Positions 1-64,000 of a stretch of 64,000 bases of DNA are shown piece after piece. The notes under the pieces were generated by a model. It saw only the letters and a program-made list of their open reading frames with translations. It was not told the DNA's origin and searched no databases. A program made the position numbers and the translations under genes. Each line of letters opens with the position of its first letter. The stretch's first letter is position 1. Origin of the DNA: Humidesulfovibrio mexicanus (GTDB taxonomy: Bacteria > Desulfobacterota > Desulfovibrionia > Desulfovibrionales > Desulfovibrionaceae); assembly GCF_900188225.1 (NCBI RefSeq), contig NZ_FZOC01000010.1:1-64000 (forward strand). The letters run 5' to 3'.

Positions 1-30
1 GTAGGTCGCCGCCAAGACTTTTTTTCAAAA

Positions 31-58
31 GGCCCTGTCACTCGACAGGGCCTTTTTT
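31..58 (+). terminator. Rho-independent terminator
   Basis: A perfect 9-bp stem (GGCCCTGTC at 31-39, GACAGGGCC at 44-52) encloses the loop ACTC and is followed by six T. AAAA just before the stem pairs with the first T residues, so it could also work on the other strand. It probably ends a plus-strand gene lying left of the window. Confidence 0.85.
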
Positions 59-70
59 GCGTTTGCCATT

Positions 71-150
<80 letters not shown>

Positions 151-167
151 CGTTGACGGCGATTTGG

Positions 168-380
168 CTATTTGTGCAGCAGGGCGAGTGCCCTGTCCTT
201 TTGCCCAGGGTAAAGATCCGCAGGCACTTTGTCACGGCCAAGGCTTTTGCAGACCATGTAGCGTGCGCAACTTGCGAAGTCGCCCCTGCAGTAGCGAGCT
301 TTCGTGATCTCGGCCGTGCCAGGCTTGTCAGCCATCTTGTCATTGAAAAAGAGACACTTTTCTATCATCTCACAAGACAT
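168..380 (-). CDS. Small conserved cysteine-rich protein, function unknown
   Basis: The product is 70 residues with five cysteines at 3, 9, 31, 38 and 44, in the arrangement CEMIEKC, then YCRGDFASC and MVC. This spacing suggests metal or Fe-S binding, but no function can be assigned. The start is the ATG at 378-380 because AGGAGG lies at the right distance upstream (cAGGAGGaacatcATG); the frame is open further upstream but without a good ribosome binding site. There is no signal peptide or membrane segment, so it should be cytoplasmic. It follows dapA's terminator on the same strand and is probably a separate unit. From memory, similar short proteins with this Cys pattern occur widely in sulfate- and metal-reducing deltaproteobacteria. 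Confidence 0.72.
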   Translation of the reverse strand: MSCEMIEKCLFFNDKMADKPGTAEITKARYCRGDFASCARYMVCKSLGRDKVPADLYPGQKDRALALLHK

Positions 381-468
381 GATGTTCCTCCTGTTGATTT
401 CGATTGGTGACGAGGGCGGGTGTATTGGGCATAGCATAGTTCCAGATGAAGGGAATGGGCGCAGAGAA

Positions 469-503
469 TAAAAAACGCCCCTGTCGAGGCATCGGCAGGG
501 GCG
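469..503 (-). terminator. Terminator after dapA
   Basis: On the minus strand an 8-bp GC stem (CGCCCCTG/CAGGGGCG, plus-strand 476-483 and 496-503) is followed by TTTTTTATT. It lies about 30 bases beyond the dapA stop. Confidence 0.85.
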
Positions 504-535
504 CAAGGGGCGGGAGTAATCGCGTACAGCGTGGT

Positions 536-1414
536 CTAAATCAGGGCGCTCGCCTTGAGAATGGTTTTCAATTGTTCCAGGTGGGCGCTTTCCATGGGAA
601 CAAGGGGAAGGCGGAATTCTGGGCCCATTTTGCCCATGAGCGACAGGGCGGTCTTGACCGGAATGGGGTTGGTTTCAATGAACATGGCCCGATTTACAGG
701 CATCATCTCCAGGTTGAGCGCCTGGGCCCTGGCCGTGTCGCGTTTGTTGAAAGCGGCGATCATGCCGGACATCTTGGCGGGCATGACATTCGAGGTGACG
801 CTGATGGTCCCGTGTCCGCCAGCTGCAAGAAGGGGCAGCACGGTGAAATCGTCGCCAGAGAGCACAGTGAAGTCACGGCCCATGATTTCGATAAGCTCGG
901 TGCCCTGCTTGATGTCGCCAGTGGCCTCCTTGCACCCGATGACCTCGGGCACTGCCTTGGCGATGCGGGCGATGGTCTTCGGCATCACGTTTTGACCGGT
1001 GCGGCCAGGAACGTTGTAGAGGATAAATGGCATTGACGCTTCGGCTGCAAGGGCTTTGAAGTGGGCCACCAGGCCGTCTGGAGTGGGTTTGTTGTAGTAG
1101 GGGGTGATAATGAGCGCTGCGTCGGCCCTGGCGTCCTTGGCGAGTTGCACCAGCTCGATGGCCTCGCGGGTGTTGTTGGACCCAGCCCCGGCGATGACCG
1201 GCACCCGACCTTTGACTTGGTCCACGCAGATCTTGATCACCTGCCCTTGTTCAGTGTGCGACAGCGTCGCAGCCTCGCCGGTGGTGCCGCAGGGCACAAC
1301 GCCGTCGATTCCCTGCTCGATCTGCCATTCGATGAAGGCCCTGTAAGCATCTTCGTCCACGGCGCCGTTTTTGAACGGCGTCACCAGTGCGGTAAACGCG
1401 CCGCGAAAGCTCAT
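536..1414 (-). CDS. dapA: 4-hydroxy-tetrahydrodipicolinate synthase
   Basis: DapA condenses pyruvate with aspartate semialdehyde, the first step specific to diaminopimelate and lysine synthesis, in the cytosol. The 292-residue product has the usual length. The GTTGE loop is at 43-47, Tyr133 lies in the LYNVPGRTG motif, and the Schiff-base Lys162 is in GCKEATGD. The start has a strong AGGAGG upstream. The gene begins 13 bases after the stop of the predicted selenoprotein gene, so the two are probably cotranscribed. dapL and lysA at the other end of the window complete much of the same pathway. Confidence 0.98.
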   Translation of the reverse strand: MSFRGAFTALVTPFKNGAVDEDAYRAFIEWQIEQGIDGVVPCGTTGEAATLSHTEQGQVIKICVDQVKGRVPVIAGAGSNNTREAIELVQLAKDARADAALIITPYYNKPTPDGLVAHFKALAAEASMPFILYNVPGRTGQNVMPKTIARIAKAVPEVIGCKEATGDIKQGTELIEIMGRDFTVLSGDDFTVLPLLAAGGHGTISVTSNVMPAKMSGMIAAFNKRDTARAQALNLEMMPVNRAMFIETNPIPVKTALSLMGKMGPEFRLPLVPMESAHLEQLKTILKASALI

Positions 1415-1427
1415 TCAATCCTCCTTC

Positions 1428-2306
1428 CTAGTCGGTGCTCTTGGTGTGCATAAGCATGAGCATCTGCTGGTCTTCCGTATACTGGTCAGTAAGCCCGTTA
1501 AGGGTCATACGAACATTTTTCCCTTCCGTCCATTTGAAAGTGGGATTCCCCAGGGGAAGATCAAGCACTTCCAGGCACAACACAGCTTTCCCTTCAGGGT
1601 AGGACCGCATCCAGGCGGTTTTCCCTCCGTCGGCAAGCATTCCCGCCACCCCAACCCCTGGACCGGATCCGAGCAGGACGTGGGGGAGCGGGCCGTTCGC
1701 CTTCAATAATTCCTGCTCCCTTGCATATCCCCAGGGGCTCATGGCGACAACGATTTGCGCGGTTCCGCGCAGTTCGCGAACCGCATGTTCAATTCCGTGG
1801 ATGAGGTTTTGCGGCAGGCCCCGTGCCCCTCTTGGCAGTTCTGGAAGAACAAGCAGTCCGACTGTGACCTCACCCGCCTTGAGCACATGCTTTTCCAGAC
1901 GGTCAGAACCACGCCAGTACGGGCGTGGCTTCACCCCGGACCGTGCCAGGACCGTACGCTCGGATGGCGTGACGACAAGCACGTCGTGGCGGAGCAGGTC
2001 GAAGGCATCGGCCATGAAGGCCAGCCGCTGTCGCGAGGGGAGCCGAGCTGGTTCGTATTGGACGAACTCGTACCCTCCTGCCAGGAAGAGCACAGGGCTC
2101 CCCTTGGTGGCGTTTTGCCTGAAGGCTTTCTGTGCGCTGGCCCGCCGGGCCAATCCTCCGGTGAGTTTCCCCCCTCAGGATGGGCAGGGACGGACTTCGC
2201 CTTCGGTATTGGCACAAAAAAGCAGGGTGAGCCGAGGCCCACCCGCTATGGCCTGCGCTGGCATGGCCAGCAACAGGGCTATTATCAGCATCAGCCTGGA
2301 AATCAT
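1428..2306 (-). CDS. Predicted periplasmic selenoprotein (CxxU), degenerate UshA/metallophosphatase-like
   Basis: Reading from the ATG at 2304-2306 gives a signal peptide (about residues 1-21, cleavage after AIA), then ANTEGEVRPCPS, then an in-frame TGA (2175-2177), then GGKLTGGLARRAS and an open frame to the TAG at 1428-1430. Decoded as selenocysteine, the product is 292 residues with a C41-P-S-U44 redox-type motif. Both sides are in one frame, so a frameshift cannot explain the UGA. A hairpin lies downstream at SECIS distance. The region after the motif resembles the N-terminal metallophosphatase fold of UshA-type 5'-nucleotidases (FLAGGYEF, VVAMSPWGY, VLLGSGPG where family members have LDAGD, VALSH and IVGGH), but the metal ligands are gone, so it is probably not a phosphatase. 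The start overlaps the IHF-like gene's stop (ATGA). The alternatives are a TGC-to-TGA mutation or a sequencing error. Confidence 0.75.
2138..2177 (-). promoter_or_regulatory. Candidate SECIS: UGA plus downstream hairpin
   Basis: On the minus strand the UGA (2175-2177) is followed by 22 bases and then a 6-bp stem TGGCCC/GGGCCA with the loop GGC (plus-strand 2138-2152). The loop begins 28 bases after the UGA and with G. As I recall the published bacterial SECIS model, it wants a stem-loop within about 16-37 bases of the UGA and a G in the first two loop positions. This hairpin satisfies both. Confidence 0.55.
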
Positions 2307-2578
2307 TCGTTGATGAACTCCTTGAGTTCCTTGCCGGGACGGAAGAAGGGCAGGCGCTTGGGATGCACCTCAACAACGGTTCCGGTTTTGGGATTGCGGC
2401 CGGTGTAGCCCTCGTAGTCCTTGACCTTGAAGCTTCCGAAGCCGCGGATTTCAACCCTGTCGCCAGCGACCAGGGCGTCCTTGATGGCGTCGAAGAATGC
2501 GCTGACGACCTTGGTGGCGTCATCAATGTGCAGTTTCTTGTCTTCGGCCAGGGCCTTGATGAGTTCACTCTTGTTCAT
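2303..2578 (-). CDS. HU/IHF-family DNA-binding protein (IHF-beta-like)
   Basis: This is a 91-residue histone-like protein with the complete family fold: an N-terminal helical dimerisation part, the GFGSFKV strand, the DNA-intercalating arm around GRNPKTG, and the tail FFRPGKELKEFIN. The sequence after the arm and the tail look more like IHF-beta than HU. A second, HU-like gene lies at 13854-14126. The start is MNKSELIKAL with GGAG upstream; the longer frame has no support. Its TGA overlaps the ATG of the next gene (ATGA), so the selenoprotein is probably translated by coupling. A sigma-70-like promoter lies about 80 bases upstream. Confidence 0.93.
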   Translation of the reverse strand: MNKSELIKALAEDKKLHIDDATKVVSAFFDAIKDALVAGDRVEIRGFGSFKVKDYEGYTGRNPKTGTVVEVHPKRLPFFRPGKELKEFINE

Positions 2579-2657
2579 TGACCGCTCCGTTGTGTTGGGC
2601 AGTTCGTGACAGCGTGCCAGAAGGCACGGTGGGGGGTACTTGTCGACATGTATTGCT

Positions 2658-2687
2658 GATATGCCCAAAAGAAGGGTATTCCGTCAA
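2658..2687 (-). promoter_or_regulatory. Possible sigma-70 promoter for the IHF-like/selenoprotein/dapA unit
   Basis: On the minus strand TTGACG (plus 2682-2687) is separated by 18 bases from CATATC (plus 2658-2663). The -35 is good and the -10 moderate. It lies in the 117-base gap between flhG and the IHF-like gene. Confidence 0.4.
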
Positions 2688-2695
2688 GGGTTTCG

Positions 2696-3520
2696 TTAGG
2701 TTGAGGGCAGAAGAATATTCTTGAGCGCTTGTCGTCCCTGGAGGGCGTCGAGGTTTTCTTGGCGATACCTGGCGATCCGCATGGCCAGTTCCGTGATGTC
2801 CTTGATGGCCGAGCAATTGGGAGCGTGGCGCGCAAGGGGTTTTTGGTTGATGACGGCCTCGGTCATGGAGCGGTCCAGACGCACATGGCCCAGGTGCACG
2901 AGTTCAAACCCCAAAAATGTTTTGCAGGCCGTGTTAAGCCTCTGGAAGGTCTCTTTTGATTCCTGACTTGTGGCCTGGTTCACCACCACCAGGAAGTCCC
3001 GTACTCCAAAGCGGGAATGCAGCACCTTGATGATGGCATAGCCGTCAGTGAGGGAAGTCGGTTCCGGGGTAACCAGAACCACGCGCATTTGCGCCATGCG
3101 CGCAAGCGAGAGCACCGTGCCGCTGATGCCCGCTCCCAGATCCAAGATAAGGAACTCATAACCAGAGACGAGGGTCGTCAGCTTGTCAAACAGCGCGGCT
3201 TGCTGGTTCTGGTCCATCTCGACCATTTCGGGCACGCCGCTGGCGGCCGGCAGGATGTCCAATCCGGGCTCTATGGTCTGCACAACTTCATGGGGCTGGG
3301 CGGAGCCGGCCAGCATGTCCTGGAGGTTTTTTTCCGGGGCGAGCCCAAGCAGCACGTCCAGGTTCGCCAATCCAAGGTCGCAATCCATCAGCAGCGAGGG
3401 GTGCCCCTGGTCGCGCAGGGAGAATCCCAGGTTGAGGGAAAGGTTGGTCTTGCCCACTCCGCCTTTGCCGCTCATTATGCACAGACTTACCGTGCCGCCT
3501 GGATTGATGTTGTCGCTCAT
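2696..3520 (-). CDS. flhG: MinD/ParA-family ATPase, FlhG-like
   Basis: This is a 274-residue MinD-type ATPase with the deviant Walker A motif SGKGGVGKT near residues 17-25 and the DCDLGLANLDVLLG switch region typical of FlhG (YlxH/FleN). FlhG proteins control flagellar number by acting on FlhF and flagellar regulators at the inner membrane. The C-terminus is basic with a few aromatics, but no clear amphipathic MinD tail is seen. Its ATG overlaps the stop of the degenerate GGDEF gene upstream (ATGA), so the two are translationally coupled. flhF is not in the window; fliM is about 20 kb away. A MinD role in division is possible but less likely. Confidence 0.82.
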   Translation of the reverse strand: MSDNINPGGTVSLCIMSGKGGVGKTNLSLNLGFSLRDQGHPSLLMDCDLGLANLDVLLGLAPEKNLQDMLAGSAQPHEVVQTIEPGLDILPAASGVPEMVEMDQNQQAALFDKLTTLVSGYEFLILDLGAGISGTVLSLARMAQMRVVLVTPEPTSLTDGYAIIKVLHSRFGVRDFLVVVNQATSQESKETFQRLNTACKTFLGFELVHLGHVRLDRSMTEAVINQKPLARHAPNCSAIKDITELAMRIARYRQENLDALQGRQALKNILLPST

Positions 3521-4218
3521 TGGCCGTCCTGCGTATCTGGCAGTTGTTTTCCTGTGAAGAGAAAATGCTTTTCACTGGCGCGCACAAGGGTCTCGCGCGA
3601 GGCGAGGGCCGCGTCGGCGCTGGGCGCCACCTCCAGGCGGTTGCCCCCAAGCCGCGCAGCTTCGTGCAGCGCCCTGTGCGCGGTGTCGAGCAGTTCGCCC
3701 GTGTCGATGCGCGCCAGTCCCCCATAGCCCACAAGGCCGGCGGAGCAGAGCTGGTCTGGACCGAAGCCCTGCCGGATGCGCCTGAGCAGCGCCCCGACGA
3801 CGCGTTCCGCCGCCACGAGAGGGGTGGCTGTGAGGCATATGGCGATCGTGCGTTCGTCGAACAAGGACGCGTGATCGAAGCAGCGCAGGTGCGTGCGGAC
3901 AAGATTCAACACGCTTTCCACCCCTGTTTCCGGGCGGATGAAGGCTAAGGCCAGCGGATGTTGGCAACTGCGCGTCCGCTCCATTTCCACCCGCAGAAAA
4001 CCATGTAGGCTCAAGCCGGAGTCGGCCTCCAGAGGCTCGGCGTGCCAGGCCTCCAGGCCCAGTTCCTCTTTGATGCGCCGCCATTGCTCCCGGTTCATCC
4101 CACGCACTGTGCGGCAGAGCCGGAGCCCTGATGGCCCGGATTGGGCGGAATCCCTGCAGTGGGATTCGATTGCGTCAAGCTCGCGGTTCAGGCTGGGGGG
4201 GGGCTTGGTGTCAGGCAT
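3517..4218 (-). CDS. Degenerate GGDEF-domain protein, partner of flhG
   Basis: The 233-residue product has a GGDEF-like C-terminal half. The beta-strand HPLALAFIRPE and the terminal ALHEAARLGGNRLE (compare ALYRAKxxGRNRV) match the fold, but where GG(D/E)EF should be the sequence reads FDERTIAIC. It therefore should not make cyclic di-GMP and may be a sensor or scaffold. About 75 N-terminal residues precede the fold and are not recognised. The start MPDTKPP has GGAAG upstream and overlaps the end of prfB by 8 bases; the stop overlaps flhG by ATGA. The coupling suggests a role with FlhG in flagellar placement, which is inference. Confidence 0.7.
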   Translation of the reverse strand: MPDTKPPPSLNRELDAIESHCRDSAQSGPSGLRLCRTVRGMNREQWRRIKEELGLEAWHAEPLEADSGLSLHGFLRVEMERTRSCQHPLALAFIRPETGVESVLNLVRTHLRCFDHASLFDERTIAICLTATPLVAAERVVGALLRRIRQGFGPDQLCSAGLVGYGGLARIDTGELLDTAHRALHEAARLGGNRLEVAPSADAALASRETLVRASEKHFLFTGKQLPDTQDGQ

Positions 4219-5336
4219 TGCCGGTCTTCCTTGCCGAATGAGCGCAGAGCAAGGTGGCGCGCAAGAACTCGTCCAGACGGCCGTCCAGCACGGCGTCCAC
4301 GCCGGAATCCTCCCAGTTGGAGCGGTGGTCTTTGACCAGGCGGTAGGGCTGCAGGGTGTAGGTGCGGATCTGGCTGCCAAAAGCTATGGCGTCTTTGGTG
4401 GCGTAATCGGCCTTCTTGCTCGCCTCAAGCTCCTTGATCTCCCGTTCGTACAACCGGGCCTTGAGCACCTTCATGGCGGAGATCTTGTTTTTGAGCTGCG
4501 ACTTTTCATTTTGGCACTGCACCACGATGCCAGATGGCAAGTGGGTGATGCGAATGGCTGAATTGGTGCGGTTCACATGCTGGCCACCGGGACCGCTGGC
4601 GCGGAACACATCGATGCGCAGGTCCTCCTCCCGCACCTCGATTTCGATGTTCGTGTCGATGTCCGGGTACACGTCGATGGAAGCGAAGGCCGTGTGCCTG
4701 CGCCCGGAGGAGTCGAAGGGAGATATGCGGATGAGCCTGTGGATTCCAGCCTCGCCTTTGAGAAGCCCATAGGCGTAAGGGCCGCTGATTTGCAGCGTCA
4801 CGCTCTTTATGCCTGCCTCGTCGCCGTAGAGCCGGTCCAACTCGTCCACCTGGAATCCGCGCGATTCGGCCCAGCGCAGATACATGCGCAGCAGCATTTC
4901 AGCCCAATCCTGGGCGTCCACGCCGCCAGCACCGGGGTGGATTTCCAGAATGGCCGGGCTGTTGTCGTCCGGTCCATTCAGTAGAATGGACAGTTCGGTC
5001 TCGTCCAGGCGGTTTTGCAGCGCGGAAAGATTCTCGGCCAGGGCTTCAAGCGCGTCCTGGCTCTGGTCTTCCTGGGCCAGTACTAGCCAGTCGTCCACGT
5101 CGATTTTGGATTGCCTGAGCGCTGCGTACATGGAAAGCTTGAACTCAAGGGAGCTCTTTTCACGCAGAACCGGGGTCAGCAGCTCCGGCTTGTCCCAGGC
5201 GCCGGGCTTTGCAAGCTGCGCCTCGATTTCATTCAGGCGCTCGCGTGACTCAACGGAGTCAAAGACGCCCCCAGAGCGTTTCGTACTGTTCGAGCAAGGC
5301 TTGGCCCTGGGTCTTCAAGTCGGCAAATTGCAGCAT
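4211..5336 (-). CDS. prfB: Peptide chain release factor 2 (programmed +1 frameshift)
   Basis: RF2 ends translation at UGA and UAA on the ribosome. The gene starts at the ATG at 5334-5336, reads 25 codons to CTT, meets TGA at 5259-5261, and continues in the +1 frame (GAC TCC GTT) to give a 374-residue protein. This is the classic autoregulatory frameshift: low RF2 makes ribosomes pause and slip on CUU. The SPF tripeptide that reads the stop codon is at 205-207 and the catalytic GGQ is at 250-252, the same numbers as in E. coli. It lies downstream of lnt with 23 bases between. A single frame would miss the first 25 residues. Confidence 0.97.
5258..5273 (-). promoter_or_regulatory. prfB programmed +1 frameshift signal
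   Basis: The minus strand reads TGGGGGCGTCTTTGAC. An internal Shine-Dalgarno-like G run lies three bases before the slippery CTT TGA C, the same layout as E. coli AGGGGGTATCTTTGAC. Confidence 0.95.
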
Positions 5337-5359
5337 TTCCCTGTCTTTGTTGCGGCGGC

Positions 5360-6889
5360 CTAGCGAAGGCCGCTGGTTTGTCCGGGGCGCGGAACCCCCC
5401 GAAAAATGAGAACGGCGAACACCGCCATGGCTGCACCCAGCCCCGCCAGCAGCCAGCCGTAGACGTTATGGAAGAGCGTGTTGTCGTTGCGAGGGTGCAC
5501 AACTCCGGCTGCCGCAAGTTCCGCAAACTGCGGGCCGACTTGGCGCACCCGTCCCAGGGGATCGATGAACGCGGAAATTCCGGTGTTGGTGCTGCGCACC
5601 ATGTGACGCCCCTGCTCGATGGCCCGTAATGAAGCCAAGCGCAGGTGCTGATGTGGGGCCGATGTGTCACCGAACCAAGCATCGTTGCTGATGTTCACCA
5701 GCACGTTCGCCCCCTGCGCAACCCGTTCCTGGGCAAGGTCCGCGAATATGGCTTCGTAGCAGATGAGCACCCCTAGGGCAAGCCCGTTGACCTTGAGGGG
5801 ATGCTCGTTGCGGCCTGGGACGAAGTCGCCCACGCCGGAAACGAGCTTCTGCAGGGGCAATAAGCCCGCAAGGGGCATGTATTCGCCGAAGGGAACCAAG
5901 TGTTCCTTGTCGTACCAGGTCTGACTGGCCTCGCCGGAGGTGAGGAGGAAGGCCCGATTGTAGAGCACGAACGACTGCGGGCCGCTGGTGCGCTCATAGG
6001 CTGGCGCGCCGATGAGCAACGCCGCCTTCCCGGTACGCGCGAATGCGGCGGCTGGCTCGCGCATGGGCGTGTCGTCCTGAAAGTAGAACGGCATGGAGGT
6101 CTCGGGCCAGACGATGAGCTCCGGAGAGGCGGAAGCGGCTATGTCGCGGCTCAGGCGCACGTACTTCCGCACCGTGTCCATCTGGTAGGCCGGATCCCAC
6201 TTGATGCTCTGGTCGATGTTGCCCTGGACCACCGCAACGGTGTGCGCTGGTGTGGTCTCGGCATCGTTGTCCATGCGCTGCCAGCCGAACGCCAGTAGCG
6301 CAATCGTCAGGGCGGTGGACAGGGCAAGACACGCTTTGGCTCGAACGCCGAGCACTGCTCCAGCGGCGATTGCGGCAAGCACGCCGGAAACGCCATAGGC
6401 GCCCATCACCGAGGCCGCCTGCACAACAATGGTCCACGGCGCGAAGGCGGAAGCAAGGGTCAGCCAGGAAAAACCGGAGAGCAGCGTTGCCTGGGCCAGC
6501 TCCATGCTTGTCCAGGCAAGGCCCAGAAACACCATCGCCAGGAGCGGGGAAAGCCGGTTGGACAGGCACGCGGCCACTCCGAAGAGACCGTGGTAGCAGC
6601 CCATGGCCATCGCCAGCAGCACCGGCACCGGCAGAGCCAGAATCCAGTTCACCTCGCCATAGTGCATCACCGGCCAGTACACCCAGTACAGGCAGGCGAT
6701 GCTCGCCACAGAACCGATGCGCCAGCACAGCGCAAAGGCCTGGCGGGACGTCTGGGCCGCACGTCCGAAGGTGGACAGCGCAGCGGGCAGGACCAGAGCG
6801 AGCAAGGGAAAATGCCAAGCCGGGTTGGCATAGCCGAAGAAGGCGCCCAAACCTGCGGCAAGAGGCCAGAGGACAGGAGAGGCGATCAC
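5360..6889 (-). CDS. lnt: Apolipoprotein N-acyltransferase
   Basis: Lnt adds the third acyl chain to the N-terminal cysteine of lipoproteins at the periplasmic face of the inner membrane. The product is about 509 residues, close to the family's 512. The N-terminal 200 residues hold several hydrophobic membrane segments, and a nitrilase-fold domain follows. The catalytic triad is visible: Glu263 in WPETSMPF, Lys328 in YDKEHLVPFGEYMP and Cys377 in LICYEA. I chose the GTG at 6887-6889, ten bases after the corC stop. Its GGAG is rather close, so the exact start is uncertain. The corC-lnt order is common in proteobacteria. Confidence 0.95.
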   Translation of the reverse strand: MIASPVLWPLAAGLGAFFGYANPAWHFPLLALVLPAALSTFGRAAQTSRQAFALCWRIGSVASIACLYWVYWPVMHYGEVNWILALPVPVLLAMAMGCYHGLFGVAACLSNRLSPLLAMVFLGLAWTSMELAQATLLSGFSWLTLASAFAPWTIVVQAASVMGAYGVSGVLAAIAAGAVLGVRAKACLALSTALTIALLAFGWQRMDNDAETTPAHTVAVVQGNIDQSIKWDPAYQMDTVRKYVRLSRDIAASASPELIVWPETSMPFYFQDDTPMREPAAAFARTGKAALLIGAPAYERTSGPQSFVLYNRAFLLTSGEASQTWYDKEHLVPFGEYMPLAGLLPLQKLVSGVGDFVPGRNEHPLKVNGLALGVLICYEAIFADLAQERVAQGANVLVNISNDAWFGDTSAPHQHLRLASLRAIEQGRHMVRSTNTGISAFIDPLGRVRQVGPQFAELAAAGVVHPRNDNTLFHNVYGWLLAGLGAAMAVFAVLIFRGVPRPGQTSGLR

Positions 6890-6899
6890 GGCTCCAGAC

Positions 6900-7715
6900 C
6901 TATTCCGCACGAAGCACCCGCAGGGTTTCGATGTGCTTGGCATCGGCCTCGTGCACCTGGAAACGCCATTCGCCAAGGTCGAAGCTTTCGCCCACAGCCG
7001 GTATGCGTCCGGCCAATTCGCTGATATGGCCGCCGATGCTTTCCACAAGTTCGGAGTTGAGCTCCAGGCCGAAACGCTCGTTGATTTCATCGAGCGAAAC
7101 GCGGCCGGAGACGATCTGGCTGCCATCGGGCAGCTCTTGCACGTCCTCCGGGCGCAGGGAATCGTATTCGTCCCCGATTTCGCCGACGATCTGTTCCAGC
7201 ACGTCTTCCATCGTCACCAGCCCGGCTGTGCCGCCATATTCGTCCAGTGCCACGGCCAGGTGTATCTTGCGGGATTGCATGTCGTGCAGCAGGCTCTTGA
7301 GGTTCGTGGTCTCTGGAACAAAGTGCACCGGCCGCATGATGCCCGTCACAAGGGGCTGGTCCGCAGACGGCTGGAGCAAGGGGCCGAGGATGTCCTTGGC
7401 ATGGACCACGCCGACCATGTGGTCGCGGTTGTCGCGATAGATGGGGATGCGGGAATGTCCGTGCTGGATGATCAGCTCGGCGACCTCGGCGAGGGGGCTG
7501 TCCTGCTCGGCGCAGATGATGTCCGGCCTGGGGATCATGATTTCGCTGACGTGCCTGTCCTCAAGGTCGATGACGTTCTGTAGAACGCGCACATCGTCGC
7601 TCTTGATCTCTCCTTCGGCCACCGCATCCTTGAACATTTCGTCCAGTGGGGAATCGGCTTTTCGGAAAAGGTTGCGGATGGCCGAAAGTATTGTACCGTT
7701 TGACCCTTCGTCCAA
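6900..7715 (-). CDS. corC: HlyC/CorC-family CBS-domain protein
   Basis: The 271-residue product has a CBS domain pair (about residues 60-185, with the MIPRPDI and DEYGGTAGLVTMEDVLEQIVGE signatures) followed by the CorC_HlyC C-terminal domain. There is no DUF21 membrane part, so this is the soluble short form. The family is linked to Mg/Co efflux or transporter regulation, but the biochemistry is poorly fixed. The start is a TTG with GAGGAG eight bases upstream. It lies directly before lnt. Confidence 0.9.
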   Translation of the reverse strand: MDEGSNGTILSAIRNLFRKADSPLDEMFKDAVAEGEIKSDDVRVLQNVIDLEDRHVSEIMIPRPDIICAEQDSPLAEVAELIIQHGHSRIPIYRDNRDHMVGVVHAKDILGPLLQPSADQPLVTGIMRPVHFVPETTNLKSLLHDMQSRKIHLAVALDEYGGTAGLVTMEDVLEQIVGEIGDEYDSLRPEDVQELPDGSQIVSGRVSLDEINERFGLELNSELVESIGGHISELAGRIPAVGESFDLGEWRFQVHEADAKHIETLRVLRAE

Positions 7716-7816
7716 GACTGTGGCTCCTCATGCGGGCGACGGACCGAGCCGCCCTGGTGTTGTGTCGCGGGGTTCTGTCCCGCAAATGTAAAAAATAGGT
7801 CGTCAAGGCAGCAATG

Positions 7817-9730
7817 TCAATGATGCCGGGACGCTCGACTCCCGGGGCCGAGCAGCCCCCCCTTGCGCAGAAATATCTCCAGGCAGGCCACGGCGGCGGG
7901 CGTCACTCCCGATATGCGTCCAGCCTGCCCTAGGGTCGCTGGCCGTGCGCGTTGGAGTTTCTCGACCACTTCGCGCGTCAGGCCCACCACTTCAGCATAC
8001 TCCATGCCCTGCGGCAGGGGCGTGTCTTCCAGGTCACGACTGCGCGACACGCGCTGCGCCTCCAATTCCAGATAGCTTTGGTACCGTATGCGCGTTTCGG
8101 CTTCCGCGAGAATTTCAGGGTCTTCGTCCGCGATCATGGGAAGGAAGGGGGCCAGATTATGGATGGCAAGCTGTGGCTGGCGCAGCAGGGCCGAAAGCGG
8201 CGCCGCCTTGCCAGGAACGGCTGCGCCGATGTTGCCCAGAATTTCGCGCGTGGGGGCGTCCGGGCGGATATGCACGGAGTCGAAGGCGAGAAGGAGGGCT
8301 TCAAGACGCCGCCGCTTTTCGACAAAGCGGTTCCATCGGGCATCCTCCACTAGGCCGAGGTCACGTCCCAGCGGCGTCAGCCGGGCATCGGCGTTGCCCT
8401 CGCGCAGCAACAGCCGGTATTCCGCGCGCGAAGTGAACATGCGATAGGGTTCGTTGGTGCCGCGCGTCACCAGGTCGTCCACAAGGACAGCCATATAGGC
8501 TTGGTCACGCCGCAGCAGGAAGGGGGGGAGGTTGGTTTGCGCGCAGAATATGTTGAGCGCCGCCCAGAGGCCTTGTGCCGCGGCCTCCTCATAGCCGCTT
8601 GTGCCGTTGATTTGCCCGGCAAGATACAAGCCCGGAACCGGCTTTGACTCCAGAGTCGGAAGCAGTTGCGTTGGGTGGGCGAAGTCGTACTCGATTCCGT
8701 AACCAGGCCGGACGATGACGGCGTTTTCAAGCCCCGGAATAGTCTTGAGCATGGCCTTTTGCACGTCAAGCGGCAGGCTGGTGGATATCCCGTTGGGATA
8801 CACTTCCGGGTGGTCCAGGCCCTCTGGTTCGATGAAGACATGGTGCCGCTCCTTGTCCGGAAAGCGGGCCACCTTGTCCTCCACGGAGGGGCAATAGCGC
8901 GCCCCAACGCCCTGTATGATCCCGGAGAACAGGGGGGAGCGGTCGAAGCCCGCGCGAATGACCGCATGGGTAGCCTCGTTGGTGTGCGTCAGGTGGCAGG
9001 GCACCTGGCGCAGTGGCACGGAGGAGTTCAGGAAGCTGAAGGGCGTCGGCGGATCGTCGCCGGGTTGCTCTTCCATGGAGGAAAAGTCGATGCTCGATTT
9101 GAGCAACCGGGCGGGGGTGCCGGTCTTGAGCCGCCCCAGTTCGAAGCCGAGGGCGCGAAGCGAGCCGGACAAGCCGTTGGCTGGAGCGTCGCCCAGCCTG
9201 CCGCCGGGGAAATGCGTCATGCCGATGTGGATGAGTCCGCCGAGGAAGGTGCCGGTGGTGAGCAGGACCGCGCGTGAAGAAAAACACTGGCCCATGAGGG
9301 TGCGCACGCCGCTGGCCTGGCCGCCTTTTGTCAGCACCTCAACGGCCATGTCTTCGATGATCCAGATTCCGGGTTGGGCGAAGAGGTCGTTCTGGACCAC
9401 CCGCATGTATGCGGCCCTGTCAATCTGCGCCCTTGTGGCACGTACGGCAGGGCCCTTGCTTGTGTTGAGCTGACGGAATTGGATGCCCGCGGCATCGGCC
9501 CACAGCCCCATGCGGCCGCCAAGGGCGTCGATTTCCCGCACCATGTGCCCCTTGGCTAGCCCGCCGATGGCCGGGTTGCACGACAGATGCCCGATGCGGT
9601 CGGCGTTGCTGGTCAAGAGCAGAGTGGCGAGCCCGAGTCTGGCTGCGGCGCTGGCGGCCTCGCACCCGGCGTGTCCGGCGCCCACGATTGCAAGGTCAAA
9701 GACCTCCGGCAGGGCGCGAGAGGTGTGCAT
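7817..9730 (-). CDS. mnmG: tRNA uridine-5-carboxymethylaminomethyl modification enzyme MnmG
   Basis: With MnmE, MnmG (GidA) makes the cmnm5 group at the wobble uridine of several tRNAs. The 637-residue protein has the FAD-binding GAGHAG at 17-22, the [11 protein letters not shown] loop, the second conserved region around [10 protein letters not shown]-like sequence (written here as [10 protein letters not shown]), and the C-terminal helical domain that binds MnmE. The length is normal for the family. It ends about 100 bases before corC and starts just after the M20 peptidase stop, so those two may share a transcript. Confidence 0.97.
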
Positions 9731-9743
9731 GGGCAGCGGTCTC

Positions 9744-10970
9744 CTAGATGTCTGCGAGGACGGCCGCCATGACTTTGGCGTCCTTCAACGTGCACGAGAT
9801 CGACGAGCGCTCATTGGGCTGGTGCGCGTTGTGCATCAGCGTGGACCACACGGCGGCTTTGTGCCCGGCGCGACGCAGATACGCGGCCACCGTGCCGCCG
9901 CCTATGCCCTGCATCCTGGGATTGTTGTCGTAGACCGACCGCACTGCGGCAACGAGCTTGCGCACGATCTCGCTTTCCGCCGGGGTTGGCGGGGCCGCCT
10001 GTTCGCGCTGCACGAATTCGTAGCCGATGCGCACGCCGTGCTCACGTTCGACGCCGATGCCGATTTCCCGAATGGCGGCCATGATGTCGTCAAGGTCGTA
10101 TCCGGGCATGACGCGGCAGTCGAGGTAGAACACGTCCCGGCCAGGGATGGTGTTCACGTTTTCCACGTTGGCCTCTTTCTTGGTGGGCTGGAACGTGGAA
10201 TGGTCCGGATCGAAAAGAGGGTCTTTGCGGTCAAAGCGCTGGTGAAGGCTTGGAACGCGGGTGATGAAGGCTGCGGCCGCAAGCAGCGAATTCACTCCGG
10301 CGGAAGGCGTCGAGGCGTGGCATTGCTTGCCCTCCACCACGACTTTGAGCCACAACATGCTTTTTTCAGCAATCTCGATCATTTCCGATCCCGGCTCTCC
10401 GAAGTCCGGCACGAGAAAGAGGTCGTCGGGGCCGAAAAGATCGGGGTGATGTTTCACCACATGGTCCAGCCCGTACTTGCTGCCGGTTTCCTCGTCCGCC
10501 ACAAGCAGCACGCCGTAGTTGATTTCCGGAGTGAGCTTGAGATCAAGCAGGGCCTTGGCCACGACCAGGGAACTGACGATGCCCTGGTGATTGTCCTCCA
10601 CGCCGCGGCCGACGATGATGTCGCCATCGACCTTGAGCGAATACGGATCGCTGTCCCAAAGGGCCAGGTCACCGGGAGGCACGATGTCGGTGTGGGAGAT
10701 GACCCAGAAGGTCTTGGCGCTGTTGCGGCCGGGGACGACAGCGGCGATGCTGGGCCGGTAGCCGCAAGGCACGGCAGGGTCCGGGGCGCGCAACTCCCGC
10801 ACCTGGGCGAACCCCATGTCGGCGAGAAACGGCTTGAGAAATTCCGTTTTGTCCTTCTCGCCAGGGCCGCCGTTCATGGGGCCGAGGGCGGGAATGGCCA
10901 CCAGGGAGCGCTGCAGGTCGATGACGAACTGGGCCGAGGCGTCGATGTGCCGTTGGATTGCGGCAAGCAT
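9744..10970 (-). CDS. M20-family metallopeptidase (DapE/ArgE-like)
   Basis: This is a 408-residue zinc amidohydrolase of the M20 family. Metal-site residues are visible: His93 and Asp95 in SHTDIV, Asp126 in VEDNHQG, and the DEETG acidic pair at 160-161. A C-terminal HNAHQPNE supplies the last histidine. The family includes succinyl-diaminopimelate desuccinylase, acetylornithine deacetylase and dipeptidases, and the sequence does not settle the substrate. Because the window also encodes DapL, which bypasses the succinylated intermediates, a DapE role is not needed. A peptidase or deacylase is more likely. Confidence 0.85.
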
Positions 10971-11017
10971 GGGGGCTCCATGTCGCGGCGGCGGGGCGTC
11001 GCTGGGTTGCTGAAACA

Positions 11018-11042
11018 GAAAAAAGGCGGGGTCGCCCCCGCC
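11018..11042 (-). terminator. Terminator after the PxxKW gene
   Basis: The minus strand has GGCGGGG/CCCCGCC (plus 11025-11031 and 11036-11042) followed by TTTTTT. It lies between the PxxKW gene and the M20 peptidase gene. Confidence 0.8.
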
Positions 11043-11060
11043 TTCTCGGAACCGGTCGGG

Positions 11061-11351
11061 CTAGCGGCCCCTGGCGGCGCGCTTGGACGCCTTCAGCGGG
11101 TTGATCTTGGTCTTGCCTTCCTTGTCAACGGTGGCCTTGACGTGGGTGGCGAAGTTGCAGATGCCGTGGCTCCACTTCTTTGCAGGGTCAGCGTAGGTCG
11201 GGCAGTAGTTGGCGCCCTCAAAGGGGACAACGCGCTCGCAGCCGGTGCAGTTCTCCACCACGGGGGAGAGGATGAAGCCCTTGAAGGACAGCCCCTCAGG
11301 GGTCATTTGTGCGCCGTCAAGGGCGCCGATCTTTTTCTTGTCATCAGCCAT
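11061..11351 (-). CDS. PxxKW-family cysteine-rich protein
   Basis: The product is 96 residues with cysteines at 35, 38, 50 and 65 (NCTGCERVV, YCPTYADP, GICNFAT) and the signature P56-A-K-K59-W60 that names the family. A basic tail (KASKRAARGR) follows. Four cysteines suggest a metal or Fe-S site. The family is known, as I recall, mainly from deltaproteobacteria, and its function is unknown. The start is the ATG with AAGGAGG eight bases upstream. It has its own terminator, so it is probably monocistronic and well expressed. Confidence 0.85.
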   Translation of the reverse strand: MADDKKKIGALDGAQMTPEGLSFKGFILSPVVENCTGCERVVPFEGANYCPTYADPAKKWSHGICNFATHVKATVDKEGKTKINPLKASKRAARGR

Positions 11352-11471
11352 GGGAAGTTCCTCCTTGTCTGGCAGGGTGCGACCGCCAGATGTCATCAAA
11401 AATAGAGACGGGTTCTTTATGATGCGGCCCGGTGGTTGTCAAGCCCATGCCCACCGCATCGGCGGACGAAT

Positions 11472-12221
11472 CTAGTTCATGCCGCCGATGGCCCTGATGA
11501 GCACGTTGGTGACCTTTTCCGCATTCTGGCGGAAAATGGCCAGAATGTCGTCCCAGGTCACTGGCGGCTCGTCGGTTTTCCAGCAGTCGTAGTCCGTGCT
11601 CATGGCGATGGAGGCGTATGGGATGGCGGCCTCGTTTGCGAGGATGCATTCCGGGGCGATGCTCATGTTGATCACGTCCGCGCCCCAGAGGCGGAACATG
11701 TTCGACTCGGCGCGGGTGGAGAAGCGGGGGCCTTCGATGGTGACCACCGTGCCGCGCTCGTGGTGGCGGATGCCGAGATCTTTGCAGGCCTTGACGAGCA
11801 GGCCGCGAAGACCGTTGTGGAAGGGCTCCGCCATGGGGGTATGCACGGGGGAGTGTGGTTGGAAGCCCTCGTGGAACGATATGGGGCGGTGCCGCGTGAA
11901 GTCGATGAACTGGTCCAGCACCACGAGATCCCCGCGCCGGATGTCCTCGCGCAGGGAACCGACGGCGGTGGTGGAGAGGATGCCCGTGCAGCCGAGCTGG
12001 CGCAGAGCGCTGATGACCGCGCGATAGTTCACTTGGGTCGGGGGAACGGTGTGCTCGCGGCCATGCCGGGCTACGAGACAGACCGTGTGCCCGCCCATGG
12101 AGCCCACGCGAATGGGCGAGGGCAAGTCGCCGTAGGGCGTGGACACACGCTCGTCGGTTGGGGACTGGAGAATGTCAGGGTTGTCGAGGCCGCTGCCGCC
12201 GATGATGCCGATGATGCTCAT
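11472..12221 (-). CDS. mtnP: S-methyl-5'-thioadenosine phosphorylase
   Basis: This 249-residue enzyme cleaves methylthioadenosine to adenine and methylthioribose-1-phosphate. The N-terminal IGIIGGSGL phosphate loop, the RHGREHTVPPTQVNYRA motif and the NMSIAPECILANEA substrate-binding stretch place it in the MTAP group of the purine nucleoside phosphorylases. Several MTAP-like enzymes also accept inosine, so specificity cannot be fixed. apt lies 13 bases upstream on the same strand and would salvage the adenine released, which supports the MTAP call. Confidence 0.93.
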   Translation of the reverse strand: MSIIGIIGGSGLDNPDILQSPTDERVSTPYGDLPSPIRVGSMGGHTVCLVARHGREHTVPPTQVNYRAVISALRQLGCTGILSTTAVGSLREDIRRGDLVVLDQFIDFTRHRPISFHEGFQPHSPVHTPMAEPFHNGLRGLLVKACKDLGIRHHERGTVVTIEGPRFSTRAESNMFRLWGADVINMSIAPECILANEAAIPYASIAMSTDYDCWKTDEPPVTWDDILAIFRQNAEKVTNVLIRAIGGMN

Positions 12222-12234
12222 GGAACGCGGCCTT

Positions 12235-12744
12235 CTACAGCTTCAGCAGGTACTCGTGGGGGATGCCCTCGAGTTTGCTGTGGCCGTCGAGGAACCCCAG
12301 CTCGATGAGGAAGCCGATGCCCGCCACGGAACCGCCCGCGTTGCGCACAAGCTGTATCATGCCGTTGGTGGTGCCGCCGGTGGCGAGCAGGTCGTCGATG
12401 ATGAGGACATTGTCACCGGGCTTGACGGCATCGACGTGCATTTGCAGACTGTCCGTTCCATACTCAAGCTCGTAGGTGACCTCGGCAGTTTTGTATGGCA
12501 GCTTGCCTGGCTTGCGCACGGGTATGAAGCCGATGTTCATCTTATAGGCAAGCGGTGCGCCGAACAGGAAACCCCGGGCCTCGGCTGCGACGATTTTGTT
12601 TGCCCCGCAGTCCTGATACCGCTCCGCAAGCGCGTCGATGGCGTAGCGGAAGGCATTGGGGTCGGCCAAAAGCGGGGTGATGTCGAAGAAGGTGATGCCA
12701 GGCTTGAAGTCAAGGACGTCTCGGATGTATTCGCGCAGATTCAC
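12235..12744 (-). CDS. apt: Adenine phosphoribosyltransferase
   Basis: Apt makes AMP from adenine and PRPP. The 169-residue product has the PRPP-binding loop VLIIDDLLATGGTT and the KIVAAEARGFLFG region. The start is GTG with AAGGAG upstream. It is first in a two-gene unit with mtnP, so adenine from methylthioadenosine is recycled directly. It is divergent from rsmA, with 88 bases between the two starts. Confidence 0.96.
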   Translation of the reverse strand: MNLREYIRDVLDFKPGITFFDITPLLADPNAFRYAIDALAERYQDCGANKIVAAEARGFLFGAPLAYKMNIGFIPVRKPGKLPYKTAEVTYELEYGTDSLQMHVDAVKPGDNVLIIDDLLATGGTTNGMIQLVRNAGGSVAGIGFLIELGFLDGHSKLEGIPHEYLLKL

Positions 12745-12832
12745 GTGGGCTGCTCCTTCTCAACGATGTTGCCAGCTTGTAATGATTTCGCAAACAGGTT
12801 GTCAACCCGCTGCGCTGTTGCTAGGGTTCAGC

Positions 12833-13642
12833 ATGAGCAGCCACGAGCAGCCTCAACCGTTTGCCCCGGCCAAACGGAGCCTGGGGCAAAATTTTCTTGT
12901 CGATCCTAACGTCTCCAGAAAGATCGTCGAGGCCCTGGACCTGGCTCCGGGCGACAACGTCCTTGAAATCGGCCCCGGGCGCGGTGCGCTGACGGAGCAT
13001 ATTCTTGCGCGAACCCCAGGTCGCTATGTGGCCCTTGAAAAGGACGAGGCCTTGGCCAGCGAGCTTGAACGCCGTAATCCCTTGGCCGAAGTGGTGCGCG
13101 GCGATGCCATGCGCTTCGACTGGGCCAGCCTTGCAAGCGGCGAGCGGTGGAAGATTGTGGGAAACTTGCCGTACAACATCGCCTCCCCGTTAATTTGGGA
13201 CATCGTCAGCCGGTCCGAATTTTCACAGGCCGTTTTCATGGTTCAACTGGAGGCTGGGCAGCGTGTAGCGGCTGGCCCAGGGGGCAAGACGTATGGGGCT
13301 CTTTCCGCCTTTGTGCAAAATTTTGCCACGGTCGAATTCCTGTTCAAGGTCCCTCCACAGGTTTTTCGTCCGCAGCCAAAAGTAACTTCCGCCGTGTTGC
13401 GTTTTTTTTTACGGACACCCCGCCCCACAGGCGAAGAGGTCTCCCGCTTGGCGGCCACATTGCGCCTATGCTTTCAACAGCGGCGCAAACAGCTAGGTAC
13501 TATACTGAAATCAAAGGGGATTCCCGATTACGTAGGAGTGCTTCGTGCGCTCGATATAGACCAAATGCAGCGCCCGGAGACGCTAGCGCCAGAACGGTTT
13601 CTGAGCATGGCAAAACTCCTGCCGATCGATTTTCTTGCTTGA
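12833..13642 (+). CDS. rsmA: 16S rRNA (adenine1518/1519-N6)-dimethyltransferase
   Basis: RsmA (KsgA) dimethylates two adjacent adenines in helix 45 of 16S rRNA, a late step in small-subunit assembly. The 269-residue protein has RSLGQNFLVDP near the start, the SAM-binding VLEIGPGRGALTE and the catalytic NLPYNIASPL. The open frame extends further upstream, overlapping apt, but the ATG at 12833 matches the family's start. Confidence 0.96.
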   Translation: MSSHEQPQPFAPAKRSLGQNFLVDPNVSRKIVEALDLAPGDNVLEIGPGRGALTEHILARTPGRYVALEKDEALASELERRNPLAEVVRGDAMRFDWASLASGERWKIVGNLPYNIASPLIWDIVSRSEFSQAVFMVQLEAGQRVAAGPGGKTYGALSAFVQNFATVEFLFKVPPQVFRPQPKVTSAVLRFFLRTPRPTGEEVSRLAATLRLCFQQRRKQLGTILKSKGIPDYVGVLRALDIDQMQRPETLAPERFLSMAKLLPIDFLA

Positions 13643-13853
13643 CTTGGCTTTTGCTTTGGTGTTTATCCAGGTCCAGTTGCGTATTGAGGCCGGATATGGG
13701 TTTGTCAGCCTTGATGCGAAACGTGGCGAACGGACAAATGGTGATTGACCGCTGGGCTTCGCCACTATGTACTGCAATTCCAATGGATTTTATGTCTGAC
13801 TCGGAAAGGTCCGGGCCGCAAACAGAGACCACCAATTTGAGGAGGAAGGACAC

Positions 13854-14126
13854 ATGACGAAGGCTGAGCTGGTTGTCAAAATTTCTGAAAAGGCCAATTT
13901 GACCAAGGCCAACGCCGAGCGCGCCCTGAATGCTTTTGTTGGCGCCGTCGAGGACATCCTCGTGAAAGAGGGCAAGCTGACCTTGACCGGTTTCGGCACC
14001 TTCCAGGTGGAGAAGCGCAAGGCGCGCGTGGGCCGCAATCCCCGTACCGGCAAGGAAATCAAGATCCCCGCCACTCAGGTCGTCAAGTTCCGTCCGGGCA
14101 AGCTTCTCAAAGACGCCGTAAAGTAA
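13854..14126 (+). CDS. hup: HU family DNA-binding protein
   Basis: The product is 90 residues with the full HU architecture: an N-terminal [14 protein letters not shown], the [10 protein letters not shown] strand, the [10 protein letters not shown] arm and the [12 protein letters not shown] tail. It bends DNA non-specifically and packs the nucleoid. AGGAGG precedes the ATG. The 211-base gap after rsmA holds a weak TTGACC element at 13745 with a poor -10 (TATGTA, spacer 15). It is followed 15 bases later by a small membrane protein gene and then a terminator, so the two form a short unit. Confidence 0.95.
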
Positions 14127-14141
14127 TCCTGGAGGCCTCTT

Positions 14142-14321
14142 ATGCTTCATGGTGAGACTGTGCACAGCCCACTGCCCCAGGATCTTCCCTGGTGGCAGGC
14201 TGATCACGCGGTGTTCTTCGGCGTGCTCTACATCGTGCTGTTCGTCATCAGCTCTGGGATGGGCTACTGCATCCTGAAGTCCTGGTTTGACAGCCGCGGC
14301 GGGCACCACTCCGCTCATTAG
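14142..14321 (+). CDS. 59-residue single-span membrane protein
   Basis: This small open frame has a good GGAGG upstream and ends just before a strong terminator. The product has a polar, proline-rich N-terminus (HSPLPQDLPWWQADH), one hydrophobic segment at about residues 22-46 (AVFFGVLYIVLFVIS and onward) and a short C-terminus with histidines. I do not recognise the family. The short single span resembles accessory subunits of respiratory complexes such as CcoQ, but nothing nearby supports that. Codon use matches its neighbours. Position and signals make it a likely gene cotranscribed with hup. Confidence 0.7.
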   Translation: MLHGETVHSPLPQDLPWWQADHAVFFGVLYIVLFVISSGMGYCILKSWFDSRGGHHSAH

Positions 14322-14352
14322 CCCTGAGCAATCGAGCCATTTGCGTTACCGG

Positions 14353-14392
14353 CAGGCCCCTTCGGTCATTCACCGATGGGGCCTGTTTTATT
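14353..14392 (+). terminator. Terminator after hup and the small membrane protein
   Basis: CAGGCCCC (14353-14360) pairs with GGGGCCTG (14378-14385), followed by TTTTATT. Confidence 0.85.
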
Positions 14393-14408
14393 CGGGCTGC
14401 GTTTTCTC

Positions 14409-14437
14409 TTGCTATCCGCTATGGAATGGGGTACATG
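14409..14437 (+). promoter_or_regulatory. Possible promoter of the rpsU-rpoD operon
   Basis: TTGCTA (14409-14414) and TACATG (14432-14437) are spaced by 17 bases, between the hup terminator and the rpsU ribosome binding site. The match to sigma-70 consensus is moderate (4/6 and 3/6). Confidence 0.4.
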
Positions 14438-14478
14438 CCCTTTCTTCATTCTGATTTTTGTTCGGGGAGGTGATTTCT

Positions 14479-14682
14479 TTGCCCGGTATTTTGTTGGATG
14501 ACAGTGACAACTTTGAGATCGCGCTGCGCCGCTTCAAGAAGCAGGTCGAAAAGGCCGGCGTCCTCTCCGAACTCAAGAAGCGTCAGCACTACGAGAAGCC
14601 CAGCGTCCAGGAAAAGAAGAAGAAGGCCGCTGCCAAAAAGCGCCTTATCAAAAAGATGCGCAAGTCCAGGAACGACGGATGA
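14479..14682 (+). CDS. rpsU: 30S ribosomal protein S21
   Basis: S21 is a small basic protein of the 30S platform that aids initiation. The product is 67 residues, with the family core [28 protein letters not shown] and a Lys/Arg-rich tail. The start is TTG at 14479, preceded by GGGGAGGTGA at good spacing. This gives MPGILLDD, the usual start for Desulfovibrio S21. An upstream TTG in frame would add seven residues that include the Shine-Dalgarno, so it is rejected. It is the first gene of the macromolecular synthesis operon; its stop overlaps yqeY (ATGA). Confidence 0.95.
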
Positions 14683-15128
14683 GTACCCTTCAGGGACGCA
14701 TCGATTCGGAGTATGTCCTTGCCTACAAGGCCAAGGATTCGGTTCGGCTGGCTGTCTTGAGGCATCTCAAGACAGCCGCCAAGAACCTTTCCGTAGAGGT
14801 CTTGCGCCCCCTCACCGATGACGACTATCTCGGAATCATTTCCCGCCAGATAAAGCAGCGCCGCGAGTCGCTGGAGCAGTATCAGAAGCATGGGCGTCCG
14901 GAACTCGCCGCTGTTGAGTCGGCAGAACTGGAAGTCTTGCTCGGGTACATGCCGACAGCGCTTACCGATGACGAACTCGCCGAAGCCATAGATCGTCTTG
15001 CCGTTGAAACGGGCTCCCAGGGGCCCAAGGACATGGGGAAGGTCATGGCGGCCTTGGCGCTGGCGTACAAGGGCCGCTACGATGGCCGGAAGGCCAGCGA
15101 GGCCGTGCGCGCCCGACTCAGTTCCTGA
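14679..15128 (+). CDS. yqeY: GatB/YqeY domain protein
   Basis: The 149-residue product is a stand-alone YqeY domain, related to the C-terminal tRNA-binding part of GatB. Typical stretches are [30 protein letters not shown] and the C-terminal [18 protein letters not shown], which matches the family's conserved end. A role in tRNA-dependent amidation or tRNA binding is presumed but unproven. It overlaps rpsU by four bases and lies 12 bases before mutS2. rpsU-yqeY pairing is widespread in bacteria. Confidence 0.93.
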
Positions 15129-15140
15129 CCGGCGGCCTTC

Positions 15141-17441
15141 ATGGAACCGAGAACCCTGCATTTGCTGGAGTTCCCGAAGGTCTTGAAAGAGCTTTCGGGG
15201 TTCGCCGTCTCCGAGCCTGGAGCCCTCGCCTGTCTTGGACTTCATCCCATGTCGACCGTCCAGGCGGTGCGAAGCGAACTTGCCCTGCTTGATCAAGCTT
15301 TGCGTTGGGTGCGCGAGTCGGGATTCCGTCTGACCCCGTTTCCGAATTTTGCCCCCTTTTTTCCGGAACTCGACGTTTCGCACCGGGTGCTGGACCTTGA
15401 CGCCTTGTTCGCCTTGGCCCTTACCTTGGATCAGGCGCGCAACGCCCGCGATTTGCTGTCCCCATTCGCCGAAAGGGGCTGGGACGAACTCGTCGAGCTG
15501 GTTTCGGGCGCACCTTGGCCCGCGGCCACTTCATCCGCTCTCAAGCGCTGCCTGGATCAGGACGGGCGCCTCAAGGACGAAAGTTCTCCGGGGTTGTTTT
15601 CCGTGCGCCAGGAAATACGCGGAATCCACCAGCGCTGCTCCAAGCGCGTGAAGGATTTCGTGCTGGCCGAGAACATTTCGCAGTATCTGCAGGACGACTA
15701 CATCACCATTTCGTCTGATCGCTACGTGCTGCCCCTCAAGGTAAACTTTAAGAACCGATTCCCCGGCATCATCCACGACTATTCGCAGACTGGCGAAACC
15801 TGCTATTTCGAACCCATGTTCCTGGTCGAGGTGAACAACACCCTGCAGGAGCTGAAGCAGGAAGAGCGGGCTGAAGAACGCAAGGTCTTGGAGTATGTGA
15901 CCGGGCTTGTCCGTCAGGAGCGTCCTGGCGTTGTCGCCAGCTACGACAGCCTTGTGCGCTTGGATGTGCTCATGGCCAAGGCCCGGCTCGCCGAAGCCAC
16001 CAACGCCCGCGCCTTGGACATCGGGGACGATTGTCCCGCGCGCCTGCTGAACGCCCGGCATCCGCTTCTGGCCCTGCACAACCCGGACACGCAACCGCTG
16101 GACATCAAGCTTCGGGAAGGGCAGCTTGCGCTTGTGGTCAGCGGCGGCAACGCTGGCGGCAAGACCGTGTGCCTCAAGACCGTCGGTCTCATCGCCCTCA
16201 TGGCCTTTTCCGGTCTTCCCGTGCCCGTGGCCGAGGGATCCTCGCTCCGCCTGTGGACCAGCGTTTTTGTGGTGCTGGGGGACGAGCAGAGCCTTGAGGA
16301 GCACGTGAGCACGTTCACTGCGCAGATTCAGTACATCTCGCGCGTGTGGGATCGTGTGGACGATCGCACCCTTTTCCTGCTCGACGAGTTCGGTGCGGGC
16401 ACCGACCCGACGCAGGGCGCGGCGCTGGCCCAGGCGGTCATCGATGCCTTGCTGGACCGCGGAGTTACCAGCTTTGCGGCCACGCACTTCCCGGCCTTGA
16501 AGGCGTATGCCTTGGCGACCGAACGGGTGCGTGCGGCCAGCGTGTTGTTCGACCCCGCAACCAAACGTCCGCTGTTCCGTCTCGCTTATGATCAGGTGGG
16601 CGCAAGCATCGCCCTCGATGTCGCCCGTGAGCATGGATTGCCTCGGACCATTCTTTCCCGCGCCGAACAGTATCTGCTGCTTGACGGCTCCGACACCAGC
16701 GCCGTGCTGGACCGTTTGAACGCTCTCGCCGTGAAGCGTGAGCGCGAGAACGAGGCTCTGGAACAGGAGCGCGCCGCCTTTAAGAAGAAACGTGAAGGCT
16801 TGGAGGCCCGCTTCGAGAGGGAGCGCGCCAAGCTGTTGACAGAGGTGCGCGCCATGGCCCAGGGGGTTTTGCGCGAATGGAAGAGCGAGCGCATCGGCCG
16901 CAAGCAGGCCCTCAAAAAGCTGGCTGATGTGCGTGAGCGCCTGGAACCTGCCGCGCGCGATGACGAGACATCCCCCTCATCCAGCCTGCAGTGGGAGGAC
17001 ATTGTCCCTGGCGGACGCGTCAGCTATAAGGCCTGGAGCAAATCCGGCGCGGTTGTCGAGAAGGATGAGCGCAAACGCCAAGTCAAGGTGGATTTTTCCG
17101 GTGTGGCCATGTGGGTGGCCTTTTCGGAATTGAGCCTGGATGCACAGCCATCTCAACAGGTGAGGAAGCCCGCTGGCGGCGTTGCCGCGGACCTTGGCTT
17201 CACGCCGCGCATCGACTTGCGCGGGCAGCGCGCCGACGAGGCGCTTGCGGCCCTGGCGCAATTTCTCGATGCTTCGCTTCTGCGCGGCGCCCGCGGAGTG
17301 GAGATTGTGCATGGCCGAGGCACCGGCGCCTTGCGCAAGGAGATCCACGCCTATTTGCGCACCGCACCCGGAGTTGCGTCCTACACCTTGGCCAACGAGG
17401 ATCGTGGCGGCGACGGCATGACCGAGGTGGCGCTCAAGTAG
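15141..17441 (+). CDS. mutS2: Endonuclease MutS2
   Basis: The 766-residue protein has the MutS core without the mismatch-recognition domains. The Walker A SGGNAGGKT lies near residue 335 and the Walker B LFLLDEFGAGTDPT near 412. A long charged coiled coil follows (about 530-610), and the C-terminal Smr nuclease domain (IDLRGQRADEAL and VEIVHGRGTGALRKEI) ends the protein. MutS2 suppresses homologous recombination and, in some bacteria, rescues collided ribosomes. It lies between yqeY and dnaG in the operon. The second role would suit its link with translation genes, which is inference. Confidence 0.96.
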   Translation: MEPRTLHLLEFPKVLKELSGFAVSEPGALACLGLHPMSTVQAVRSELALLDQALRWVRESGFRLTPFPNFAPFFPELDVSHRVLDLDALFALALTLDQARNARDLLSPFAERGWDELVELVSGAPWPAATSSALKRCLDQDGRLKDESSPGLFSVRQEIRGIHQRCSKRVKDFVLAENISQYLQDDYITISSDRYVLPLKVNFKNRFPGIIHDYSQTGETCYFEPMFLVEVNNTLQELKQEERAEERKVLEYVTGLVRQERPGVVASYDSLVRLDVLMAKARLAEATNARALDIGDDCPARLLNARHPLLALHNPDTQPLDIKLREGQLALVVSGGNAGGKTVCLKTVGLIALMAFSGLPVPVAEGSSLRLWTSVFVVLGDEQSLEEHVSTFTAQIQYISRVWDRVDDRTLFLLDEFGAGTDPTQGAALAQAVIDALLDRGVTSFAATHFPALKAYALATERVRAASVLFDPATKRPLFRLAYDQVGASIALDVAREHGLPRTILSRAEQYLLLDGSDTSAVLDRLNALAVKRERENEALEQERAAFKKKREGLEARFERERAKLLTEVRAMAQGVLREWKSERIGRKQALKKLADVRERLEPAARDDETSPSSSLQWEDIVPGGRVSYKAWSKSGAVVEKDERKRQVKVDFSGVAMWVAFSELSLDAQPSQQVRKPAGGVAADLGFTPRIDLRGQRADEALAALAQFLDASLLRGARGVEIVHGRGTGALRKEIHAYLRTAPGVASYTLANEDRGGDGMTEVALK

Positions 17442-17460
17442 CGCCGGAGGTTCCGGAGTC

Positions 17461-19208
17461 ATGGACAGGCAGGTCATTCAGGCCATCAAGCAGCGGATCA
17501 ACATTGCGGAGATGGTCCGGCGCTACGTGTCCCTCCGCCCAGCGGGCGGACGGCTCATGGGCTTGTGCCCCTTTCACCAGGAGAAGACCCCTTCCTTCAG
17601 CGTCAACGAAGCGGAAGGCTTCTTCTACTGCTTCGGCTGCCAGGCCGGTGGCGATGTGCTGGATTTCTACCAGCGCGTCAATGGCTTGGAATTCAAGGAC
17701 GCCCTGGAGCACTTGGCGCAAGAGGCCGGGATCGAGCTCAAGGCTTTTGCGCCCGATCCGGCATATGACGAGCGGCAAAAAATGAAGCGGCTGTGCCACG
17801 AAATGCATGAGGCCGCGCAGGAGTATTATCGCCGGAATCTCGGCTTGGCCGTGGGGGATGTGGCGCGTGGCTACCTGGCCCGGCGCGGAGCGGCGGAAGA
17901 GGCGATTGCCGCCTTCGGCCTGGGCGCCAGCCCGGACGACTGGCAGGGACTGTCGGTTTTTTTGCGGTCGCGCGGCTTTGCGCCACAGGATGCGGTCATG
18001 GCCGGACTTTTGTCCCAGAACGAGCGGGGACGGGTTTACGACCGCTTCAGAGGCAGGCTTATTTTTCCGATACAGAATTTATCGGGTCAGGTTATTGCCT
18101 TTGGCGGCAGAATACTTACAGAGGGTGAACCCAAGTATCTGAACAGCAGCGACACGCCCATCTACAAGAAAGGGGAACATCTCTACGGTCTCTTCCAGGC
18201 CCGCCAGGCCATGACCCGCAGCAAGCGGGCGATACTCACGGAAGGGTACATGGATGTGCTGTCGCTGCACCAGTTCGGCTACACGGATTCCTGCGGAGTT
18301 CTCGGCACCGCGCTCACCATGGATCAGGTGAAGCGTCTGGCCGGGTTTTGTTCGCGCATGGAGCTGATCTTTGACGGGGACGCGGCGGGTCGCAAGGCGG
18401 CTTTGCGCAGCGCGGAGATGATTCTGCAGTACGGGACCAAGTGCGGCGTGGTGCTTATGCCCGATGGCGAGGATGTGGACAGCCTGCTCCAGAAGCTTGG
18501 ACAGCCGGGCCTCGACGCTTGCCTCAAGAATGCCGTGGACGGTCTGGAGTATTGCACTTCCGTGGTGCGTGAAACCCTTTCGCCAAGAGAAATTGTGGCC
18601 TGGGCCAATGGGTTTTTGGCGCATCTGGCCGATAATTCCTTGCGCCCGTTCTACATACCGAGACTGGCGGAAGGCCTGGGCATTGCCGAGGCGGATTTGC
18701 GCCGTTTCGGTGCCGGGCAGGGGCGGCAAGGCGGGGGCGGCGGTTTCGCGCCGAACCGGTCGCGAACCGATGCGATGCCGTCGCCCAAGGCCCCGGCGGT
18801 CGGCCGCGAGGAACGGGACGACCGCTATTTCCTGCGCTTCGCCATCCAGTATCCGGAGTATGTCCCGGAATTGGTGAAGCGCGGGTTCGAGCGCCTGCTC
18901 ACCACGGATTTTGGCCGTGCTCTGTGGGAGAAGCTCGTGGCGGCCCAGGGAACCGATGTTGTGCCGACCCTTGACCTTGAGGAAAAAAGCTTCTGGGCCG
19001 ACACGCGCTCGAGGGAAAAGCCCGAGGGTGAGGCTTTGGCCGAGGAGTGGACGCACGTTTGCCAACGCATTGCGTTTGCGGATGTGCGGAACACGCGAGA
19101 GCAGTTGATGGAAGACATACGCCGGGCCAGCCAGTCCGGTGACCCGGACGAAGTGAAACGACTCATGGCCGCGCTTACGGATCTCAATGCCCCCAGCAGG
19201 GAGGAAGA

Positions 19209-19212
<4 letters not shown>
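17461..19212 (+). CDS. dnaG: DNA primase
   Basis: DnaG lays RNA primers for replication. The 583-residue protein has the zinc finger with Cys36, His39, Cys57 and Cys60, the RNA polymerase core with [13 protein letters not shown] and [19 protein letters not shown] motifs, and a C-terminal helicase-interaction region from about residue 450. The Gly/Arg-rich linker at about 419-440 separates the domains. Its stop overlaps rpoD by ATGA. The arrangement is the classic rpsU-dnaG-rpoD macromolecular synthesis operon, with yqeY and mutS2 inserted. Confidence 0.97.
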
Positions 19213-20969
<1,757 letters not shown>

Positions 20970-20983
20970 GCCGCCATATTCCG

Positions 20984-21021
20984 GGCGGGGAGGGCGGACA
21001 CAACGCTTTCCCCGCCTTTTT
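20984..21021 (+). terminator. Terminator of the rpsU-rpoD operon
   Basis: GGCGGGGA (20984-20991) pairs with TCCCCGCC (21009-21016), followed by TTTTTC. It ends just before the ribosome binding site of cbiB. Confidence 0.85.
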
Positions 21022-21037
21022 CGTTTCAGGAGGCGTG

Positions 21038-22012
21038 GTGTCGAACCTTCTGGCCTTGACATTCTTCAGCCTGCCCACGCTGGCTTTTGCCCTCGACTTG
21101 CTGCTTGGCGATCCGCACAGGCTGCCACACCCCGTGCGGGGCTTGGGATGGGGGCTGGACCGCCTGGAGCCCCTCGCGCGACGGTGCGGACTGCCTCTGC
21201 GGTTCGCCGGAGCCTTGTGCGTCGGGCTCATGGCCGGGGGGGCATATGCCGCTGTGGACTTCCTGTGCGACATCCACTTCTTCGGCGTTCTTCTCCTGGC
21301 GTATTTCTCATATGCCGGGCTTGCTCTTGGCGAGCTTGTGGACAGCGGGCGTGAGGCGCTTGAGCTTGTGGAGGATGACGGGCGGCTCGACGATGCGCGG
21401 CTGGCGGTAGGGATGCTGGTGAGCCGGGACACAACGACCATGCAGGCCCCGGAACTGCGCAAGACCCTGGCCGAAACCGTTTCTGAAAACTTTTGCGACG
21501 CCTTCGTTGCGCCCCTGTTCTACCTTGTGCTGGGCGGACCTGCCCTCATGTGGGCGTACAAGGCGGTCAGCACCATGGATTCCATGTGGGGCTACCGCAC
21601 GGAGCGTTTCAACCAACTGGGCTGGGCGGCGGCCCGAGCTGACGATGTTCTGGCGTACCTGCCTGCGCGAGTATCGGCTGTGCTTCTTGTGGGGAGTGGG
21701 GCAATTTTGCGTCTGCCCTGGCGCGAGGCCATGGCCCATGTTCGGGCGGAAGCCGCGCGCATGGAGAGCCCCAACGCTGGCTGGCCCATGGCGACATGCG
21801 CCTGGCTCCTCGGGGGTGGCATGGGGGGGGCGACGCGGTACTTCGGAGAGATCAAAAACAAGCCGATCCTGGGCCCGCAAGGTGCTCCATGGACTCTAGA
21901 AAAACTCAAACAATTATTTAGACTCGTTCTCTTGTCTGGGTTTGCTGGCGTCGTGTTGTTGCAGCTGTGCAAGGTCGTTGTCGTGCGGCATCTGCCATGG
22001 CTTTGGCTGTAG
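21038..22012 (+). CDS. cbiB: Adenosylcobinamide-phosphate synthase
   Basis: CbiB (CobD) joins adenosylcobyric acid to (R)-1-amino-2-propanol phosphate late in B12 synthesis, at the inner membrane. The product is about 324 residues with several membrane segments. The LDLLLGDPHRLPHPVRGLG opening and VSENFCDAFVAPLFYLVLGGP and ERFNQLGW stretches are family hallmarks. Two GTG codons follow AGGAGG; the second gives better spacing and is used. No cobalamin riboswitch is visible upstream: the rpoD terminator lies immediately before it. It stands alone, with no other cobalamin gene nearby. Confidence 0.93.
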   Translation: MSNLLALTFFSLPTLAFALDLLLGDPHRLPHPVRGLGWGLDRLEPLARRCGLPLRFAGALCVGLMAGGAYAAVDFLCDIHFFGVLLLAYFSYAGLALGELVDSGREALELVEDDGRLDDARLAVGMLVSRDTTTMQAPELRKTLAETVSENFCDAFVAPLFYLVLGGPALMWAYKAVSTMDSMWGYRTERFNQLGWAAARADDVLAYLPARVSAVLLVGSGAILRLPWREAMAHVRAEAARMESPNAGWPMATCAWLLGGGMGGATRYFGEIKNKPILGPQGAPWTLEKLKQLFRLVLLSGFAGVVLLQLCKVVVVRHLPWLWL

Positions 22013-22096
22013 CACCGGTCGCGCATCAAAAGAGCAGAGCTGTTTCACAAGAGTTTCACATGTACAGGCGGGCCGCAGCGGCAGCAGCAGGGCACA

Positions 22097-22139
22097 AAAA
22101 AAGGCCGACTGGGCTCAGCGTCCAGTCGGCCTTTTGTCG
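22097..22139. terminator. Bidirectional terminator between cbiB and proC
   Basis: AAGGCCGACTGG (22101-22112) pairs with CCAGTCGGCCTT (22122-22133). T-rich runs lie on both outer sides, so it can serve cbiB on the plus strand and proC on the minus strand. Confidence 0.88.
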
Positions 22140-22150
22140 TTTTAGGAGCG

Positions 22151-22945
22151 TTAGCCCAGTTCGACGTTGCGGTCGTAAGCCTCGCGCACGGCGTCCACGA
22201 TGACGCCGCGCATGGCCATGCGGTCGAAGTGCATGGTGGCGCGGATGGTGGACCCGGCCGGGCTGGTGACCATCTCGCGCAGTTCGGCCAAGTGCATCCC
22301 GCCTTCTTCGGCCAGCTTGGCCGATCCGCTGAAGAGCGCCTTGACGATGTCCGTGGCCTGTGCGCGGGGCAGGCCCAGGTTTACCCCGGCCTCCACAATG
22401 GCGTCCATGACATAGAACACGTACGCCGGCCCGCAACCCGCCACGCTGGTGAAGGCGTCGAAGAGTTTCTCGGGCAGTTCGTGCACCTGGCCCAAAGGTT
22501 TGTGCATGGCCCGGATGAAATCTCGGCGCTCTGCATCGAGGCTTGCGTCATCAAAGCACAGGGCGAATACCCCTGCGCCCACCAGGGCCGGGGTGTTGGG
22601 CATGATGCGCACCACAGGACAGCGTCCCCCGCAAAGCTCCTGCAGGCGAGCCATGGTGATCCCGGCCGCGATGGACAGCAGGCAGTGCCCGGGGGAGAGC
22701 TCCGGAGCGATGTCTTCAAGCGCGGCCGGGAGGTGTTGCGGCTTTACGGCCAGCAGCACGTAACGGCAGTGCTTCACCAGGGTTTTGGGCGAGGGTTCGG
22801 CCGTAAGCCCGACCTCGCGGCCCAGCTTTTCAAGCTTGGCCGAGTCCAGGTCGTAGCCATGCACCTGTATGCCCTGTGCGGCCAACCCTTTGATGATGGC
22901 CGTGCCCATGTTCCCGACGCCGATGAAGCCGACGCGATTGTTCAT
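22151..22945 (-). CDS. proC: Pyrroline-5-carboxylate reductase
   Basis: ProC catalyses the last step of proline synthesis with NAD(P)H. The 264-residue product has the N-terminal dinucleotide-binding IGVGNMGTAI, the CRYVLLAVKPQ strand, VVRIMPNTPALVGAG, and the C-terminal dimer domain with SVAGCGPAYVF and EMVTSPAGST. The start is 5 bases after the ndk stop, so the two genes form a unit that ends at the bidirectional terminator. Confidence 0.96.
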   Translation of the reverse strand: MNNRVGFIGVGNMGTAIIKGLAAQGIQVHGYDLDSAKLEKLGREVGLTAEPSPKTLVKHCRYVLLAVKPQHLPAALEDIAPELSPGHCLLSIAAGITMARLQELCGGRCPVVRIMPNTPALVGAGVFALCFDDASLDAERRDFIRAMHKPLGQVHELPEKLFDAFTSVAGCGPAYVFYVMDAIVEAGVNLGLPRAQATDIVKALFSGSAKLAEEGGMHLAELREMVTSPAGSTIRATMHFDRMAMRGVIVDAVREAYDRNVELG

Positions 22946-22950
22946 TGCCC

Positions 22951-23376
22951 TTATTCCCCCACGATCTCCAGGGAGCTGAAAAAGTAGGACATTTCGACCT
23001 TGGCGGTGTCCGGTCCGTCTGAGCCGTGGCAGGCGTTGGCCTCGATGCTCTTGCCGAACTTCTTGCGGATGGTGCCTTCGGCGGCCTTGGCGGGGTCGGT
23101 GGCGCCCATGAGTTCGCGGTAGCGGATAATGGCGTTATCGCCTTCAAGGCAGGACACCACCACCGGTCCGGAAATCATGTATTCCACGAGATCCTTGAAA
23201 AAGGGGCGCTCCTTGTGCACGGCGTAGAAGCCCTCGGCCTGGGGGCGGGTGAGCCGGATCATCTTCATGGCCTTAACGGTGAGGCCCGCATCGAGGATCA
23301 TCTGGATGATGGCGCCGGTCTGTTTTGCGGCGACGGCATCGGGTTTGATGATGGAGAAGGTGCGCTCGGTCGTCAT
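22951..23376 (-). CDS. ndk: Nucleoside diphosphate kinase
   Basis: Ndk equalises nucleoside triphosphate pools by a ping-pong phosphohistidine mechanism. The 141-residue product has the N-terminal [12 protein letters not shown] and the active-site His117 in NACHGSD. The start is MTTERTF with GGAGGACACC upstream; the longer frame lacks support. A TTGACT element about 85 bases upstream may belong to its promoter, but the -10 is weak. proC follows five bases after the stop. Confidence 0.97.
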
Positions 23377-23518
23377 GTGGTGTCCTCCGGTGAATGGTGT
23401 ATGCGGCGCATGGGCCGCTTGTGTTCGCGTGCAGGGAAATGCACCGCAAACGCGGCGCAAGTCAAGGGCTTTGGCGGTCCGGAAGGGGGCTGCGGATGGG
23501 CGAAGACAAAAGCGAAAG

Positions 23519-24496
23519 CTAGAAGTGCAACTGCTCGTCCTTGATGATCTTGAAGCTCTTGTTGCCTTTTACGCGACCAGGCACGCCATGGAATTTCCGC
23601 ACGCCTTCGATCTCGACCTCCAGCAGATCCTCCGCATCGGTGTCCAACAGCATGATGTCGCCGACCTCGAGATTCAGAAGTTGCCGTCCTGTGATGCGTG
23701 ATTTGCCGAGGCGCACAAGAAATTCCACCGGGGTTTCGAGCAGCCGCTCCTTGAAGCGGCTGATCCACACATGGTCCACCTCAAGGCGTTCTGACTGGAA
23801 GGAGGCGTGCAGTTTGGAGCGGATGGGCTCCATCGTGGCATACGGCAGGCAGCAGATGAGCGAGCCGATGGCGTTTTCCAACTCCACTTCGAAGGTGATG
23901 ACGATGACCACATCGCTTGGCGGAACGATGGCGGCGAACTGCGGATTGACCTCGGAGCGCACCACCTCGATGTGCACCTCATGCACGGGCTTCCAGGATT
24001 CCTCCATGTTGGAGAGCGCCACCTTGACGACCTTGTCCACGATGGCTTGCTCAATGGGCGTGAAATCGCGCCCTTCCACCTTCGGTTGACTGCCCGCGCC
24101 GCCGAAAAAGTTTTCCACCAGGGCGAAGACCAGGCGCGAGTCCACAACCAGCAGGGCATTGCCCCGCAGGGGCTCCATCTTGAAGATGGAGATGCTGGTC
24201 GGAACGGGGAGCGAGCGCATGAAATCCCCGAATTTGCTCATGTCGATGGAGATGGGATTGATATCCACGCGTTTGCGCATGGTGTTGGCCAGAGCGTTTG
24301 TGCACAGACGAGCGAAACGGTCGTTTACGATTTCCAGGACCGGCATTCGGCCGCGGATGATGCGGTCCTGGTTGGTGAGGTCGAAGGGAACGATGCCGGA
24401 GTCATCTTCTGGAATGTCGGGCGTTGTTTCAACTTCTCCGCCGGAAAGACCGCGCAGAAGGGCATCTACTTCATCTTGTTCTAGAATTTTGCTCAT
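23519..24496 (-). CDS. fliM: Flagellar motor switch protein FliM
   Basis: FliM is part of the C-ring that sets rotation direction. The 325-residue product begins with the CheY-binding peptide [11 protein letters not shown], followed by the CheC-like middle domain ([17 protein letters not shown]) and the C-terminal FliN-like domain (about 250-310). It stands alone here, without fliN or other flagellar genes beside it. The 145-base gap upstream holds no promoter I would assert. Confidence 0.97.
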
Positions 24497-24641
24497 GTCC
24501 GCCGTTCCTTGTACGCCCGTGGTCCCAGTGGAAGGAAAAAGCCGTTCTGCCGGAAAATGCTAGCAAAAATCGGGCCTAGAGAGATGGCTCGCCAGTTGAA
24601 TCAAAAGGATAGCCTGAAGACCGCGGAATTGGCAAGGCGCA

Positions 24642-25826
24642 TCATTGCGGCGGCAACGAAGATACGGTGACCACATGAACGGATGGGCTCTTTTTCTTGA
24701 GCCAGGCGCGGATGGCGGCAACGGTCTGCTTGTGCGGATGCCCGATGGCGATGGCGTGTCCGTGCTTCAGGGCCGCAGCTTCGGCCACGCGCAACTGGGC
24801 CACAATGGCGGGCACGGCGAGATCATTGTCCAGAAACACATCGCGCTGGTGCACTTGCAGCCCGATGCGGCGGGCCTCGGCGACCCCGACGCTCTTTGCC
24901 GTGGTGCGGCTGTCCAGAAAGAAAAGCCCTTGCCCCTTTATGGCGGACAACGCCGCGCGCATCCCGTAGGTCGACTCCGTAAAGGCCGAGCCCATGTGGT
25001 TGTTGACGGCGACGGCTCCAGGCACCCGTGACGCGGCGCGGCGCACAACCTCCTGAATCCTTTCGGCGGTCATGCCGTCAAGCAGCGCATGCGGGCCGGG
25101 CGCAACCTTGGGGTAGCCTTTGGGCTGCATGGGGAGGTGGATGAAAATTTCTTTCCCCGCGGATTGCGCAATGTTGAGCACCTGCACCCTGTGGCCGCTG
25201 TCGGGCCAGATGGAAAAGGCAATGGGAACGCCAAGCGCGGCCAGATCGCGCGCCACGGCCACATCTTCGCCCATGTCGTCGATGACGATTGCCAGCCGCC
25301 CCTTGGCCGGGTGCTTCTCGGCTGGCTCCGGGGTGAGCGGAGTGAGACGCAGCAGCAGGCAGGGCACGCCATCCACGCGCACTTCCCATTCGTCGTGGGC
25401 GTTCACATGCAGCGTCACACCGTGAATTTGGGACAGCTTCTTGTCGAGCCCCTGGCGCAGGGAGTGGGAGTCCGCAGGCGGCAGGCGCAGGGCGACAAAC
25501 GCATAGGGTTCGCCATTGCGCAAGCGTTCTTCGGTCGTCACGACTTTGGGTTCTTGAGCTCCCGGCGCGACTTGGCCCAGCACATGACGAACGGCTTCGG
25601 AGGCGAGGGCGGCTCGCGAGGACAAACTGTCCGCCTGTGGAGATTCGGTTGCGTTCTGCATGGATGGGGGAGGTGGGGCGACGCTCCGGGACATCAACAA
25701 GCCAACAGCGAGTGCGGCCGCCACGGCCAGGACGATCCACAGGACAAGCCGCTTGCGAGCGGGCGAAAGGCCAGGACCAGGCCGACGTTTCCCGGCCTGG
25801 TCCTTGTTGTTGCTGTGCTGTGTCAT
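24642..25826 (-). CDS. Divergent polysaccharide deacetylase family protein
   Basis: The product is 394 residues. A cytoplasmic basic N-terminus leads to one membrane anchor (about residues 26-46), then a proline-rich linker and a periplasmic domain of the divergent polysaccharide deacetylase (YibQ) family. Motifs are LAIVIDDMGED, FSIWPDS, FIHLPMQP, NNHMGS, LDSRT and AIGHPH, and they keep the acid and histidine positions of a deacetylase-like barrel. The substrate is unknown. It follows ctpA by 7 bases and belongs to a cluster with ctpA and an EnvC-like gene. In other proteobacteria the same trio recurs, which suggests a peptidoglycan-remodelling role. Confidence 0.85.
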   Translation of the reverse strand: MTQHSNNKDQAGKRRPGPGLSPARKRLVLWIVLAVAAALAVGLLMSRSVAPPPPSMQNATESPQADSLSSRAALASEAVRHVLGQVAPGAQEPKVVTTEERLRNGEPYAFVALRLPPADSHSLRQGLDKKLSQIHGVTLHVNAHDEWEVRVDGVPCLLLRLTPLTPEPAEKHPAKGRLAIVIDDMGEDVAVARDLAALGVPIAFSIWPDSGHRVQVLNIAQSAGKEIFIHLPMQPKGYPKVAPGPHALLDGMTAERIQEVVRRAASRVPGAVAVNNHMGSAFTESTYGMRAALSAIKGQGLFFLDSRTTAKSVGVAEARRIGLQVHQRDVFLDNDLAVPAIVAQLRVAEAAALKHGHAIAIGHPHKQTVAAIRAWLKKKSPSVHVVTVSSLPPQ

Positions 25827-25833
25827 TGGCTTG

Positions 25834-27141
25834 CTAGCGAATGTCCCGAATCTTGGGGAGGGTCTTGACCATTTCAAGCCCCAGTCGCAGTTGGTTGTCC
25901 TTCTCGATCAGCGCACGCGCGGCATCGCTCTCCTGGCCAGGTTTGGCCGGGGTCTTCTTGCCTTTCTTGGCGCTGCCGTTTTCCAGGTGACGGGAGAAGT
26001 CCTTTTCGCGGAACGTGAAGCGGTCTTTGAGGTTCTTGTCCTCGTCAGAGGGAGGTGCGGTGAAGGGAATTTCCAGGTCCGGCACGATGCCCTCGGCCTG
26101 AATGGAACGGCCGTTGGGCGTGTAGTACAGGGCGGTGGTGAGCTTGATTCCCGATCCGTCCGGCAGAGAGACTACGGTTTGCACCGAGCCCTTGCCAAAG
26201 GTCTTTTCGCCAATGAGCAGGGAACGCTTGCGGTCCTGCAGGGCCCCGGCCACGATTTCCGCTGCGGAGGCGCTCCCCGCGTTGATGAGGGTGACCACCG
26301 GCGTTTGCACGAGGTCGTCGGAGGACTTGCGACCGGTAAAGTCGCGGCGCGACTGGGGATCTTTTCCCTGGATATAGACGATGAGCCCATCCTCAAGGAA
26401 GGTGTCGGCAACGGTCACGGCCTGTTCAAGCAGACCGCCAGGATTGTTGCGCAGATCAAGCACGATGCCCTGAATGGGGGTCTTCTTGGCGTACTCGGCC
26501 AGCTTCTCGCGCAATTCCTTGGTGGTGTGCTCGTTGAAGCGGGTAATGCGGCAGAGCACGTAGCCCTTGTCCAATTCCTGCGTCTTGACGCTGATGATGG
26601 GGATGGTGCCGCGGGCGATGGTCACGTCTTCCGGCTGCTGCGCGCCCTTGTGCAGAATGGTCAGGGTGACGGTCGTGCCCTGCGGGCCACGGATTTTTTT
26701 CACGGCCTCGGTCATGCCGAGTTCCATGGTGGGGTCGCCGTCAATTTCGAGGATGATGTCCCCGCTTTTGAGGCCGGCCTTGTGGGCGGGGGTGTCCTCA
26801 ATGGGGGACACCACCACCAATCGACCGTTCTCGGAGCTGATCTCTATGCCGATGCCGTGGAAGGCGCCGCTGGACGAGACCTGCAGTTCCTTGAAGTCTT
26901 CGGGGGAGAGGAAGGCCGAGTGGGGGTCGAGCTGCTCAAGCATTCCTTTGATGGAATTTTGAATGAGTTCGGCCTTGGTGACCGGCTTCACATAGTGCGT
27001 TTCCACCATGTCGACCACTTGGCTGAACCTGCGCAGGGCCTCGAACTGGTCGTCCTTGGCCGGTGCAGCCCCAAGGGGCGCCGGGGCCACGGTCAGGGTC
27101 AAAAGCATGATGAAACAGACAAACCAGATGCCGACGCGCAT
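25834..27141 (-). CDS. ctpA: S41 carboxyl-terminal processing protease
   Basis: This is a 435-residue periplasmic protease. The signal peptide covers about residues 1-25, a PDZ domain about 95-165 (FHGIGIEISSENGRLVV), and the S41 catalytic core follows. The catalytic Ser292 lies in AGSASAAEIV and Lys317 in GEKTFGKGSVQ, 25 residues apart as in Tsp. CtpA-type enzymes trim or degrade periplasmic proteins, including peptidoglycan hydrolases. It lies between an EnvC-like factor and the divergent deacetylase. In other bacteria, cotranscribed EnvC/NlpD-like proteins work with such proteases, so a shared role in cell-wall turnover is plausible. Confidence 0.95.
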   Translation of the reverse strand: MRVGIWFVCFIMLLTLTVAPAPLGAAPAKDDQFEALRRFSQVVDMVETHYVKPVTKAELIQNSIKGMLEQLDPHSAFLSPEDFKELQVSSSGAFHGIGIEISSENGRLVVVSPIEDTPAHKAGLKSGDIILEIDGDPTMELGMTEAVKKIRGPQGTTVTLTILHKGAQQPEDVTIARGTIPIISVKTQELDKGYVLCRITRFNEHTTKELREKLAEYAKKTPIQGIVLDLRNNPGGLLEQAVTVADTFLEDGLIVYIQGKDPQSRRDFTGRKSSDDLVQTPVVTLINAGSASAAEIVAGALQDRKRSLLIGEKTFGKGSVQTVVSLPDGSGIKLTTALYYTPNGRSIQAEGIVPDLEIPFTAPPSDEDKNLKDRFTFREKDFSRHLENGSAKKGKKTPAKPGQESDAARALIEKDNQLRLGLEMVKTLPKIRDIR

Positions 27142-27183
27142 AGAAATCCTCCAGGGATCGGACCAGGAACGGAACAGCGCCGC

Positions 27184-28299
27184 CTAATGGGCGGGCATGA
27201 GCCACAGCTGCGGATTAATGGGTTTCTGGTGAAAACGCAATTCGAAATAGAGTCCGTTGCCGTGCGCTTCCGGGTAGTACCCTGCGCGGCCTATGGGTTC
27301 GTCCTTCTCCACGTCCTGTCCCGGCTCCACGCTGGTCTCAGACAGATAGGCGTACAACGTGTAGTAGTCGCCACCATGGTAGAGGATGACGACCTTGCCC
27401 AGGCCGCGCAGCACGTCGTTATGGACCACCTTGCCCCAAAACACGCTGCGAACGGTGGCCGCTTCGCCGGTGGCGATGCCGATGCCCCTGCGGGCGGGCT
27501 TGCCTTCTGGCGCGAAGGCCGTCACGACACGGCCTCCAACAGGCCAGGGCAGGGCGGCCTTGAAGGCCTCGAACTTGCGGCCGCGCAGGCTTACCAGCTG
27601 GTAGTTGAGCTGTTGAATGGTCTTGAGGATGCCTTGCAGTTCGCCCTCTAGATCGCGACGCTGGGAGTTCACCTGGTTCATGCGCGCATTGAGCGCAAGC
27701 CGGTCCTTGAGCAGGGCGTCCTTTTCCGCGTTGACGGCGGCCAACTGCCTGTCGACACGCTGTTCGAGTTCACGCTGGCGTTCCAGCACGCCGGAGAGCT
27801 CCTGCTCCTGACGCCGCACATCCTCAAGCATCGCGCGTGCGCGGGCATAGGCCGCGCCGTTCCACTGAAAACGGCGGTCCGCAGAATCCCATCCGTCCGC
27901 CAGCCGTGCCCCCTCCTGCATCCCCTGGGCCTGCACGGGCCACAGCAGTTCCAGCAGACGCCGAAGCTCACGCACGGATTTTTCGCGGCGCACGCGCAAC
28001 TCTTCGTACTGCCCGGCGTGGCGAGCCTCTTCCGCGCGGATGAGGGCAAGCTCCTCCTCCTGCTTGGCGATGCGCGCCTGAGTCGCCTTCATGCGGGTCT
28101 CAACCTCTCCCAGCTTGCCCGCCAGGGATTTTTCCCGTGCGGCAAGCCTGCGCACCTCGCCCTTGCGTTCCTCGGCCTTCAGGCGTTCGTTCCGCAAGGT
28201 TTTTTCCAGCTGCGCACCCTGTGCCCAGGCCGCGGGCAGCGGCACGGACAGGGCAAAGGCGGCGGCAAGCCAGAGTACGGTCAGGAGGCGCAGAATCAT
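27184..28299 (-). CDS. EnvC-like coiled-coil protein with degenerate LytM domain
   Basis: The 371-residue product has a signal peptide (residues 1 to about 26), a long coiled coil (about 30-250) and a C-terminal LytM/M23 domain. The zinc ligands of active M23 enzymes are lost: HxGID is RRGIGI, the YxHL position reads YAYL, and the HLHFE position reads GLYFE. This is the pattern of EnvC, which activates amidases rather than cutting itself. The start overlaps the endonuclease III-like gene by ATGA. An amidase-activating role at the septum is inferred from architecture. Confidence 0.88.
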   Translation of the reverse strand: MILRLLTVLWLAAAFALSVPLPAAWAQGAQLEKTLRNERLKAEERKGEVRRLAAREKSLAGKLGEVETRMKATQARIAKQEEELALIRAEEARHAGQYEELRVRREKSVRELRRLLELLWPVQAQGMQEGARLADGWDSADRRFQWNGAAYARARAMLEDVRRQEQELSGVLERQRELEQRVDRQLAAVNAEKDALLKDRLALNARMNQVNSQRRDLEGELQGILKTIQQLNYQLVSLRGRKFEAFKAALPWPVGGRVVTAFAPEGKPARRGIGIATGEAATVRSVFWGKVVHNDVLRGLGKVVILYHGGDYYTLYAYLSETSVEPGQDVEKDEPIGRAGYYPEAHGNGLYFELRFHQKPINPQLWLMPAH

Positions 28300-28970
28300 A
28301 TGGCCATCCGATCCGTATCGGGCAGCAGGGACCGCCCTGGGCACTGTGCGCAAAGGGGGCGCGACTTGTGGCACCACTCTTTGGCGGCGCGCACGATCAG
28401 TGCATGAAATTCATTGTAATCTTGAACAGATGCTGGGAGGGAGGATTGGATGATTTCCTGGACCTCGTGGTAGTCGGTCTGCTCCGGGATGAGTTGGTGG
28501 CGCGAGAACATGCGCATGGTGTAGGCGTCCACCACGAACGTCTGTTTGCCAAGGGCGTAGCACAGGATGGAGTCCGCGGTTTCCGGGCCGATGCCCCGCA
28601 CGGCCAGCAGTTTGGGGCGCAACTCCTCCAGGGATTTTCGGGACAGAGCCTCGATGTCGAGGCCAGATTCTTCCTCAAGAAAATCCAGAAAATCTGTCAA
28701 CCGTTTGGTTTTGATGCGGAAGTACCCTGCTGGGCGGATAAGCTCCTCCAGGCGTGCGGAGGGGAGGGCGCGCAGCCCGCGTTCCGTCATTGCCTGGGCT
28801 TGTTTGAGGTTGGCGATGGCCCGCTCAACGTTTTTCCAGTTTGTGTTCTGGGTAAGAATGGCGCCCACCGCCACCTCGAAGGGGGTGTCGCCGGGCCACC
28901 AGCGGCTGGGGCCCAAGGCCTCGGCAAAGGCCCGGTACATGCCCCGGATGCGTTCCCCCGAGCGTGACAT
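28296..28970 (-). CDS. Endonuclease III-related HhH-GPD protein (COG2231-like)
   Basis: The product is 224 residues with the HhH-GPD DNA glycosylase fold. The helix-hairpin-helix is VRGIGPETADSIL (about 125-136) and the catalytic aspartate is Asp148 in VVDAYT. The lysine of EndoIII (in GxGxKTA) is Glu130 here, so it should be a monofunctional glycosylase rather than a lyase. The Fe-S loop keeps Cys200-x6-Cys207-x2-Cys210, but the fourth position is Leu216, so the 4Fe-4S cluster may be absent or altered. Its ATG overlaps the prmA stop (TGATG), and its stop overlaps the EnvC-like gene. Confidence 0.85.
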   Translation of the reverse strand: MSRSGERIRGMYRAFAEALGPSRWWPGDTPFEVAVGAILTQNTNWKNVERAIANLKQAQAMTERGLRALPSARLEELIRPAGYFRIKTKRLTDFLDFLEEESGLDIEALSRKSLEELRPKLLAVRGIGPETADSILCYALGKQTFVVDAYTMRMFSRHQLIPEQTDYHEVQEIIQSSLPASVQDYNEFHALIVRAAKEWCHKSRPLCAQCPGRSLLPDTDRMAI

Positions 28971-29854
28971 CAGCTCTCCGCTCCCTCCGCCCTTACGACG
29001 TGTGTCCAGAGCAGGCCGCACCATTCGCCTTCGTCGCGCTGCACCGGGTCGGGAAGGCCAAGGCGTTTGTATGCCCGGATGACGTCCTGCGCCTGCTCCA
29101 CCAGGATGCCAGAAAGCGCCAGGCAACCGCCGGGCGCCAAGTGCGACAGGATGTCCTTGGCCATGAAGATGAGGGGCTTGGACAGGATGTTGGCCACGAT
29201 GACCTGAAAGCGCTTGTCTTCCGGCAGGGTGGTGATGCCGCCCACGGCGACGGAAAAGGCTTCCGCGACGGCGTTTATCTCGGCGTTTTCCCGTGCGCAG
29301 GCAATGGCCTGTGGGTCGATGTCGAGCCCCAGGCCGTGCAGGCCGAGCTTTGCCAGGCCGATGCCCAGGATGCCGGAGCCGGTTCCCAGGTCCAGGAATT
29401 CCATACCGGGCGCGATGTGGCCCTCGCGATTGAGATCGGCGATGCAGGTGAGGCAGAGGGCCGTGGTGGGGTGGTGCCCGGTGCCGAAGGCCATCTTGGG
29501 TTCGATGATGATGGGCGTGAATTCGGCGTGCTGCTCGTCCGAAAGCCAGGGCGGCAGGATTTCGAAACGGCCACCGCACTCGATTGGCGTGAAGAATTCG
29601 CGCCAGCTCTGGCCCCAGTCCTGGCTCTGGGCCTCTTCGGTCCTGATGCCGGAGTGCGGCCACCGCGCGCCGATTTGTCGGGCGACCTCCCGCCCTTCCT
29701 CATGGTTTTCCAGATAGGTGCTGAAGTGGGTGGTGCCGTCCACCGCCTGCGACTCTTCCCAGCCGTGCTGGATGGCGGTGGAGAGGAACAGAACGGCCGC
29801 GTCGTAGTCGGCTTCGGGCAGTGAGAACTCGATTTTGAGCAGGTCCTGGGTCAT
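28970..29854 (-). CDS. prmA: Ribosomal protein L11 methyltransferase
   Basis: PrmA trimethylates ribosomal protein L11. The 294-residue product has an N-terminal substrate-recognition domain (about 1-110) and a class I SAM methyltransferase domain, with FGTGHHPTTALCL, the SAM loop LDLGTGSGILGIGLAK and VANILSKPL. The length is normal. It is the first of a chain of overlapping genes (prmA, EndoIII-like, EnvC-like) leading to ctpA. Confidence 0.95.
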   Translation of the reverse strand: MTQDLLKIEFSLPEADYDAAVLFLSTAIQHGWEESQAVDGTTHFSTYLENHEEGREVARQIGARWPHSGIRTEEAQSQDWGQSWREFFTPIECGGRFEILPPWLSDEQHAEFTPIIIEPKMAFGTGHHPTTALCLTCIADLNREGHIAPGMEFLDLGTGSGILGIGLAKLGLHGLGLDIDPQAIACARENAEINAVAEAFSVAVGGITTLPEDKRFQVIVANILSKPLIFMAKDILSHLAPGGCLALSGILVEQAQDVIRAYKRLGLPDPVQRDEGEWCGLLWTHVVRAEGAES

Positions 29855-29899
29855 GAGCGGGCAATCCCATTGGTGTTGGTGGTGTCGGGGGGAGGGCGA

Positions 29900-30148
29900 T
29901 CAGGCTATGGAGTCCACAAGGGAGCCTGTGCCCGTGATTTCGGAACGCATTTGGGCCGTATGCAACCGCTTGGCCTGGTCGTCCACCACGACATGCGGGT
30001 GCTCGTTTGCGGTCACAAGCGGGGTGGGATGGGGCTGTACGCTGGCCAGGCGTTTTCCGTAGGGCAGGCGAGACTCCTCGGGCGGCACGGGGTCGCCGCC
30101 CTGCCGCACGAAAGAGGCTCCTTTGGAAATTGGCGCGATTTCAGACAT
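29900..30148 (-). CDS. Hypothetical 82-residue protein
   Basis: This frame sits between argD and prmA on the same strand. Codon use looks coding, with many G/C third positions, and GGGGCGAT precedes the ATG. The product has a proline-rich N-terminal half (PVPPEESRLPYG, VQPHPTPLV) and a C-terminal half with HPHVVVDDQAKRLHTAQ. No signal peptide, membrane segment or cysteine is present, and I recognise no family. The composition suggests a partly disordered protein. Confidence 0.55.
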   Translation of the reverse strand: MSEIAPISKGASFVRQGGDPVPPEESRLPYGKRLASVQPHPTPLVTANEHPHVVVDDQAKRLHTAQMRSEITGTGSLVDSIA

Positions 30149-30174
30149 ATCGCCCCAGGGGCTCGTCCCCGTTG

Positions 30175-31389
30175 TTAGCTCGTCTTCTTGTCCGAGCCAA
30201 GAATATCATCCAGGGCTTGGGCAAAGGCAAGCAGATCCTCCGCCGCGATGGTGAGGGGCGGCAGCAGCCTGAGCACGGTGCCGTGCGCCAGGTTGCACAC
30301 GAAGCCCCGCTGGCGCAGGTCCGCGTGGATTGTTTCTCCAGGGCCGGAGAGCACGATGCCGATCATGAGGCCCAGGCCCCGCACACCTGCGATCCGATCC
30401 GGGTGCTTGGCCTGAACCGCGCGGAAGGCGTCGAGGGCCAGCTTGCCCAAATCGCGGGCGCGCCCGGCAATGTCGTCGCGCTTCATGATCTCCACAACCT
30501 TTGCCGCCACGGCGGAGACGACTCCTCCGCCGCCGAAGGTGGTGGCGTGGGAACCGGGCACGAAGCCCTTGGCCACATGCTCCTTGGCCAGCATGGCGCC
30601 CATGGGCAGGCCGTTGGCCAGGGCCTTGGACGTGGTGAACACATCTGGCTCGACGCCGTAGTGTTGGTGCGCCCAGAACCTGCCCGTGCGGCACATGCCG
30701 GTCTGCACCTCATCGACCATGAACAGGCAGCCCGCCTCGCGGCAGATGTCCGCAGCTTCGCGTACGTAGGACTCTGGCAGGGGAAGGACGCCGCCTTCAC
30801 CCTGGATCATCTCCATAAGCACGGCCGCGGTCTTTTGCGTCACCGCCGCGCGCAAGGCGTCTATGTCGCCGAAGGGCACACAGGAGAAGCCTGCGGGCAG
30901 GGGCTCGTAGCCTTCCTTGATGCGCCCGGCCTGTCCTGTGGCGGTGAGGGTGGCCAGGGTGCGGCCGTGGAAGGAGCCGGAGAGGGTGATGATCTCGCCA
31001 GCATCCTTGTAGCGCACGGTGCGCATATAGCGCCGCGCCAGTTTGATGGCGGCCTCGTTGGCCTCAGCGCCGGAATTGCAGAAGAACGCCCGGTCGCAGG
31101 CGCAGGTGGAGAGCAGAAGCTCGGCCAGCTCAACCTGCGGGGATTGATAAAAGAGGTTGCTGACGTGCAGCAGCTTCTCGGCCTGACTGGCCATGGCCTC
31201 CAGCAGTTCCGGGTGGCTGTGCCCCAGGTTTGCCACAGCGATTCCGGCCAGAAGGTCCACGTATTGCTTGCCGTCGAGGTCGGTCATGCGTGCGCCCTTG
31301 GCCGCTGCAATGGCCAGGGGATAGCGTCCGTAGGTCTGGAAGAGGACTTTCTTTTCCCGCGCCACCAGCGCGTCGTGCTTGCTTGTCAT
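30175..31389 (-). CDS. argD: Acetylornithine aminotransferase
   Basis: ArgD is a class III PLP aminotransferase of arginine synthesis and often doubles as succinyl-DAP aminotransferase. The 404-residue product has LLAGIAVANLGHSHPEL, CNSGAEANEAAIKLAR, the SGSFHGRT phosphate loop, MVDEVQTGMCRTG and the PLP lysine Lys255 in TTSKALANGLPMGA. The start MTSKHDALV has GGAGC nine bases upstream; the longer frame has no ribosome binding site. dut lies 35 bases upstream on the same strand. Confidence 0.93.
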   Translation of the reverse strand: MTSKHDALVAREKKVLFQTYGRYPLAIAAAKGARMTDLDGKQYVDLLAGIAVANLGHSHPELLEAMASQAEKLLHVSNLFYQSPQVELAELLLSTCACDRAFFCNSGAEANEAAIKLARRYMRTVRYKDAGEIITLSGSFHGRTLATLTATGQAGRIKEGYEPLPAGFSCVPFGDIDALRAAVTQKTAAVLMEMIQGEGGVLPLPESYVREAADICREAGCLFMVDEVQTGMCRTGRFWAHQHYGVEPDVFTTSKALANGLPMGAMLAKEHVAKGFVPGSHATTFGGGGVVSAVAAKVVEIMKRDDIAGRARDLGKLALDAFRAVQAKHPDRIAGVRGLGLMIGIVLSGPGETIHADLRQRGFVCNLAHGTVLRLLPPLTIAAEDLLAFAQALDDILGSDKKTS

Positions 31390-31423
31390 TATATATATGC
31401 TCCTTGCGGAATTGAACGTGAGC

Positions 31424-31909
31424 CTACACCTTTCCCGTATGGCCAAAGCCGCCCGCGCCGCGCGCGGTCTCGCCTAGCGCATCGGCAGCGGTGAGCCGGG
31501 CCGCGAAGACCGGCAGGAACACCAACTGCGCGATGCGCTGTCCTCGCTCTATGGTTTGAGTCTGGCCAGAGGTGTTCAAGAGCCACACGAGGATTTCGCC
31601 GCGGTAGTCCGGATCGATGACCCCCACGCCCTGGGCCACGGTGAGCCCGTCCTTGGCGCCAAGGCCGGAGCGGGAGAACACGAATCCCGCGATGCCCGGC
31701 CGCATGATCTCGATGGCCAGACCGGCCGGAACGGGCGCGCGTTCACCGGCTGGGATCACCAGGGTGGGAGAATCGATGCAGGCGCGCAGGTCGAGCCCGG
31801 CGGAGTGGTCCGTGGCGTAGGCCAGGGTGTTTTCCTGCCAGACCTGGTGCAGGTAGCGCACGCGGACTTCGAGCTGGTCCTGGTCGGCCGCGCCGTGCTG
31901 ATGCGTCAT
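31424..31909 (-). CDS. dut: Deoxyuridine 5'-triphosphate nucleotidohydrolase
   Basis: Dut hydrolyses dUTP to dUMP, keeping uracil out of DNA and feeding thymidylate synthesis. The 161-residue trimer-forming product has the five conserved motifs: SAGLDLRA, SRSGLGAKDGL, GVIDPDYRG, RIAQLVF and the C-terminal RGAGGFGHTG that closes over the active site. The start is the second in-frame ATG, because AAGGAGAGGAAC precedes it. Confidence 0.96.
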   Translation of the reverse strand: MTHQHGAADQDQLEVRVRYLHQVWQENTLAYATDHSAGLDLRACIDSPTLVIPAGERAPVPAGLAIEIMRPGIAGFVFSRSGLGAKDGLTVAQGVGVIDPDYRGEILVWLLNTSGQTQTIERGQRIAQLVFLPVFAARLTAADALGETARGAGGFGHTGKV

Positions 31910-32078
31910 GTTCCTCTCCTTCTTGATCGCCAAGCCGGATTTCTTTCCAACGAATCGCCCGTCCTGTCAATGAAAGTCCCCGTCGCGCAATCGTCACGTT
32001 GCCAGCCTTGCAATTTCTTCGCGCGCTTTATACGCTGTACGCGTCCAAAAATTCCACATCCCCCCTCAAGGAGACTTC

Positions 32079-34646
32079 ATGCAGGCGCTGCGCGTGTTCA
32101 GCGTGGTCCCCAAGCTCCCGCCACGGTTGGAAGCCCTCTGGGATCTCGCGTATAATCTCTGGTTTTCCTGGAACAACGACATTACCAATATTTTCGCAAC
32201 CATTGACCATGATTTGTGGACGGCCTGTGACCAGAACCCAGTGGAGCTCCTGAACCGTCTGTCTCAGCGGCGCATCGAGGAACTCGCCCGGGACGACTTC
32301 TTTCTCCAGCGTCTGGCCGACGCCAAGCGCTCATTGGAGCATTACAAAGACCGTCGGCACTCGCCCTTCAGGTTTCCGGCCCTGCCCGACCGCGATATGG
32401 CCGTGGCCTATTTCAGCCTGGAGTACGGCATCGCCATGTGCCTGCCCATCTATTCCGGCGGGCTGGGCGTTCTTGCGGGCGACCACCTCAAGAGCGCAAG
32501 CGATCTGAACCTGCCCCTTGTCGGCGTGGGGCTGCTGTATCGCGAGGGCTATTTCCGCCAGTACATGACGCCCGATGGCTGGCAGCAGGAACGCTACCCC
32601 GGTCACGACTTCGAGCAGATGCCCCTCAAGCCCGTGCTGGACGACATCGGCAACCAGCTCCGCATCTGCGTGGGTCTGGCCGGGCAGAGCCTCTGCGCCC
32701 GCGTATGGGAGGCGCAGGTGGGCAAGGTGCGTCTGTTTCTGCTCGACACCAATCTGTCCGAGAATAGCCATGAGTTTCGACAGGTCACAGCGCGCCTCTA
32801 TGGCGGCGGCCTGGAGATGCGCCTGTGGCAGGAGATCCTGCTTGGCATCGGCGGCATCAAGGCGCTGACGGCGATGGGCATAGAGCCCATGGTCATCCAC
32901 ATGAACGAGGGACACTCCGCCTTTGCGGGTCTGGAGCGCATTCGCGTCTACATGCAGGAACACGGCCTTTCTTTCGAAGCCGCAACGGAGCTTACGGCCT
33001 CGTCCAGCGTGTTCACCACGCACACTCCTGTACCGGCCGGGAATGACCGCTTCCCACCAGAACTCATGCGCGCCTATTTCGAAGATTACGCCGGGAAGCT
33101 GGGATTGGCCTTCAAGGTCTTCATGGCCCTTGGGCGGGAGGATCCCCGCGACGAGGGCGAGCACTTCTGCATGACTGTGCTGGCCTTGCGCCTGTCGCGG
33201 TTCTCCAACGGCGTGTCGCGGCTGCATGGTGAGGTGTCCCGCCGCATGTGGCGCAAGGTGTGGCCGCAGAATCCTGTGGAGGACGTGCCCATCGGCTCCA
33301 TAACCAACGGGATTCATGCGGCGACCTGGGTGGCCCGTGACATGGCCATCCTCTACGACCGCTACCTGGGCAATTGGCGCGAGGATCCGGACTGCAAACG
33401 GATATGGGAGCAGGCCGACAGCATACCGGATGCGGAGTTGTGGCGCACACACGAACGCCTGCGCGAACGTTTGGTGGACTTCGTCCGCAAGCGGCTGCGC
33501 AAGCAGTTGATGGACAAGGGCGCACGCCAGAAGGAAGTGCTGGTGGCCGATGAGGTGCTGGATCCACAGGCCCTCACCATCGGCTTCGCCCGGCGTTTCG
33601 CCACCTACAAGCGGGCCAACCTGCTGCTGATGGACAAGGAGCGGCTGGTGCGGCTGCTCAACGACTCCGGCCGACGCGTGCAGTTCATTTTTGCGGGCAA
33701 GGCGCACCCCAACGACAACGAGGGCAAGAAGATCATCCAGGAACTCCAGCAGTTGTGCCGCCGCGATGATTGCCGCGCCAGCATGGTCTTTCTGGAAGAC
33801 TATGACGTGAAGATCGCCAGCCGGATGGTCCAAGGCTGCGACGTCTGGCTGAACAACCCCCGGCGGCCGTTGGAGGCCTGCGGCACCAGCGGCATGAAGG
33901 CCATGATCAACGGCGTGCTTCAGGTCTCAACCCTGGACGGCTGGTGGGACGAAGCGTTTCAGCCGGACAACCGCCTCGGCTGGGCCATAGGCAGGGGAGA
34001 GGAGTACGAGGACGCCTCCTACCAGGATTTTGTGGAGAGCCAGACCCTGTTCAATATTCTTGAGAATGACATCCTGCCCGAATTCTATGACCGGGGGCGG
34101 GGCAACCTGCCGCGCAACTGGCTGCTCAAGATGAAGTCGGCCCTGCGGGAGCTGGGGCCAGTCTTCAACGCCCACCGCATGGTGGAAGAGTATGTGGAAC
34201 ATGCCTATCTGCCTTCCTGCCGCAACTATGTGAGCCTGGTGAAGGACGACTTCCGCGCGGCCAAGGAACTGGCCGACTGGCGGATGCGCCTCATGACGCG
34301 CTGGGGGAATCTTGCCATCGACGACATCCGCACGGAAACCCACGCCGACGTCTTTGTCGAGGAGCCCATCCTCATTGAGGCGCGCGTGCATCTTGATGGT
34401 TTGTCGGTGTCCGATGTCCGGGTCGAAGTGTACCATGGTCCTGTGAGCCAGGACAGCGTGTTCACCCGCCGCAGCACCACGCCCATGTCCCCGGAGAAGG
34501 ATCTGGGCGATGGGTGGCACCTGTACCGGGGTGAGGTTCTTCCCCAGGAGTCCGGGAGATTCGGGTTTACGCTTAGGATTTTACCCCACCATCCCTTGCT
34601 GTTGGATGCGCACGCCCTGGGATTAATTCGCTGGGCGAACGTCTAA
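32079..34646 (+). CDS. glgP: Alpha-glucan phosphorylase (GT35)
   Basis: This enzyme releases glucose-1-phosphate from glycogen or maltodextrin. The 855-residue product belongs to the long alpha-glucan phosphorylase group that starts with a DUF3417-type N-terminus (LPPRLEALWDLAYNLWFSWN). Typical stretches are FSLEYGIAMCLPIYSGGLGVLAGDHLKSASD, HMNEGHSAF, FARRFATYKRANLL and the PLP-binding GTSGMKAMING, with Lys607. AGGAGAC precedes the ATG. No other glycogen gene lies nearby. It is divergent from dut and is followed by a clear terminator, so it is monocistronic. Confidence 0.94.
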   Translation: MQALRVFSVVPKLPPRLEALWDLAYNLWFSWNNDITNIFATIDHDLWTACDQNPVELLNRLSQRRIEELARDDFFLQRLADAKRSLEHYKDRRHSPFRFPALPDRDMAVAYFSLEYGIAMCLPIYSGGLGVLAGDHLKSASDLNLPLVGVGLLYREGYFRQYMTPDGWQQERYPGHDFEQMPLKPVLDDIGNQLRICVGLAGQSLCARVWEAQVGKVRLFLLDTNLSENSHEFRQVTARLYGGGLEMRLWQEILLGIGGIKALTAMGIEPMVIHMNEGHSAFAGLERIRVYMQEHGLSFEAATELTASSSVFTTHTPVPAGNDRFPPELMRAYFEDYAGKLGLAFKVFMALGREDPRDEGEHFCMTVLALRLSRFSNGVSRLHGEVSRRMWRKVWPQNPVEDVPIGSITNGIHAATWVARDMAILYDRYLGNWREDPDCKRIWEQADSIPDAELWRTHERLRERLVDFVRKRLRKQLMDKGARQKEVLVADEVLDPQALTIGFARRFATYKRANLLLMDKERLVRLLNDSGRRVQFIFAGKAHPNDNEGKKIIQELQQLCRRDDCRASMVFLEDYDVKIASRMVQGCDVWLNNPRRPLEACGTSGMKAMINGVLQVSTLDGWWDEAFQPDNRLGWAIGRGEEYEDASYQDFVESQTLFNILENDILPEFYDRGRGNLPRNWLLKMKSALRELGPVFNAHRMVEEYVEHAYLPSCRNYVSLVKDDFRAAKELADWRMRLMTRWGNLAIDDIRTETHADVFVEEPILIEARVHLDGLSVSDVRVEVYHGPVSQDSVFTRRSTTPMSPEKDLGDGWHLYRGEVLPQESGRFGFTLRILPHHPLLLDAHALGLIRWANV

Positions 34647-34657
34647 ACTACGCAGAG

Positions 34658-34692
34658 AAAGCCGTCTTTCGTTCGTGAAGGCGGCTTTTTTT
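34658..34692 (+). terminator. Terminator after glgP
   Basis: AAAGCCGTCTTTC (34658-34670) pairs with GTGAAGGCGGCTTT (34675-34688), including one G-T pair, with the loop GTTC and a T run after it. Confidence 0.88.
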
Positions 34693-34917
34693 GCGTCCAC
34701 GATTCGTCATTTCCGTGCATGAGACACTGGGGCTTTGCAGGAACGCTATTACAAAAATGTTAATTTGACTACATTTTCGTATTCCTTTGTTGACAGCTCA
34801 TTACCGTTATGATTTTCTGACGACCCCTGACAGCCGGACCATGCCGGGCGAGTTGCAAGATGGTTTGCTGCTCCACCCGGCGCATTCATCCAAAACACTT
34901 GGAGCGAGGTAACGGTT

Positions 34918-36444
34918 TTGCTTTTTCAGCCAATCAACCGAAACTATCACGACTTCTCCATTGTCCGCGACAAGGACCTTTGCATAAACTGCAAGGTCTG
35001 CGTTCGCCAATGTTCTTATGAGGCGCATTTCTGGGATGAGGCTCGCCAGAAAGTGATGCATGACAACGCAAAATGTGTTGGCTGCCATCGCTGCGAAGCC
35101 ATGTGCCCCACAGGAGCATTGCTTATTCAGAAGAAACGTTCTGATTTCAAGGACAATGCATTGTGGAGGCCTGAGTTTCTCAAGTACATCTACAAGCAGG
35201 CCGACACTGGCGGGGTGTTGCTGACTGGCATGGGAAGCCCGGTCAATATCCCGGTGTACTGGGATAAACTCCTGCTCGATGCCAGCCAGGTCACCAACCC
35301 CTCCATCGACCCCCTTCGCGAGCCCATGGAGCTCAAGACCTTTCTTGGCTCCAAGCCGGACAAGCTGGAGTTCGTCAAGACCAAGGACGGCAGCCCCAAG
35401 CTCAAGACCAAGCTGGCCCCGCAAATAGAGCTGAATTATCCCATCATGTTTTCGGCCATGAGTTTCGGCTCCATCAATTTCAATCTGCATGTGGCCATGG
35501 CCAAGGCCGCGACAGAACTCGGCATTTGCTACAACACCGGAGAGGGCGGCCTGCACAAGAGCCTGTACCCCTACGGCAAGAACACCATTGTCCAGGTGGC
35601 TTCGGGCCGTTTCGGCGTGCATCGCGACTACCTGAACGCGGGCACTGGCATTGAGATCAAGGTGGGCCAGGGCGCCAAGCCTGGCATCGGCGGGCACCTG
35701 CCCGGCGAGAAGATCAACGCCATGGTCTCCGAGACGCGCATGGTGCCCCTGGGGTCCGACGCCATCTCGCCGGCTCCGCACCACGACATCTATTCCATCG
35801 AAGACCTGCATCAGCTGATCTTCGCCTTGAAAGAGGCCAGCGAGTACCGCGTCCCCGTGAGCGTCAAGATCGCCGCCGTGCACAACGTGGCCGCCATAGC
35901 CTCCGGCATCGTGCGCGCCGGAGCGGACATCGTGGCCATCGATGGCATTCGTGGCGGCACGGGCGCCGCTCCGGGCATGATCCGCGACAACGTGGGCATC
36001 CCCATCGAACTGGCGCTGGCCACCGTGGACCAGCGTCTGCGCGACGAGGGCATCCGGAACCGCGCCTCCATCGTGGCCGCTGGCGGCACCCGCTGCAGCG
36101 CCGATGTCATCAAGGCAATCGCCCTTGGCGCGGACGCCTGCTACATCGCCACCTCCGCGCTTATCTCCGTCGGGTGCACGCTGTGCGGCAAGTGCTACAC
36201 CGGCAAGTGTCCCTGGGGCATCGCCACCAACGATGCCCGCTTGGCAAAACGCCAGAACCCTGAGGTCGCCGCCAAAAAGATGGTCAACCTGGTGCGGGCC
36301 TGGGGGCACGAGATCGAAGAAATGCTCGGCGGCATGGGGCTCAATTCCATCGAAAGTCTGCGCGGCAATCGTGACAAACTGCGCGCGGTCGGCCTCTCCG
36401 ACACGGAGATGGACATTCTGGGCGTCAAGCACGCCGGTCGCTAA
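34918..36444 (+). CDS. gltB: Split glutamate synthase, FMN/Fe-S synthase domain subunit
   Basis: This is the central catalytic domain of an archaeal-type split GOGAT, 508 residues. Two N-terminal 4Fe-4S motifs (Cys22/25/28/32 and Cys53/56/59/63) precede the FMN-binding barrel (MSFGSINFNLHVAMAKAA, NTGEGG, KPGIGGHLPGEKI, GIRGGTGAAPG). The domain reduces 2-oxoglutarate with ammonia to glutamate. The Fe-S site near the end reads C420-x2-C423-x2-C426-x4-C431. Usual GOGATs have C-x5-C-x4-C for a 3Fe-4S cluster, so C423 is extra. The start is TTG with GGAGCGAGGT upstream. It is the first of five genes; a TTGACA at 34790 has no properly spaced -10. Confidence 0.93.
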   Translation: MLFQPINRNYHDFSIVRDKDLCINCKVCVRQCSYEAHFWDEARQKVMHDNAKCVGCHRCEAMCPTGALLIQKKRSDFKDNALWRPEFLKYIYKQADTGGVLLTGMGSPVNIPVYWDKLLLDASQVTNPSIDPLREPMELKTFLGSKPDKLEFVKTKDGSPKLKTKLAPQIELNYPIMFSAMSFGSINFNLHVAMAKAATELGICYNTGEGGLHKSLYPYGKNTIVQVASGRFGVHRDYLNAGTGIEIKVGQGAKPGIGGHLPGEKINAMVSETRMVPLGSDAISPAPHHDIYSIEDLHQLIFALKEASEYRVPVSVKIAAVHNVAAIASGIVRAGADIVAIDGIRGGTGAAPGMIRDNVGIPIELALATVDQRLRDEGIRNRASIVAAGGTRCSADVIKAIALGADACYIATSALISVGCTLCGKCYTGKCPWGIATNDARLAKRQNPEVAAKKMVNLVRAWGHEIEEMLGGMGLNSIESLRGNRDKLRAVGLSDTEMDILGVKHAGR

Positions 36445-36462
36445 CATGGGGGCGAGAAGAAC

Positions 36463-36909
36463 ATGAAACGCGTCTACCCTGACAAAGACTACTGCATCGG
36501 GTGCCATATCTGCGAGTTGGCCTGTCTCACCGCGCACTCGCAGAGCAAGGATCTCATCCTGGCCTACACGGTCGAACGCGGCCAGACCGGCCTGAGCCCC
36601 TGCAAGCATGTGCATGAGGGCGGTCCCGTGTGTGTGGCCCTTTCCTGCCGCCACTGCGACGAACCCGCCTGCGTGGCCGCCTGCATCTCCGGTGCGCTCC
36701 AAAAGGATTCGGAAAGCGGCCGCACCATTTATGACCGCGACAAGTGCGTGGGCTGCTGGTCCTGTCTCATGGCGTGCCCGTATGGGGCCATCGCCAGGCA
36801 CCCGCTGGAGGCCAAGATCGTCAAGTGCGACCTGTGTTTCGACCGCCCCGGCGGTCCTGCCTGCGTCGCCGCCTGCCCCAACAAGGCCCTGAAGCAGGAG
36901 GAGCGCTAG
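36463..36909 (+). CDS. 4Fe-4S electron-transfer subunit (DMSO-reductase subunit B type)
   Basis: The 148-residue product carries many cysteines in repeated ferredoxin motifs: CIGCHICELAC near the start, CRHCDEPACVAAC in the middle, CVGCWSCLMAC, and CDLCFDRPGGPACVAACPNKAL at the end. This is the four-cluster arrangement of HycB/DmsB-type ferredoxin subunits. It should pass electrons between the FAD oxidoreductase encoded next and the Fe-S/FMN synthase subunit. It follows gltB by 18 bases and precedes the oxidoreductase gene by one base. Confidence 0.92.
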   Translation: MKRVYPDKDYCIGCHICELACLTAHSQSKDLILAYTVERGQTGLSPCKHVHEGGPVCVALSCRHCDEPACVAACISGALQKDSESGRTIYDRDKCVGCWSCLMACPYGAIARHPLEAKIVKCDLCFDRPGGPACVAACPNKALKQEER

Positions 36910-36910
36910 C

Positions 36911-38200
36911 ATGACCTATGTACTCATCGGCAATGGCGTCTCCTCCATCGGGGCCATAGAGGGCATCCGCCGGTACGACAAGGACGGCCGCATCATCGTC
37001 ATCGGTGCCGAAGACGCCCCCGCCTACGGACGTCCGCTCATCTCCTACCTGCTGGCCGGAAAGATCGGACCGGACAGGCTGGCGCTGCGCGGCGCGGACT
37101 ATTACGAGAAGAACGGAGTAGAGCTCAAGCTCGGCACCACTGTCACCGCCGTGGACACTGCCAAGAAGATCGTGAACACGGATACGGGCGAGACCGTGAA
37201 ATACGACCGCCTGCTCATCGCAACCGGCGGCATTCCCTTTGTGCCGCCTATTCCCGGCGTCAAGGGCGAGGACATCTACTCCTTCACCACCCTTGCCCAC
37301 GCCCAGACGCTCATCGAGCTGTCGGCCAAGATAAAGCGCGCCGTGGTCATCGGCGGCGGGCTCATCGGCCTCAAGGCGGCGGAGAGCCTGCACGACCGGG
37401 GCGTTTCGGTGACGATTCTCGAACTGGCGCCGCGCATCCTCTCCGGCGGATTTGACGAGAAGGCCGGTGCGCTCGCCGCCAATCGGCTCAAAAAGGTCGG
37501 CATCGAGGTCAACTGCGGCGTCACCGCCAAGGAGATCCAGCGCACGGCCGAGGGCCGCGTCAAAGGCGTGCTGCTGACCGATGGCCGCTTCCTGGAGTGT
37601 GACGTCGTGGTCGTGGCCATCGGCGTGGTGCCCCACAGCCAGCTTGCCAAGGACGCTGGGCTCAAGGTCGAGCGTGGCATCATGGTTGACGACAGGCTCA
37701 TGACCAGCGCCAAGGACGTGTACGCCGCGGGGGACGTGGCCCAGGCCAAGGATCAGCTTACCGGCGAGCATCGCGTGGTGCCCATTTGGCCCAATGCCTA
37801 CAACCAGGGCTACGCCTGCGGACGCAACATGGCCGGAGCCAAGCTGCCGTACCAGGGCGGCCTGCCCATGAACTCCATCAGCTTCTATGGCTTGCCCACC
37901 ATCTCGGTGGGCGTGGTCAACCCGCCGGAGGACGACGCCTCCTTCGAGGTTCACGCTCTGTTGGACGAAGCCAAGGAGGCATACCGCAAGCTCGTTTTCC
38001 GCGATGGCAGGCTGGTGGGCTACGTGCTCGTGGGCGATATCGACAAGGGCGGCATGTACACCGCTTTCATCAAATTCGAAATGCCGCTCGACGGAGAGGC
38101 CAAGGATACGATCATCAACGCAGGTCCGGACGTGTTTCTGTGGCCCGCAGAGCTGTTCGACCAGACCTGGAACCCCGAGCCGACACAGGCCGCCCGCTAG
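36911..38200 (+). CDS. FAD/NAD(P)-dependent oxidoreductase of split glutamate synthase
   Basis: The 429-residue product is a pyridine nucleotide-disulfide oxidoreductase-type flavoprotein. The FAD-binding IGNGVSSIGAIEGI is at the N-terminus, the NAD(P)-binding VVIGGGLIGLKAAESL near residues 145-160, and the FAD-closing VYAAGDVAQAKDQ near 274-286. Residues about 320-429 form a C-terminal dimerisation-like domain. It probably takes electrons from NAD(P)H to the ferredoxin subunit. It belongs to the NirB/rubredoxin reductase-like group rather than the GltD group, so the natural donor is not certain. Confidence 0.9.
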   Translation: MTYVLIGNGVSSIGAIEGIRRYDKDGRIIVIGAEDAPAYGRPLISYLLAGKIGPDRLALRGADYYEKNGVELKLGTTVTAVDTAKKIVNTDTGETVKYDRLLIATGGIPFVPPIPGVKGEDIYSFTTLAHAQTLIELSAKIKRAVVIGGGLIGLKAAESLHDRGVSVTILELAPRILSGGFDEKAGALAANRLKKVGIEVNCGVTAKEIQRTAEGRVKGVLLTDGRFLECDVVVVAIGVVPHSQLAKDAGLKVERGIMVDDRLMTSAKDVYAAGDVAQAKDQLTGEHRVVPIWPNAYNQGYACGRNMAGAKLPYQGGLPMNSISFYGLPTISVGVVNPPEDDASFEVHALLDEAKEAYRKLVFRDGRLVGYVLVGDIDKGGMYTAFIKFEMPLDGEAKDTIINAGPDVFLWPAELFDQTWNPEPTQAAR

Positions 38201-38237
38201 ACCGGCGGTCGGACATCCGCCTAGGAGCACTATTTCA

Positions 38238-39335
38238 ATGAAAGCACCCGAACGGTATTACGACTTCCAGAAGGACATCTCCGGCTGTGGCGTCTTCGGG
38301 GTCATCAACAAGAAGCGTGAGCTCATCCCCGGCGACGTGCCCATCCGCGCCATGGCCTGCATGCACGACCGCGGCAACGGCCTGGGCGGCGGGTTCGCCG
38401 CGTACGGCATCTACCCGGACCTGGCCGACAAGTACGCCTTCCACCTCATGTGCGACACCCAGTCCGCGCTGGACAGCGCCGAGCAGGTGATCAAGCATTA
38501 CTTCACCGTGCACGAGTATCACCCGATTCCCACCCGCAAGGTGGTGACCATCAAGAACGCGCCCATCGTCACCCGCTACTTCCTGTCCATCAAGAAGGAC
38601 CGGCCCGAAGAAGCGCGCGAATTGGGCGAGCAGGACTACGTCGTGGGCGCGGTGATGCATATCAACCACAAGGTTCCCGGCGCATTTGTCTTTTCCAGCG
38701 GGAAGAACATGGGCGCCTTCAAGGGCGTGGGTTTCCCGGAGGACATCGCCGACTTCTTCCGCCTTGAGGAATACAACGCCTACATCTGGACTGGGCACAA
38801 CCGCTTCCCGACCAATACTCCCGGCTGGTGGGGCGGTGCGCACCCCTTTACGCTGCTCGACTGGTCCATCGTGCACAACGGTGAAATCAGTTCCTATGGC
38901 ATCAACCGCCGCTATCTGTGCGAACACAACTATTTGTGCACGCTCATGACCGACACCGAGGTGGTCGCCTACGAACTCGATCTGCTCATCCGCAAGCACG
39001 GGCTTTCCAAGGAGATGGCCTGCAAGGTCTTTGCACCGCCCTTCTGGGACGAGATAGCCCGTATGCCCAAGCAGGAAAAGGAGGCCTACACCGCGTTGCG
39101 CATGGTGTACGGCCAGGCCCTCTTGAACGGTCCCTTCGCCATCCTCGTGGCCGACAGCACCGGCCTTTTCGGCCTGAACGACCGCATCAAGCTGCGGCCG
39201 CTGGTCGTGGCCGAAAAAGGCGACGCGGTATTCATGTCGAGCGAGGAAAGCTCCATCCGCGAGGTCCAGAGCGACCTGGACCGCGTGTGGATGCCCAAGG
39301 CGGGCGAACCGGTCATCGTGCATCTGGAGGCGTAG
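38238..39335 (+). CDS. gltA: Split glutamate synthase, glutamine amidotransferase (class II) subunit
   Basis: The 365-residue product is the glutaminase domain of GOGAT as a separate protein. It releases ammonia from glutamine. The nucleophile should be Cys17 (SGCGVFGV), so removal of a 16-residue propeptide is needed if it works as an Ntn hydrolase. Other motifs are TGHNRFPTNTPGWWGGAHPF, VHNGEISSYGINR and SSEESSIREV. AGGAGC precedes the ATG; an overlapping longer frame inside the oxidoreductase gene is rejected. It ends three bases before the GXGXG subunit gene. Confidence 0.93.
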   Translation: MKAPERYYDFQKDISGCGVFGVINKKRELIPGDVPIRAMACMHDRGNGLGGGFAAYGIYPDLADKYAFHLMCDTQSALDSAEQVIKHYFTVHEYHPIPTRKVVTIKNAPIVTRYFLSIKKDRPEEARELGEQDYVVGAVMHINHKVPGAFVFSSGKNMGAFKGVGFPEDIADFFRLEEYNAYIWTGHNRFPTNTPGWWGGAHPFTLLDWSIVHNGEISSYGINRRYLCEHNYLCTLMTDTEVVAYELDLLIRKHGLSKEMACKVFAPPFWDEIARMPKQEKEAYTALRMVYGQALLNGPFAILVADSTGLFGLNDRIKLRPLVVAEKGDAVFMSSEESSIREVQSDLDRVWMPKAGEPVIVHLEA

Positions 39336-39338
39336 AGC

Positions 39339-40091
39339 ATGGCCAAGACTATCACCCTGGACGCTGGCGGCATCTATTACCGCCAGCTGAATGAGCAGAT
39401 TCGTGAAGCCGTGGCCGCTGGCGCCACCAAGATCGTCCTGAACAACATCAATGGCCAGCGCTACATCGCCGGAGCCATGGAAGGGAAGCTCAGCTTCGAG
39501 GTCAACGGCGTGCCAGGGCAGGATTTGTGCTCGTTCATGCGTGGCCCGACGGTCCGCGTGAAGGCCAACGCCCAGGACGGCATCGGCAATACCATGGACG
39601 ACGGCACCATCGTCATCGAAGGCTTGGCCGGCGATGTGGTCGGCTACGCCATGCGCGGCGGCAAGATCTTCATCAAGGGCGACGTGGGCTACCGGGTGGG
39701 AATTCATATGAAAGCCTACATGGACAAGCTTCCCACCATCGTCATCGGCGGAAAGGCCGGCGACTTTCTTGGCGAATATATGGCTGGCGGAATCCTTTTG
39801 CTTCTTGGAATGTATTCTGATAAGCCCACGGAACCGATCGCCGGACGCAGCCTGGGGACAGGCATGCACGGCGGGGTGATTTACGTGCGCGGCGAGGTTC
39901 CAGTGGAGCAGATCGGACCTGGGCTTTCCGCGCAGCCTGTGGATGATGCGGACACGGCCGCCATCACGGGTATCGTCAAGGAGTACGCCAAGGAACTTGG
40001 GCTTGACGCCAAGGAAATCCTGGCGGCTGATTTCGTGAAGATCAAGCCCTTCTCGCATAGGCCGTACGGCAACCTGTACGTGCCGGCATAG
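39339..40091 (+). CDS. Split glutamate synthase, GXGXG domain subunit
   Basis: The 250-residue product is the right-handed beta-helix GXGXG domain that in full-length GOGAT lies at the C-terminus and holds the other domains together. Repeats include GNTMDDGTIVIEG, GDVVGYAMRGGKIFIKG, GYRVGIHMKAY and GGIFLLLG-like GGILLLLGM. It has no catalytic residues. It is the last gene of the split GOGAT cluster. The spacing of three bases from gltA indicates co-translation. Confidence 0.93.
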   Translation: MAKTITLDAGGIYYRQLNEQIREAVAAGATKIVLNNINGQRYIAGAMEGKLSFEVNGVPGQDLCSFMRGPTVRVKANAQDGIGNTMDDGTIVIEGLAGDVVGYAMRGGKIFIKGDVGYRVGIHMKAYMDKLPTIVIGGKAGDFLGEYMAGGILLLLGMYSDKPTEPIAGRSLGTGMHGGVIYVRGEVPVEQIGPGLSAQPVDDADTAAITGIVKEYAKELGLDAKEILAADFVKIKPFSHRPYGNLYVPA

Positions 40092-40148
40092 GCTTGGAGG
40101 GCGGGGCCGGGGCAATTCCGCCCGCGGTCCAGCATCCAGGAGGATTCC

Positions 40149-40496
40149 ATGCTGTTTGACAATCTTGCCTTCGCCATGGGCGGCGCTGCCGGAAACGGCG
40201 GTGCTCAGGGCAACCCCCTTGGCGCTTTTGTGCCGCTCATCCTCATGTTCGCCATCTTCTACTTTCTGCTTATTCGGCCGCAGCAGAAAAAGGCCAAGCA
40301 GCATAAGGAGATGATCAACAACCTGAAGATCGGCGACCGCATCGTCACAAACGGCGGCCTGTATGGCACCATTGTCCGCATGAAGGACGCCACCGTCATC
40401 GTGGAGATTGCTGACAAGGTCCAGGTTGAGATGTTGCGCAACACCGTGGCCGACAAGGCCGAGGCCTTTGAAAAGTTGGAAAAGAAGGAAAAGTAG
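40149..40496 (+). CDS. yajC: Preprotein translocase subunit YajC
   Basis: YajC is a small inner-membrane partner of SecDF. The product is 115 residues, with a Gly/Ala-rich N-terminus, one membrane span (about 24-42, LGAFVPLILMFAIFYFLLI), the family signature RPQQKKAKQHKEM and a cytoplasmic GDRIVTNGGLYGTIV domain. It is the first gene of yajC-secD-secF, 57 bases after the GOGAT cluster, and AGGAGG precedes its ATG. Confidence 0.96.
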   Translation: MLFDNLAFAMGGAAGNGGAQGNPLGAFVPLILMFAIFYFLLIRPQQKKAKQHKEMINNLKIGDRIVTNGGLYGTIVRMKDATVIVEIADKVQVEMLRNTVADKAEAFEKLEKKEK

Positions 40497-40530
40497 CCTT
40501 TTTCTTTGATTTTCAGCCGAAAGGCGAATA

Positions 40531-40560
40531 CGCGGACCTGGGAAAGCGCCCGGGTCCGCG
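40531..40560 (+). other. Intergenic hairpin between yajC and secD
   Basis: CGCGGACC (40531-40538) pairs with GGTCCGCG (40553-40560), and an inner GGG/CCC extends the stem to about 11-12 pairs. No T run follows, so it is not a standard terminator. It might slow decay or modulate the yajC to secD ratio. Confidence 0.6.
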
Positions 40561-40630
40561 CTTGTCTTTGTCTGGGCGCGGCCTTGCCTTGGTGAGCCAG
40601 TCGCCTGTCATGAAGCAAACGGGAGAGCAC

Positions 40631-42232
40631 ATGTACCGCAATTTGCGCTGGCGTTTCCTTGTCACCCTTGCGGTGATGCTCGTGGCTGTGATTTTGGTGC
40701 TGCCCTCGGTGCCGGGCGTCACGGGCACGACTCTGGGCAAGTTCCTGCCCGATACCGCCATCAACCTTGGCCTGGACCTCAAGGGCGGCATCCACCTGAC
40801 CCTGGGCGTGGACGTGGACAAGGCCATGGACAACAACATGTCCAGCATCGGCCAGGACATCAAGTCCACCGCGCGCGAGGAGAATCTCGCCGTGCTCAAG
40901 CCGAACCTGCTGCCCGGGCTGCGCCTTGAGTGCGTGCTTGTGGGCGCAGACAAGCAGACCGCCTTCGAGAAGATTCTTTCGGATCAGTTCGGTGCGCTAA
41001 AAATCGACGCCAAGGAGAGTCTGCCGGAGGATCGCGTGCGCTATGTGCTCTCCATGACCTCCGAGCACAAGAAGTACCTTTCCAAGTTGACCTTGGACCA
41101 GGCCGTCAAGACCATCCGGAACCGCATTGACCAGTTCGGCGTGGCCGAGCCTGACATCCGCCGCCAGGAAGGCAACCGCATCCAGGTGCAGCTCCCCGGC
41201 ATGAGCGATCCCGAACGCGCCATCGCGGTTATCGGCAAGACCGCCCACCTAGAATTCAAGGTGGTCGATGATACTGTTGATCCCGTCAGCGCAAGCCAGG
41301 GCCTCCTCGGCCCTGGGCGCGAACTCTCGGTCATCAAGTCCCGCAGTGGCAAGTCCGAGGTCGAAACCCCCATTGTGCTCAAGAAGGATGCGGTGATGAC
41401 CGGCGAGTACATCACCGACGCCCGCGCCACCATTGAGCAGAACAACAACCAGTTCTCCGTGAGCATGACCTTCAACGCCCGCGGGGCGAAGATATTCGAG
41501 CGCGTCACCGAGGAGAACATCAAGAAGCGCCTGGCCATCGTGCTGGACGGGAAGTGCTATTCCGCACCCGTCATCCAGGACAAGATCGCCGGGGGCAAGG
41601 CCCAGATTACGGGCAACTTCACCCAGGAAGAGGCGCGAGACCTGGCCATCGTGCTGCGCGCGGGGGCGCTGCCCGCACCCGTCACCGTGCTGGAGCAGCG
41701 TACCGTCGGCCCCACCCTCGGACAGGAGTCCATCGACGCGGGCATCATGGCCACGGCAGGCGCCGCGCTCGCCATCGTCCTGTTCATGACCTTCTACTAC
41801 CGTGTGGCCGGACTTTTCGCCAACGTGGTGCTGGTGCTGAACATCATCCTCACCCTGGCCGGGCTCGCCGCCTTCGGCGCCACGCTCACCTTGCCGGGCA
41901 TCGCGGGCATCATCCTCACCATCGTCACCGCGGTGGACGCCAACGTGCTCATCTACGAGCGCATCCGCGAGGAACTGGCCCTGGGGCTCAAGCCCGCAGA
42001 TGCCGTGCACAAGGGCTATGACCGCGCCACCCTGGCCATTCTGGACGCCAACACCACCAATGCTCTGGTGGCGGTCATCCTGTACCAGTTCGGCACCGGC
42101 CCCATCCGTGGGTTCGCCGTCACCCTGGTGCTCGGCATCATCATGAGCATGTTCACGGCCATTTTCGTGTCGCGCATTCTCTTCGACCTGTATCTCTCCA
42201 GGCGCCCGGCCGACGCCGTCGTGAGCATCTAA
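40631..42232 (+). CDS. secD: Protein translocase subunit SecD
   Basis: SecD, with SecF, uses the proton gradient to pull secreted proteins out of SecYEG. The 533-residue product has TM1 at about 8-28, LGLDLKGGIHLTLGVD, the large periplasmic P1 domain (about 60-360) and five C-terminal spans with GIIVTAVDANVLIYERIREEL-like sequence (GIILTIVTAVDANVLIYERI). The start is MYRNLRWR with GGGAGAGC upstream; the frame is open 23 codons further up without a good site. secF follows nine bases after. Confidence 0.96.
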   Translation: MYRNLRWRFLVTLAVMLVAVILVLPSVPGVTGTTLGKFLPDTAINLGLDLKGGIHLTLGVDVDKAMDNNMSSIGQDIKSTAREENLAVLKPNLLPGLRLECVLVGADKQTAFEKILSDQFGALKIDAKESLPEDRVRYVLSMTSEHKKYLSKLTLDQAVKTIRNRIDQFGVAEPDIRRQEGNRIQVQLPGMSDPERAIAVIGKTAHLEFKVVDDTVDPVSASQGLLGPGRELSVIKSRSGKSEVETPIVLKKDAVMTGEYITDARATIEQNNNQFSVSMTFNARGAKIFERVTEENIKKRLAIVLDGKCYSAPVIQDKIAGGKAQITGNFTQEEARDLAIVLRAGALPAPVTVLEQRTVGPTLGQESIDAGIMATAGAALAIVLFMTFYYRVAGLFANVVLVLNIILTLAGLAAFGATLTLPGIAGIILTIVTAVDANVLIYERIREELALGLKPADAVHKGYDRATLAILDANTTNALVAVILYQFGTGPIRGFAVTLVLGIIMSMFTAIFVSRILFDLYLSRRPADAVVSI

Positions 42233-42241
42233 GGAGTCGCC

Positions 42242-43348
42242 ATGAGCTTCCACATCATCAAACCCGGCACCAACATCAACTTCATTGGGCTGCGGTACTA
42301 CGCCTTCGCGCTCTCCGCCCTGATGATCATTGTGGGCATGGTTTCGCTTGGGCTTAAAGGCGGACCGCGCTACGGCATCGACTTCGCGGGCGGCGTCGTC
42401 ATCCAGGCGCAGTTCGACGCGCCCACCAAGCTCGACGACCTCAAAAAGACGCTGGAGGGCACAGGGCTGCCAGGGCTTGTGGTGCAGCAGATGGGGCAGG
42501 AAAAGGACAACGACTTCCTCATCCGCACCAGCATTTCCGAAGGGGGCAGCGAATCCGTGCAGAAGGTCGTCACCACGGCCATCTCCACGGAAATGGGCGG
42601 CGTTGTCCCCAACTACAAGCGCATTGAAATGGTCGGCCCGAAGGTGGGCGAGGATCTGCGGGGCAAGGCGCTGGAGGCCATGTACTTCGCCATCCTGCTC
42701 ATCGCCATCTACATTTCCGGGCGCTTCGAACACCGCTGGATGGCTGCGGGCATCATGGCCGCAGGGCTCTTCGGCGGCATATGGGCCCTCCAGTATTTTC
42801 ACGCGCCGCAGATGTGGCTGGTGCTGGGCGCGCTCATCATCACCCTGGTGCTCTGCTTCCTGCTCAAGCTCAACTATGCGCTCGGGGCCATCGTGGCCCT
42901 CATACACGACGTTCTGGTCACGGTGGGCCTGTTCTCGATCATGAACAAGGAATTCGACCTGACCATCATCGCCGCGCTTCTGACCCTCATCGGCTTCTCG
43001 CTCAACGACACCATCGTCGTGTTCGACCGCATCCGCGAATTGCGTGGGCAGAAGACCGGCGAGCCGCTTTCGGTCATCATCAACAATAGCGTGAACCAGA
43101 CCCTGTCCCGCACGGTGCTCACCTCCGGTCTTGCCTGCGTGGCCGTGGGCAGCTTGTACCTCTTCGGCGGGCAGGTCATTCACGACTTCGCCTTGGCCAT
43201 GCTTATCGGCGTCATCGTCGGCACCTACTCGTCGGTGTATGTCGCCGCTCCCATCATCGTCAGCCTTACCCCGCCGGACGAGGATGCCGGAGCCGCACCG
43301 TTGAAGGCCAAGACAAAGATCCGCATGGATCCCAACGGGGTGGTGTAA
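42242..43348 (+). CDS. secF: Protein translocase subunit SecF
   Basis: The 368-residue SecF product has TM1 at about 20-40, the DFAGGVVIQAQF signature, a short periplasmic domain and five C-terminal membrane segments containing SLNDTIVVFDRIRE and SLTRT-like NQTLSRTVLTS. A charged 20-residue tail ends the protein. It closes the yajC-secD-secF unit just before a strong terminator. Confidence 0.96.
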   Translation: MSFHIIKPGTNINFIGLRYYAFALSALMIIVGMVSLGLKGGPRYGIDFAGGVVIQAQFDAPTKLDDLKKTLEGTGLPGLVVQQMGQEKDNDFLIRTSISEGGSESVQKVVTTAISTEMGGVVPNYKRIEMVGPKVGEDLRGKALEAMYFAILLIAIYISGRFEHRWMAAGIMAAGLFGGIWALQYFHAPQMWLVLGALIITLVLCFLLKLNYALGAIVALIHDVLVTVGLFSIMNKEFDLTIIAALLTLIGFSLNDTIVVFDRIRELRGQKTGEPLSVIINNSVNQTLSRTVLTSGLACVAVGSLYLFGGQVIHDFALAMLIGVIVGTYSSVYVAAPIIVSLTPPDEDAGAAPLKAKTKIRMDPNGVV

Positions 43349-43381
43349 AGCACTCCCGCTCCCTTTAGCCTCGCACAATGG

Positions 43382-43418
43382 AAGCCCCCTGCCTTTTTTG
43401 CAAGGCAGGGGGCTTTTT
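43382..43418 (+). terminator. Terminator after secF
   Basis: AAGCCCCCTGCCTT (43382-43395) pairs with AAGGCAGGGGGCTT (43402-43415), followed by more T. It is one of the strongest hairpins in the window. Confidence 0.92.
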
Positions 43419-43446
43419 CATTGCGGCGAGAAGGATGTTCCTGGGC

Positions 43447-43483
43447 GGAAAAAAAGGCCCCGCTCCTTTCGGAGGGGGCCTTT
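43447..43483 (-). terminator. Terminator after adk
   Basis: On the minus strand AAGGCCCC/GGGGCCTT (plus 43454-43461 and 43475-43482) with an inner CC/GG pair is followed by a run of T. It converges with the secF terminator. Confidence 0.85.
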
Positions 43484-43499
43484 GAGTGCGTGGTTTCGG

Positions 43500-44171
43500 C
43501 TAGGCCAGTTGGGCAAGCAGGGTCTGCTTGATGGAGTCGATGGAGCCTTCGCCGTTGAGTTCAATGTACTTGCAGGAGCCTTTGGCGGCAAGATCCTTGT
43601 AGAAGTAGGCCGCGGCAAGGGTGCCGGTCTTGGAATCGTAGTAGATGTCGTGGCGCTTGTCGATTGCGCCCTCATCCTGGTCGTCGGCGCGGGCGGAAAG
43701 CGCGCCGCCGCAGACACGGCAGACATCGCCATTAGGCTTGATGGCGTCGATGAAGATATTGTTGGGGTGGTTGTTGTCGTTGGCGCAGAGGCGGCGGCCC
43801 ATGATGCGGTTCTTGGCGACCTGACGGGGCAGCAGGATCTCGATGACGAAGTCGAGCTTCACGCCGTCCTTCTGCAGGGCTTCCCAGAGCTTCTCGGCCT
43901 GCACAAGGGAGCGGGGGAAGCCGTCGAGCAGCCAGCCGCCGACGCTGGAGCTCTTCAGCACATCCAGAACCATCGGAATGGTGATGTCGTCGGGCACCAG
44001 CTCGCCGCGGTTGATGTACTCCTTGGCCTTCATGCCGAGTTCGGTGCCGCCGCCGATGTGCTTGCGGAAGATGGCGCCGGACTCGATGTGGTCCAGGTTG
44101 TACTTGGCCTTCACCAGGGTTCCCTGGGTGCCTTTGCCGCTGCCGTTGGGGCCGAAGATCAGAATATTCAT
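43500..44171 (-). CDS. adk: Adenylate kinase, metal-binding Desulfovibrio type
   Basis: Adk interconverts 2 ADP with ATP and AMP. The 223-residue product has the P-loop GPNGSGKGTQ (8-17) and LLDGFPRS (81-88). The LID carries Cys129, His135, Cys151 and Cys154, exactly the ligands and numbering described for the D. gigas enzyme, which binds Zn, Co or Fe there. Strong AAGGAGG precedes the ATG. A hairpin with a 7-bp stem (plus 44199-44221) lies between tilS and this gene. A strong terminator follows. Confidence 0.96.
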   Translation of the reverse strand: MNILIFGPNGSGKGTQGTLVKAKYNLDHIESGAIFRKHIGGGTELGMKAKEYINRGELVPDDITIPMVLDVLKSSSVGGWLLDGFPRSLVQAEKLWEALQKDGVKLDFVIEILLPRQVAKNRIMGRRLCANDNNHPNNIFIDAIKPNGDVCRVCGGALSARADDQDEGAIDKRHDIYYDSKTGTLAAAYFYKDLAAKGSCKYIELNGEGSIDSIKQTLLAQLA

Positions 44172-44198
44172 TGTGCCTCCTTGGGGTGAATGCGATCT

Positions 44199-44221
44199 GC
44201 TTGTGCAAAAGATTCACAAGC
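44199..44221 (-). other. Hairpin in the tilS-adk gap
   Basis: GCTTGTG (44199-44205) pairs with CACAAGC (44215-44221), with a nine-base loop. It sits just after the tilS stop and about 28 bases before the adk start. The minus-strand sequence after it is not T-rich, so it is not a clear terminator. Confidence 0.5.
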
Positions 44222-44223
44222 TC

Positions 44224-45270
44224 TTATCCGCACTCTTTTTTCCTGTCAATGACCCGGAAGCGGATGCCAGCCTTGCCGATGCGGGCCTCCTTGTCCCCAG
44301 GAAAGCGAATTGTTTTACCGCAGACACCCATCGCCCAGAGTTCATCAAGGCGGAAAAGCGCATCGCACTGGCTCTGGCCGGGGCCAAGGGAATCCAGCAC
44401 GCTCTTGTACAGTCGCAGGCGCAATGGGGGCGAGCTTTCGCTCAGGAGCGTGGATGACAGGCTGCGTTCGCCTTCCTGCGTGTCTGGTGCAGGCTTGGGC
44501 AGGGCTGCGTGCAACGTCGCGTCCCAGTGCTTCTGGTCAATCCGGGCCTGACGCCACAGGCGCGCTGCGGCCTTCAAGTAGGCCGGGTTTTCCCGCAGCA
44601 GTGAGGGAAGAACGTCCAGGCGCACGCGGTTGCGGGTTGCGCAGGGCTCGGCATTGGTGGTGTCTTCGCGCCAGGGGTGTTTCACGGCGTTCAAGAAATC
44701 TTCAAGCACTGCTTTAGGGGTGAGCAGCAGGGGGCGCAACAGCCGACGCTCAGGATCGTACGCGGCCATTCCTCCCAGGGCAGGCCACCCCGTGCCGCGC
44801 ACAAGCCGCATAAGCTGGTCCTCCGCCAGGTCATTCAGCTGATGGGCCAGCAGCACGATCTGGGCGTCTCGCTCCTGGCGCACGCGTTCCAGCAGATCAT
44901 ACCGGGCGCGCCTTCCTGCTTCCTCAAGGCCGCAGCCTTGGTCGCGGGCCATGCGGCCCACATCAATCCGTTCCTCCACAAGTGGTATGTCCCATTTTTC
45001 ACAAGTGTTGCGGACAAAAGCGGCATCCAGCGCAGACTCTGCGCGCAGGCAATGATCAAGATGCACCGCCACCAGGGAGCCGCGGCTGCGGTGGCAGAGC
45101 ATGGCTGCTATTGCGAGGAGGGAGGTCGAGTCAACCCCGCCTGAAAGACCGAGAACGCACGTCGCTTGGGCAAAGGAGCGTCCGAGGATTTGGCGCGAGA
45201 ATCGTTCAATGCCCAGGCAGAATCGGGCCCATTTGGGTGACAGATCCTGCAGACATGGTGGCCCAGGCAT
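44224..45270 (-). CDS. tilS: tRNA(Ile)-lysidine synthase
   Basis: TilS attaches lysine to C34 of tRNA-Ile2 so that it reads AUA. The 348-residue product has the PP-loop SGGVDSTSLL (about 43-52), the conserved HLDHCLRAES and AHQLNDLAEDQLMRLVRG, and a shorter C-terminal region than E. coli TilS. I use the ATG at 45268-45270, because the frame above it overlaps the neighbouring gene. It lies ten bases after the unknown gene at 45281-45631. Confidence 0.93.
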   Translation of the reverse strand: MPGPPCLQDLSPKWARFCLGIERFSRQILGRSFAQATCVLGLSGGVDSTSLLAIAAMLCHRSRGSLVAVHLDHCLRAESALDAAFVRNTCEKWDIPLVEERIDVGRMARDQGCGLEEAGRRARYDLLERVRQERDAQIVLLAHQLNDLAEDQLMRLVRGTGWPALGGMAAYDPERRLLRPLLLTPKAVLEDFLNAVKHPWREDTTNAEPCATRNRVRLDVLPSLLRENPAYLKAAARLWRQARIDQKHWDATLHAALPKPAPDTQEGERSLSSTLLSESSPPLRLRLYKSVLDSLGPGQSQCDALFRLDELWAMGVCGKTIRFPGDKEARIGKAGIRFRVIDRKKECG

Positions 45271-45280
45271 GTCTGCTCCG

Positions 45281-45631
45281 CTAGACCGGGATGTCCAGGC
45301 GGCGGATGAACGCGTCGAGGAAGTCGATGGCGTGGGTGCGCTGTGCTGGGGTTGCATAGCAAACGCATTCGCAGCGCAGCCTGTTTTGCGCCCGCACCAG
45401 CAGTTCAAGCTTGAGCACGCCTTCACCGCCATCGCCGAGGCCGACCTCAAGCGCCATGATGTGAGGCCCGCATTCCGCCGCATGGGCTTGTTGGACCGGT
45501 GTCAGCAATTCTTGGGGCACAGGCAGGTAGAACAGGCCGTCCAGCCCGCCCGTGTACCCGTTATCGGCCAGGGCGGAGGATATCCTCTCCAGTTGGTCCG
45601 GGTAGATGTCTTCAATGAGGTAGCTGCGCAT
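45281..45631 (-). CDS. Conserved hypothetical protein between hemA and tilS
   Basis: The product is 116 residues, starting MRSYLIEDIYPDQLER, with an AGGATG just upstream. It looks like a mixed alpha/beta cytoplasmic protein with the stretch MALEVGLGDGGEGVLKLELLVRAQ and a pair of cysteines at CECVC. I recognise no family. The gene fits tightly between hemA (8 bases) and tilS (10 bases), which supports reality and cotranscription. Its function may relate to either neighbour. Confidence 0.78.
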   Translation of the reverse strand: MRSYLIEDIYPDQLERISSALADNGYTGGLDGLFYLPVPQELLTPVQQAHAAECGPHIMALEVGLGDGGEGVLKLELLVRAQNRLRCECVCYATPAQRTHAIDFLDAFIRRLDIPV

Positions 45632-45639
45632 TGGGCATC

Positions 45640-47028
45640 CTATTGCTTGCCGGTGCTGTCGCGGTCGGATTCGTCGTCCCGGCAACATTCGCAATCAAGC
45701 GGGGTTTCGTCGCCACGGCGATCAAGATGGGCGTCCGGGTTCACCGGGTCGCCGTCAAGGTTGAAGATGCGGCGCGTCATGTCGATGAAGCGGTCGGCGG
45801 AGCCCTCCTCACGGGTGCGCCGTTTGAGGAAGCAGATGGGCTCGTGCAGGAGTTTTCTGCCCACGCTGGCCACCAGCACCTCCAGGGCCTGGCGCGTGTC
45901 GTCATCAACCGGGCCAAGGCGTTTGAGCGTCTTGGCCAGTTCGCGGGCGCCAACGTCTTCGGCCCTGGCAAGCAGGTCCGTGATGGTGGGCTGCAGGGCG
46001 AGCGACTTCATCCAGGCTGCGAAAGCCTCGGTTTCAAGGTTCACAATGGCGCGCGCCTTGACAGCCTCGCCCTTGCGTGCGCTGATGTTTTCCTCAACCA
46101 CTTCCTTCAGGTCGTCGATGTCATAGAGGTAGACGTTGTCGAGGCTGTTCACGTCAGGGTCGATGTCGCGGGGCACGGCGATGTCGATGAAGAACATGGC
46201 CCGGTTGCGGCGCTTTTTCAGCACTTCGCGGATGTCTTTGGCGCGGATGATGGCTGTGGGCGATCCTGTGGAGCTGATGACGATGTCCACCCCGGTGAGG
46301 CGTTGGACCATGTCCTCGAAAAAGACGGCTTCGCCGCGCATGGTCTTGGCAAGTTCCTGGGCGCGAGCGTAGGTGCGGTTGCAAATGAAGAGCTTGTCGA
46401 TGCCGGAGGCCAGCAGATGCGTAGCGGCCAGTTCGGCCATTTCCCCGGCCCCAATGAGCATGGCCGTTTTTCCGGAAAGTTCGCCGAAGATTTTTTTCGC
46501 CAGTTCGACGGCCGCGTAGCTGATGGACACGGCGCTTGAGGCGATGGCTGTTTCGGTGCGCACGCGTTTGGCCACAGAGAAGGATTTGTGCAGCAGGCGA
46601 TTGACGACGACACGCGCCGTTCCCGTTTCCACAGCCTTGCGATAGCTGTTTTTGAGCTGTCCGAGGATTTGCGGTTCGCCCATGATCATGGAGTCCAGGC
46701 TGGCGGCGACGCAAAACAGGTGGGACACGGCGTCGAGGCCCTGGTGCCTGTACGTGTGGGTGCGCAAAACCTCCAGCGGTCCTTTGCAGGTGGCGGCCCA
46801 ATGGGCAAGCACCGCCTCTCCGAGATCTTCGTTTCCGCTCCTGGCGGCATCAGCCACCACAAGGATCTCCACGCGATTGCAGGTGGAAAGGGCAAGCGCC
46901 TCGCGCACCGGGCAGGATTCCAAAAGGCTCAGCTCGAAATCCGCAACATTGGTGAGGGCGAACTTTTCGCGCACATCCACCCCGGCGGAGCGGTGGTTGA
47001 GGCCGACGAGGAAAATATTCTTGTCCAT
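45640..47028 (-). CDS. hemA: Glutamyl-tRNA reductase
   Basis: HemA starts tetrapyrrole synthesis by reducing glutamyl-tRNA to glutamate-1-semialdehyde. The 462-residue product has GLNHRSAGVDVREKFAL, the nucleophile Cys50 in ALSTCNRVE, SHLFCVAASLDSMIMGEPQILGQLK and the NADPH-binding LIGAGEMAELAA. A C-terminal acidic and Cys-containing tail (DCECCRDDES) extends past the usual end. The ATG overlaps the ccsA stop (TAATG). The cluster precorrin-2 dehydrogenase-hemX-hemA makes precursors for heme and siroheme. Confidence 0.97.
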   Translation of the reverse strand: MDKNIFLVGLNHRSAGVDVREKFALTNVADFELSLLESCPVREALALSTCNRVEILVVADAARSGNEDLGEAVLAHWAATCKGPLEVLRTHTYRHQGLDAVSHLFCVAASLDSMIMGEPQILGQLKNSYRKAVETGTARVVVNRLLHKSFSVAKRVRTETAIASSAVSISYAAVELAKKIFGELSGKTAMLIGAGEMAELAATHLLASGIDKLFICNRTYARAQELAKTMRGEAVFFEDMVQRLTGVDIVISSTGSPTAIIRAKDIREVLKKRRNRAMFFIDIAVPRDIDPDVNSLDNVYLYDIDDLKEVVEENISARKGEAVKARAIVNLETEAFAAWMKSLALQPTITDLLARAEDVGARELAKTLKRLGPVDDDTRQALEVLVASVGRKLLHEPICFLKRRTREEGSADRFIDMTRRIFNLDGDPVNPDAHLDRRGDETPLDCECCRDDESDRDSTGKQ

Positions 47029-47855
47029 TACGGTTTGAACCCGTGGAAGGTTGTGGAGACCAGGAAGTTGATGCCCAGCATCGAGGTCACCGTCAGCAGG
47101 AACACGACGATGGTCATGACCGCTGGTTTGCGGCCGCGCCAGCCGCAAGCCAAGCGCATGTGGAACAGGCTGGCGAACAGGCACAGCACCACCATGGCCA
47201 GAATTTCCTTTGGATCAAAGGAGAAAACGCGTTTGCTCGCCAGCCAAGCCCACACAAAGCCGGAAACAAGGCCCAGACTGTACAGGGGGAATCCCAGCAC
47301 CACTACCCAGTGGTTGACGGTGTCGAAGGTGTCCAGGGAGGGCATGTCCTTCTGGAATTGTTTGAGCCCCGTCTTGGTCTTGATGCGTTTTTCCAGGTGC
47401 AGGAAGGCCAGGCCGGCCCCGAAGCCCATGGCCAGTAGCGCCATGCTGGCGAAGAGCGTGCCAATGTGCAGGAGGAAGAACAGGCCGGAAAGCATGGGCG
47501 GCAGACTTGCGTTGGTGCCCGTTGCCGCATTGGCCGTGGCATAGAACAGAAGCGCCAAGGGCAGCGCCACCACGGCGAGAAAGCGCAGCTTGAGCCTCCA
47601 CCACAGGAAAAGAAAGATGACGAGGATGCCAAAGCCCAGCAGACAGAACAGGAAGCGCGCCGAGGTGAGTGCGGCGGTCCCGGCGGCCAATTGCGAGACA
47701 ATATCGGCTCCATGCAGCGCGAAGGCGCCTCCCGCAAGCAGCAGCGCCGCCTGCTTCAGCTTTTCCTTGCGCAGGGCCGAACCCAGGACATAGAGCCCGG
47801 TCCCCAGAAAATACAGGCCGATGACCAGCATCGGCAGATAATCAGGCAAGGCCAT
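47028..47855 (-). CDS. hemX: Cytochrome c assembly/HemX-type membrane protein (CcsA-like)
   Basis: The 275-residue product has about eight hydrophobic membrane segments and belongs to the CcsA/CcmC-like heme-handling superfamily. LSGLFFLLHIGTLFASMALLAMGFG-type sequence and the histidines at HWVVVLGFPLYSLG and HMRLACGW are possible heme ligands, but the WWD signature of full CcsA is not seen. HemX-type proteins beside hemA influence glutamyl-tRNA reductase levels. Its start overlaps the precorrin-2 dehydrogenase gene by 14 bases and its stop overlaps hemA. Confidence 0.85.
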   Translation of the reverse strand: MALPDYLPMLVIGLYFLGTGLYVLGSALRKEKLKQAALLLAGGAFALHGADIVSQLAAGTAALTSARFLFCLLGFGILVIFLFLWWRLKLRFLAVVALPLALLFYATANAATGTNASLPPMLSGLFFLLHIGTLFASMALLAMGFGAGLAFLHLEKRIKTKTGLKQFQKDMPSLDTFDTVNHWVVVLGFPLYSLGLVSGFVWAWLASKRVFSFDPKEILAMVVLCLFASLFHMRLACGWRGRKPAVMTIVVFLLTVTSMLGINFLVSTTFHGFKP

Positions 47856-48519
47856 CGAGCAACTCCGGAATGAGGTGGTGCAGTTCCCTGGGCAAGATGG
47901 TCACGAGTTCGGATTCGGCAAGGGGCCTGTCTTCGCGTCGGAACGCCTCAAGCAGCCGCGATCCGACCAGCGTCCGAAACAGCGTGGCGTTCTCCGGCGC
48001 GCCCTGGCCAATGGCAAGGACTGCCGGACGCAGATGCCCCATGAGCGTCAAGAGCTGTGCGTACTCCTCTCCGAACCGTTCCTGCAAGTCTTTTCGAATG
48101 CGTTTGGTCAGCGCGGGGCTTGCGCCTCCCGTGGACACGGCGATGGTGAGGTCGCCGCGCACCACGCTGGAGGGCACGATGAAGTTCCCGGCTTCGGGGG
48201 CGTCTATTACGTTGCAGAGCACACCCCGATCAGTACAGCTGGATGCGATGCGTCGGTTCAAGGTCCCGTCGCTGGTGGCCGCGATGGCAAGGAACACGCC
48301 ATCCAGATCGGAGTCCTCGAAGCGCCGATTCAGGAGGCGCACGCCGGGACGCTTGGCCAATTCAAGGAGCGCGGCGTCCGGCTGTCGGGTGTCGATGATG
48401 GTCAGCGGCGAAGCACCGCATTCTGCCAGGGAGCGGATCTTGCGCAGGCCCACTTGCCCTGCGCCTACCACCAGGCAGTGCCTTCCCTCCAGGTTCACGA
48501 ACATTGGATAGCGCCGCAT
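47842..48519 (-). CDS. Precorrin-2 dehydrogenase (siroheme synthase N-terminal domain type)
   Basis: The 225-residue product resembles the N-terminal part of CysG and Met8p. It has MFVNLEGRHCLVVGAGQVGLRKIRSL (NAD-binding), a middle NVIDAPEAGNFIVPSSVVRGDLTIAVSTGGASPALTK and a C-terminal helical region. It oxidises precorrin-2 to sirohydrochlorin, used for siroheme of dissimilatory sulfite reductase and for alternative heme synthesis. I use the ATG at 48517-48519; a TTG two codons upstream is possible. It heads the hem cluster. Confidence 0.9.
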   Translation of the reverse strand: MRRYPMFVNLEGRHCLVVGAGQVGLRKIRSLAECGASPLTIIDTRQPDAALLELAKRPGVRLLNRRFEDSDLDGVFLAIAATSDGTLNRRIASSCTDRGVLCNVIDAPEAGNFIVPSSVVRGDLTIAVSTGGASPALTKRIRKDLQERFGEEYAQLLTLMGHLRPAVLAIGQGAPENATLFRTLVGSRLLEAFRREDRPLAESELVTILPRELHHLIPELLDGLA

Positions 48520-48631
48520 CCCCAAGCCATACCAAAGTCCGGGGGACTCTGTAAAATGCCAAGCAGCCCTTTCTTGCCAGAATCCCGCTCCGTGGGATAG
48601 ACAGGCTCATCCAGGGAAATGAGGTCATTCA

Positions 48632-49921
48632 GTGCGCGTTCTCGTCATCCAACTCGCCCGTTTCGGGGACCTCGTTCAGACCAGGCGGCTGATGCTGTCC
48701 CTGTGCGCCGATCCCGGCGCGGAAGTGCACCTTTGCCTGGACCGCTCTCTGGCCGGGCTTGCCGCCATCCTGTACCCCGGCGTCGTGCTCCATCCCGTTG
48801 TCGCCCATGGCACGGCATTGGCCGCTCTTGCTCCCTCCGGCCAGGTCAGCACGCTTTTGGAGGCCAACATCCCGGCGTTTCGCCATTTGGCGGGATCGGG
48901 GTTCGACCTCGTGTACAACCTGAATTTTTCCCCCTTGAATTTTCGTCTGGCCAGCCTTTTCGATCCCGACAGGGTGCGGGGGCATGTGTGGCGCAACGGC
49001 CAGGAGGACGTGGGGCAGTGGGCTCGTCTGGCCATGCGCTGGTCAGCCATGCGCCGCATCGGGCTCAATATCGCCGATTTCTGGGCCTGGCACCATCCCG
49101 CTCCCGTGCCGCCGGAGGTGGTGAATCCGGCCGCACAGGGCAGGGGAGGCGGCCTCGGCGTGGTGTTGGCAGGACGGGAATCGCGCCGGTCCTTGCCGCC
49201 CCGGGAGCTTGCCGGACTGGTGGCGACGCTTGTGTCGCAGCGGGGCAGTTCCACGCTGACGCTGCTCGGTAGTGCGTCCGAGTCGCGGGTGGCGCATCAA
49301 CTATTGCGCGAACTTCCGCCCCGGCTCGCATCCTCGGTGACCAATCTTAGCGGCAAGACCGATTACGCGGACCTGTGCCACATTGTCGGCGGTCTTGACC
49401 TGCTGGTGACCCCTGACACGGGCACCATGCATCTTGCCGCCGCGCTGGGAACGCCGGTCTTGGCGACGTTTCTGTCCTCGGCCTGGTGCTGGGAGACCGG
49501 GCCGTACGGCCTTGGCCACAGGGTTTTGCAGGCCGTTACGGACTGTCTGCCCTGCCTGGAATCGCAGCCATGTGGTCGCGGCGTTTCCTGCCTGCGCCCC
49601 TTTGGCGCTGCGCAGTTGGCCCGGTATTTGTCCACATCGGACCCGCTGCATCTGCCGGAGGATCTGCTGGATCTGGACTCGGCCTTGGATGGCCTTGGCG
49701 CAACGTTTTCCCCGCGCGCGGGCACGGATGCCGATGCTCCCTTGCGTGGCCGCTTTCGTGTCTTTCTGTCCCGGCACCTGGGGACTGGCGGTTGCTGGCG
49801 CGATGCGCCGGTTCCTGAGTTTGCGGAGCGCATGTACGCGGAGCGCGACTGGATGCCCCCGGACACCGAGGCGGCACACAGCCGATTTGCTGGCGTTTTC
49901 TGGAAAGGCAAGCGTTTTTAG
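48632..49921 (+). CDS. Glycosyltransferase family 9 (heptosyltransferase-like)
   Basis: The 429-residue product has the GT9 fold: N-terminal LVIQLARFGDLVQTRRL, a central Rossmann domain and the C-terminal DLLVTPDTGTMHLAAALGTPVLATF signature. It belongs with ADP-heptose:LPS heptosyltransferases. A Cys-bearing segment (CLPCLESQPCGRGVSC) after the signature and a 100-residue C-terminal extension are unusual for E. coli RfaF/C. The start is GTG with GAGG upstream. With the following CgeB-like gene it forms a two-gene plus-strand island between minus-strand housekeeping genes. Confidence 0.88.
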   Translation: MRVLVIQLARFGDLVQTRRLMLSLCADPGAEVHLCLDRSLAGLAAILYPGVVLHPVVAHGTALAALAPSGQVSTLLEANIPAFRHLAGSGFDLVYNLNFSPLNFRLASLFDPDRVRGHVWRNGQEDVGQWARLAMRWSAMRRIGLNIADFWAWHHPAPVPPEVVNPAAQGRGGGLGVVLAGRESRRSLPPRELAGLVATLVSQRGSSTLTLLGSASESRVAHQLLRELPPRLASSVTNLSGKTDYADLCHIVGGLDLLVTPDTGTMHLAAALGTPVLATFLSSAWCWETGPYGLGHRVLQAVTDCLPCLESQPCGRGVSCLRPFGAAQLARYLSTSDPLHLPEDLLDLDSALDGLGATFSPRAGTDADAPLRGRFRVFLSRHLGTGGCWRDAPVPEFAERMYAERDWMPPDTEAAHSRFAGVFWKGKRF

Positions 49922-50013
49922 CTTATTAAAAATAGTCTAGAGAAAGTCTAATTGTTGATGTTCGTTCTGCTGGCTTTTGTTCGGCCTTGTAGCGATGAAC
50001 GCCTGGGGGGAAT

Positions 50014-51291
50014 ATGAGGGTGCTCGTGGTGCTGCCGCTGTACGGCGGTTCGCTGCCCGTAGGACGCTACTGCGCATCGGCTTTGACTGGGCTTGGGCAT
50101 TTGGTCGAGGTCTTCGAGGCGCCGGAGTTTTACGCCTCCTATCAGGCGTTGAAGGGGCTCAGGGTCACCAGCGACCGGCTTCAGTATCTTGAAAACAGCT
50201 ATCTGCAAGTGCTTTCCCAGGCTGTGCTGGCCAAAACCGAGACCTTTGAACCGGATTGTGTTCTTGCCTTGGCTCAGGCCCCGTTGTCCATTCAGTCCCT
50301 GAAGCGTCTGCGGCGTGACGGCGTGGCCACGGCCATGTGGTTTGTCGAGGATTATCGGCTTTTTACCTATTGGCAGGCCTTTGCGCCGTATTACGACTAT
50401 TTCGCCGTCATCCAGAAAGGGGCGTTTTTCGATGCCCTGCGGCAGGTGGGCCAGGAAAACGTTCTGTATCTGCCCATGGCCGCGGACCCGGAATTTCACA
50501 GGAGGCTTGAACTTTCCGCCGTGGATCGCCGCAGGTTCGGTTCAGCTGTGTCTTTCATGGGCGCAGGCTATCCGAATCGGCGCATGGCCTTCCGCGACCT
50601 CACGCGGTTTGACTTCAAGCTTTGGGGTACGGATTGGGAGGGCGACCCTATCCTGGCTCCGCATGTGCAGATGGGGGGAGCCAGGGTTTCGAGCGAGGAC
50701 TGCGTGCGCATCTACAACGCCACCACGGTCAACATCAATCTGCACTCCAGCATCCAGGCGCGCGAACTGGTGACCGGAGGCGATTTCGTGAACCCGCGCA
50801 CCTTTGAGGTAGCGGCTAGCGGAGCCTTTCAACTGGTGGACCGCCGCGGGCTTATGGGCGAGTTGTTCGTCACCGATGGGCCGGAAGCCGAGCTTGCCGT
50901 GTTTGACCGGATGGAGGAGTTGGCCCCGCTTGTGGAGCGGTACCTTGCCAGTCCGGAGGAGCGCATCGCCATCGCCAAGCGTGGGCAGGCGCGGGTGCTG
51001 GCCGACCACACCTACAGCGCGCGTATGCGCGATCTCCTCGACTTCATTGCCACCCGGCGGCCGGGCTGGCCCAAAGTCCGGGACATGGCGCCAGCAGTCA
51101 GCGGGCTGCCTCCGGAACTGGCGGCGGAGATAACCGCCTTGCTGGAGCGGCTGGGACTGCCGTCGAGCACGGGATTTGACGACCTGGTGTGGGCCGTGCG
51201 TCAGCAGCAGGGATCGCTTGAGGGGCTGGACGCTGCGGTGCTGTTTCTGGACGAGTGGCGCAAGCTGTACGCCAAGAAAGCGCAAGCCTAG
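50014..51291 (+). CDS. CgeB-like glycosyltransferase
   Basis: The 425-residue product has an N-terminal Rossmann-like domain (VLVVLPLYGGSLPVGRYCASAL, and VLALAQAPLSIQSLKRLRRDGVATAMWFVED), the DUF3880-type layout, and a C-terminal CgeB/GT1-like domain with NINLHSSIQARELV, PRTFEVAASGAFQLVDRRGL and the FDRMEELAPLVERYLASPEER stretch. These proteins transfer sugars in spore, flagellar or surface glycan systems. GGGGGAAT precedes the ATG. It follows the GT9 gene by 92 bases and overlaps the end of rarA tail to tail. Confidence 0.82.
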   Translation: MRVLVVLPLYGGSLPVGRYCASALTGLGHLVEVFEAPEFYASYQALKGLRVTSDRLQYLENSYLQVLSQAVLAKTETFEPDCVLALAQAPLSIQSLKRLRRDGVATAMWFVEDYRLFTYWQAFAPYYDYFAVIQKGAFFDALRQVGQENVLYLPMAADPEFHRRLELSAVDRRRFGSAVSFMGAGYPNRRMAFRDLTRFDFKLWGTDWEGDPILAPHVQMGGARVSSEDCVRIYNATTVNINLHSSIQARELVTGGDFVNPRTFEVAASGAFQLVDRRGLMGELFVTDGPEAELAVFDRMEELAPLVERYLASPEERIAIAKRGQARVLADHTYSARMRDLLDFIATRRPGWPKVRDMAPAVSGLPPELAAEITALLERLGLPSSTGFDDLVWAVRQQQGSLEGLDAAVLFLDEWRKLYAKKAQA

Positions 51292-52526
51292 GGCTTCTTG
51301 ATTCCGCGCTTGCGCGAGGCCAGCCAAGCGTGCATACGGGCTTCGGCCCCTTCGTTCTTGGGCACGAAGAATTGCGCTCCGCGCTGGACCAGTTCGTGCG
51401 GAAGGTATTCCTGGTCCACCCAGGAGCCGGGAAAGGCGTGCGGATACTTGTAGCCTCGGCCATAGCCCCATTCCTTGTGCAGGCTGGTGCTGGCGTTGCG
51501 CAGGTGCAGGGGCACGGGCAGCTTTCCGTTCTCCCGCACCTCCTTGAGGGCGTTCAGATACCCGGCGTAGCTGGCGTTGTTCTTTGGCGCAAGGGCCAGG
51601 TAGACCACGGTCTCGGCCATGGGGATGAAGCCTTCGGGCATCCCCACGTACTCCACGGCCTGCTGGCACGAAACGGCCAGGGGAAGGGCCTGCGGGTCGC
51701 CGAGGCCGATGTCCTCGGAGGCGGAGAGGATGAGTCTGCGGCACACGAAACGGGGATCCTCGCCGCTTTCCAGAAGGCAGGCCAGGTAGTAGAGGGCGGC
51801 GTCCACATCGCTGCCCCGGATGGACTTGATGAGCGCAGAAGCAAGTTCGTAATGCGAATCGCCCTCGCGGTCCCCGCGGATGATGACTTCCGGCAGGGCC
51901 TGTTTGAGAGCCTCGATGCCAAGCCGGTCCTGCGGGAGCCCGGCAACATGCTCCACGAGGTTCAGGAGGGCGCGGCCATCGCCACCGCACATGCCCGCCA
52001 GCAGGTCGAAGACTTCGTCGGGCCAGTCGCAGCCTAGAACATTTGCCCCGCGTCGGGCCATGCGCACCAGTTCCTCGCGCGTTAGCGAGCGGAATCGCAG
52101 CACATGCAATCGCGAGAGCAACTGACGCGTGACGCTGAAGGACGGGTTCTCCGTGGTGGTGGCCAAGAGCACGATTTCTCCGCTTTCAAGAATCGGCAGA
52201 AAAAAATCCTGCTGTGCCTTGGAGAAGCGGTGGATTTCGTCCAGGATGAGCACCTCGGCCCCTTGCAACTGCTTGCGCAGTGCGGCGAGCCCGGCCTCTG
52301 GGGCGCTGACGCGCACCCAGCGTTTGTTCGCCGCCTTGGCCATGACCATGGCGAGGGTGGATTTGCCGCAGCCCGGCGGCCCGAAAAAGAGCAGGCTGGG
52401 CAGGCGCGGGCCGCTGGCGAAGGCCGCAATGCGCTCCAGAAGATGGCTTTGCCCCACGAAGTCGTTGAGGGTTTGCGGCCGTATCTTGTCGGCCAGGGGC
52501 TGTTTTTCGGAAATCTCAATGCGCAT
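51288..52526 (-). CDS. rarA: Replication-associated recombination protein RarA (MgsA)
   Basis: This 412-residue AAA+ ATPase acts on stalled replication forks. It has the Walker A GPPGCGKS (49-56), the Walker B LILDEIHRFSKAQQD, sensor 1 ATTENPSFSV and a C-terminal tetramerisation domain with IRGSDVDAALYYLACLLESGEDP. The start MRIEISEKQPLADKIRP is the family start; the longer frame lacks a site. It lies 16 bases after rsmE. Confidence 0.94.
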   Translation of the reverse strand: MRIEISEKQPLADKIRPQTLNDFVGQSHLLERIAAFASGPRLPSLLFFGPPGCGKSTLAMVMAKAANKRWVRVSAPEAGLAALRKQLQGAEVLILDEIHRFSKAQQDFFLPILESGEIVLLATTTENPSFSVTRQLLSRLHVLRFRSLTREELVRMARRGANVLGCDWPDEVFDLLAGMCGGDGRALLNLVEHVAGLPQDRLGIEALKQALPEVIIRGDREGDSHYELASALIKSIRGSDVDAALYYLACLLESGEDPRFVCRRLILSASEDIGLGDPQALPLAVSCQQAVEYVGMPEGFIPMAETVVYLALAPKNNASYAGYLNALKEVRENGKLPVPLHLRNASTSLHKEWGYGRGYKYPHAFPGSWVDQEYLPHELVQRGAQFFVPKNEGAEARMHAWLASRKRGIKKP

Positions 52527-52542
52527 CGGCCAATCCTGTTGC

Positions 52543-53280
52543 TTACGGTTTGAGCAGGGCATAGTGCGCCAGCGACAGACAAGAGAGCGCCGCCGTCTCC
52601 CAGCGTAGCGGGCGCGGCCCCAGGCTCAAATGGCGGAAACCGGCCTCGGCCAGCCGTGTGGCTTCGCGCTCTTCCAGCCCGCCCTCCGGCCCCAGCACCA
52701 CGAGTGTGCGGCCCGACGCCAGCAGCGCCGGTTCGGGGAGCGCTTCCGGGGAGGCCGCTTCATACAACAGATAGCATCCGTCATAGTCCGCCGCAATGCG
52801 CAAAAGTCCATCCACCCCGCCGGGCAGCACCGAGAGTTCAGGAAGCCAGGCCGCATGGCACTGTTTGGCCGCCTGGACGCATTTCTCCCGCCAGGCTTCC
52901 TTGGGGTGGCTGGGCATGTCGCCCTGGCTGCGAACCGCCTGCCAGAAGACGAAGCCGAGCGCGCCAAGCTCCACGCCCTTTTCAAGAAGCCAGTCGCGGC
53001 GGCTGGCCTTGTTCCAGCCAAGGGCCAGCGCCACGCCGCGCTTGGGTTGCGGCTCCAGCGTTTCCGAGAGCGGGGACAGTTCTGCGCGGGACTTGGAGGT
53101 GGTGGCCGCCAGTTGGAAGAGCCCGTGGCGCCCCAGGCCGTCGAAGAGCCGCACCGTGTCGCCCACGCGGGCGCGCAGCACGCCGATGAGGTGTCGGGCC
53201 TCCGGTCCGTCGAGGATCGCCCGGACTCCGGGAGCGGGCCAAGCCTCCGGGGGCAGATGGTAGGAGTTCAGGCGGGCCAT
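52543..53280 (-). CDS. rsmE: 16S rRNA (uracil1498-N3)-methyltransferase
   Basis: The 245-residue product is an SPOUT-class methyltransferase. The N-terminal PUA-like domain contains RHLIGVLRARVGDTVRLFDG. The C-terminal knotted domain has VVLGPEGGLEEREATRL and FRHLSLGPRPLRWETAALSCLSL, the family's SAM-binding knot. Length is normal. It is followed by rarA, and lysA lies 54 bases upstream. Confidence 0.95.
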   Translation of the reverse strand: MARLNSYHLPPEAWPAPGVRAILDGPEARHLIGVLRARVGDTVRLFDGLGRHGLFQLAATTSKSRAELSPLSETLEPQPKRGVALALGWNKASRRDWLLEKGVELGALGFVFWQAVRSQGDMPSHPKEAWREKCVQAAKQCHAAWLPELSVLPGGVDGLLRIAADYDGCYLLYEAASPEALPEPALLASGRTLVVLGPEGGLEEREATRLAEAGFRHLSLGPRPLRWETAALSCLSLAHYALLKP

Positions 53281-53334
53281 GGCTGATACCGGGCGAAACC
53301 GGGAGCGGTGCGGGCCCCCGGTCTCGCGGTCCGG

Positions 53335-54573
53335 CTAGATTTCGTGCGCCACCATGGACTCGTAGGTCTCTCTGCGGCGGGCGACAATGGCTGTATCGCC
53401 ATCCACAAGGATCTCCGCTGCCTTGGCGCGGGTGTTGTAGTTGGAACTCATGGTGAAGCCGTACGCCCCTGCGGAGTATACGGCCAGCAATTCGCCCTGC
53501 AGCATTTCCGGAAGCTGGCGGTCCTTGGCCAGAAAGTCCCCGGACTCGCAGATGGGGCCAACCACGTCAACGTCCTGGGGCGCGCGGCCTTTGGGCGCCA
53601 CCTCCTCAATGCGATGGAACGAGCCGTAGAGCGATGGGCGCAGCAAGTCGTTCATGGCCGCGTCCACAATGACGAAGCTCTTGGTGGGGGTCTGCTTGGT
53701 GTATTGGACTTCCGTCACCAGGATGCCCGCGTTGCCCACGATGACGCGGCCGGGTTCGAGAACGACCTTGAGCGGCACGCCGGAAAGGGCCTTGGTGAGG
53801 GCCGCGCCGAATGCGCTGGGATGGGGAGGCTCTTCTTCGTTGTAAGGGATGCCGAGTCCGCCGCCCAAGTCAAGGTAGCGAATGTCCAGGTTCATGGCCT
53901 TGAGCTTTTCGTAGAAGGCGAGGAGCTTGTCCAGCGCTTCGAGGAACGGCTCGATGGTGGTGAGCTGGGAGCCTATGTGGCAGTCCATGCCCACGGGCTT
54001 GATGGCGGGCAGGTCGCGGGCAAGGGCGTAGGCGTCCAGGGCGGACTCGATGGTGAGCCCGAACTTGTTCTTTTTCATGCCCGTGGAGATGTACGGGTGG
54101 GTCTTGGGGTCCACGTCGGGGTTGATGCGGAAGCTCACCCGAGCAATCTTGCCCATGGACTTGGCCACATCGTTGATGCGCTCAAGCTCCTGCACGGACT
54201 CCACGTTGAACATGAGAATACCCGCGGAGAGCGCCTGGGCGATCTCCGGAGCCTTCTTGCCCACGCCGGAGTACACGATGCGTTCGGCCGGAACGCCCGC
54301 CAGAAGGGCGCGGTACAACTCGCCGCCGGAGACGATGTCCATGCCCGCGCCAAGGGAGGCGAGCAGTTTGAGCACCGCGAGGTTCGAGTTGGCCTTCACC
54401 GAGTAGCAGGTCAGGTGCTCCATGGAATCGAAGGCCGAATCAAAGGCCTGGAAGTGACGCTTGAGGGTGGCCGCAGAATAGATGTACAGCGGGGTGCCGT
54501 ATTCCCTGGCCAGTTCCTTCACACTGAGGCCTTCTGCGAAAAGGCTGCCGTTTTTCATTGCAAAATGGTGCAT
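53335..54573 (-). CDS. lysA: Diaminopimelate decarboxylase
   Basis: LysA turns meso-diaminopimelate into lysine. The 412-residue product is a fold-type III PLP enzyme with Lys60 in YSVKANSN, HIGSQLTTIEPF, the phosphate-binding LGGGLGIPY, EPGRVIVGNAG and VVGPICESGDFLAKDR that supplies the second-subunit cysteine. It lies 33 bases after the lipoprotein gene, at the end of the run lapA-lapB-mutS-lipoprotein-lysA. dapA and dapL elsewhere in the window complete the pathway. Confidence 0.96.
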   Translation of the reverse strand: MHHFAMKNGSLFAEGLSVKELAREYGTPLYIYSAATLKRHFQAFDSAFDSMEHLTCYSVKANSNLAVLKLLASLGAGMDIVSGGELYRALLAGVPAERIVYSGVGKKAPEIAQALSAGILMFNVESVQELERINDVAKSMGKIARVSFRINPDVDPKTHPYISTGMKKNKFGLTIESALDAYALARDLPAIKPVGMDCHIGSQLTTIEPFLEALDKLLAFYEKLKAMNLDIRYLDLGGGLGIPYNEEEPPHPSAFGAALTKALSGVPLKVVLEPGRVIVGNAGILVTEVQYTKQTPTKSFVIVDAAMNDLLRPSLYGSFHRIEEVAPKGRAPQDVDVVGPICESGDFLAKDRQLPEMLQGELLAVYSAGAYGFTMSSNYNTRAKAAEILVDGDTAIVARRRETYESMVAHEI

Positions 54574-54606
54574 CGTGTCGGTGCTCCTTCTGTCGGCACG
54601 GGATGG

Positions 54607-55077
54607 TTATTGCGGCGCGGAGACAAAAAGCTCCGAGACGACAAGGCTCAAGGCTGGATAGACGTTGCTGGCCACGATCTGCACCCGGTAGGTCTTTTTC
54701 GGATTCAGGTCGCAGGCGGTGATGATGAGGCGGTTCATGTCGCGGCGCATCTCGGGCGCGCCGGGTCCGTAGAAGCGCGAGATGCGCGGCACGAAGGGAC
54801 ATGTTGGGCAACCGTCGCCTGGCTCGTCGCCGATTGGCTCCAGGTGCAGGCGCACGCTGTCCAAATTGGCCCAGGCCCCGGCAAGTTCGCAGTCCACGAT
54901 GAGGCAGCCTTGCCCGCGTTGCACGTTCATGCTGCGGATGCGGAAGCGGTCTTCGCTGAGCTGCGGCGCGGGCCATTCGCGCTTGCCGCAGGCCAAGAGG
55001 CCCGTTCCCAGCAACGCCAGCAGGACAACGGCCGCGATGCGGAACTGGCGCGCGCGGCTTGGTGCGATTCCGGTCAT
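54607..55077 (-). CDS. Putative lipoprotein
   Basis: The 156-residue product has a basic N-terminus, a hydrophobic stretch and a lipobox LLAC at 27-30, so it should be a lipoprotein anchored through Cys30. The mature part has a CPTCPF pair and aims at a beta-rich fold (RFRIRSMNVQRGQGCLIVDCEL). I recognise no domain. Its ATG overlaps the mutS stop by ATGA, and lysA follows 33 bases later, so it is translationally coupled to mutS. The tie to mismatch repair and lysine synthesis has no obvious logic. Confidence 0.78.
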   Translation of the reverse strand: MTGIAPSRARQFRIAAVVLLALLGTGLLACGKREWPAPQLSEDRFRIRSMNVQRGQGCLIVDCELAGAWANLDSVRLHLEPIGDEPGDGCPTCPFVPRISRFYGPGAPEMRRDMNRLIITACDLNPKKTYRVQIVASNVYPALSLVVSELFVSAPQ

Positions 55078-57734
55078 GATGCGCACAGGCTCTTTTTCCA
55101 TTCGTGCAAAAGGGTGAGGGCGGACATCGGCGTCATGCCATCTACGTCCAGGCGTTTCAATTCCACGAGCATGGGATGCTCCGGCTCCGGCGTCTTGGGC
55201 TTCGGCTGGGCGGGCATTCCCGGCAGCAGGGGCTGGCGAGCGGACACCAAAGCTCCGCCGCCAGTCTGCGATTTTTCTTCGAGGGACGCAAGTATTTCGC
55301 GCGCGCGCTGGACCACAGGCTGCGGCACACCGGCCAGCCGCGCCACCTCAATGCCATAGCTCTTGTCCGCCGGACCTGGCACCAGCTTGCGCAAGAACAC
55401 GATGTCGCCCTTCCACTCACGCACGGCGATGTTCATGTTGCGCAAGCCGGGAATGCGGCCTTCCAGCGAGGTCAACTCATGGTAATGGGTGGCGAAGAGG
55501 GTGCGGATTCCGTTCTTGCCCCGGCGTGAAAGCTCCTCCACCACGGCCCAGGCCAGAGCCAAGCCGTCGAAGGTGCTGGTGCCCCGGCCGATCTCGTCCA
55601 GGATCACCAGGCTGCGGGAGGTGGCCTGCCTGAGGATGCGCGCGGTCTCCATCATCTCCACCATAAAGGTGCTCTGCCCACGGGCGAGGTTGTCGCTTGC
55701 TCCCACGCGGGAGAACACGCGGTCCACCAGCCCCAGCCTGGCGGACTGCGCCGGGACGAACGATCCCAATTGGGCAAGAATGCTCATGAGGGCGGTTTGG
55801 CGAAGCACCGTGGACTTGCCCGCCATGTTGGGCCCGGTGATGAGCAGGATGCGACGCGCCTCGTCCATTCGCAGGTCGTTGGGAATGTACCCTCCAGCGC
55901 CTGTGGCCGCTTCCACAACAGGGTGGCGGCCTTGTGACACCTCCGTCTCGATGCCCTCGTGCAGTTCCGGGCGGCTCCAGCCATTGAGCCGGGCGGCTTC
56001 GGCCAGGCCCTGCCAGTAGTCCAGGGCGGCCACTGCCCCGGCCATGAACATAAGCCTGGCCCGCAGCTGCGCCACCTGTTCCCTGAGCTCGCCGAACAGC
56101 CGGTACTCAAGGGATTTGCGCTCCTCGGCCGCGTGCTGCAGGCGGTCCTCCAGGTCTTTCAACTCCTGGGTGATGTAGCGTTCGCCGTTCACCAGGGTCT
56201 GCTTGCGGATGAAGTGCTCTGGGACCTGTCCCTGATGGGCGTGCGAGATCTCCAGATAATACCCGAAGACCTTGTTGAAGCCGAGCTTGAGTTTGGGGAT
56301 TCCCGAGGCGTCGCGTTCGCGTTCCAGCATTTCCTGGATGCGCGCCTCGCCGTGTTCCGTGAGTCCGATGAGTTCGTCCAGGGCCGCGTCATAGCCGGGC
56401 AGGAACAACCCGCCATCGGTGATGGCAAGCGGCGGCGCATCCACAAAAGCGCGCGAGAGCAGGTCGGTCACTTCCGAAAGATCGTCCCAATTTTTGAGCA
56501 GGGACACAATGTCCGCCGGAACTGCGGTTTCCTTGAGGCCTTGGTCCACCAGGGCGCGCAGCTCGGGCAGGCGCTTCAAGCTTTCACGCACGGCCACGAA
56601 ATCGCGCGGGGTGGCGCGGGAGAGGGCGATGCGCGTGGCCAGGCGCTCCAGATCCTGCACGTTTTCCAGCCTCAGGCGAAGCGCACGGCGGAGTTCGTCG
56701 CGGTCGAAAAGAACAGCCACGGCTTCCTGCGTGCGCACAATGGGCGGCAGTTCCCGCCAGGGCTGGCGCAACCGCGATTCAAGCAGCCGCCCGCCCATGG
56801 GCGTGACGGTCTGGTCCAGCACATGCCACAGGGTGCCCCCGCCAGGCTTGCCGTCAAGCCTTCGGAATATCTCCAGGTTGCGCTCAGTGACCTCGTCAAG
56901 GATCAGGTGCCTGGAGAGGTCCAGGGGGCGGAGTTCGCCCAGTGGCGGCATGTCCGTGCACTGCGTGAGTCTGAGGTAGGCCAAAAGCGCGCCAAGGGCC
57001 CGCACCAGCTCGGGCTTGTCGGCAAGGTCGAGGGTATGCAGGTCCGCCGCGTTCTGGCTGGAGAGGACGGCGGCAGTCCCGGCCGTGAGGTCGAAGGCGC
57101 TGGGCGAGGCCATTGGCGTCACCTGCGCGGAGAGGTCGTTGCAGTTCGTGGGCAGCTTTTTGCCGGGCGGCAAAATGATTTCGCGTGGATTGAGCTTGCA
57201 GGCCCATTGCCACAGTTCGGCCTCGCGCCGGGAGTGCAGGCCGCTCCACTCTGCGGTGGACACGTCCACCCAGCCCAGTCCTCCCGCCCCTTTGTCGGCG
57301 TCCCAATAGACGGCGCAGAGGTAGTTGTGGGCCTTGGCCGTGAGGGAAAGGTCCTCGACGATGGTGCCGGGAGTGAGCACACGCGTCACCGCGCGCTTGA
57401 CCAGGCCTTTGGCCTGTCTGGGATCTTCGATCTGGTCGCAAACGGCGATCTTGAATCCCTTTTCCAAGAGTTGGGCCAGATAGGCGTTGACCGAGTGGTG
57501 CGGCACGCCGCACATGGGGATCTTGGCCTCGGAATTGGGATTGCGCGTGGTGAGGGTGATCTGCAGCTCTCGCGCGGCCACTTGCGCGTCCTCAAAGAAG
57601 AGTTCGAAGAAGTCGCCCATGCGGAAGAAGAGCAGGGCGTCCGGATGCTCGGCCTTCACCTGCATGTACTGTTCGAACATGGGGGTGAGCTTGGCGCCTT
57701 CCATGGTCTGGAATTGCTGGCTCGACTGGTTCAC
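55074..57734 (-). CDS. mutS: DNA mismatch repair protein MutS
   Basis: MutS recognises mismatches and recruits MutL. The 886-residue product has the mismatch-binding FFRMGDFFELFFEDA, the core and clamp domains, Walker A GPNMAGKST, Walker B VILDEIGRGTSTFDG and a C-terminal helix-turn-helix region. I chose the GTG at 57732-57734: AGGAG lies five bases upstream and it overlaps the lapB stop (GTGA). The ATG ten codons further in lacks a ribosome binding site. No mutL lies nearby. Confidence 0.97.
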   Translation of the reverse strand: MNQSSQQFQTMEGAKLTPMFEQYMQVKAEHPDALLFFRMGDFFELFFEDAQVAARELQITLTTRNPNSEAKIPMCGVPHHSVNAYLAQLLEKGFKIAVCDQIEDPRQAKGLVKRAVTRVLTPGTIVEDLSLTAKAHNYLCAVYWDADKGAGGLGWVDVSTAEWSGLHSRREAELWQWACKLNPREIILPPGKKLPTNCNDLSAQVTPMASPSAFDLTAGTAAVLSSQNAADLHTLDLADKPELVRALGALLAYLRLTQCTDMPPLGELRPLDLSRHLILDEVTERNLEIFRRLDGKPGGGTLWHVLDQTVTPMGGRLLESRLRQPWRELPPIVRTQEAVAVLFDRDELRRALRLRLENVQDLERLATRIALSRATPRDFVAVRESLKRLPELRALVDQGLKETAVPADIVSLLKNWDDLSEVTDLLSRAFVDAPPLAITDGGLFLPGYDAALDELIGLTEHGEARIQEMLERERDASGIPKLKLGFNKVFGYYLEISHAHQGQVPEHFIRKQTLVNGERYITQELKDLEDRLQHAAEERKSLEYRLFGELREQVAQLRARLMFMAGAVAALDYWQGLAEAARLNGWSRPELHEGIETEVSQGRHPVVEAATGAGGYIPNDLRMDEARRILLITGPNMAGKSTVLRQTALMSILAQLGSFVPAQSARLGLVDRVFSRVGASDNLARGQSTFMVEMMETARILRQATSRSLVILDEIGRGTSTFDGLALAWAVVEELSRRGKNGIRTLFATHYHELTSLEGRIPGLRNMNIAVREWKGDIVFLRKLVPGPADKSYGIEVARLAGVPQPVVQRAREILASLEEKSQTGGGALVSARQPLLPGMPAQPKPKTPEPEHPMLVELKRLDVDGMTPMSALTLLHEWKKSLCAS

Positions 57735-58861
57735 GAGAACTCCTGCCGGAACAGGATGCTGTGCCAGGACCGGCAGCGAGGGCAGATGAAGAAGGCCTTG
57801 TCCCAGCGAAACCCACAGGATTTGCACACAAAGCGCTTGCTCTTGCGGGCGTGGCCGAGAAAATACACAAGCTGTTCGCGAAGGAATGGGGTCAGCTCAA
57901 GATCAGCAAGCACCAAACTGACCAGCTCAAGGCGCGCCAGCCAGAAGTCGGAGTTGAGCACCAAGGATTTTTCCAGCCAATGGCGCGCGCCATCACAGTC
58001 GGCCTCGAAAAGGCAGAGTTTGGCGCAGTAATAGCAAATCAGCGCATCGGGCCTGAGTTCCGACAGCACGCCGACACAGGTCCGTACGAGTTCGCTGATG
58101 GTTTCCCTTGAAAGGGGGCGGCCTTGCGCGACCTCTTCAGTGCGGGAGGCCGAGAGGACGTCCAGCAGGCCGTCGAGCAGCAGGAAACGTTGCTCGGAGG
58201 GGATGCTGGCGCAGGCTTCGCGCAACGTGTCTGCGAGCATCGGGAGATCGGCTGAAAGGGCGTTATGCACAACGCTTGCCAGCCATGCCTCCGGCGAAGG
58301 CGGGTACACCGACAGTGCCTGGCCCACCAACTCGCGGCCCTGCTGGGTTTTGCCAAGGCGGAAGCAGTCACGGGCTTGGCGGGCGAGAAAGTGCGCCTGG
58401 GCCATGCTTCGTCCAACCCGGCCGTAATGGTCTGCGGCGCGCTCGTATTCCCCGCAGTCGGCCGCAAGCAGCGCCAGTTCCAACTGCACGTCTTCGGTGT
58501 TCCCCAGGTCCTCGGCCGCCTGGGTGTACGCCTCGCGCGCCTTGTCCAGCATCCCGCCGCGCCGGAAGTCCCTTCCGAGTTCGAAGAGGCAGCGGGAGCG
58601 CAGCGCCTGATCAAGTCCTTGGCGGTTGATGAGGCTCATGCGGATATGGATGGCCCGCTCGATTTCACCTTGGGAGCGGTAGAGGTTGCCAAGAGCCAGG
58701 TAGATCTCGACGGCTTCGGGATTGTTGCGGACGGCCTGCGACAGTTCGTCGATGGCCGCGCGCGTGTCCTGGCGGGTCATGGGTTCGGGGCCGCACGAGG
58801 CCTCGCAATCCGTCCGGTTGTGACGTTTGCGGGCTAGGCGAAACAGTGCGTTCCAGGGCAC
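57731..58861 (-). CDS. lapB: LapB-like TPR protein with C-terminal rubredoxin-type zinc site
   Basis: The 376-residue product has tandem TPR helices (about 30-330) and a C-terminal zinc ribbon, Cys346-x2-Cys349 and Cys360-x2-Cys363, the LapB (YciM) layout. In E. coli LapB with FtsH controls LpxC and so lipopolysaccharide synthesis. Here the N-terminus is short and no clear membrane anchor is seen, unlike E. coli LapB. The start is GTG with GGAG seven bases upstream. lapA lies just upstream, as in E. coli; the pairing supports the call. Confidence 0.85.
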   Translation of the reverse strand: MPWNALFRLARKRHNRTDCEASCGPEPMTRQDTRAAIDELSQAVRNNPEAVEIYLALGNLYRSQGEIERAIHIRMSLINRQGLDQALRSRCLFELGRDFRRGGMLDKAREAYTQAAEDLGNTEDVQLELALLAADCGEYERAADHYGRVGRSMAQAHFLARQARDCFRLGKTQQGRELVGQALSVYPPSPEAWLASVVHNALSADLPMLADTLREACASIPSEQRFLLLDGLLDVLSASRTEEVAQGRPLSRETISELVRTCVGVLSELRPDALICYYCAKLCLFEADCDGARHWLEKSLVLNSDFWLARLELVSLVLADLELTPFLREQLVYFLGHARKSKRFVCKSCGFRWDKAFFICPRCRSWHSILFRQEFS

Positions 58862-58871
58862 TCGCGGGCTC

Positions 58872-59234
58872 CTACAGTTCAGATGCCGATGATCCCGAAG
58901 GCTGGATTCCGGTTTGGTTCTGAGCCTGGTTCAGCGGCAGGGTGCGGAGCGTAAGGGCTTCGTCCTCAAGCGCTGCATACCGGGTGCGCAGGCTTTTGAG
59001 CTCAAAGCCCAGACGGATGCGCTCCACCACGAAGAAAGCCAGGCAGACCAGGGCGCCCAGAAGAAAAGAGATGAGCACCAACAAATACACAGGCAGGGGC
59101 AGGGAATACAGGTGAAAGGAAAGGATGCTGAACTCCAACTGCACTGCGGTTGAAAGGGGCTGATTGTTCTGCACGAAGAACAGCATTGAGGCGACGAACA
59201 GAATCAGCATTCCAAGGAATTTCAAATAGCGCAT
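58872..59234 (-). CDS. lapA: LapA-domain membrane protein
   Basis: The 120-residue product has two membrane spans (about 5-22 and 48-70), the QNNQPLS and LLVLISFLLGALVCL stretches of the LapA family and a cytoplasmic coiled coil (ERIRLGFELKSLRTRYAALEDEALTLR). LapA works with LapB in lipopolysaccharide assembly control. GGAGACGCC precedes the ATG. The C-terminal 20 residues are low complexity. Confidence 0.88.
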   Translation of the reverse strand: MRYLKFLGMLILFVASMLFFVQNNQPLSTAVQLEFSILSFHLYSLPLPVYLLVLISFLLGALVCLAFFVVERIRLGFELKSLRTRYAALEDEALTLRTLPLNQAQNQTGIQPSGSSASEL

Positions 59235-59258
59235 GGCGTCTCCTTGTGGCGGCCCGGA

Positions 59259-59744
59259 CTAGCCCAGGGCGTCGAAGTGTGGCTTGAGCGTGGCGTAGGT
59301 CGCGCGCAGGTGCTCCGGAATCACGCGGGTTTCGCTGAAAACGGCCATGAAAGAGCTGTCGCCGTTCCAGCGCGGGACGATCTGGAAATGGATGTGCGCG
59401 GCGATGCCGGAGCCGGCCGCCTCGCCCAGGTTGAGCCCGGCGTTGACTCCATGGGGGTTGAGGGCCTTTTTGAGGATGCCGATGCAGGCCCGCATGAGGT
59501 CCATGCATTCGTGGGATTCCTCGGCCGAAAGGTCCGTAAGGCAGCTTACGTGACGGTAGGGCGTGACCATGAGATGCGCGTTGTTGTACGGGTACCGGTT
59601 CATGATGACGTAGCTGTGAACCCCGCGGCGCAGGATGAAGCGTTCCGCGTCCTCGCCCGTGTGTTCTGGAATGCAGAACACGCACTCGGCAGGTTTCGGA
59701 CCAAGAATGTACTCCATGCGCCAGGGCGCCCACAGGACGTTCAT
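59259..59744 (-). CDS. HIT family protein (HxHxQ type)
   Basis: The 161-residue product is a nucleotide-binding HIT protein. The active-site motif is H117-I-H119-F-Q, with the third histidine replaced by glutamine, as in galactose-1-phosphate uridylyltransferase and Ap4A phosphorylase-type members. Cys21 and Cys24 (CVFC) could form half of a zinc site, with His73-region residues. Ap4A or dinucleotide cleavage is the best guess. It precedes lapA by 24 bases. Confidence 0.9.
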   Translation of the reverse strand: MNVLWAPWRMEYILGPKPAECVFCIPEHTGEDAERFILRRGVHSYVIMNRYPYNNAHLMVTPYRHVSCLTDLSAEESHECMDLMRACIGILKKALNPHGVNAGLNLGEAAGSGIAAHIHFQIVPRWNGDSSFMAVFSETRVIPEHLRATYATLKPHFDALG

Positions 59745-59927
59745 GAATCTCCTCGACTTTTCAAATCGTTGTGCAACGGTTTCATTTCAAGAGCTTTACC
59801 TTGCCCGGTTGCGGAGGGCAAGCCCGCCGTCGGCACCAGGGGATTGCTGCGGTGATTGGGCGAAATCCGGCAAGGCTGGCCTCTATCAGCACCCTCGCGG
59901 GCGTCGGCTGTGCCCAACTCCTCTGGA

Positions 59928-62639
59928 TCATTGATGACGCGGCTTCTTTGCGGTCTGCGGCTCCGCTGTGCCCGATCCGCCGGGTTCCAGTCCTCGAATA
60001 AGCGACTTCGCGAGCTCGACCTGTTTGTCCCGCGTGACCGCTGCTCCGTCTATGGCGGCCGCGCGTACCTTGCGCAGCACACGGGCGAAGTTCGGCCCGT
60101 TTTTCAGTCCCATTATTTTCAAGTCACTGCCGTCAATGAGCAGTTCCTGTGTTCTTAACCTGGTAAGATATTGTGAAATATTTTTTCTCATTATTTCCCG
60201 GCGGCTTCTGGCCATCAGGAAAAGCACGCCTTCGACAGGCAGCGGGTCCAGGGCGAAGTAGATATCGCTCATGCTTGATTGCGTCTCGGCCCATGTCATG
60301 AGCCTGGCGAGCGACTCTCCAAGCAGATCACGCAACGCCAGGAATTCGCGCAGCTCCCGGTCGGAAAAGCGGAGTCGGCGGCAGACCAGCTCCAGGCTGT
60401 CTCGCTCGGCTCCCATGGTGAGCCCGAGCATGTAGAGCTTCCAGGTGTTCACGGGCGGCTCAAGGTAGAGCAGCCTGTACCAGTCGTGCACCTTGCGCAA
60501 TTCCATGAGCACTCGCGTTCGGTCCGCATCAAGATGCAGCTGTGGGTGGATTGCTGCCAACAGTTTGAGATCCTGCAGGCGGCTTAAGCATTCCAAAACG
60601 TTCTCCTCGTCCAGGATGAGCTGCAGCTCATGGGCGATGCGCGCGCCGGAGAGTCTGGAGAAGAGGTTCAGCTGAACGGCGTTCTTGATGAGGCGCAAGG
60701 TCTGGCCGTCGATGCGGAAGTTGAATCGCTGCTCGAAGCGCACGGCACGCAGGATGCGCGTGGGGTCTTCCACGAAGCTCAAGGAGTGCAAAACCCGAAT
60801 GGTCTTCTCCTTGATGTCCCGCTGGGAGCCGAAGAAGTCCATGAGTTGGCCGAAATGTCCGGGGGACAGGTTCAACGCCAAGGCGTTGATGGAAAAATCA
60901 CGTCGGTAGAGGTCCATCTTGATGGAGGAGAGTTCGACGGTCGGCAGGGCCGTCGGGTATTCGTAATACTCCAGGCGCGCGGTGGCTACGTCGATGCGCT
61001 GTCCATCTGGGAACACGACTACCGCAGTCTTGAATTTCTGGTGCTCCTTGACGCGACCCTGCCTAGCCTGGGACAGGGCGTGGGCAAAGCGGATGCCGTC
61101 CCCTTCCACCACAAGGTCGATATCGAGATTCGGCCGCGCGAGGAGAATGTCGCGCACGAATCCGCCAACGGCATACACCTTGTAGCCCAGCTCCTTGGCC
61201 AGCAGCCCCGCCTGCTCCAGCAGGGCGATGATGGAGCCGGGGAGCCGCGTGCGCATGACGCTTCTGATGTTGCGGTCGCGCTTGGGGTCCGGAAGCAGGG
61301 TCTCCGGGATGCGCGCCGACTCTTCCACCAGCAGGTTCACAAGGTCGGTTCTCGTGATCACGCCGATGATCATTCCGTTCTCGACAACAGGGAGAAAGCG
61401 TTGCCGCTTGCCGATGACGATCTCCATGACCTGGTGCAAAGTAGCGGTAGGTGCGGCCGTGGTGAAATCCGTGACCATGTATTCCGCCAGAGGCACGGAT
61501 TTCAGCCCGTGCCCAACGGCCTTGTCCGCCGTGCGCTGGTCAAGCAGACCAACGCAGCGCATGGTGCCCGGCATAACAACCGCCACACTTTTCAGGCCAA
61601 AGCGGGTCATGAGCTCGGCCGCGTCAGCCATGGGGCGATCGGAGTCGATGACCTTGGGCGGCTTGGTCATGAGCGATCCGGCCGTGATCTGCGGGTTGAT
61701 GTGCGAATAGAGCAGGGCGAGCAGTTCGTCGCGCACCTCGCTCAAGGTCTTGTCCTTAACCGTGGCCGAAGCGGCGTAGCCGTGCCCGCCGCCGCCGAAG
61801 AAGGAGCAGATGAAGCCCACGTTCACGTCGCTGGCGCGTGACCTGGCCACGATGTGGATGCGGTCGCCCATGCGGCCAAGCGCGAACATCACGCGAACGT
61901 TTTCCATGTCGATGAATTTGTGCACAAGGTAGGCGAAGTCGCTGATGAACTCCTCGGTGCTCACCTCGGCGATGGTGACCTCAATACCATGAAAATCATG
62001 CGTCTTCGCCGATTCGATCATTTCCGAAAGCACGCGTATTTGCTCGGAGGACAGGTCGCGGGCGAGCAGGTCCGAGATCACGCCCAGGTCCATGCCATGG
62101 CGGCGCAGCCAGGCCGCAGCGTCGAAGTCCTCCGGCGTTGTGGAATTGAAGGCGAAGGAGCCTGTATCCTCGAAAATGCCCAGCCCCAGCACGGTTGCTT
62201 CCTCAACGCTGGGCGTGATGCCTTTGCTCATGAGCTCGTGGATAATGATCGTGGTGGTCGAGCCCCAGGACTTGACCAGCGAGTATTCAGCGGGAACGTC
62301 TTCCTCGGTGTCGGGATGGTGGTCGTACACATGTATGCGGATGCCCGGCTTGTCCAGCAGGGCCTGCACGTGCGGCACGCGCGACTTCTGCCGGGTGTCC
62401 ACGATGACCAGCAGTTCCACGTCTGTTGGGTCTATGTCTTTGAAAGCCCGGAAGTTGAACAGGTAGGTAGTGCTTTGGATGTAGAAGTTCCGGAGGTTCT
62501 TCTCCTGGCTGCCGGGAAAAATGAGGGCCGCACCGGGGTACAGGCGGCTTGCGGCGATGATGGCGGCCAGCGCGTCGAAATCGGCGTTGGCGTGGGCGGT
62601 GATCACCGCCCGCGGACGGGGCTTGGCGGGTGCGTTCAT
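59928..62639 (-). CDS. DHH phosphoesterase - CBS - tRNA nucleotidyltransferase fusion
   Basis: The 903-residue product joins three parts. Residues about 10-310 are a DHH/DHHA1 phosphoesterase (THANADFDALAA, YDHHPD at 105-110, FEDTGSFAF, FFGGGGHGYAA). Residues about 318-440 are two CBS domains. Residues about 470-890 are a class II CCA-adding/poly(A) polymerase (GGFVRDILL at 492-500, then Asp506 and Asp508). Such fusions are known in deltaproteobacteria and Aquificae and may be A-adding or CCA-adding enzymes. It is coupled to xerC/D by ATGA. The DHH part might process nanoRNA or cyclic dinucleotides. Confidence 0.93.
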   Translation of the reverse strand: MNAPAKPRPRAVITAHANADFDALAAIIAASRLYPGAALIFPGSQEKNLRNFYIQSTTYLFNFRAFKDIDPTDVELLVIVDTRQKSRVPHVQALLDKPGIRIHVYDHHPDTEEDVPAEYSLVKSWGSTTTIIIHELMSKGITPSVEEATVLGLGIFEDTGSFAFNSTTPEDFDAAAWLRRHGMDLGVISDLLARDLSSEQIRVLSEMIESAKTHDFHGIEVTIAEVSTEEFISDFAYLVHKFIDMENVRVMFALGRMGDRIHIVARSRASDVNVGFICSFFGGGGHGYAASATVKDKTLSEVRDELLALLYSHINPQITAGSLMTKPPKVIDSDRPMADAAELMTRFGLKSVAVVMPGTMRCVGLLDQRTADKAVGHGLKSVPLAEYMVTDFTTAAPTATLHQVMEIVIGKRQRFLPVVENGMIIGVITRTDLVNLLVEESARIPETLLPDPKRDRNIRSVMRTRLPGSIIALLEQAGLLAKELGYKVYAVGGFVRDILLARPNLDIDLVVEGDGIRFAHALSQARQGRVKEHQKFKTAVVVFPDGQRIDVATARLEYYEYPTALPTVELSSIKMDLYRRDFSINALALNLSPGHFGQLMDFFGSQRDIKEKTIRVLHSLSFVEDPTRILRAVRFEQRFNFRIDGQTLRLIKNAVQLNLFSRLSGARIAHELQLILDEENVLECLSRLQDLKLLAAIHPQLHLDADRTRVLMELRKVHDWYRLLYLEPPVNTWKLYMLGLTMGAERDSLELVCRRLRFSDRELREFLALRDLLGESLARLMTWAETQSSMSDIYFALDPLPVEGVLFLMARSRREIMRKNISQYLTRLRTQELLIDGSDLKIMGLKNGPNFARVLRKVRAAAIDGAAVTRDKQVELAKSLIRGLEPGGSGTAEPQTAKKPRHQ

Positions 62640-63595
62640 GAGGAGGTTCCAGGTCGTCGCTGGGCCTGCGTGGCGAAGGCCGTGGAACGAGGGTGGTATT
62701 GTTCGTGGATGCGCATGAGCCTGCCGGACTGGATATGGGTGTAAATTTCCGTTGCGTTGATGGCCGCATGGCCAAGCAGCAGCTGCACAGTGCGCAAGTC
62801 GGCCCCGCCTTCCAGCAGGTGCGTGGCGAAGGTGTGCCGGAAGGTGTGCGGTGAAATGCTCCGGCGGATGCCGACTTCCTCGGCATAGCGCTTGATCAGC
62901 TTCCAGATACCCTGACGGGTGAGGCCCTTGCCGGAACGGTTGAGGAAAATGTTTCGGCACACAGGCTTGAAGGCGGCCCTCTTGAAATCGAGATAGTCGC
63001 ACAACAATTTTTGCGCGGAAAAATGTATGGGCACCAGGCGTTCCTTGGACCGCTTGCCGAACACGCGCAAGATGCCCGTCTGTGGGTCGAAGTCGCCCAG
63101 CTCAAGTCCGGTGAGTTCGGATATGCGCAGTCCCGCGGCGTACAGCAGTTCCAGCATGACCCTGTCTCGGTAGCCGAGAAGCGTGGAGGGGTCGGGCTGG
63201 GCGAGCAGGGCGTCCATTTCTTTGCGGGTCAAGAACTCTGGGAGTTGCGCAGGAAGCTTGGGGCTGTCGAGCAGGGCGGACGGGTCCTCTTCGAGCAGTC
63301 GCGCCTGCACGGCGAAGGCGAAAAGGCCCCGCAGTGTGGACAATATGCGGGCGAGACTGGCCGCGGCCAGTTTGCGGGCCCGCAAATGGGTCAAAAAGAG
63401 AAACAGGTGGCGCGTGGTGCAGGTTTCAAGCTCCTCCCCAAGGCCGTCCAGGAAAGCAAGGAGGGCGGCGATATCCGTGCGGTACGCGGCAAGCGTGTTT
63501 TCAGAAAGCCCGCGCTCGACCGTGAGGTGCTCAAGGTATCGGTCCGCCATTGGAGGCAGGGGCGCATTGGGCGTGTCGTGTTGGGCGTTGTTCAT
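62636..63595 (-). CDS. xerD: Tyrosine recombinase XerC/XerD
   Basis: The 319-residue product is a complete tyrosine recombinase. The N-terminal SAM-like core-binding domain covers about 15-110, and the catalytic domain carries Arg157, Lys181, His250, Arg253, His276 and Tyr285. It should resolve chromosome dimers at dif with a partner or alone. No phage or integron context is present, so it is housekeeping. The start is MNNAQHDTP, though its ribosome binding site is weak. Its stop overlaps the fusion gene. Confidence 0.92.
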   Translation of the reverse strand: MNNAQHDTPNAPLPPMADRYLEHLTVERGLSENTLAAYRTDIAALLAFLDGLGEELETCTTRHLFLFLTHLRARKLAAASLARILSTLRGLFAFAVQARLLEEDPSALLDSPKLPAQLPEFLTRKEMDALLAQPDPSTLLGYRDRVMLELLYAAGLRISELTGLELGDFDPQTGILRVFGKRSKERLVPIHFSAQKLLCDYLDFKRAAFKPVCRNIFLNRSGKGLTRQGIWKLIKRYAEEVGIRRSISPHTFRHTFATHLLEGGADLRTVQLLLGHAAINATEIYTHIQSGRLMRIHEQYHPRSTAFATQAQRRPGTSS

Positions 63596-63753
63596 CGGAT
63601 CATCACCGTTGATGGCGTTAGGCTGCGAAGACAGGGCACTCCACAAGGGCGCGCCATGTTGGGGCTGTCGCCTCGGCGTGCCTCCTGCACGTCCTAGCCC
63701 GTATCGCGGCCCAGGGCAAGGCGGCCGACCATGCGGCAAGTCGTGCCGCTCGA

Positions 63754-63782
63754 TTGACAGTGATCGGCGCTGGCATTACAGA
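63754..63782 (+). promoter_or_regulatory. Probable promoter of dapL
   Basis: A perfect TTGACA (63754-63759) is followed after 17 bases by TACAGA (63777-63782), about 30 bases before the dapL start. Confidence 0.5.
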
Positions 63783-63813
63783 GACGGTTCATTTGCACCC
63801 AAAGGAGCCTCGA

Positions 63814-64000
63814 ATGTCCGATTTTCAGCTTGCGCAGCGTCTTGCGACTCTCCCGCCATATCTTTTCGCCGCAATTGACAAAGCCAAGGAAGAAGTCCGC
63901 GCCAAGGGCATGGACATCATCAGCCTGGGCATCGGCGATCCCGACCTGCCTACGCCCGACTTCATTATCGACGCATTGAACGCCGCGGCCCGCAAACCCG
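63814..64000 (+). CDS. dapL: LL-diaminopimelate aminotransferase (5' part)
   Basis: The first 62 codons are present; the gene runs off the window. The N-terminus MSDFQLAQRLATLPPYLFAA is followed by GMDIISLGIGDPDLPTPD, which is typical of LL-DAP aminotransferase and class I aminotransferases. DapL converts tetrahydrodipicolinate to LL-diaminopimelate in one step. AAAGGAG precedes the ATG. dapA and lysA in the same window support the DapL call; another class I aminotransferase cannot be excluded from 62 residues. Confidence 0.78.
   Translation, partial: MSDFQLAQRLATLPPYLFAAIDKAKEEVRAKGMDIISLGIGDPDLPTPDFIIDALNAAARKP

Follow-up and report, generated by a model that had tools for sequence, protein, structure and literature searches.

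A UshA-like gene with an in-frame UGA in Humidesulfovibrio mexicanus: a putative CxxU selenoprotein of the catalogued family NF049981

An in-frame TGA in a gene for a UshA-like protein of Humidesulfovibrio mexicanus (Desulfovibrionaceae) raises the question of whether the codon is read as selenocysteine and what the resulting protein might do in the periplasm. The gene lies in the window, i.e. the whole stretch of DNA that was analysed, which comprises 64,000 nucleotides (contig NZ_FZOC01000010.1 of assembly GCF_900188225.1, positions 1 to 64,000). The best overall explanation, with a probability of roughly 0.8, is that the locus carries a genuine selenoprotein gene of family NF049981 and that its product is exported and most likely functions as a metal-free periplasmic oxidoreductase. 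The selenoprotein part of this explanation, which is drawn from sequence comparisons, is close to certain. The NCBI family model already matches the UshA-like protein, and confirmation is useful because the protein would drop out of the annotation if the UGA were taken as a plain stop.

The gene and its in-frame UGA

Translation of 2306-1428 (minus strand) gives 43 residues (ending RPCPS), the TGA, 248 codons and a TAG stop in a single frame, which bears out the description in the earlier note of a signal peptide and CPS followed by an in-frame TGA and a 248-codon open frame, with no frameshift. The ATG (2306-2304) shares the bases ATGA with the stop of the upstream HU gene, and 13 bases separate the stop of the putative selenoprotein gene from the start of dapA (1414); the overlap and the adjoining dapA are thus as first described. 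The features of the locus are as follows.

1428..2306, minus strand: putative UshA-like selenoprotein gene (NF049981 match), 292 codons with UGA as Sec, plus the TAG stop
2241..2306, minus strand: signal peptide, residues ~1-22 (MISRLMLIIALLLAMPAQAIAG), judged by eye; helix 2-18 in the predicted model
2175..2186, minus strand: C41-P-S-U44 motif; C41 and position 44 are invariant in the 78 aligned rows (Sec written as C)
2175..2177, minus strand: in-frame UGA, candidate Sec codon, residue 44
2138..2152, minus strand: SECIS-like hairpin TGGCCC-GGC-GGGCCA found on folding, 6 bp, with the loop GGC at 2144-2146
2303..2578, minus strand: upstream gene for an HU-type DNA-binding protein (Pfam PF00216; gene order)
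536..1414, minus strand: downstream dapA (Pfam PF00701; gene order)

The assembly to which the window belongs (3.52 Mb, 15 contigs) encodes SelA (547.6 bits), SelB (381.1 bits), SelD (320 bits) and a tRNA-Sec (86 bits) with the anticodon TCA as called by ARAGORN. The genes whose absence the earlier note had named as an argument against selenocysteine, selB and selC, are therefore both present, as are selA and selD. The selD of this genome (L172, G000:C3:126342-127268) bears one in-frame TGA of its own and is therefore probably itself a selenoprotein gene.

Family membership

The protein matches the NCBIfam model NF049981, 'UshA-like (seleno)protein family 2', with 277.7 bits (cut-off 140; E 8.7e-83), residues 26-286 aligning with positions 1-261 of the 262 in the profile. 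By this near full-length match, and by the CxxU that it has in common with the family, the gene is placed in a catalogued selenoprotein family; no difference from the family was found. The available part of a 2026 review (PMC13188914) lists NF049981 as 'UshA-like selenoprotein family 2', with CxxU and as 'GenBank annotated', and the suggestion that the selenoprotein is new has to be dropped, as the protein scores over the cut-off for this family. Neither that part of the review nor the names of the models mention a function.

Only a partial match (31.2 bits, below the cut-off of 275) was found to a second NCBIfam model, NF041198, 'UshA-like PCGU (seleno)protein'. Related sequences (L105-L107) have PC-x-U followed by GGLARK at the same place, as in NF041198, which differs from the H. 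mexicanus protein in its CxU instead of CxxU; its profile has 519 positions. In 2008 a 'UshA-like' family with CxU was among those listed for marine metagenomes, according to the available part of that study (PMC2398784). Of 395 genomes of the phylum, 153 contain matches to the NF049981 profile (E <= 0.001) but only 6 exceed the cut-off, so there is a wider superfamily, often with one TGA. This superfamily extends throughout the phylum (L094-L107): its UshA-like proteins carry a single in-frame TGA at the corresponding position, and most of them fall short of the NF049981 cut-off and have gene contexts that differ from that of the window copy. In Pfam the only family reported for the H. mexicanus protein at E 10 or better was DUF6505 (E 0.079, below its cut-off), and a phmmer search of the protein against the PDB gave 0 matches at E 1.

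Homologues and the codon at the selenocysteine position

Matches at E <= 0.001 are found in 133 of the 199 genomes of the Desulfovibrionaceae; among the closest named relatives by sequence are records of Humidesulfovibrio and Desulfovibrio sp., with 51-67% identity. In 78 aligned copies from 70 loci, the H. mexicanus copy included, the codon at the Sec position is TGA in 58, TGC in 19 and TGT in one, a ratio (58:20) that is not a rate because 40 of the loci were hand-picked to cover genera, Cys copies or second copies, the other 30 being the best-scoring. Homologues with neither Cys nor Sec at this position, a possibility raised in the earlier note, are thus absent from the alignment, and the proposed CxxU selenoprotein, here CPSU, finds a Sec or Cys codon in every copy. 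A second, overlapping set of 68 matches from 59 loci (20 from the phylum search and 39 named ones) comprises 58 TGA, 7 TGC, one TGT and two fragments of a broken locus (L144), from both of which the place of the codon is missing. In this locus, from a Salidesulfovibrio brasiliensis record, the copy is broken into pieces in three frames, one of the pieces containing a second TGA, which reflects either a frameshift or a draft error.

Among the 126 genomes in the matches listed (of 133), selA is present in 104 of the 113 with a listed TGA copy vs four of the 13 with Cys copies only (Fisher P 1.6e-6, the genomes being related). Nine TGA-bearing genomes show no selA, eight of them 54-93% complete and one (G174) 96% complete. 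One genus (g29) accounts for three of the four Cys-only genomes with selA, and Cys is therefore not explained there by loss of selA. In another genus (g20), selA is absent from seven of the eight Cys-only genomes, the remaining one (G095) giving a weaker match (E 5.9e-51); it is present in the TGA-bearing G158, G166 and G180 but missing from the TGA-bearing G187 (65% complete). Five changes between Sec and Cys are needed on a quick, long-branched tree, at least three of which are forced by well-supported branches.

The part of the gene after the UGA appears, from codon comparisons, to be under purifying selection, with dN/dS of 0.22, 0.21 and 0.16 against L108, L109 and L111, respectively, and 0.16-0.44 over nine comparisons of hand-picked pairs, values which are uncertain because dS is mostly above 1. 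An extra TAA or TAG listed for three matches (G171, G178 and G192) lies outside their frames (L067-L069), which run uninterrupted for 276-277 residues. The H. mexicanus genome has a single copy (profile search up to E 10). Eight genomes of one genus (L048-L055) carry a tandem pair, the Cys copy first and the Sec copy after it; such pairs, together with the Cys-only genera, offer natural material for testing what selenium contributes.

The SECIS-like hairpin

The 6-bp GC stem with its GGC loop, 28 bases past the UGA, was recovered on folding as previously described; by itself it is weak evidence. The bacterial SECIS model given in the available part of the 2026 review (PMC13188914) has a loop of 3-9 nt, a stem of 4-16 bp, a spacing of 16-37, a G within the first two loop bases and an energy of -7.5 or lower. 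The candidate hairpin conforms to this model (loop GGC, 6 bp, spacing of 28 bases between UGA and loop), its energy alone being -9.5 to -10.5 kcal/mol depending on the stretch folded. The same stem arose in 1083 of 20000 random synonymous recodings with the codon usage of the window, however, and a model-conform hairpin of at least six pairs in 1174 of 4000, while four wider stretches folded no better than their shuffles (z -1.4 to +0.6). Single-sequence folds and the hairpin alone were accordingly rejected as proof.

Although the hairpin in one sequence is weak evidence, the comparative evidence exceeds chance. Contexts from both locus sets were merged where the DNA was identical, giving 119 distinct contexts, from which L101 (CxC type, without CxxC) had fallen out; exclusion of L060, for which a wrong Cys pair had been picked out, and a fragment of L144 left 24 Cys rows and 93 Sec rows, 13 of the latter (L094-L100, L102-L107) coming from the wider phylum set. 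The score combined the GG of the loop with those three pairs of the stem that vary with codon choice. Stem and GG loop occur together in 76 of the 93 Sec rows vs five of the 24 Cys rows (Fisher P 4e-8, which is too small because the rows are related). Arg54 is encoded by CGG in 77 Sec rows vs 11 Cys rows; CGG makes up 0.19 of the Arg codons in 14 genes of the window. Paired changes within the hairpin were also seen, with U-A at two pairs in L086 and C-G for G-C in L041. The exact stem or the GG is missing from 17 Sec rows, four of which (L038, L039, L046 and L102) have, by eye, another predicted hairpin with GG opening the loop. The mean fold energy over 48 bases does not differ between Sec and Cys rows (-18.1 vs -18.9 kcal/mol), so that the Sec copies are distinguished by this particular hairpin and not by overall stability.

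These comparisons bear on two readings in which the UGA is not a selenocysteine codon. In a recent pseudogene the UGA would be a plain stop and the frame after it decaying, for which the in-frame stop itself, and nothing else, speaks. The restriction of the codon to TGA or, in the other 20 of 78 copies, Cys, the dN/dS clearly under 1 beyond the UGA and the presence of the Sec machinery make this reading extremely improbable, and the earlier view of the gene as intact agrees with them. A sequencing error, the codon being in truth TGC or TGT, gains some plausibility from the Cys copies elsewhere in the family. Yet in all 12 other genomes of the genus in which the protein finds a match, that match contains a single TGA (two of the 14 have no match), which argues against the misread base that the earlier note had listed as a possible refutation, and the codons of the Sec-type hairpin are present here; an error is every bit as improbable as a pseudogene. 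The in-frame UGA is thus almost certainly read as selenocysteine, judging from the aligned sequences.

Predicted structure and the lost metal site

The AlphaFold2 model, built from 45 sequences, has a pLDDT of 91.4 and a pTM of 0.88. Only at 41-43 does the pLDDT fall under 50 for at least three residues in a row, so that the CxxU loop, located between the strand 26-31 and the helix 48-65, is the worst-modelled part. The best structural match is SoxB (Z 22.6, rmsd 2.7 over 236 residues), followed over the catalytic domain by 5'-nucleotidases up to Z 21.3, with E. coli UshA at about 20, the range across the best 50 matches being 17.4-22.6; CD73 was matched by Foldseek with E 1.8e-11. The model aligns to 36-366 of the 544-residue SoxB chain, and the C-terminal substrate domain is absent from the 292-residue protein. 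The fold is thus predicted to be that of the catalytic domain of the 5'-nucleotidases and SoxB. Against PDB chains the profile of the larger alignment (A1) finds 5'-nucleotidases and SoxB at E 0.002-0.04 and YfkN at 0.76, and also touches unrelated chains (DnaB-like helicase at 0.12-0.23, ROR-gamma at 1.5); that of the smaller alignment (A3) finds 5'-nucleotidases at 0.07-0.94 and syntaxin at 0.9. As these matches are weak, the link to the fold rests on the predicted model.

UshA, CD73 and SoxB share with the H. mexicanus protein the fold of the catalytic domain and a GGxARR motif but differ in having the metal His ligands and the C-terminal domain, whereas the H. mexicanus protein has CxxU. 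The metal ligands of these enzymes, which we take to be Asp, His and Asn, lie in part within the motifs GNHE, SH and SGHTH, opposite which weak profile alignments place spaE, SpWG and sGpGs. No Asp, Asn or His occupies an invariant or nearly invariant column of A1. The proposal that a UshA-like fold has lost its His ligands therefore agrees with the structural match and with the replaced His positions in the weak alignments. In A3, Asn33, Asp108 and Asp209 are nearly invariant; Asp108 and Asp209 are not opposite ligands, while a weak alignment (E 0.94) sets Asn33 against the first Asp ligand of 2z1a (the Asp of NDTH). A polar residue may therefore persist at one former ligand position, leaving room for a remnant of the metal site.

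Proposed function

On the comparative evidence, Sec would be inserted at the UGA by SelB and charged tRNA-Sec (TCA) with the help of the hairpin that lies 28 bases further on, and the product would be exported by means of its signal peptide. The predicted protein would have the fold of the UshA/SoxB catalytic domain without the His ligands and the C-terminal domain, and its flexible C-x-x-U loop, running from strand 1 to helix 1, would adjoin the place of the first metal motif of the enzymes. The most likely role of such a protein would be that of a metal-free periplasmic thiol/selenol oxidoreductase, in which the selenolate attacks a disulfide or an oxidised sulfur substrate, Cys41 resolves the mixed intermediate to give a Se-S bond, and this bond is reduced by some donor. 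We favour this redox mechanism with some reserve, and a periplasmic thiol/selenol redox role is a best guess; the CxxU could also bind a metal or a persulfide. A hydrolase fold without its His ligands and with a Cys-Sec pair, in the periplasm of a sulfate reducer, would be a neat case of catalytic turnover.

The same selenoprotein might instead carry out sulfur chemistry of the SoxB kind rather than disulfide exchange, the selenol replacing the metal centre and acting in the periplasm of sulfate reducers to cleave or carry a sulfane or sulfonate group attached to a polysulfide or a protein thiol. That SoxB is the best match of the predicted model fits this proposal, as do the weak contact of the A1 profile with SoxB (E 0.037), the disulfide-linked complex that SoxB forms with its carrier SoxYZ (title of 4uwq) and the invariance in A1 of Arg55 and Arg234, which could bind an anion. 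The lead of SoxB by about one Z unit says little, however, because the 5'-nucleotidases share the fold, and inspection by eye of the loci whose gene order was examined showed no neighbour resembling a sox gene. SoxB-like chemistry is thus unlikely, if by no means far-fetched, and thiol/selenol redox chemistry is preferred.

Gene neighbourhood and a link to cytochrome c maturation

The gene order is conserved and, where the loci extend far enough, reads lnt, prfB, (GGDEF), ParA-like, HU, the UshA-like gene, (dapF) and dapA. Across 39 named loci and the window, an HU-like cluster is found in 24 of 40 sources, a ParA-like one in 24 and dapA in 21; the neighbours are crude ORF calls, with lnt, prfB and GGDEF named by eye and Pfam applied to dapA, HU and ParA of the window and to one DapF. 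The HU and dapA neighbours do not tell the task of the gene. Some Cys-type second copies (L152-L155) lie near genes whose starts, by eye, resemble those of type IV pilins (such as FTLIEMA, FTLVEMA and FTFLEFS).

In two genera (L149-L151, L170) a Metal_resist-like gene is followed downstream by ccmF, a TPR gene and a paralogue of the UshA-like gene; a metal P-type ATPase (Pfam) then follows in L131 and a gene of similar size in L149-L151. The cassette of heavy-metal-resistance-like protein, ccmF, TPR protein and UshA-like CxxU paralogue, in which Pfam was run on L131 and one gene of L149, was observed in L149-L151, L170, L131 and L132 and looks like a transferable island. The order of the nrf genes is NrfE-NrfF-NrfG, and that of the cassette is similar, the CxxU protein taking the position of NrfF. 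NrfF/CcmH and CcmG resemble the UshA-like protein in having a periplasmic Cys pair, here CxxU, but differ from it in fold, that of CcmG being thioredoxin-like. A position beside ccm genes was seen only for the paralogue in other genomes; the window copy, by contrast, sits between HU and dapA, and the ccmF of its own genome is on another contig. Near that ccmF two CxxC genes were called, a doubtful one of 100 residues (CCCC) and one further off of 343 residues (CRPC).

Cytochrome c maturation was considered as a general role of the family and rejected. Of the 199 genomes, 189 have ccmF, comprising 128 of the 133 with an NF049981-family match vs 61 of the 66 without; the ten that lack it are divided equally between genomes with a match (G030, G049, G052, G135 and G180) and genomes without. 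As ccmF is about as common without the family as with it, a general cytochrome role is unlikely. According to the available part of a study of System I* in sulfate reducers (PMC3601427), CcmG and CcmH are missing from this system, which nevertheless functions without them in E. coli. That the UshA-like CxxU/CxxC protein is a fold-unrelated stand-in for CcmG, CcmH or NrfF, absent from System I*, is improbable, and it could be only auxiliary at the level of the family, because ccmF is as common without it. If the idea were true, the ccmF-TPR-UshA-like cassette would be a heme-lyase module complete in itself, its selenol reductant serving the CxxCH of apocytochromes.

Other features of the window

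A small Cys-rich ORF (MSCEMIEKCLFF...CARYMVC) at 171-401 (minus strand) matched no Pfam family at E 0.001. At 72-150 (plus strand), close to the end of the contig, there is a run of 79 G, which is probably an assembly or sequencing artefact.
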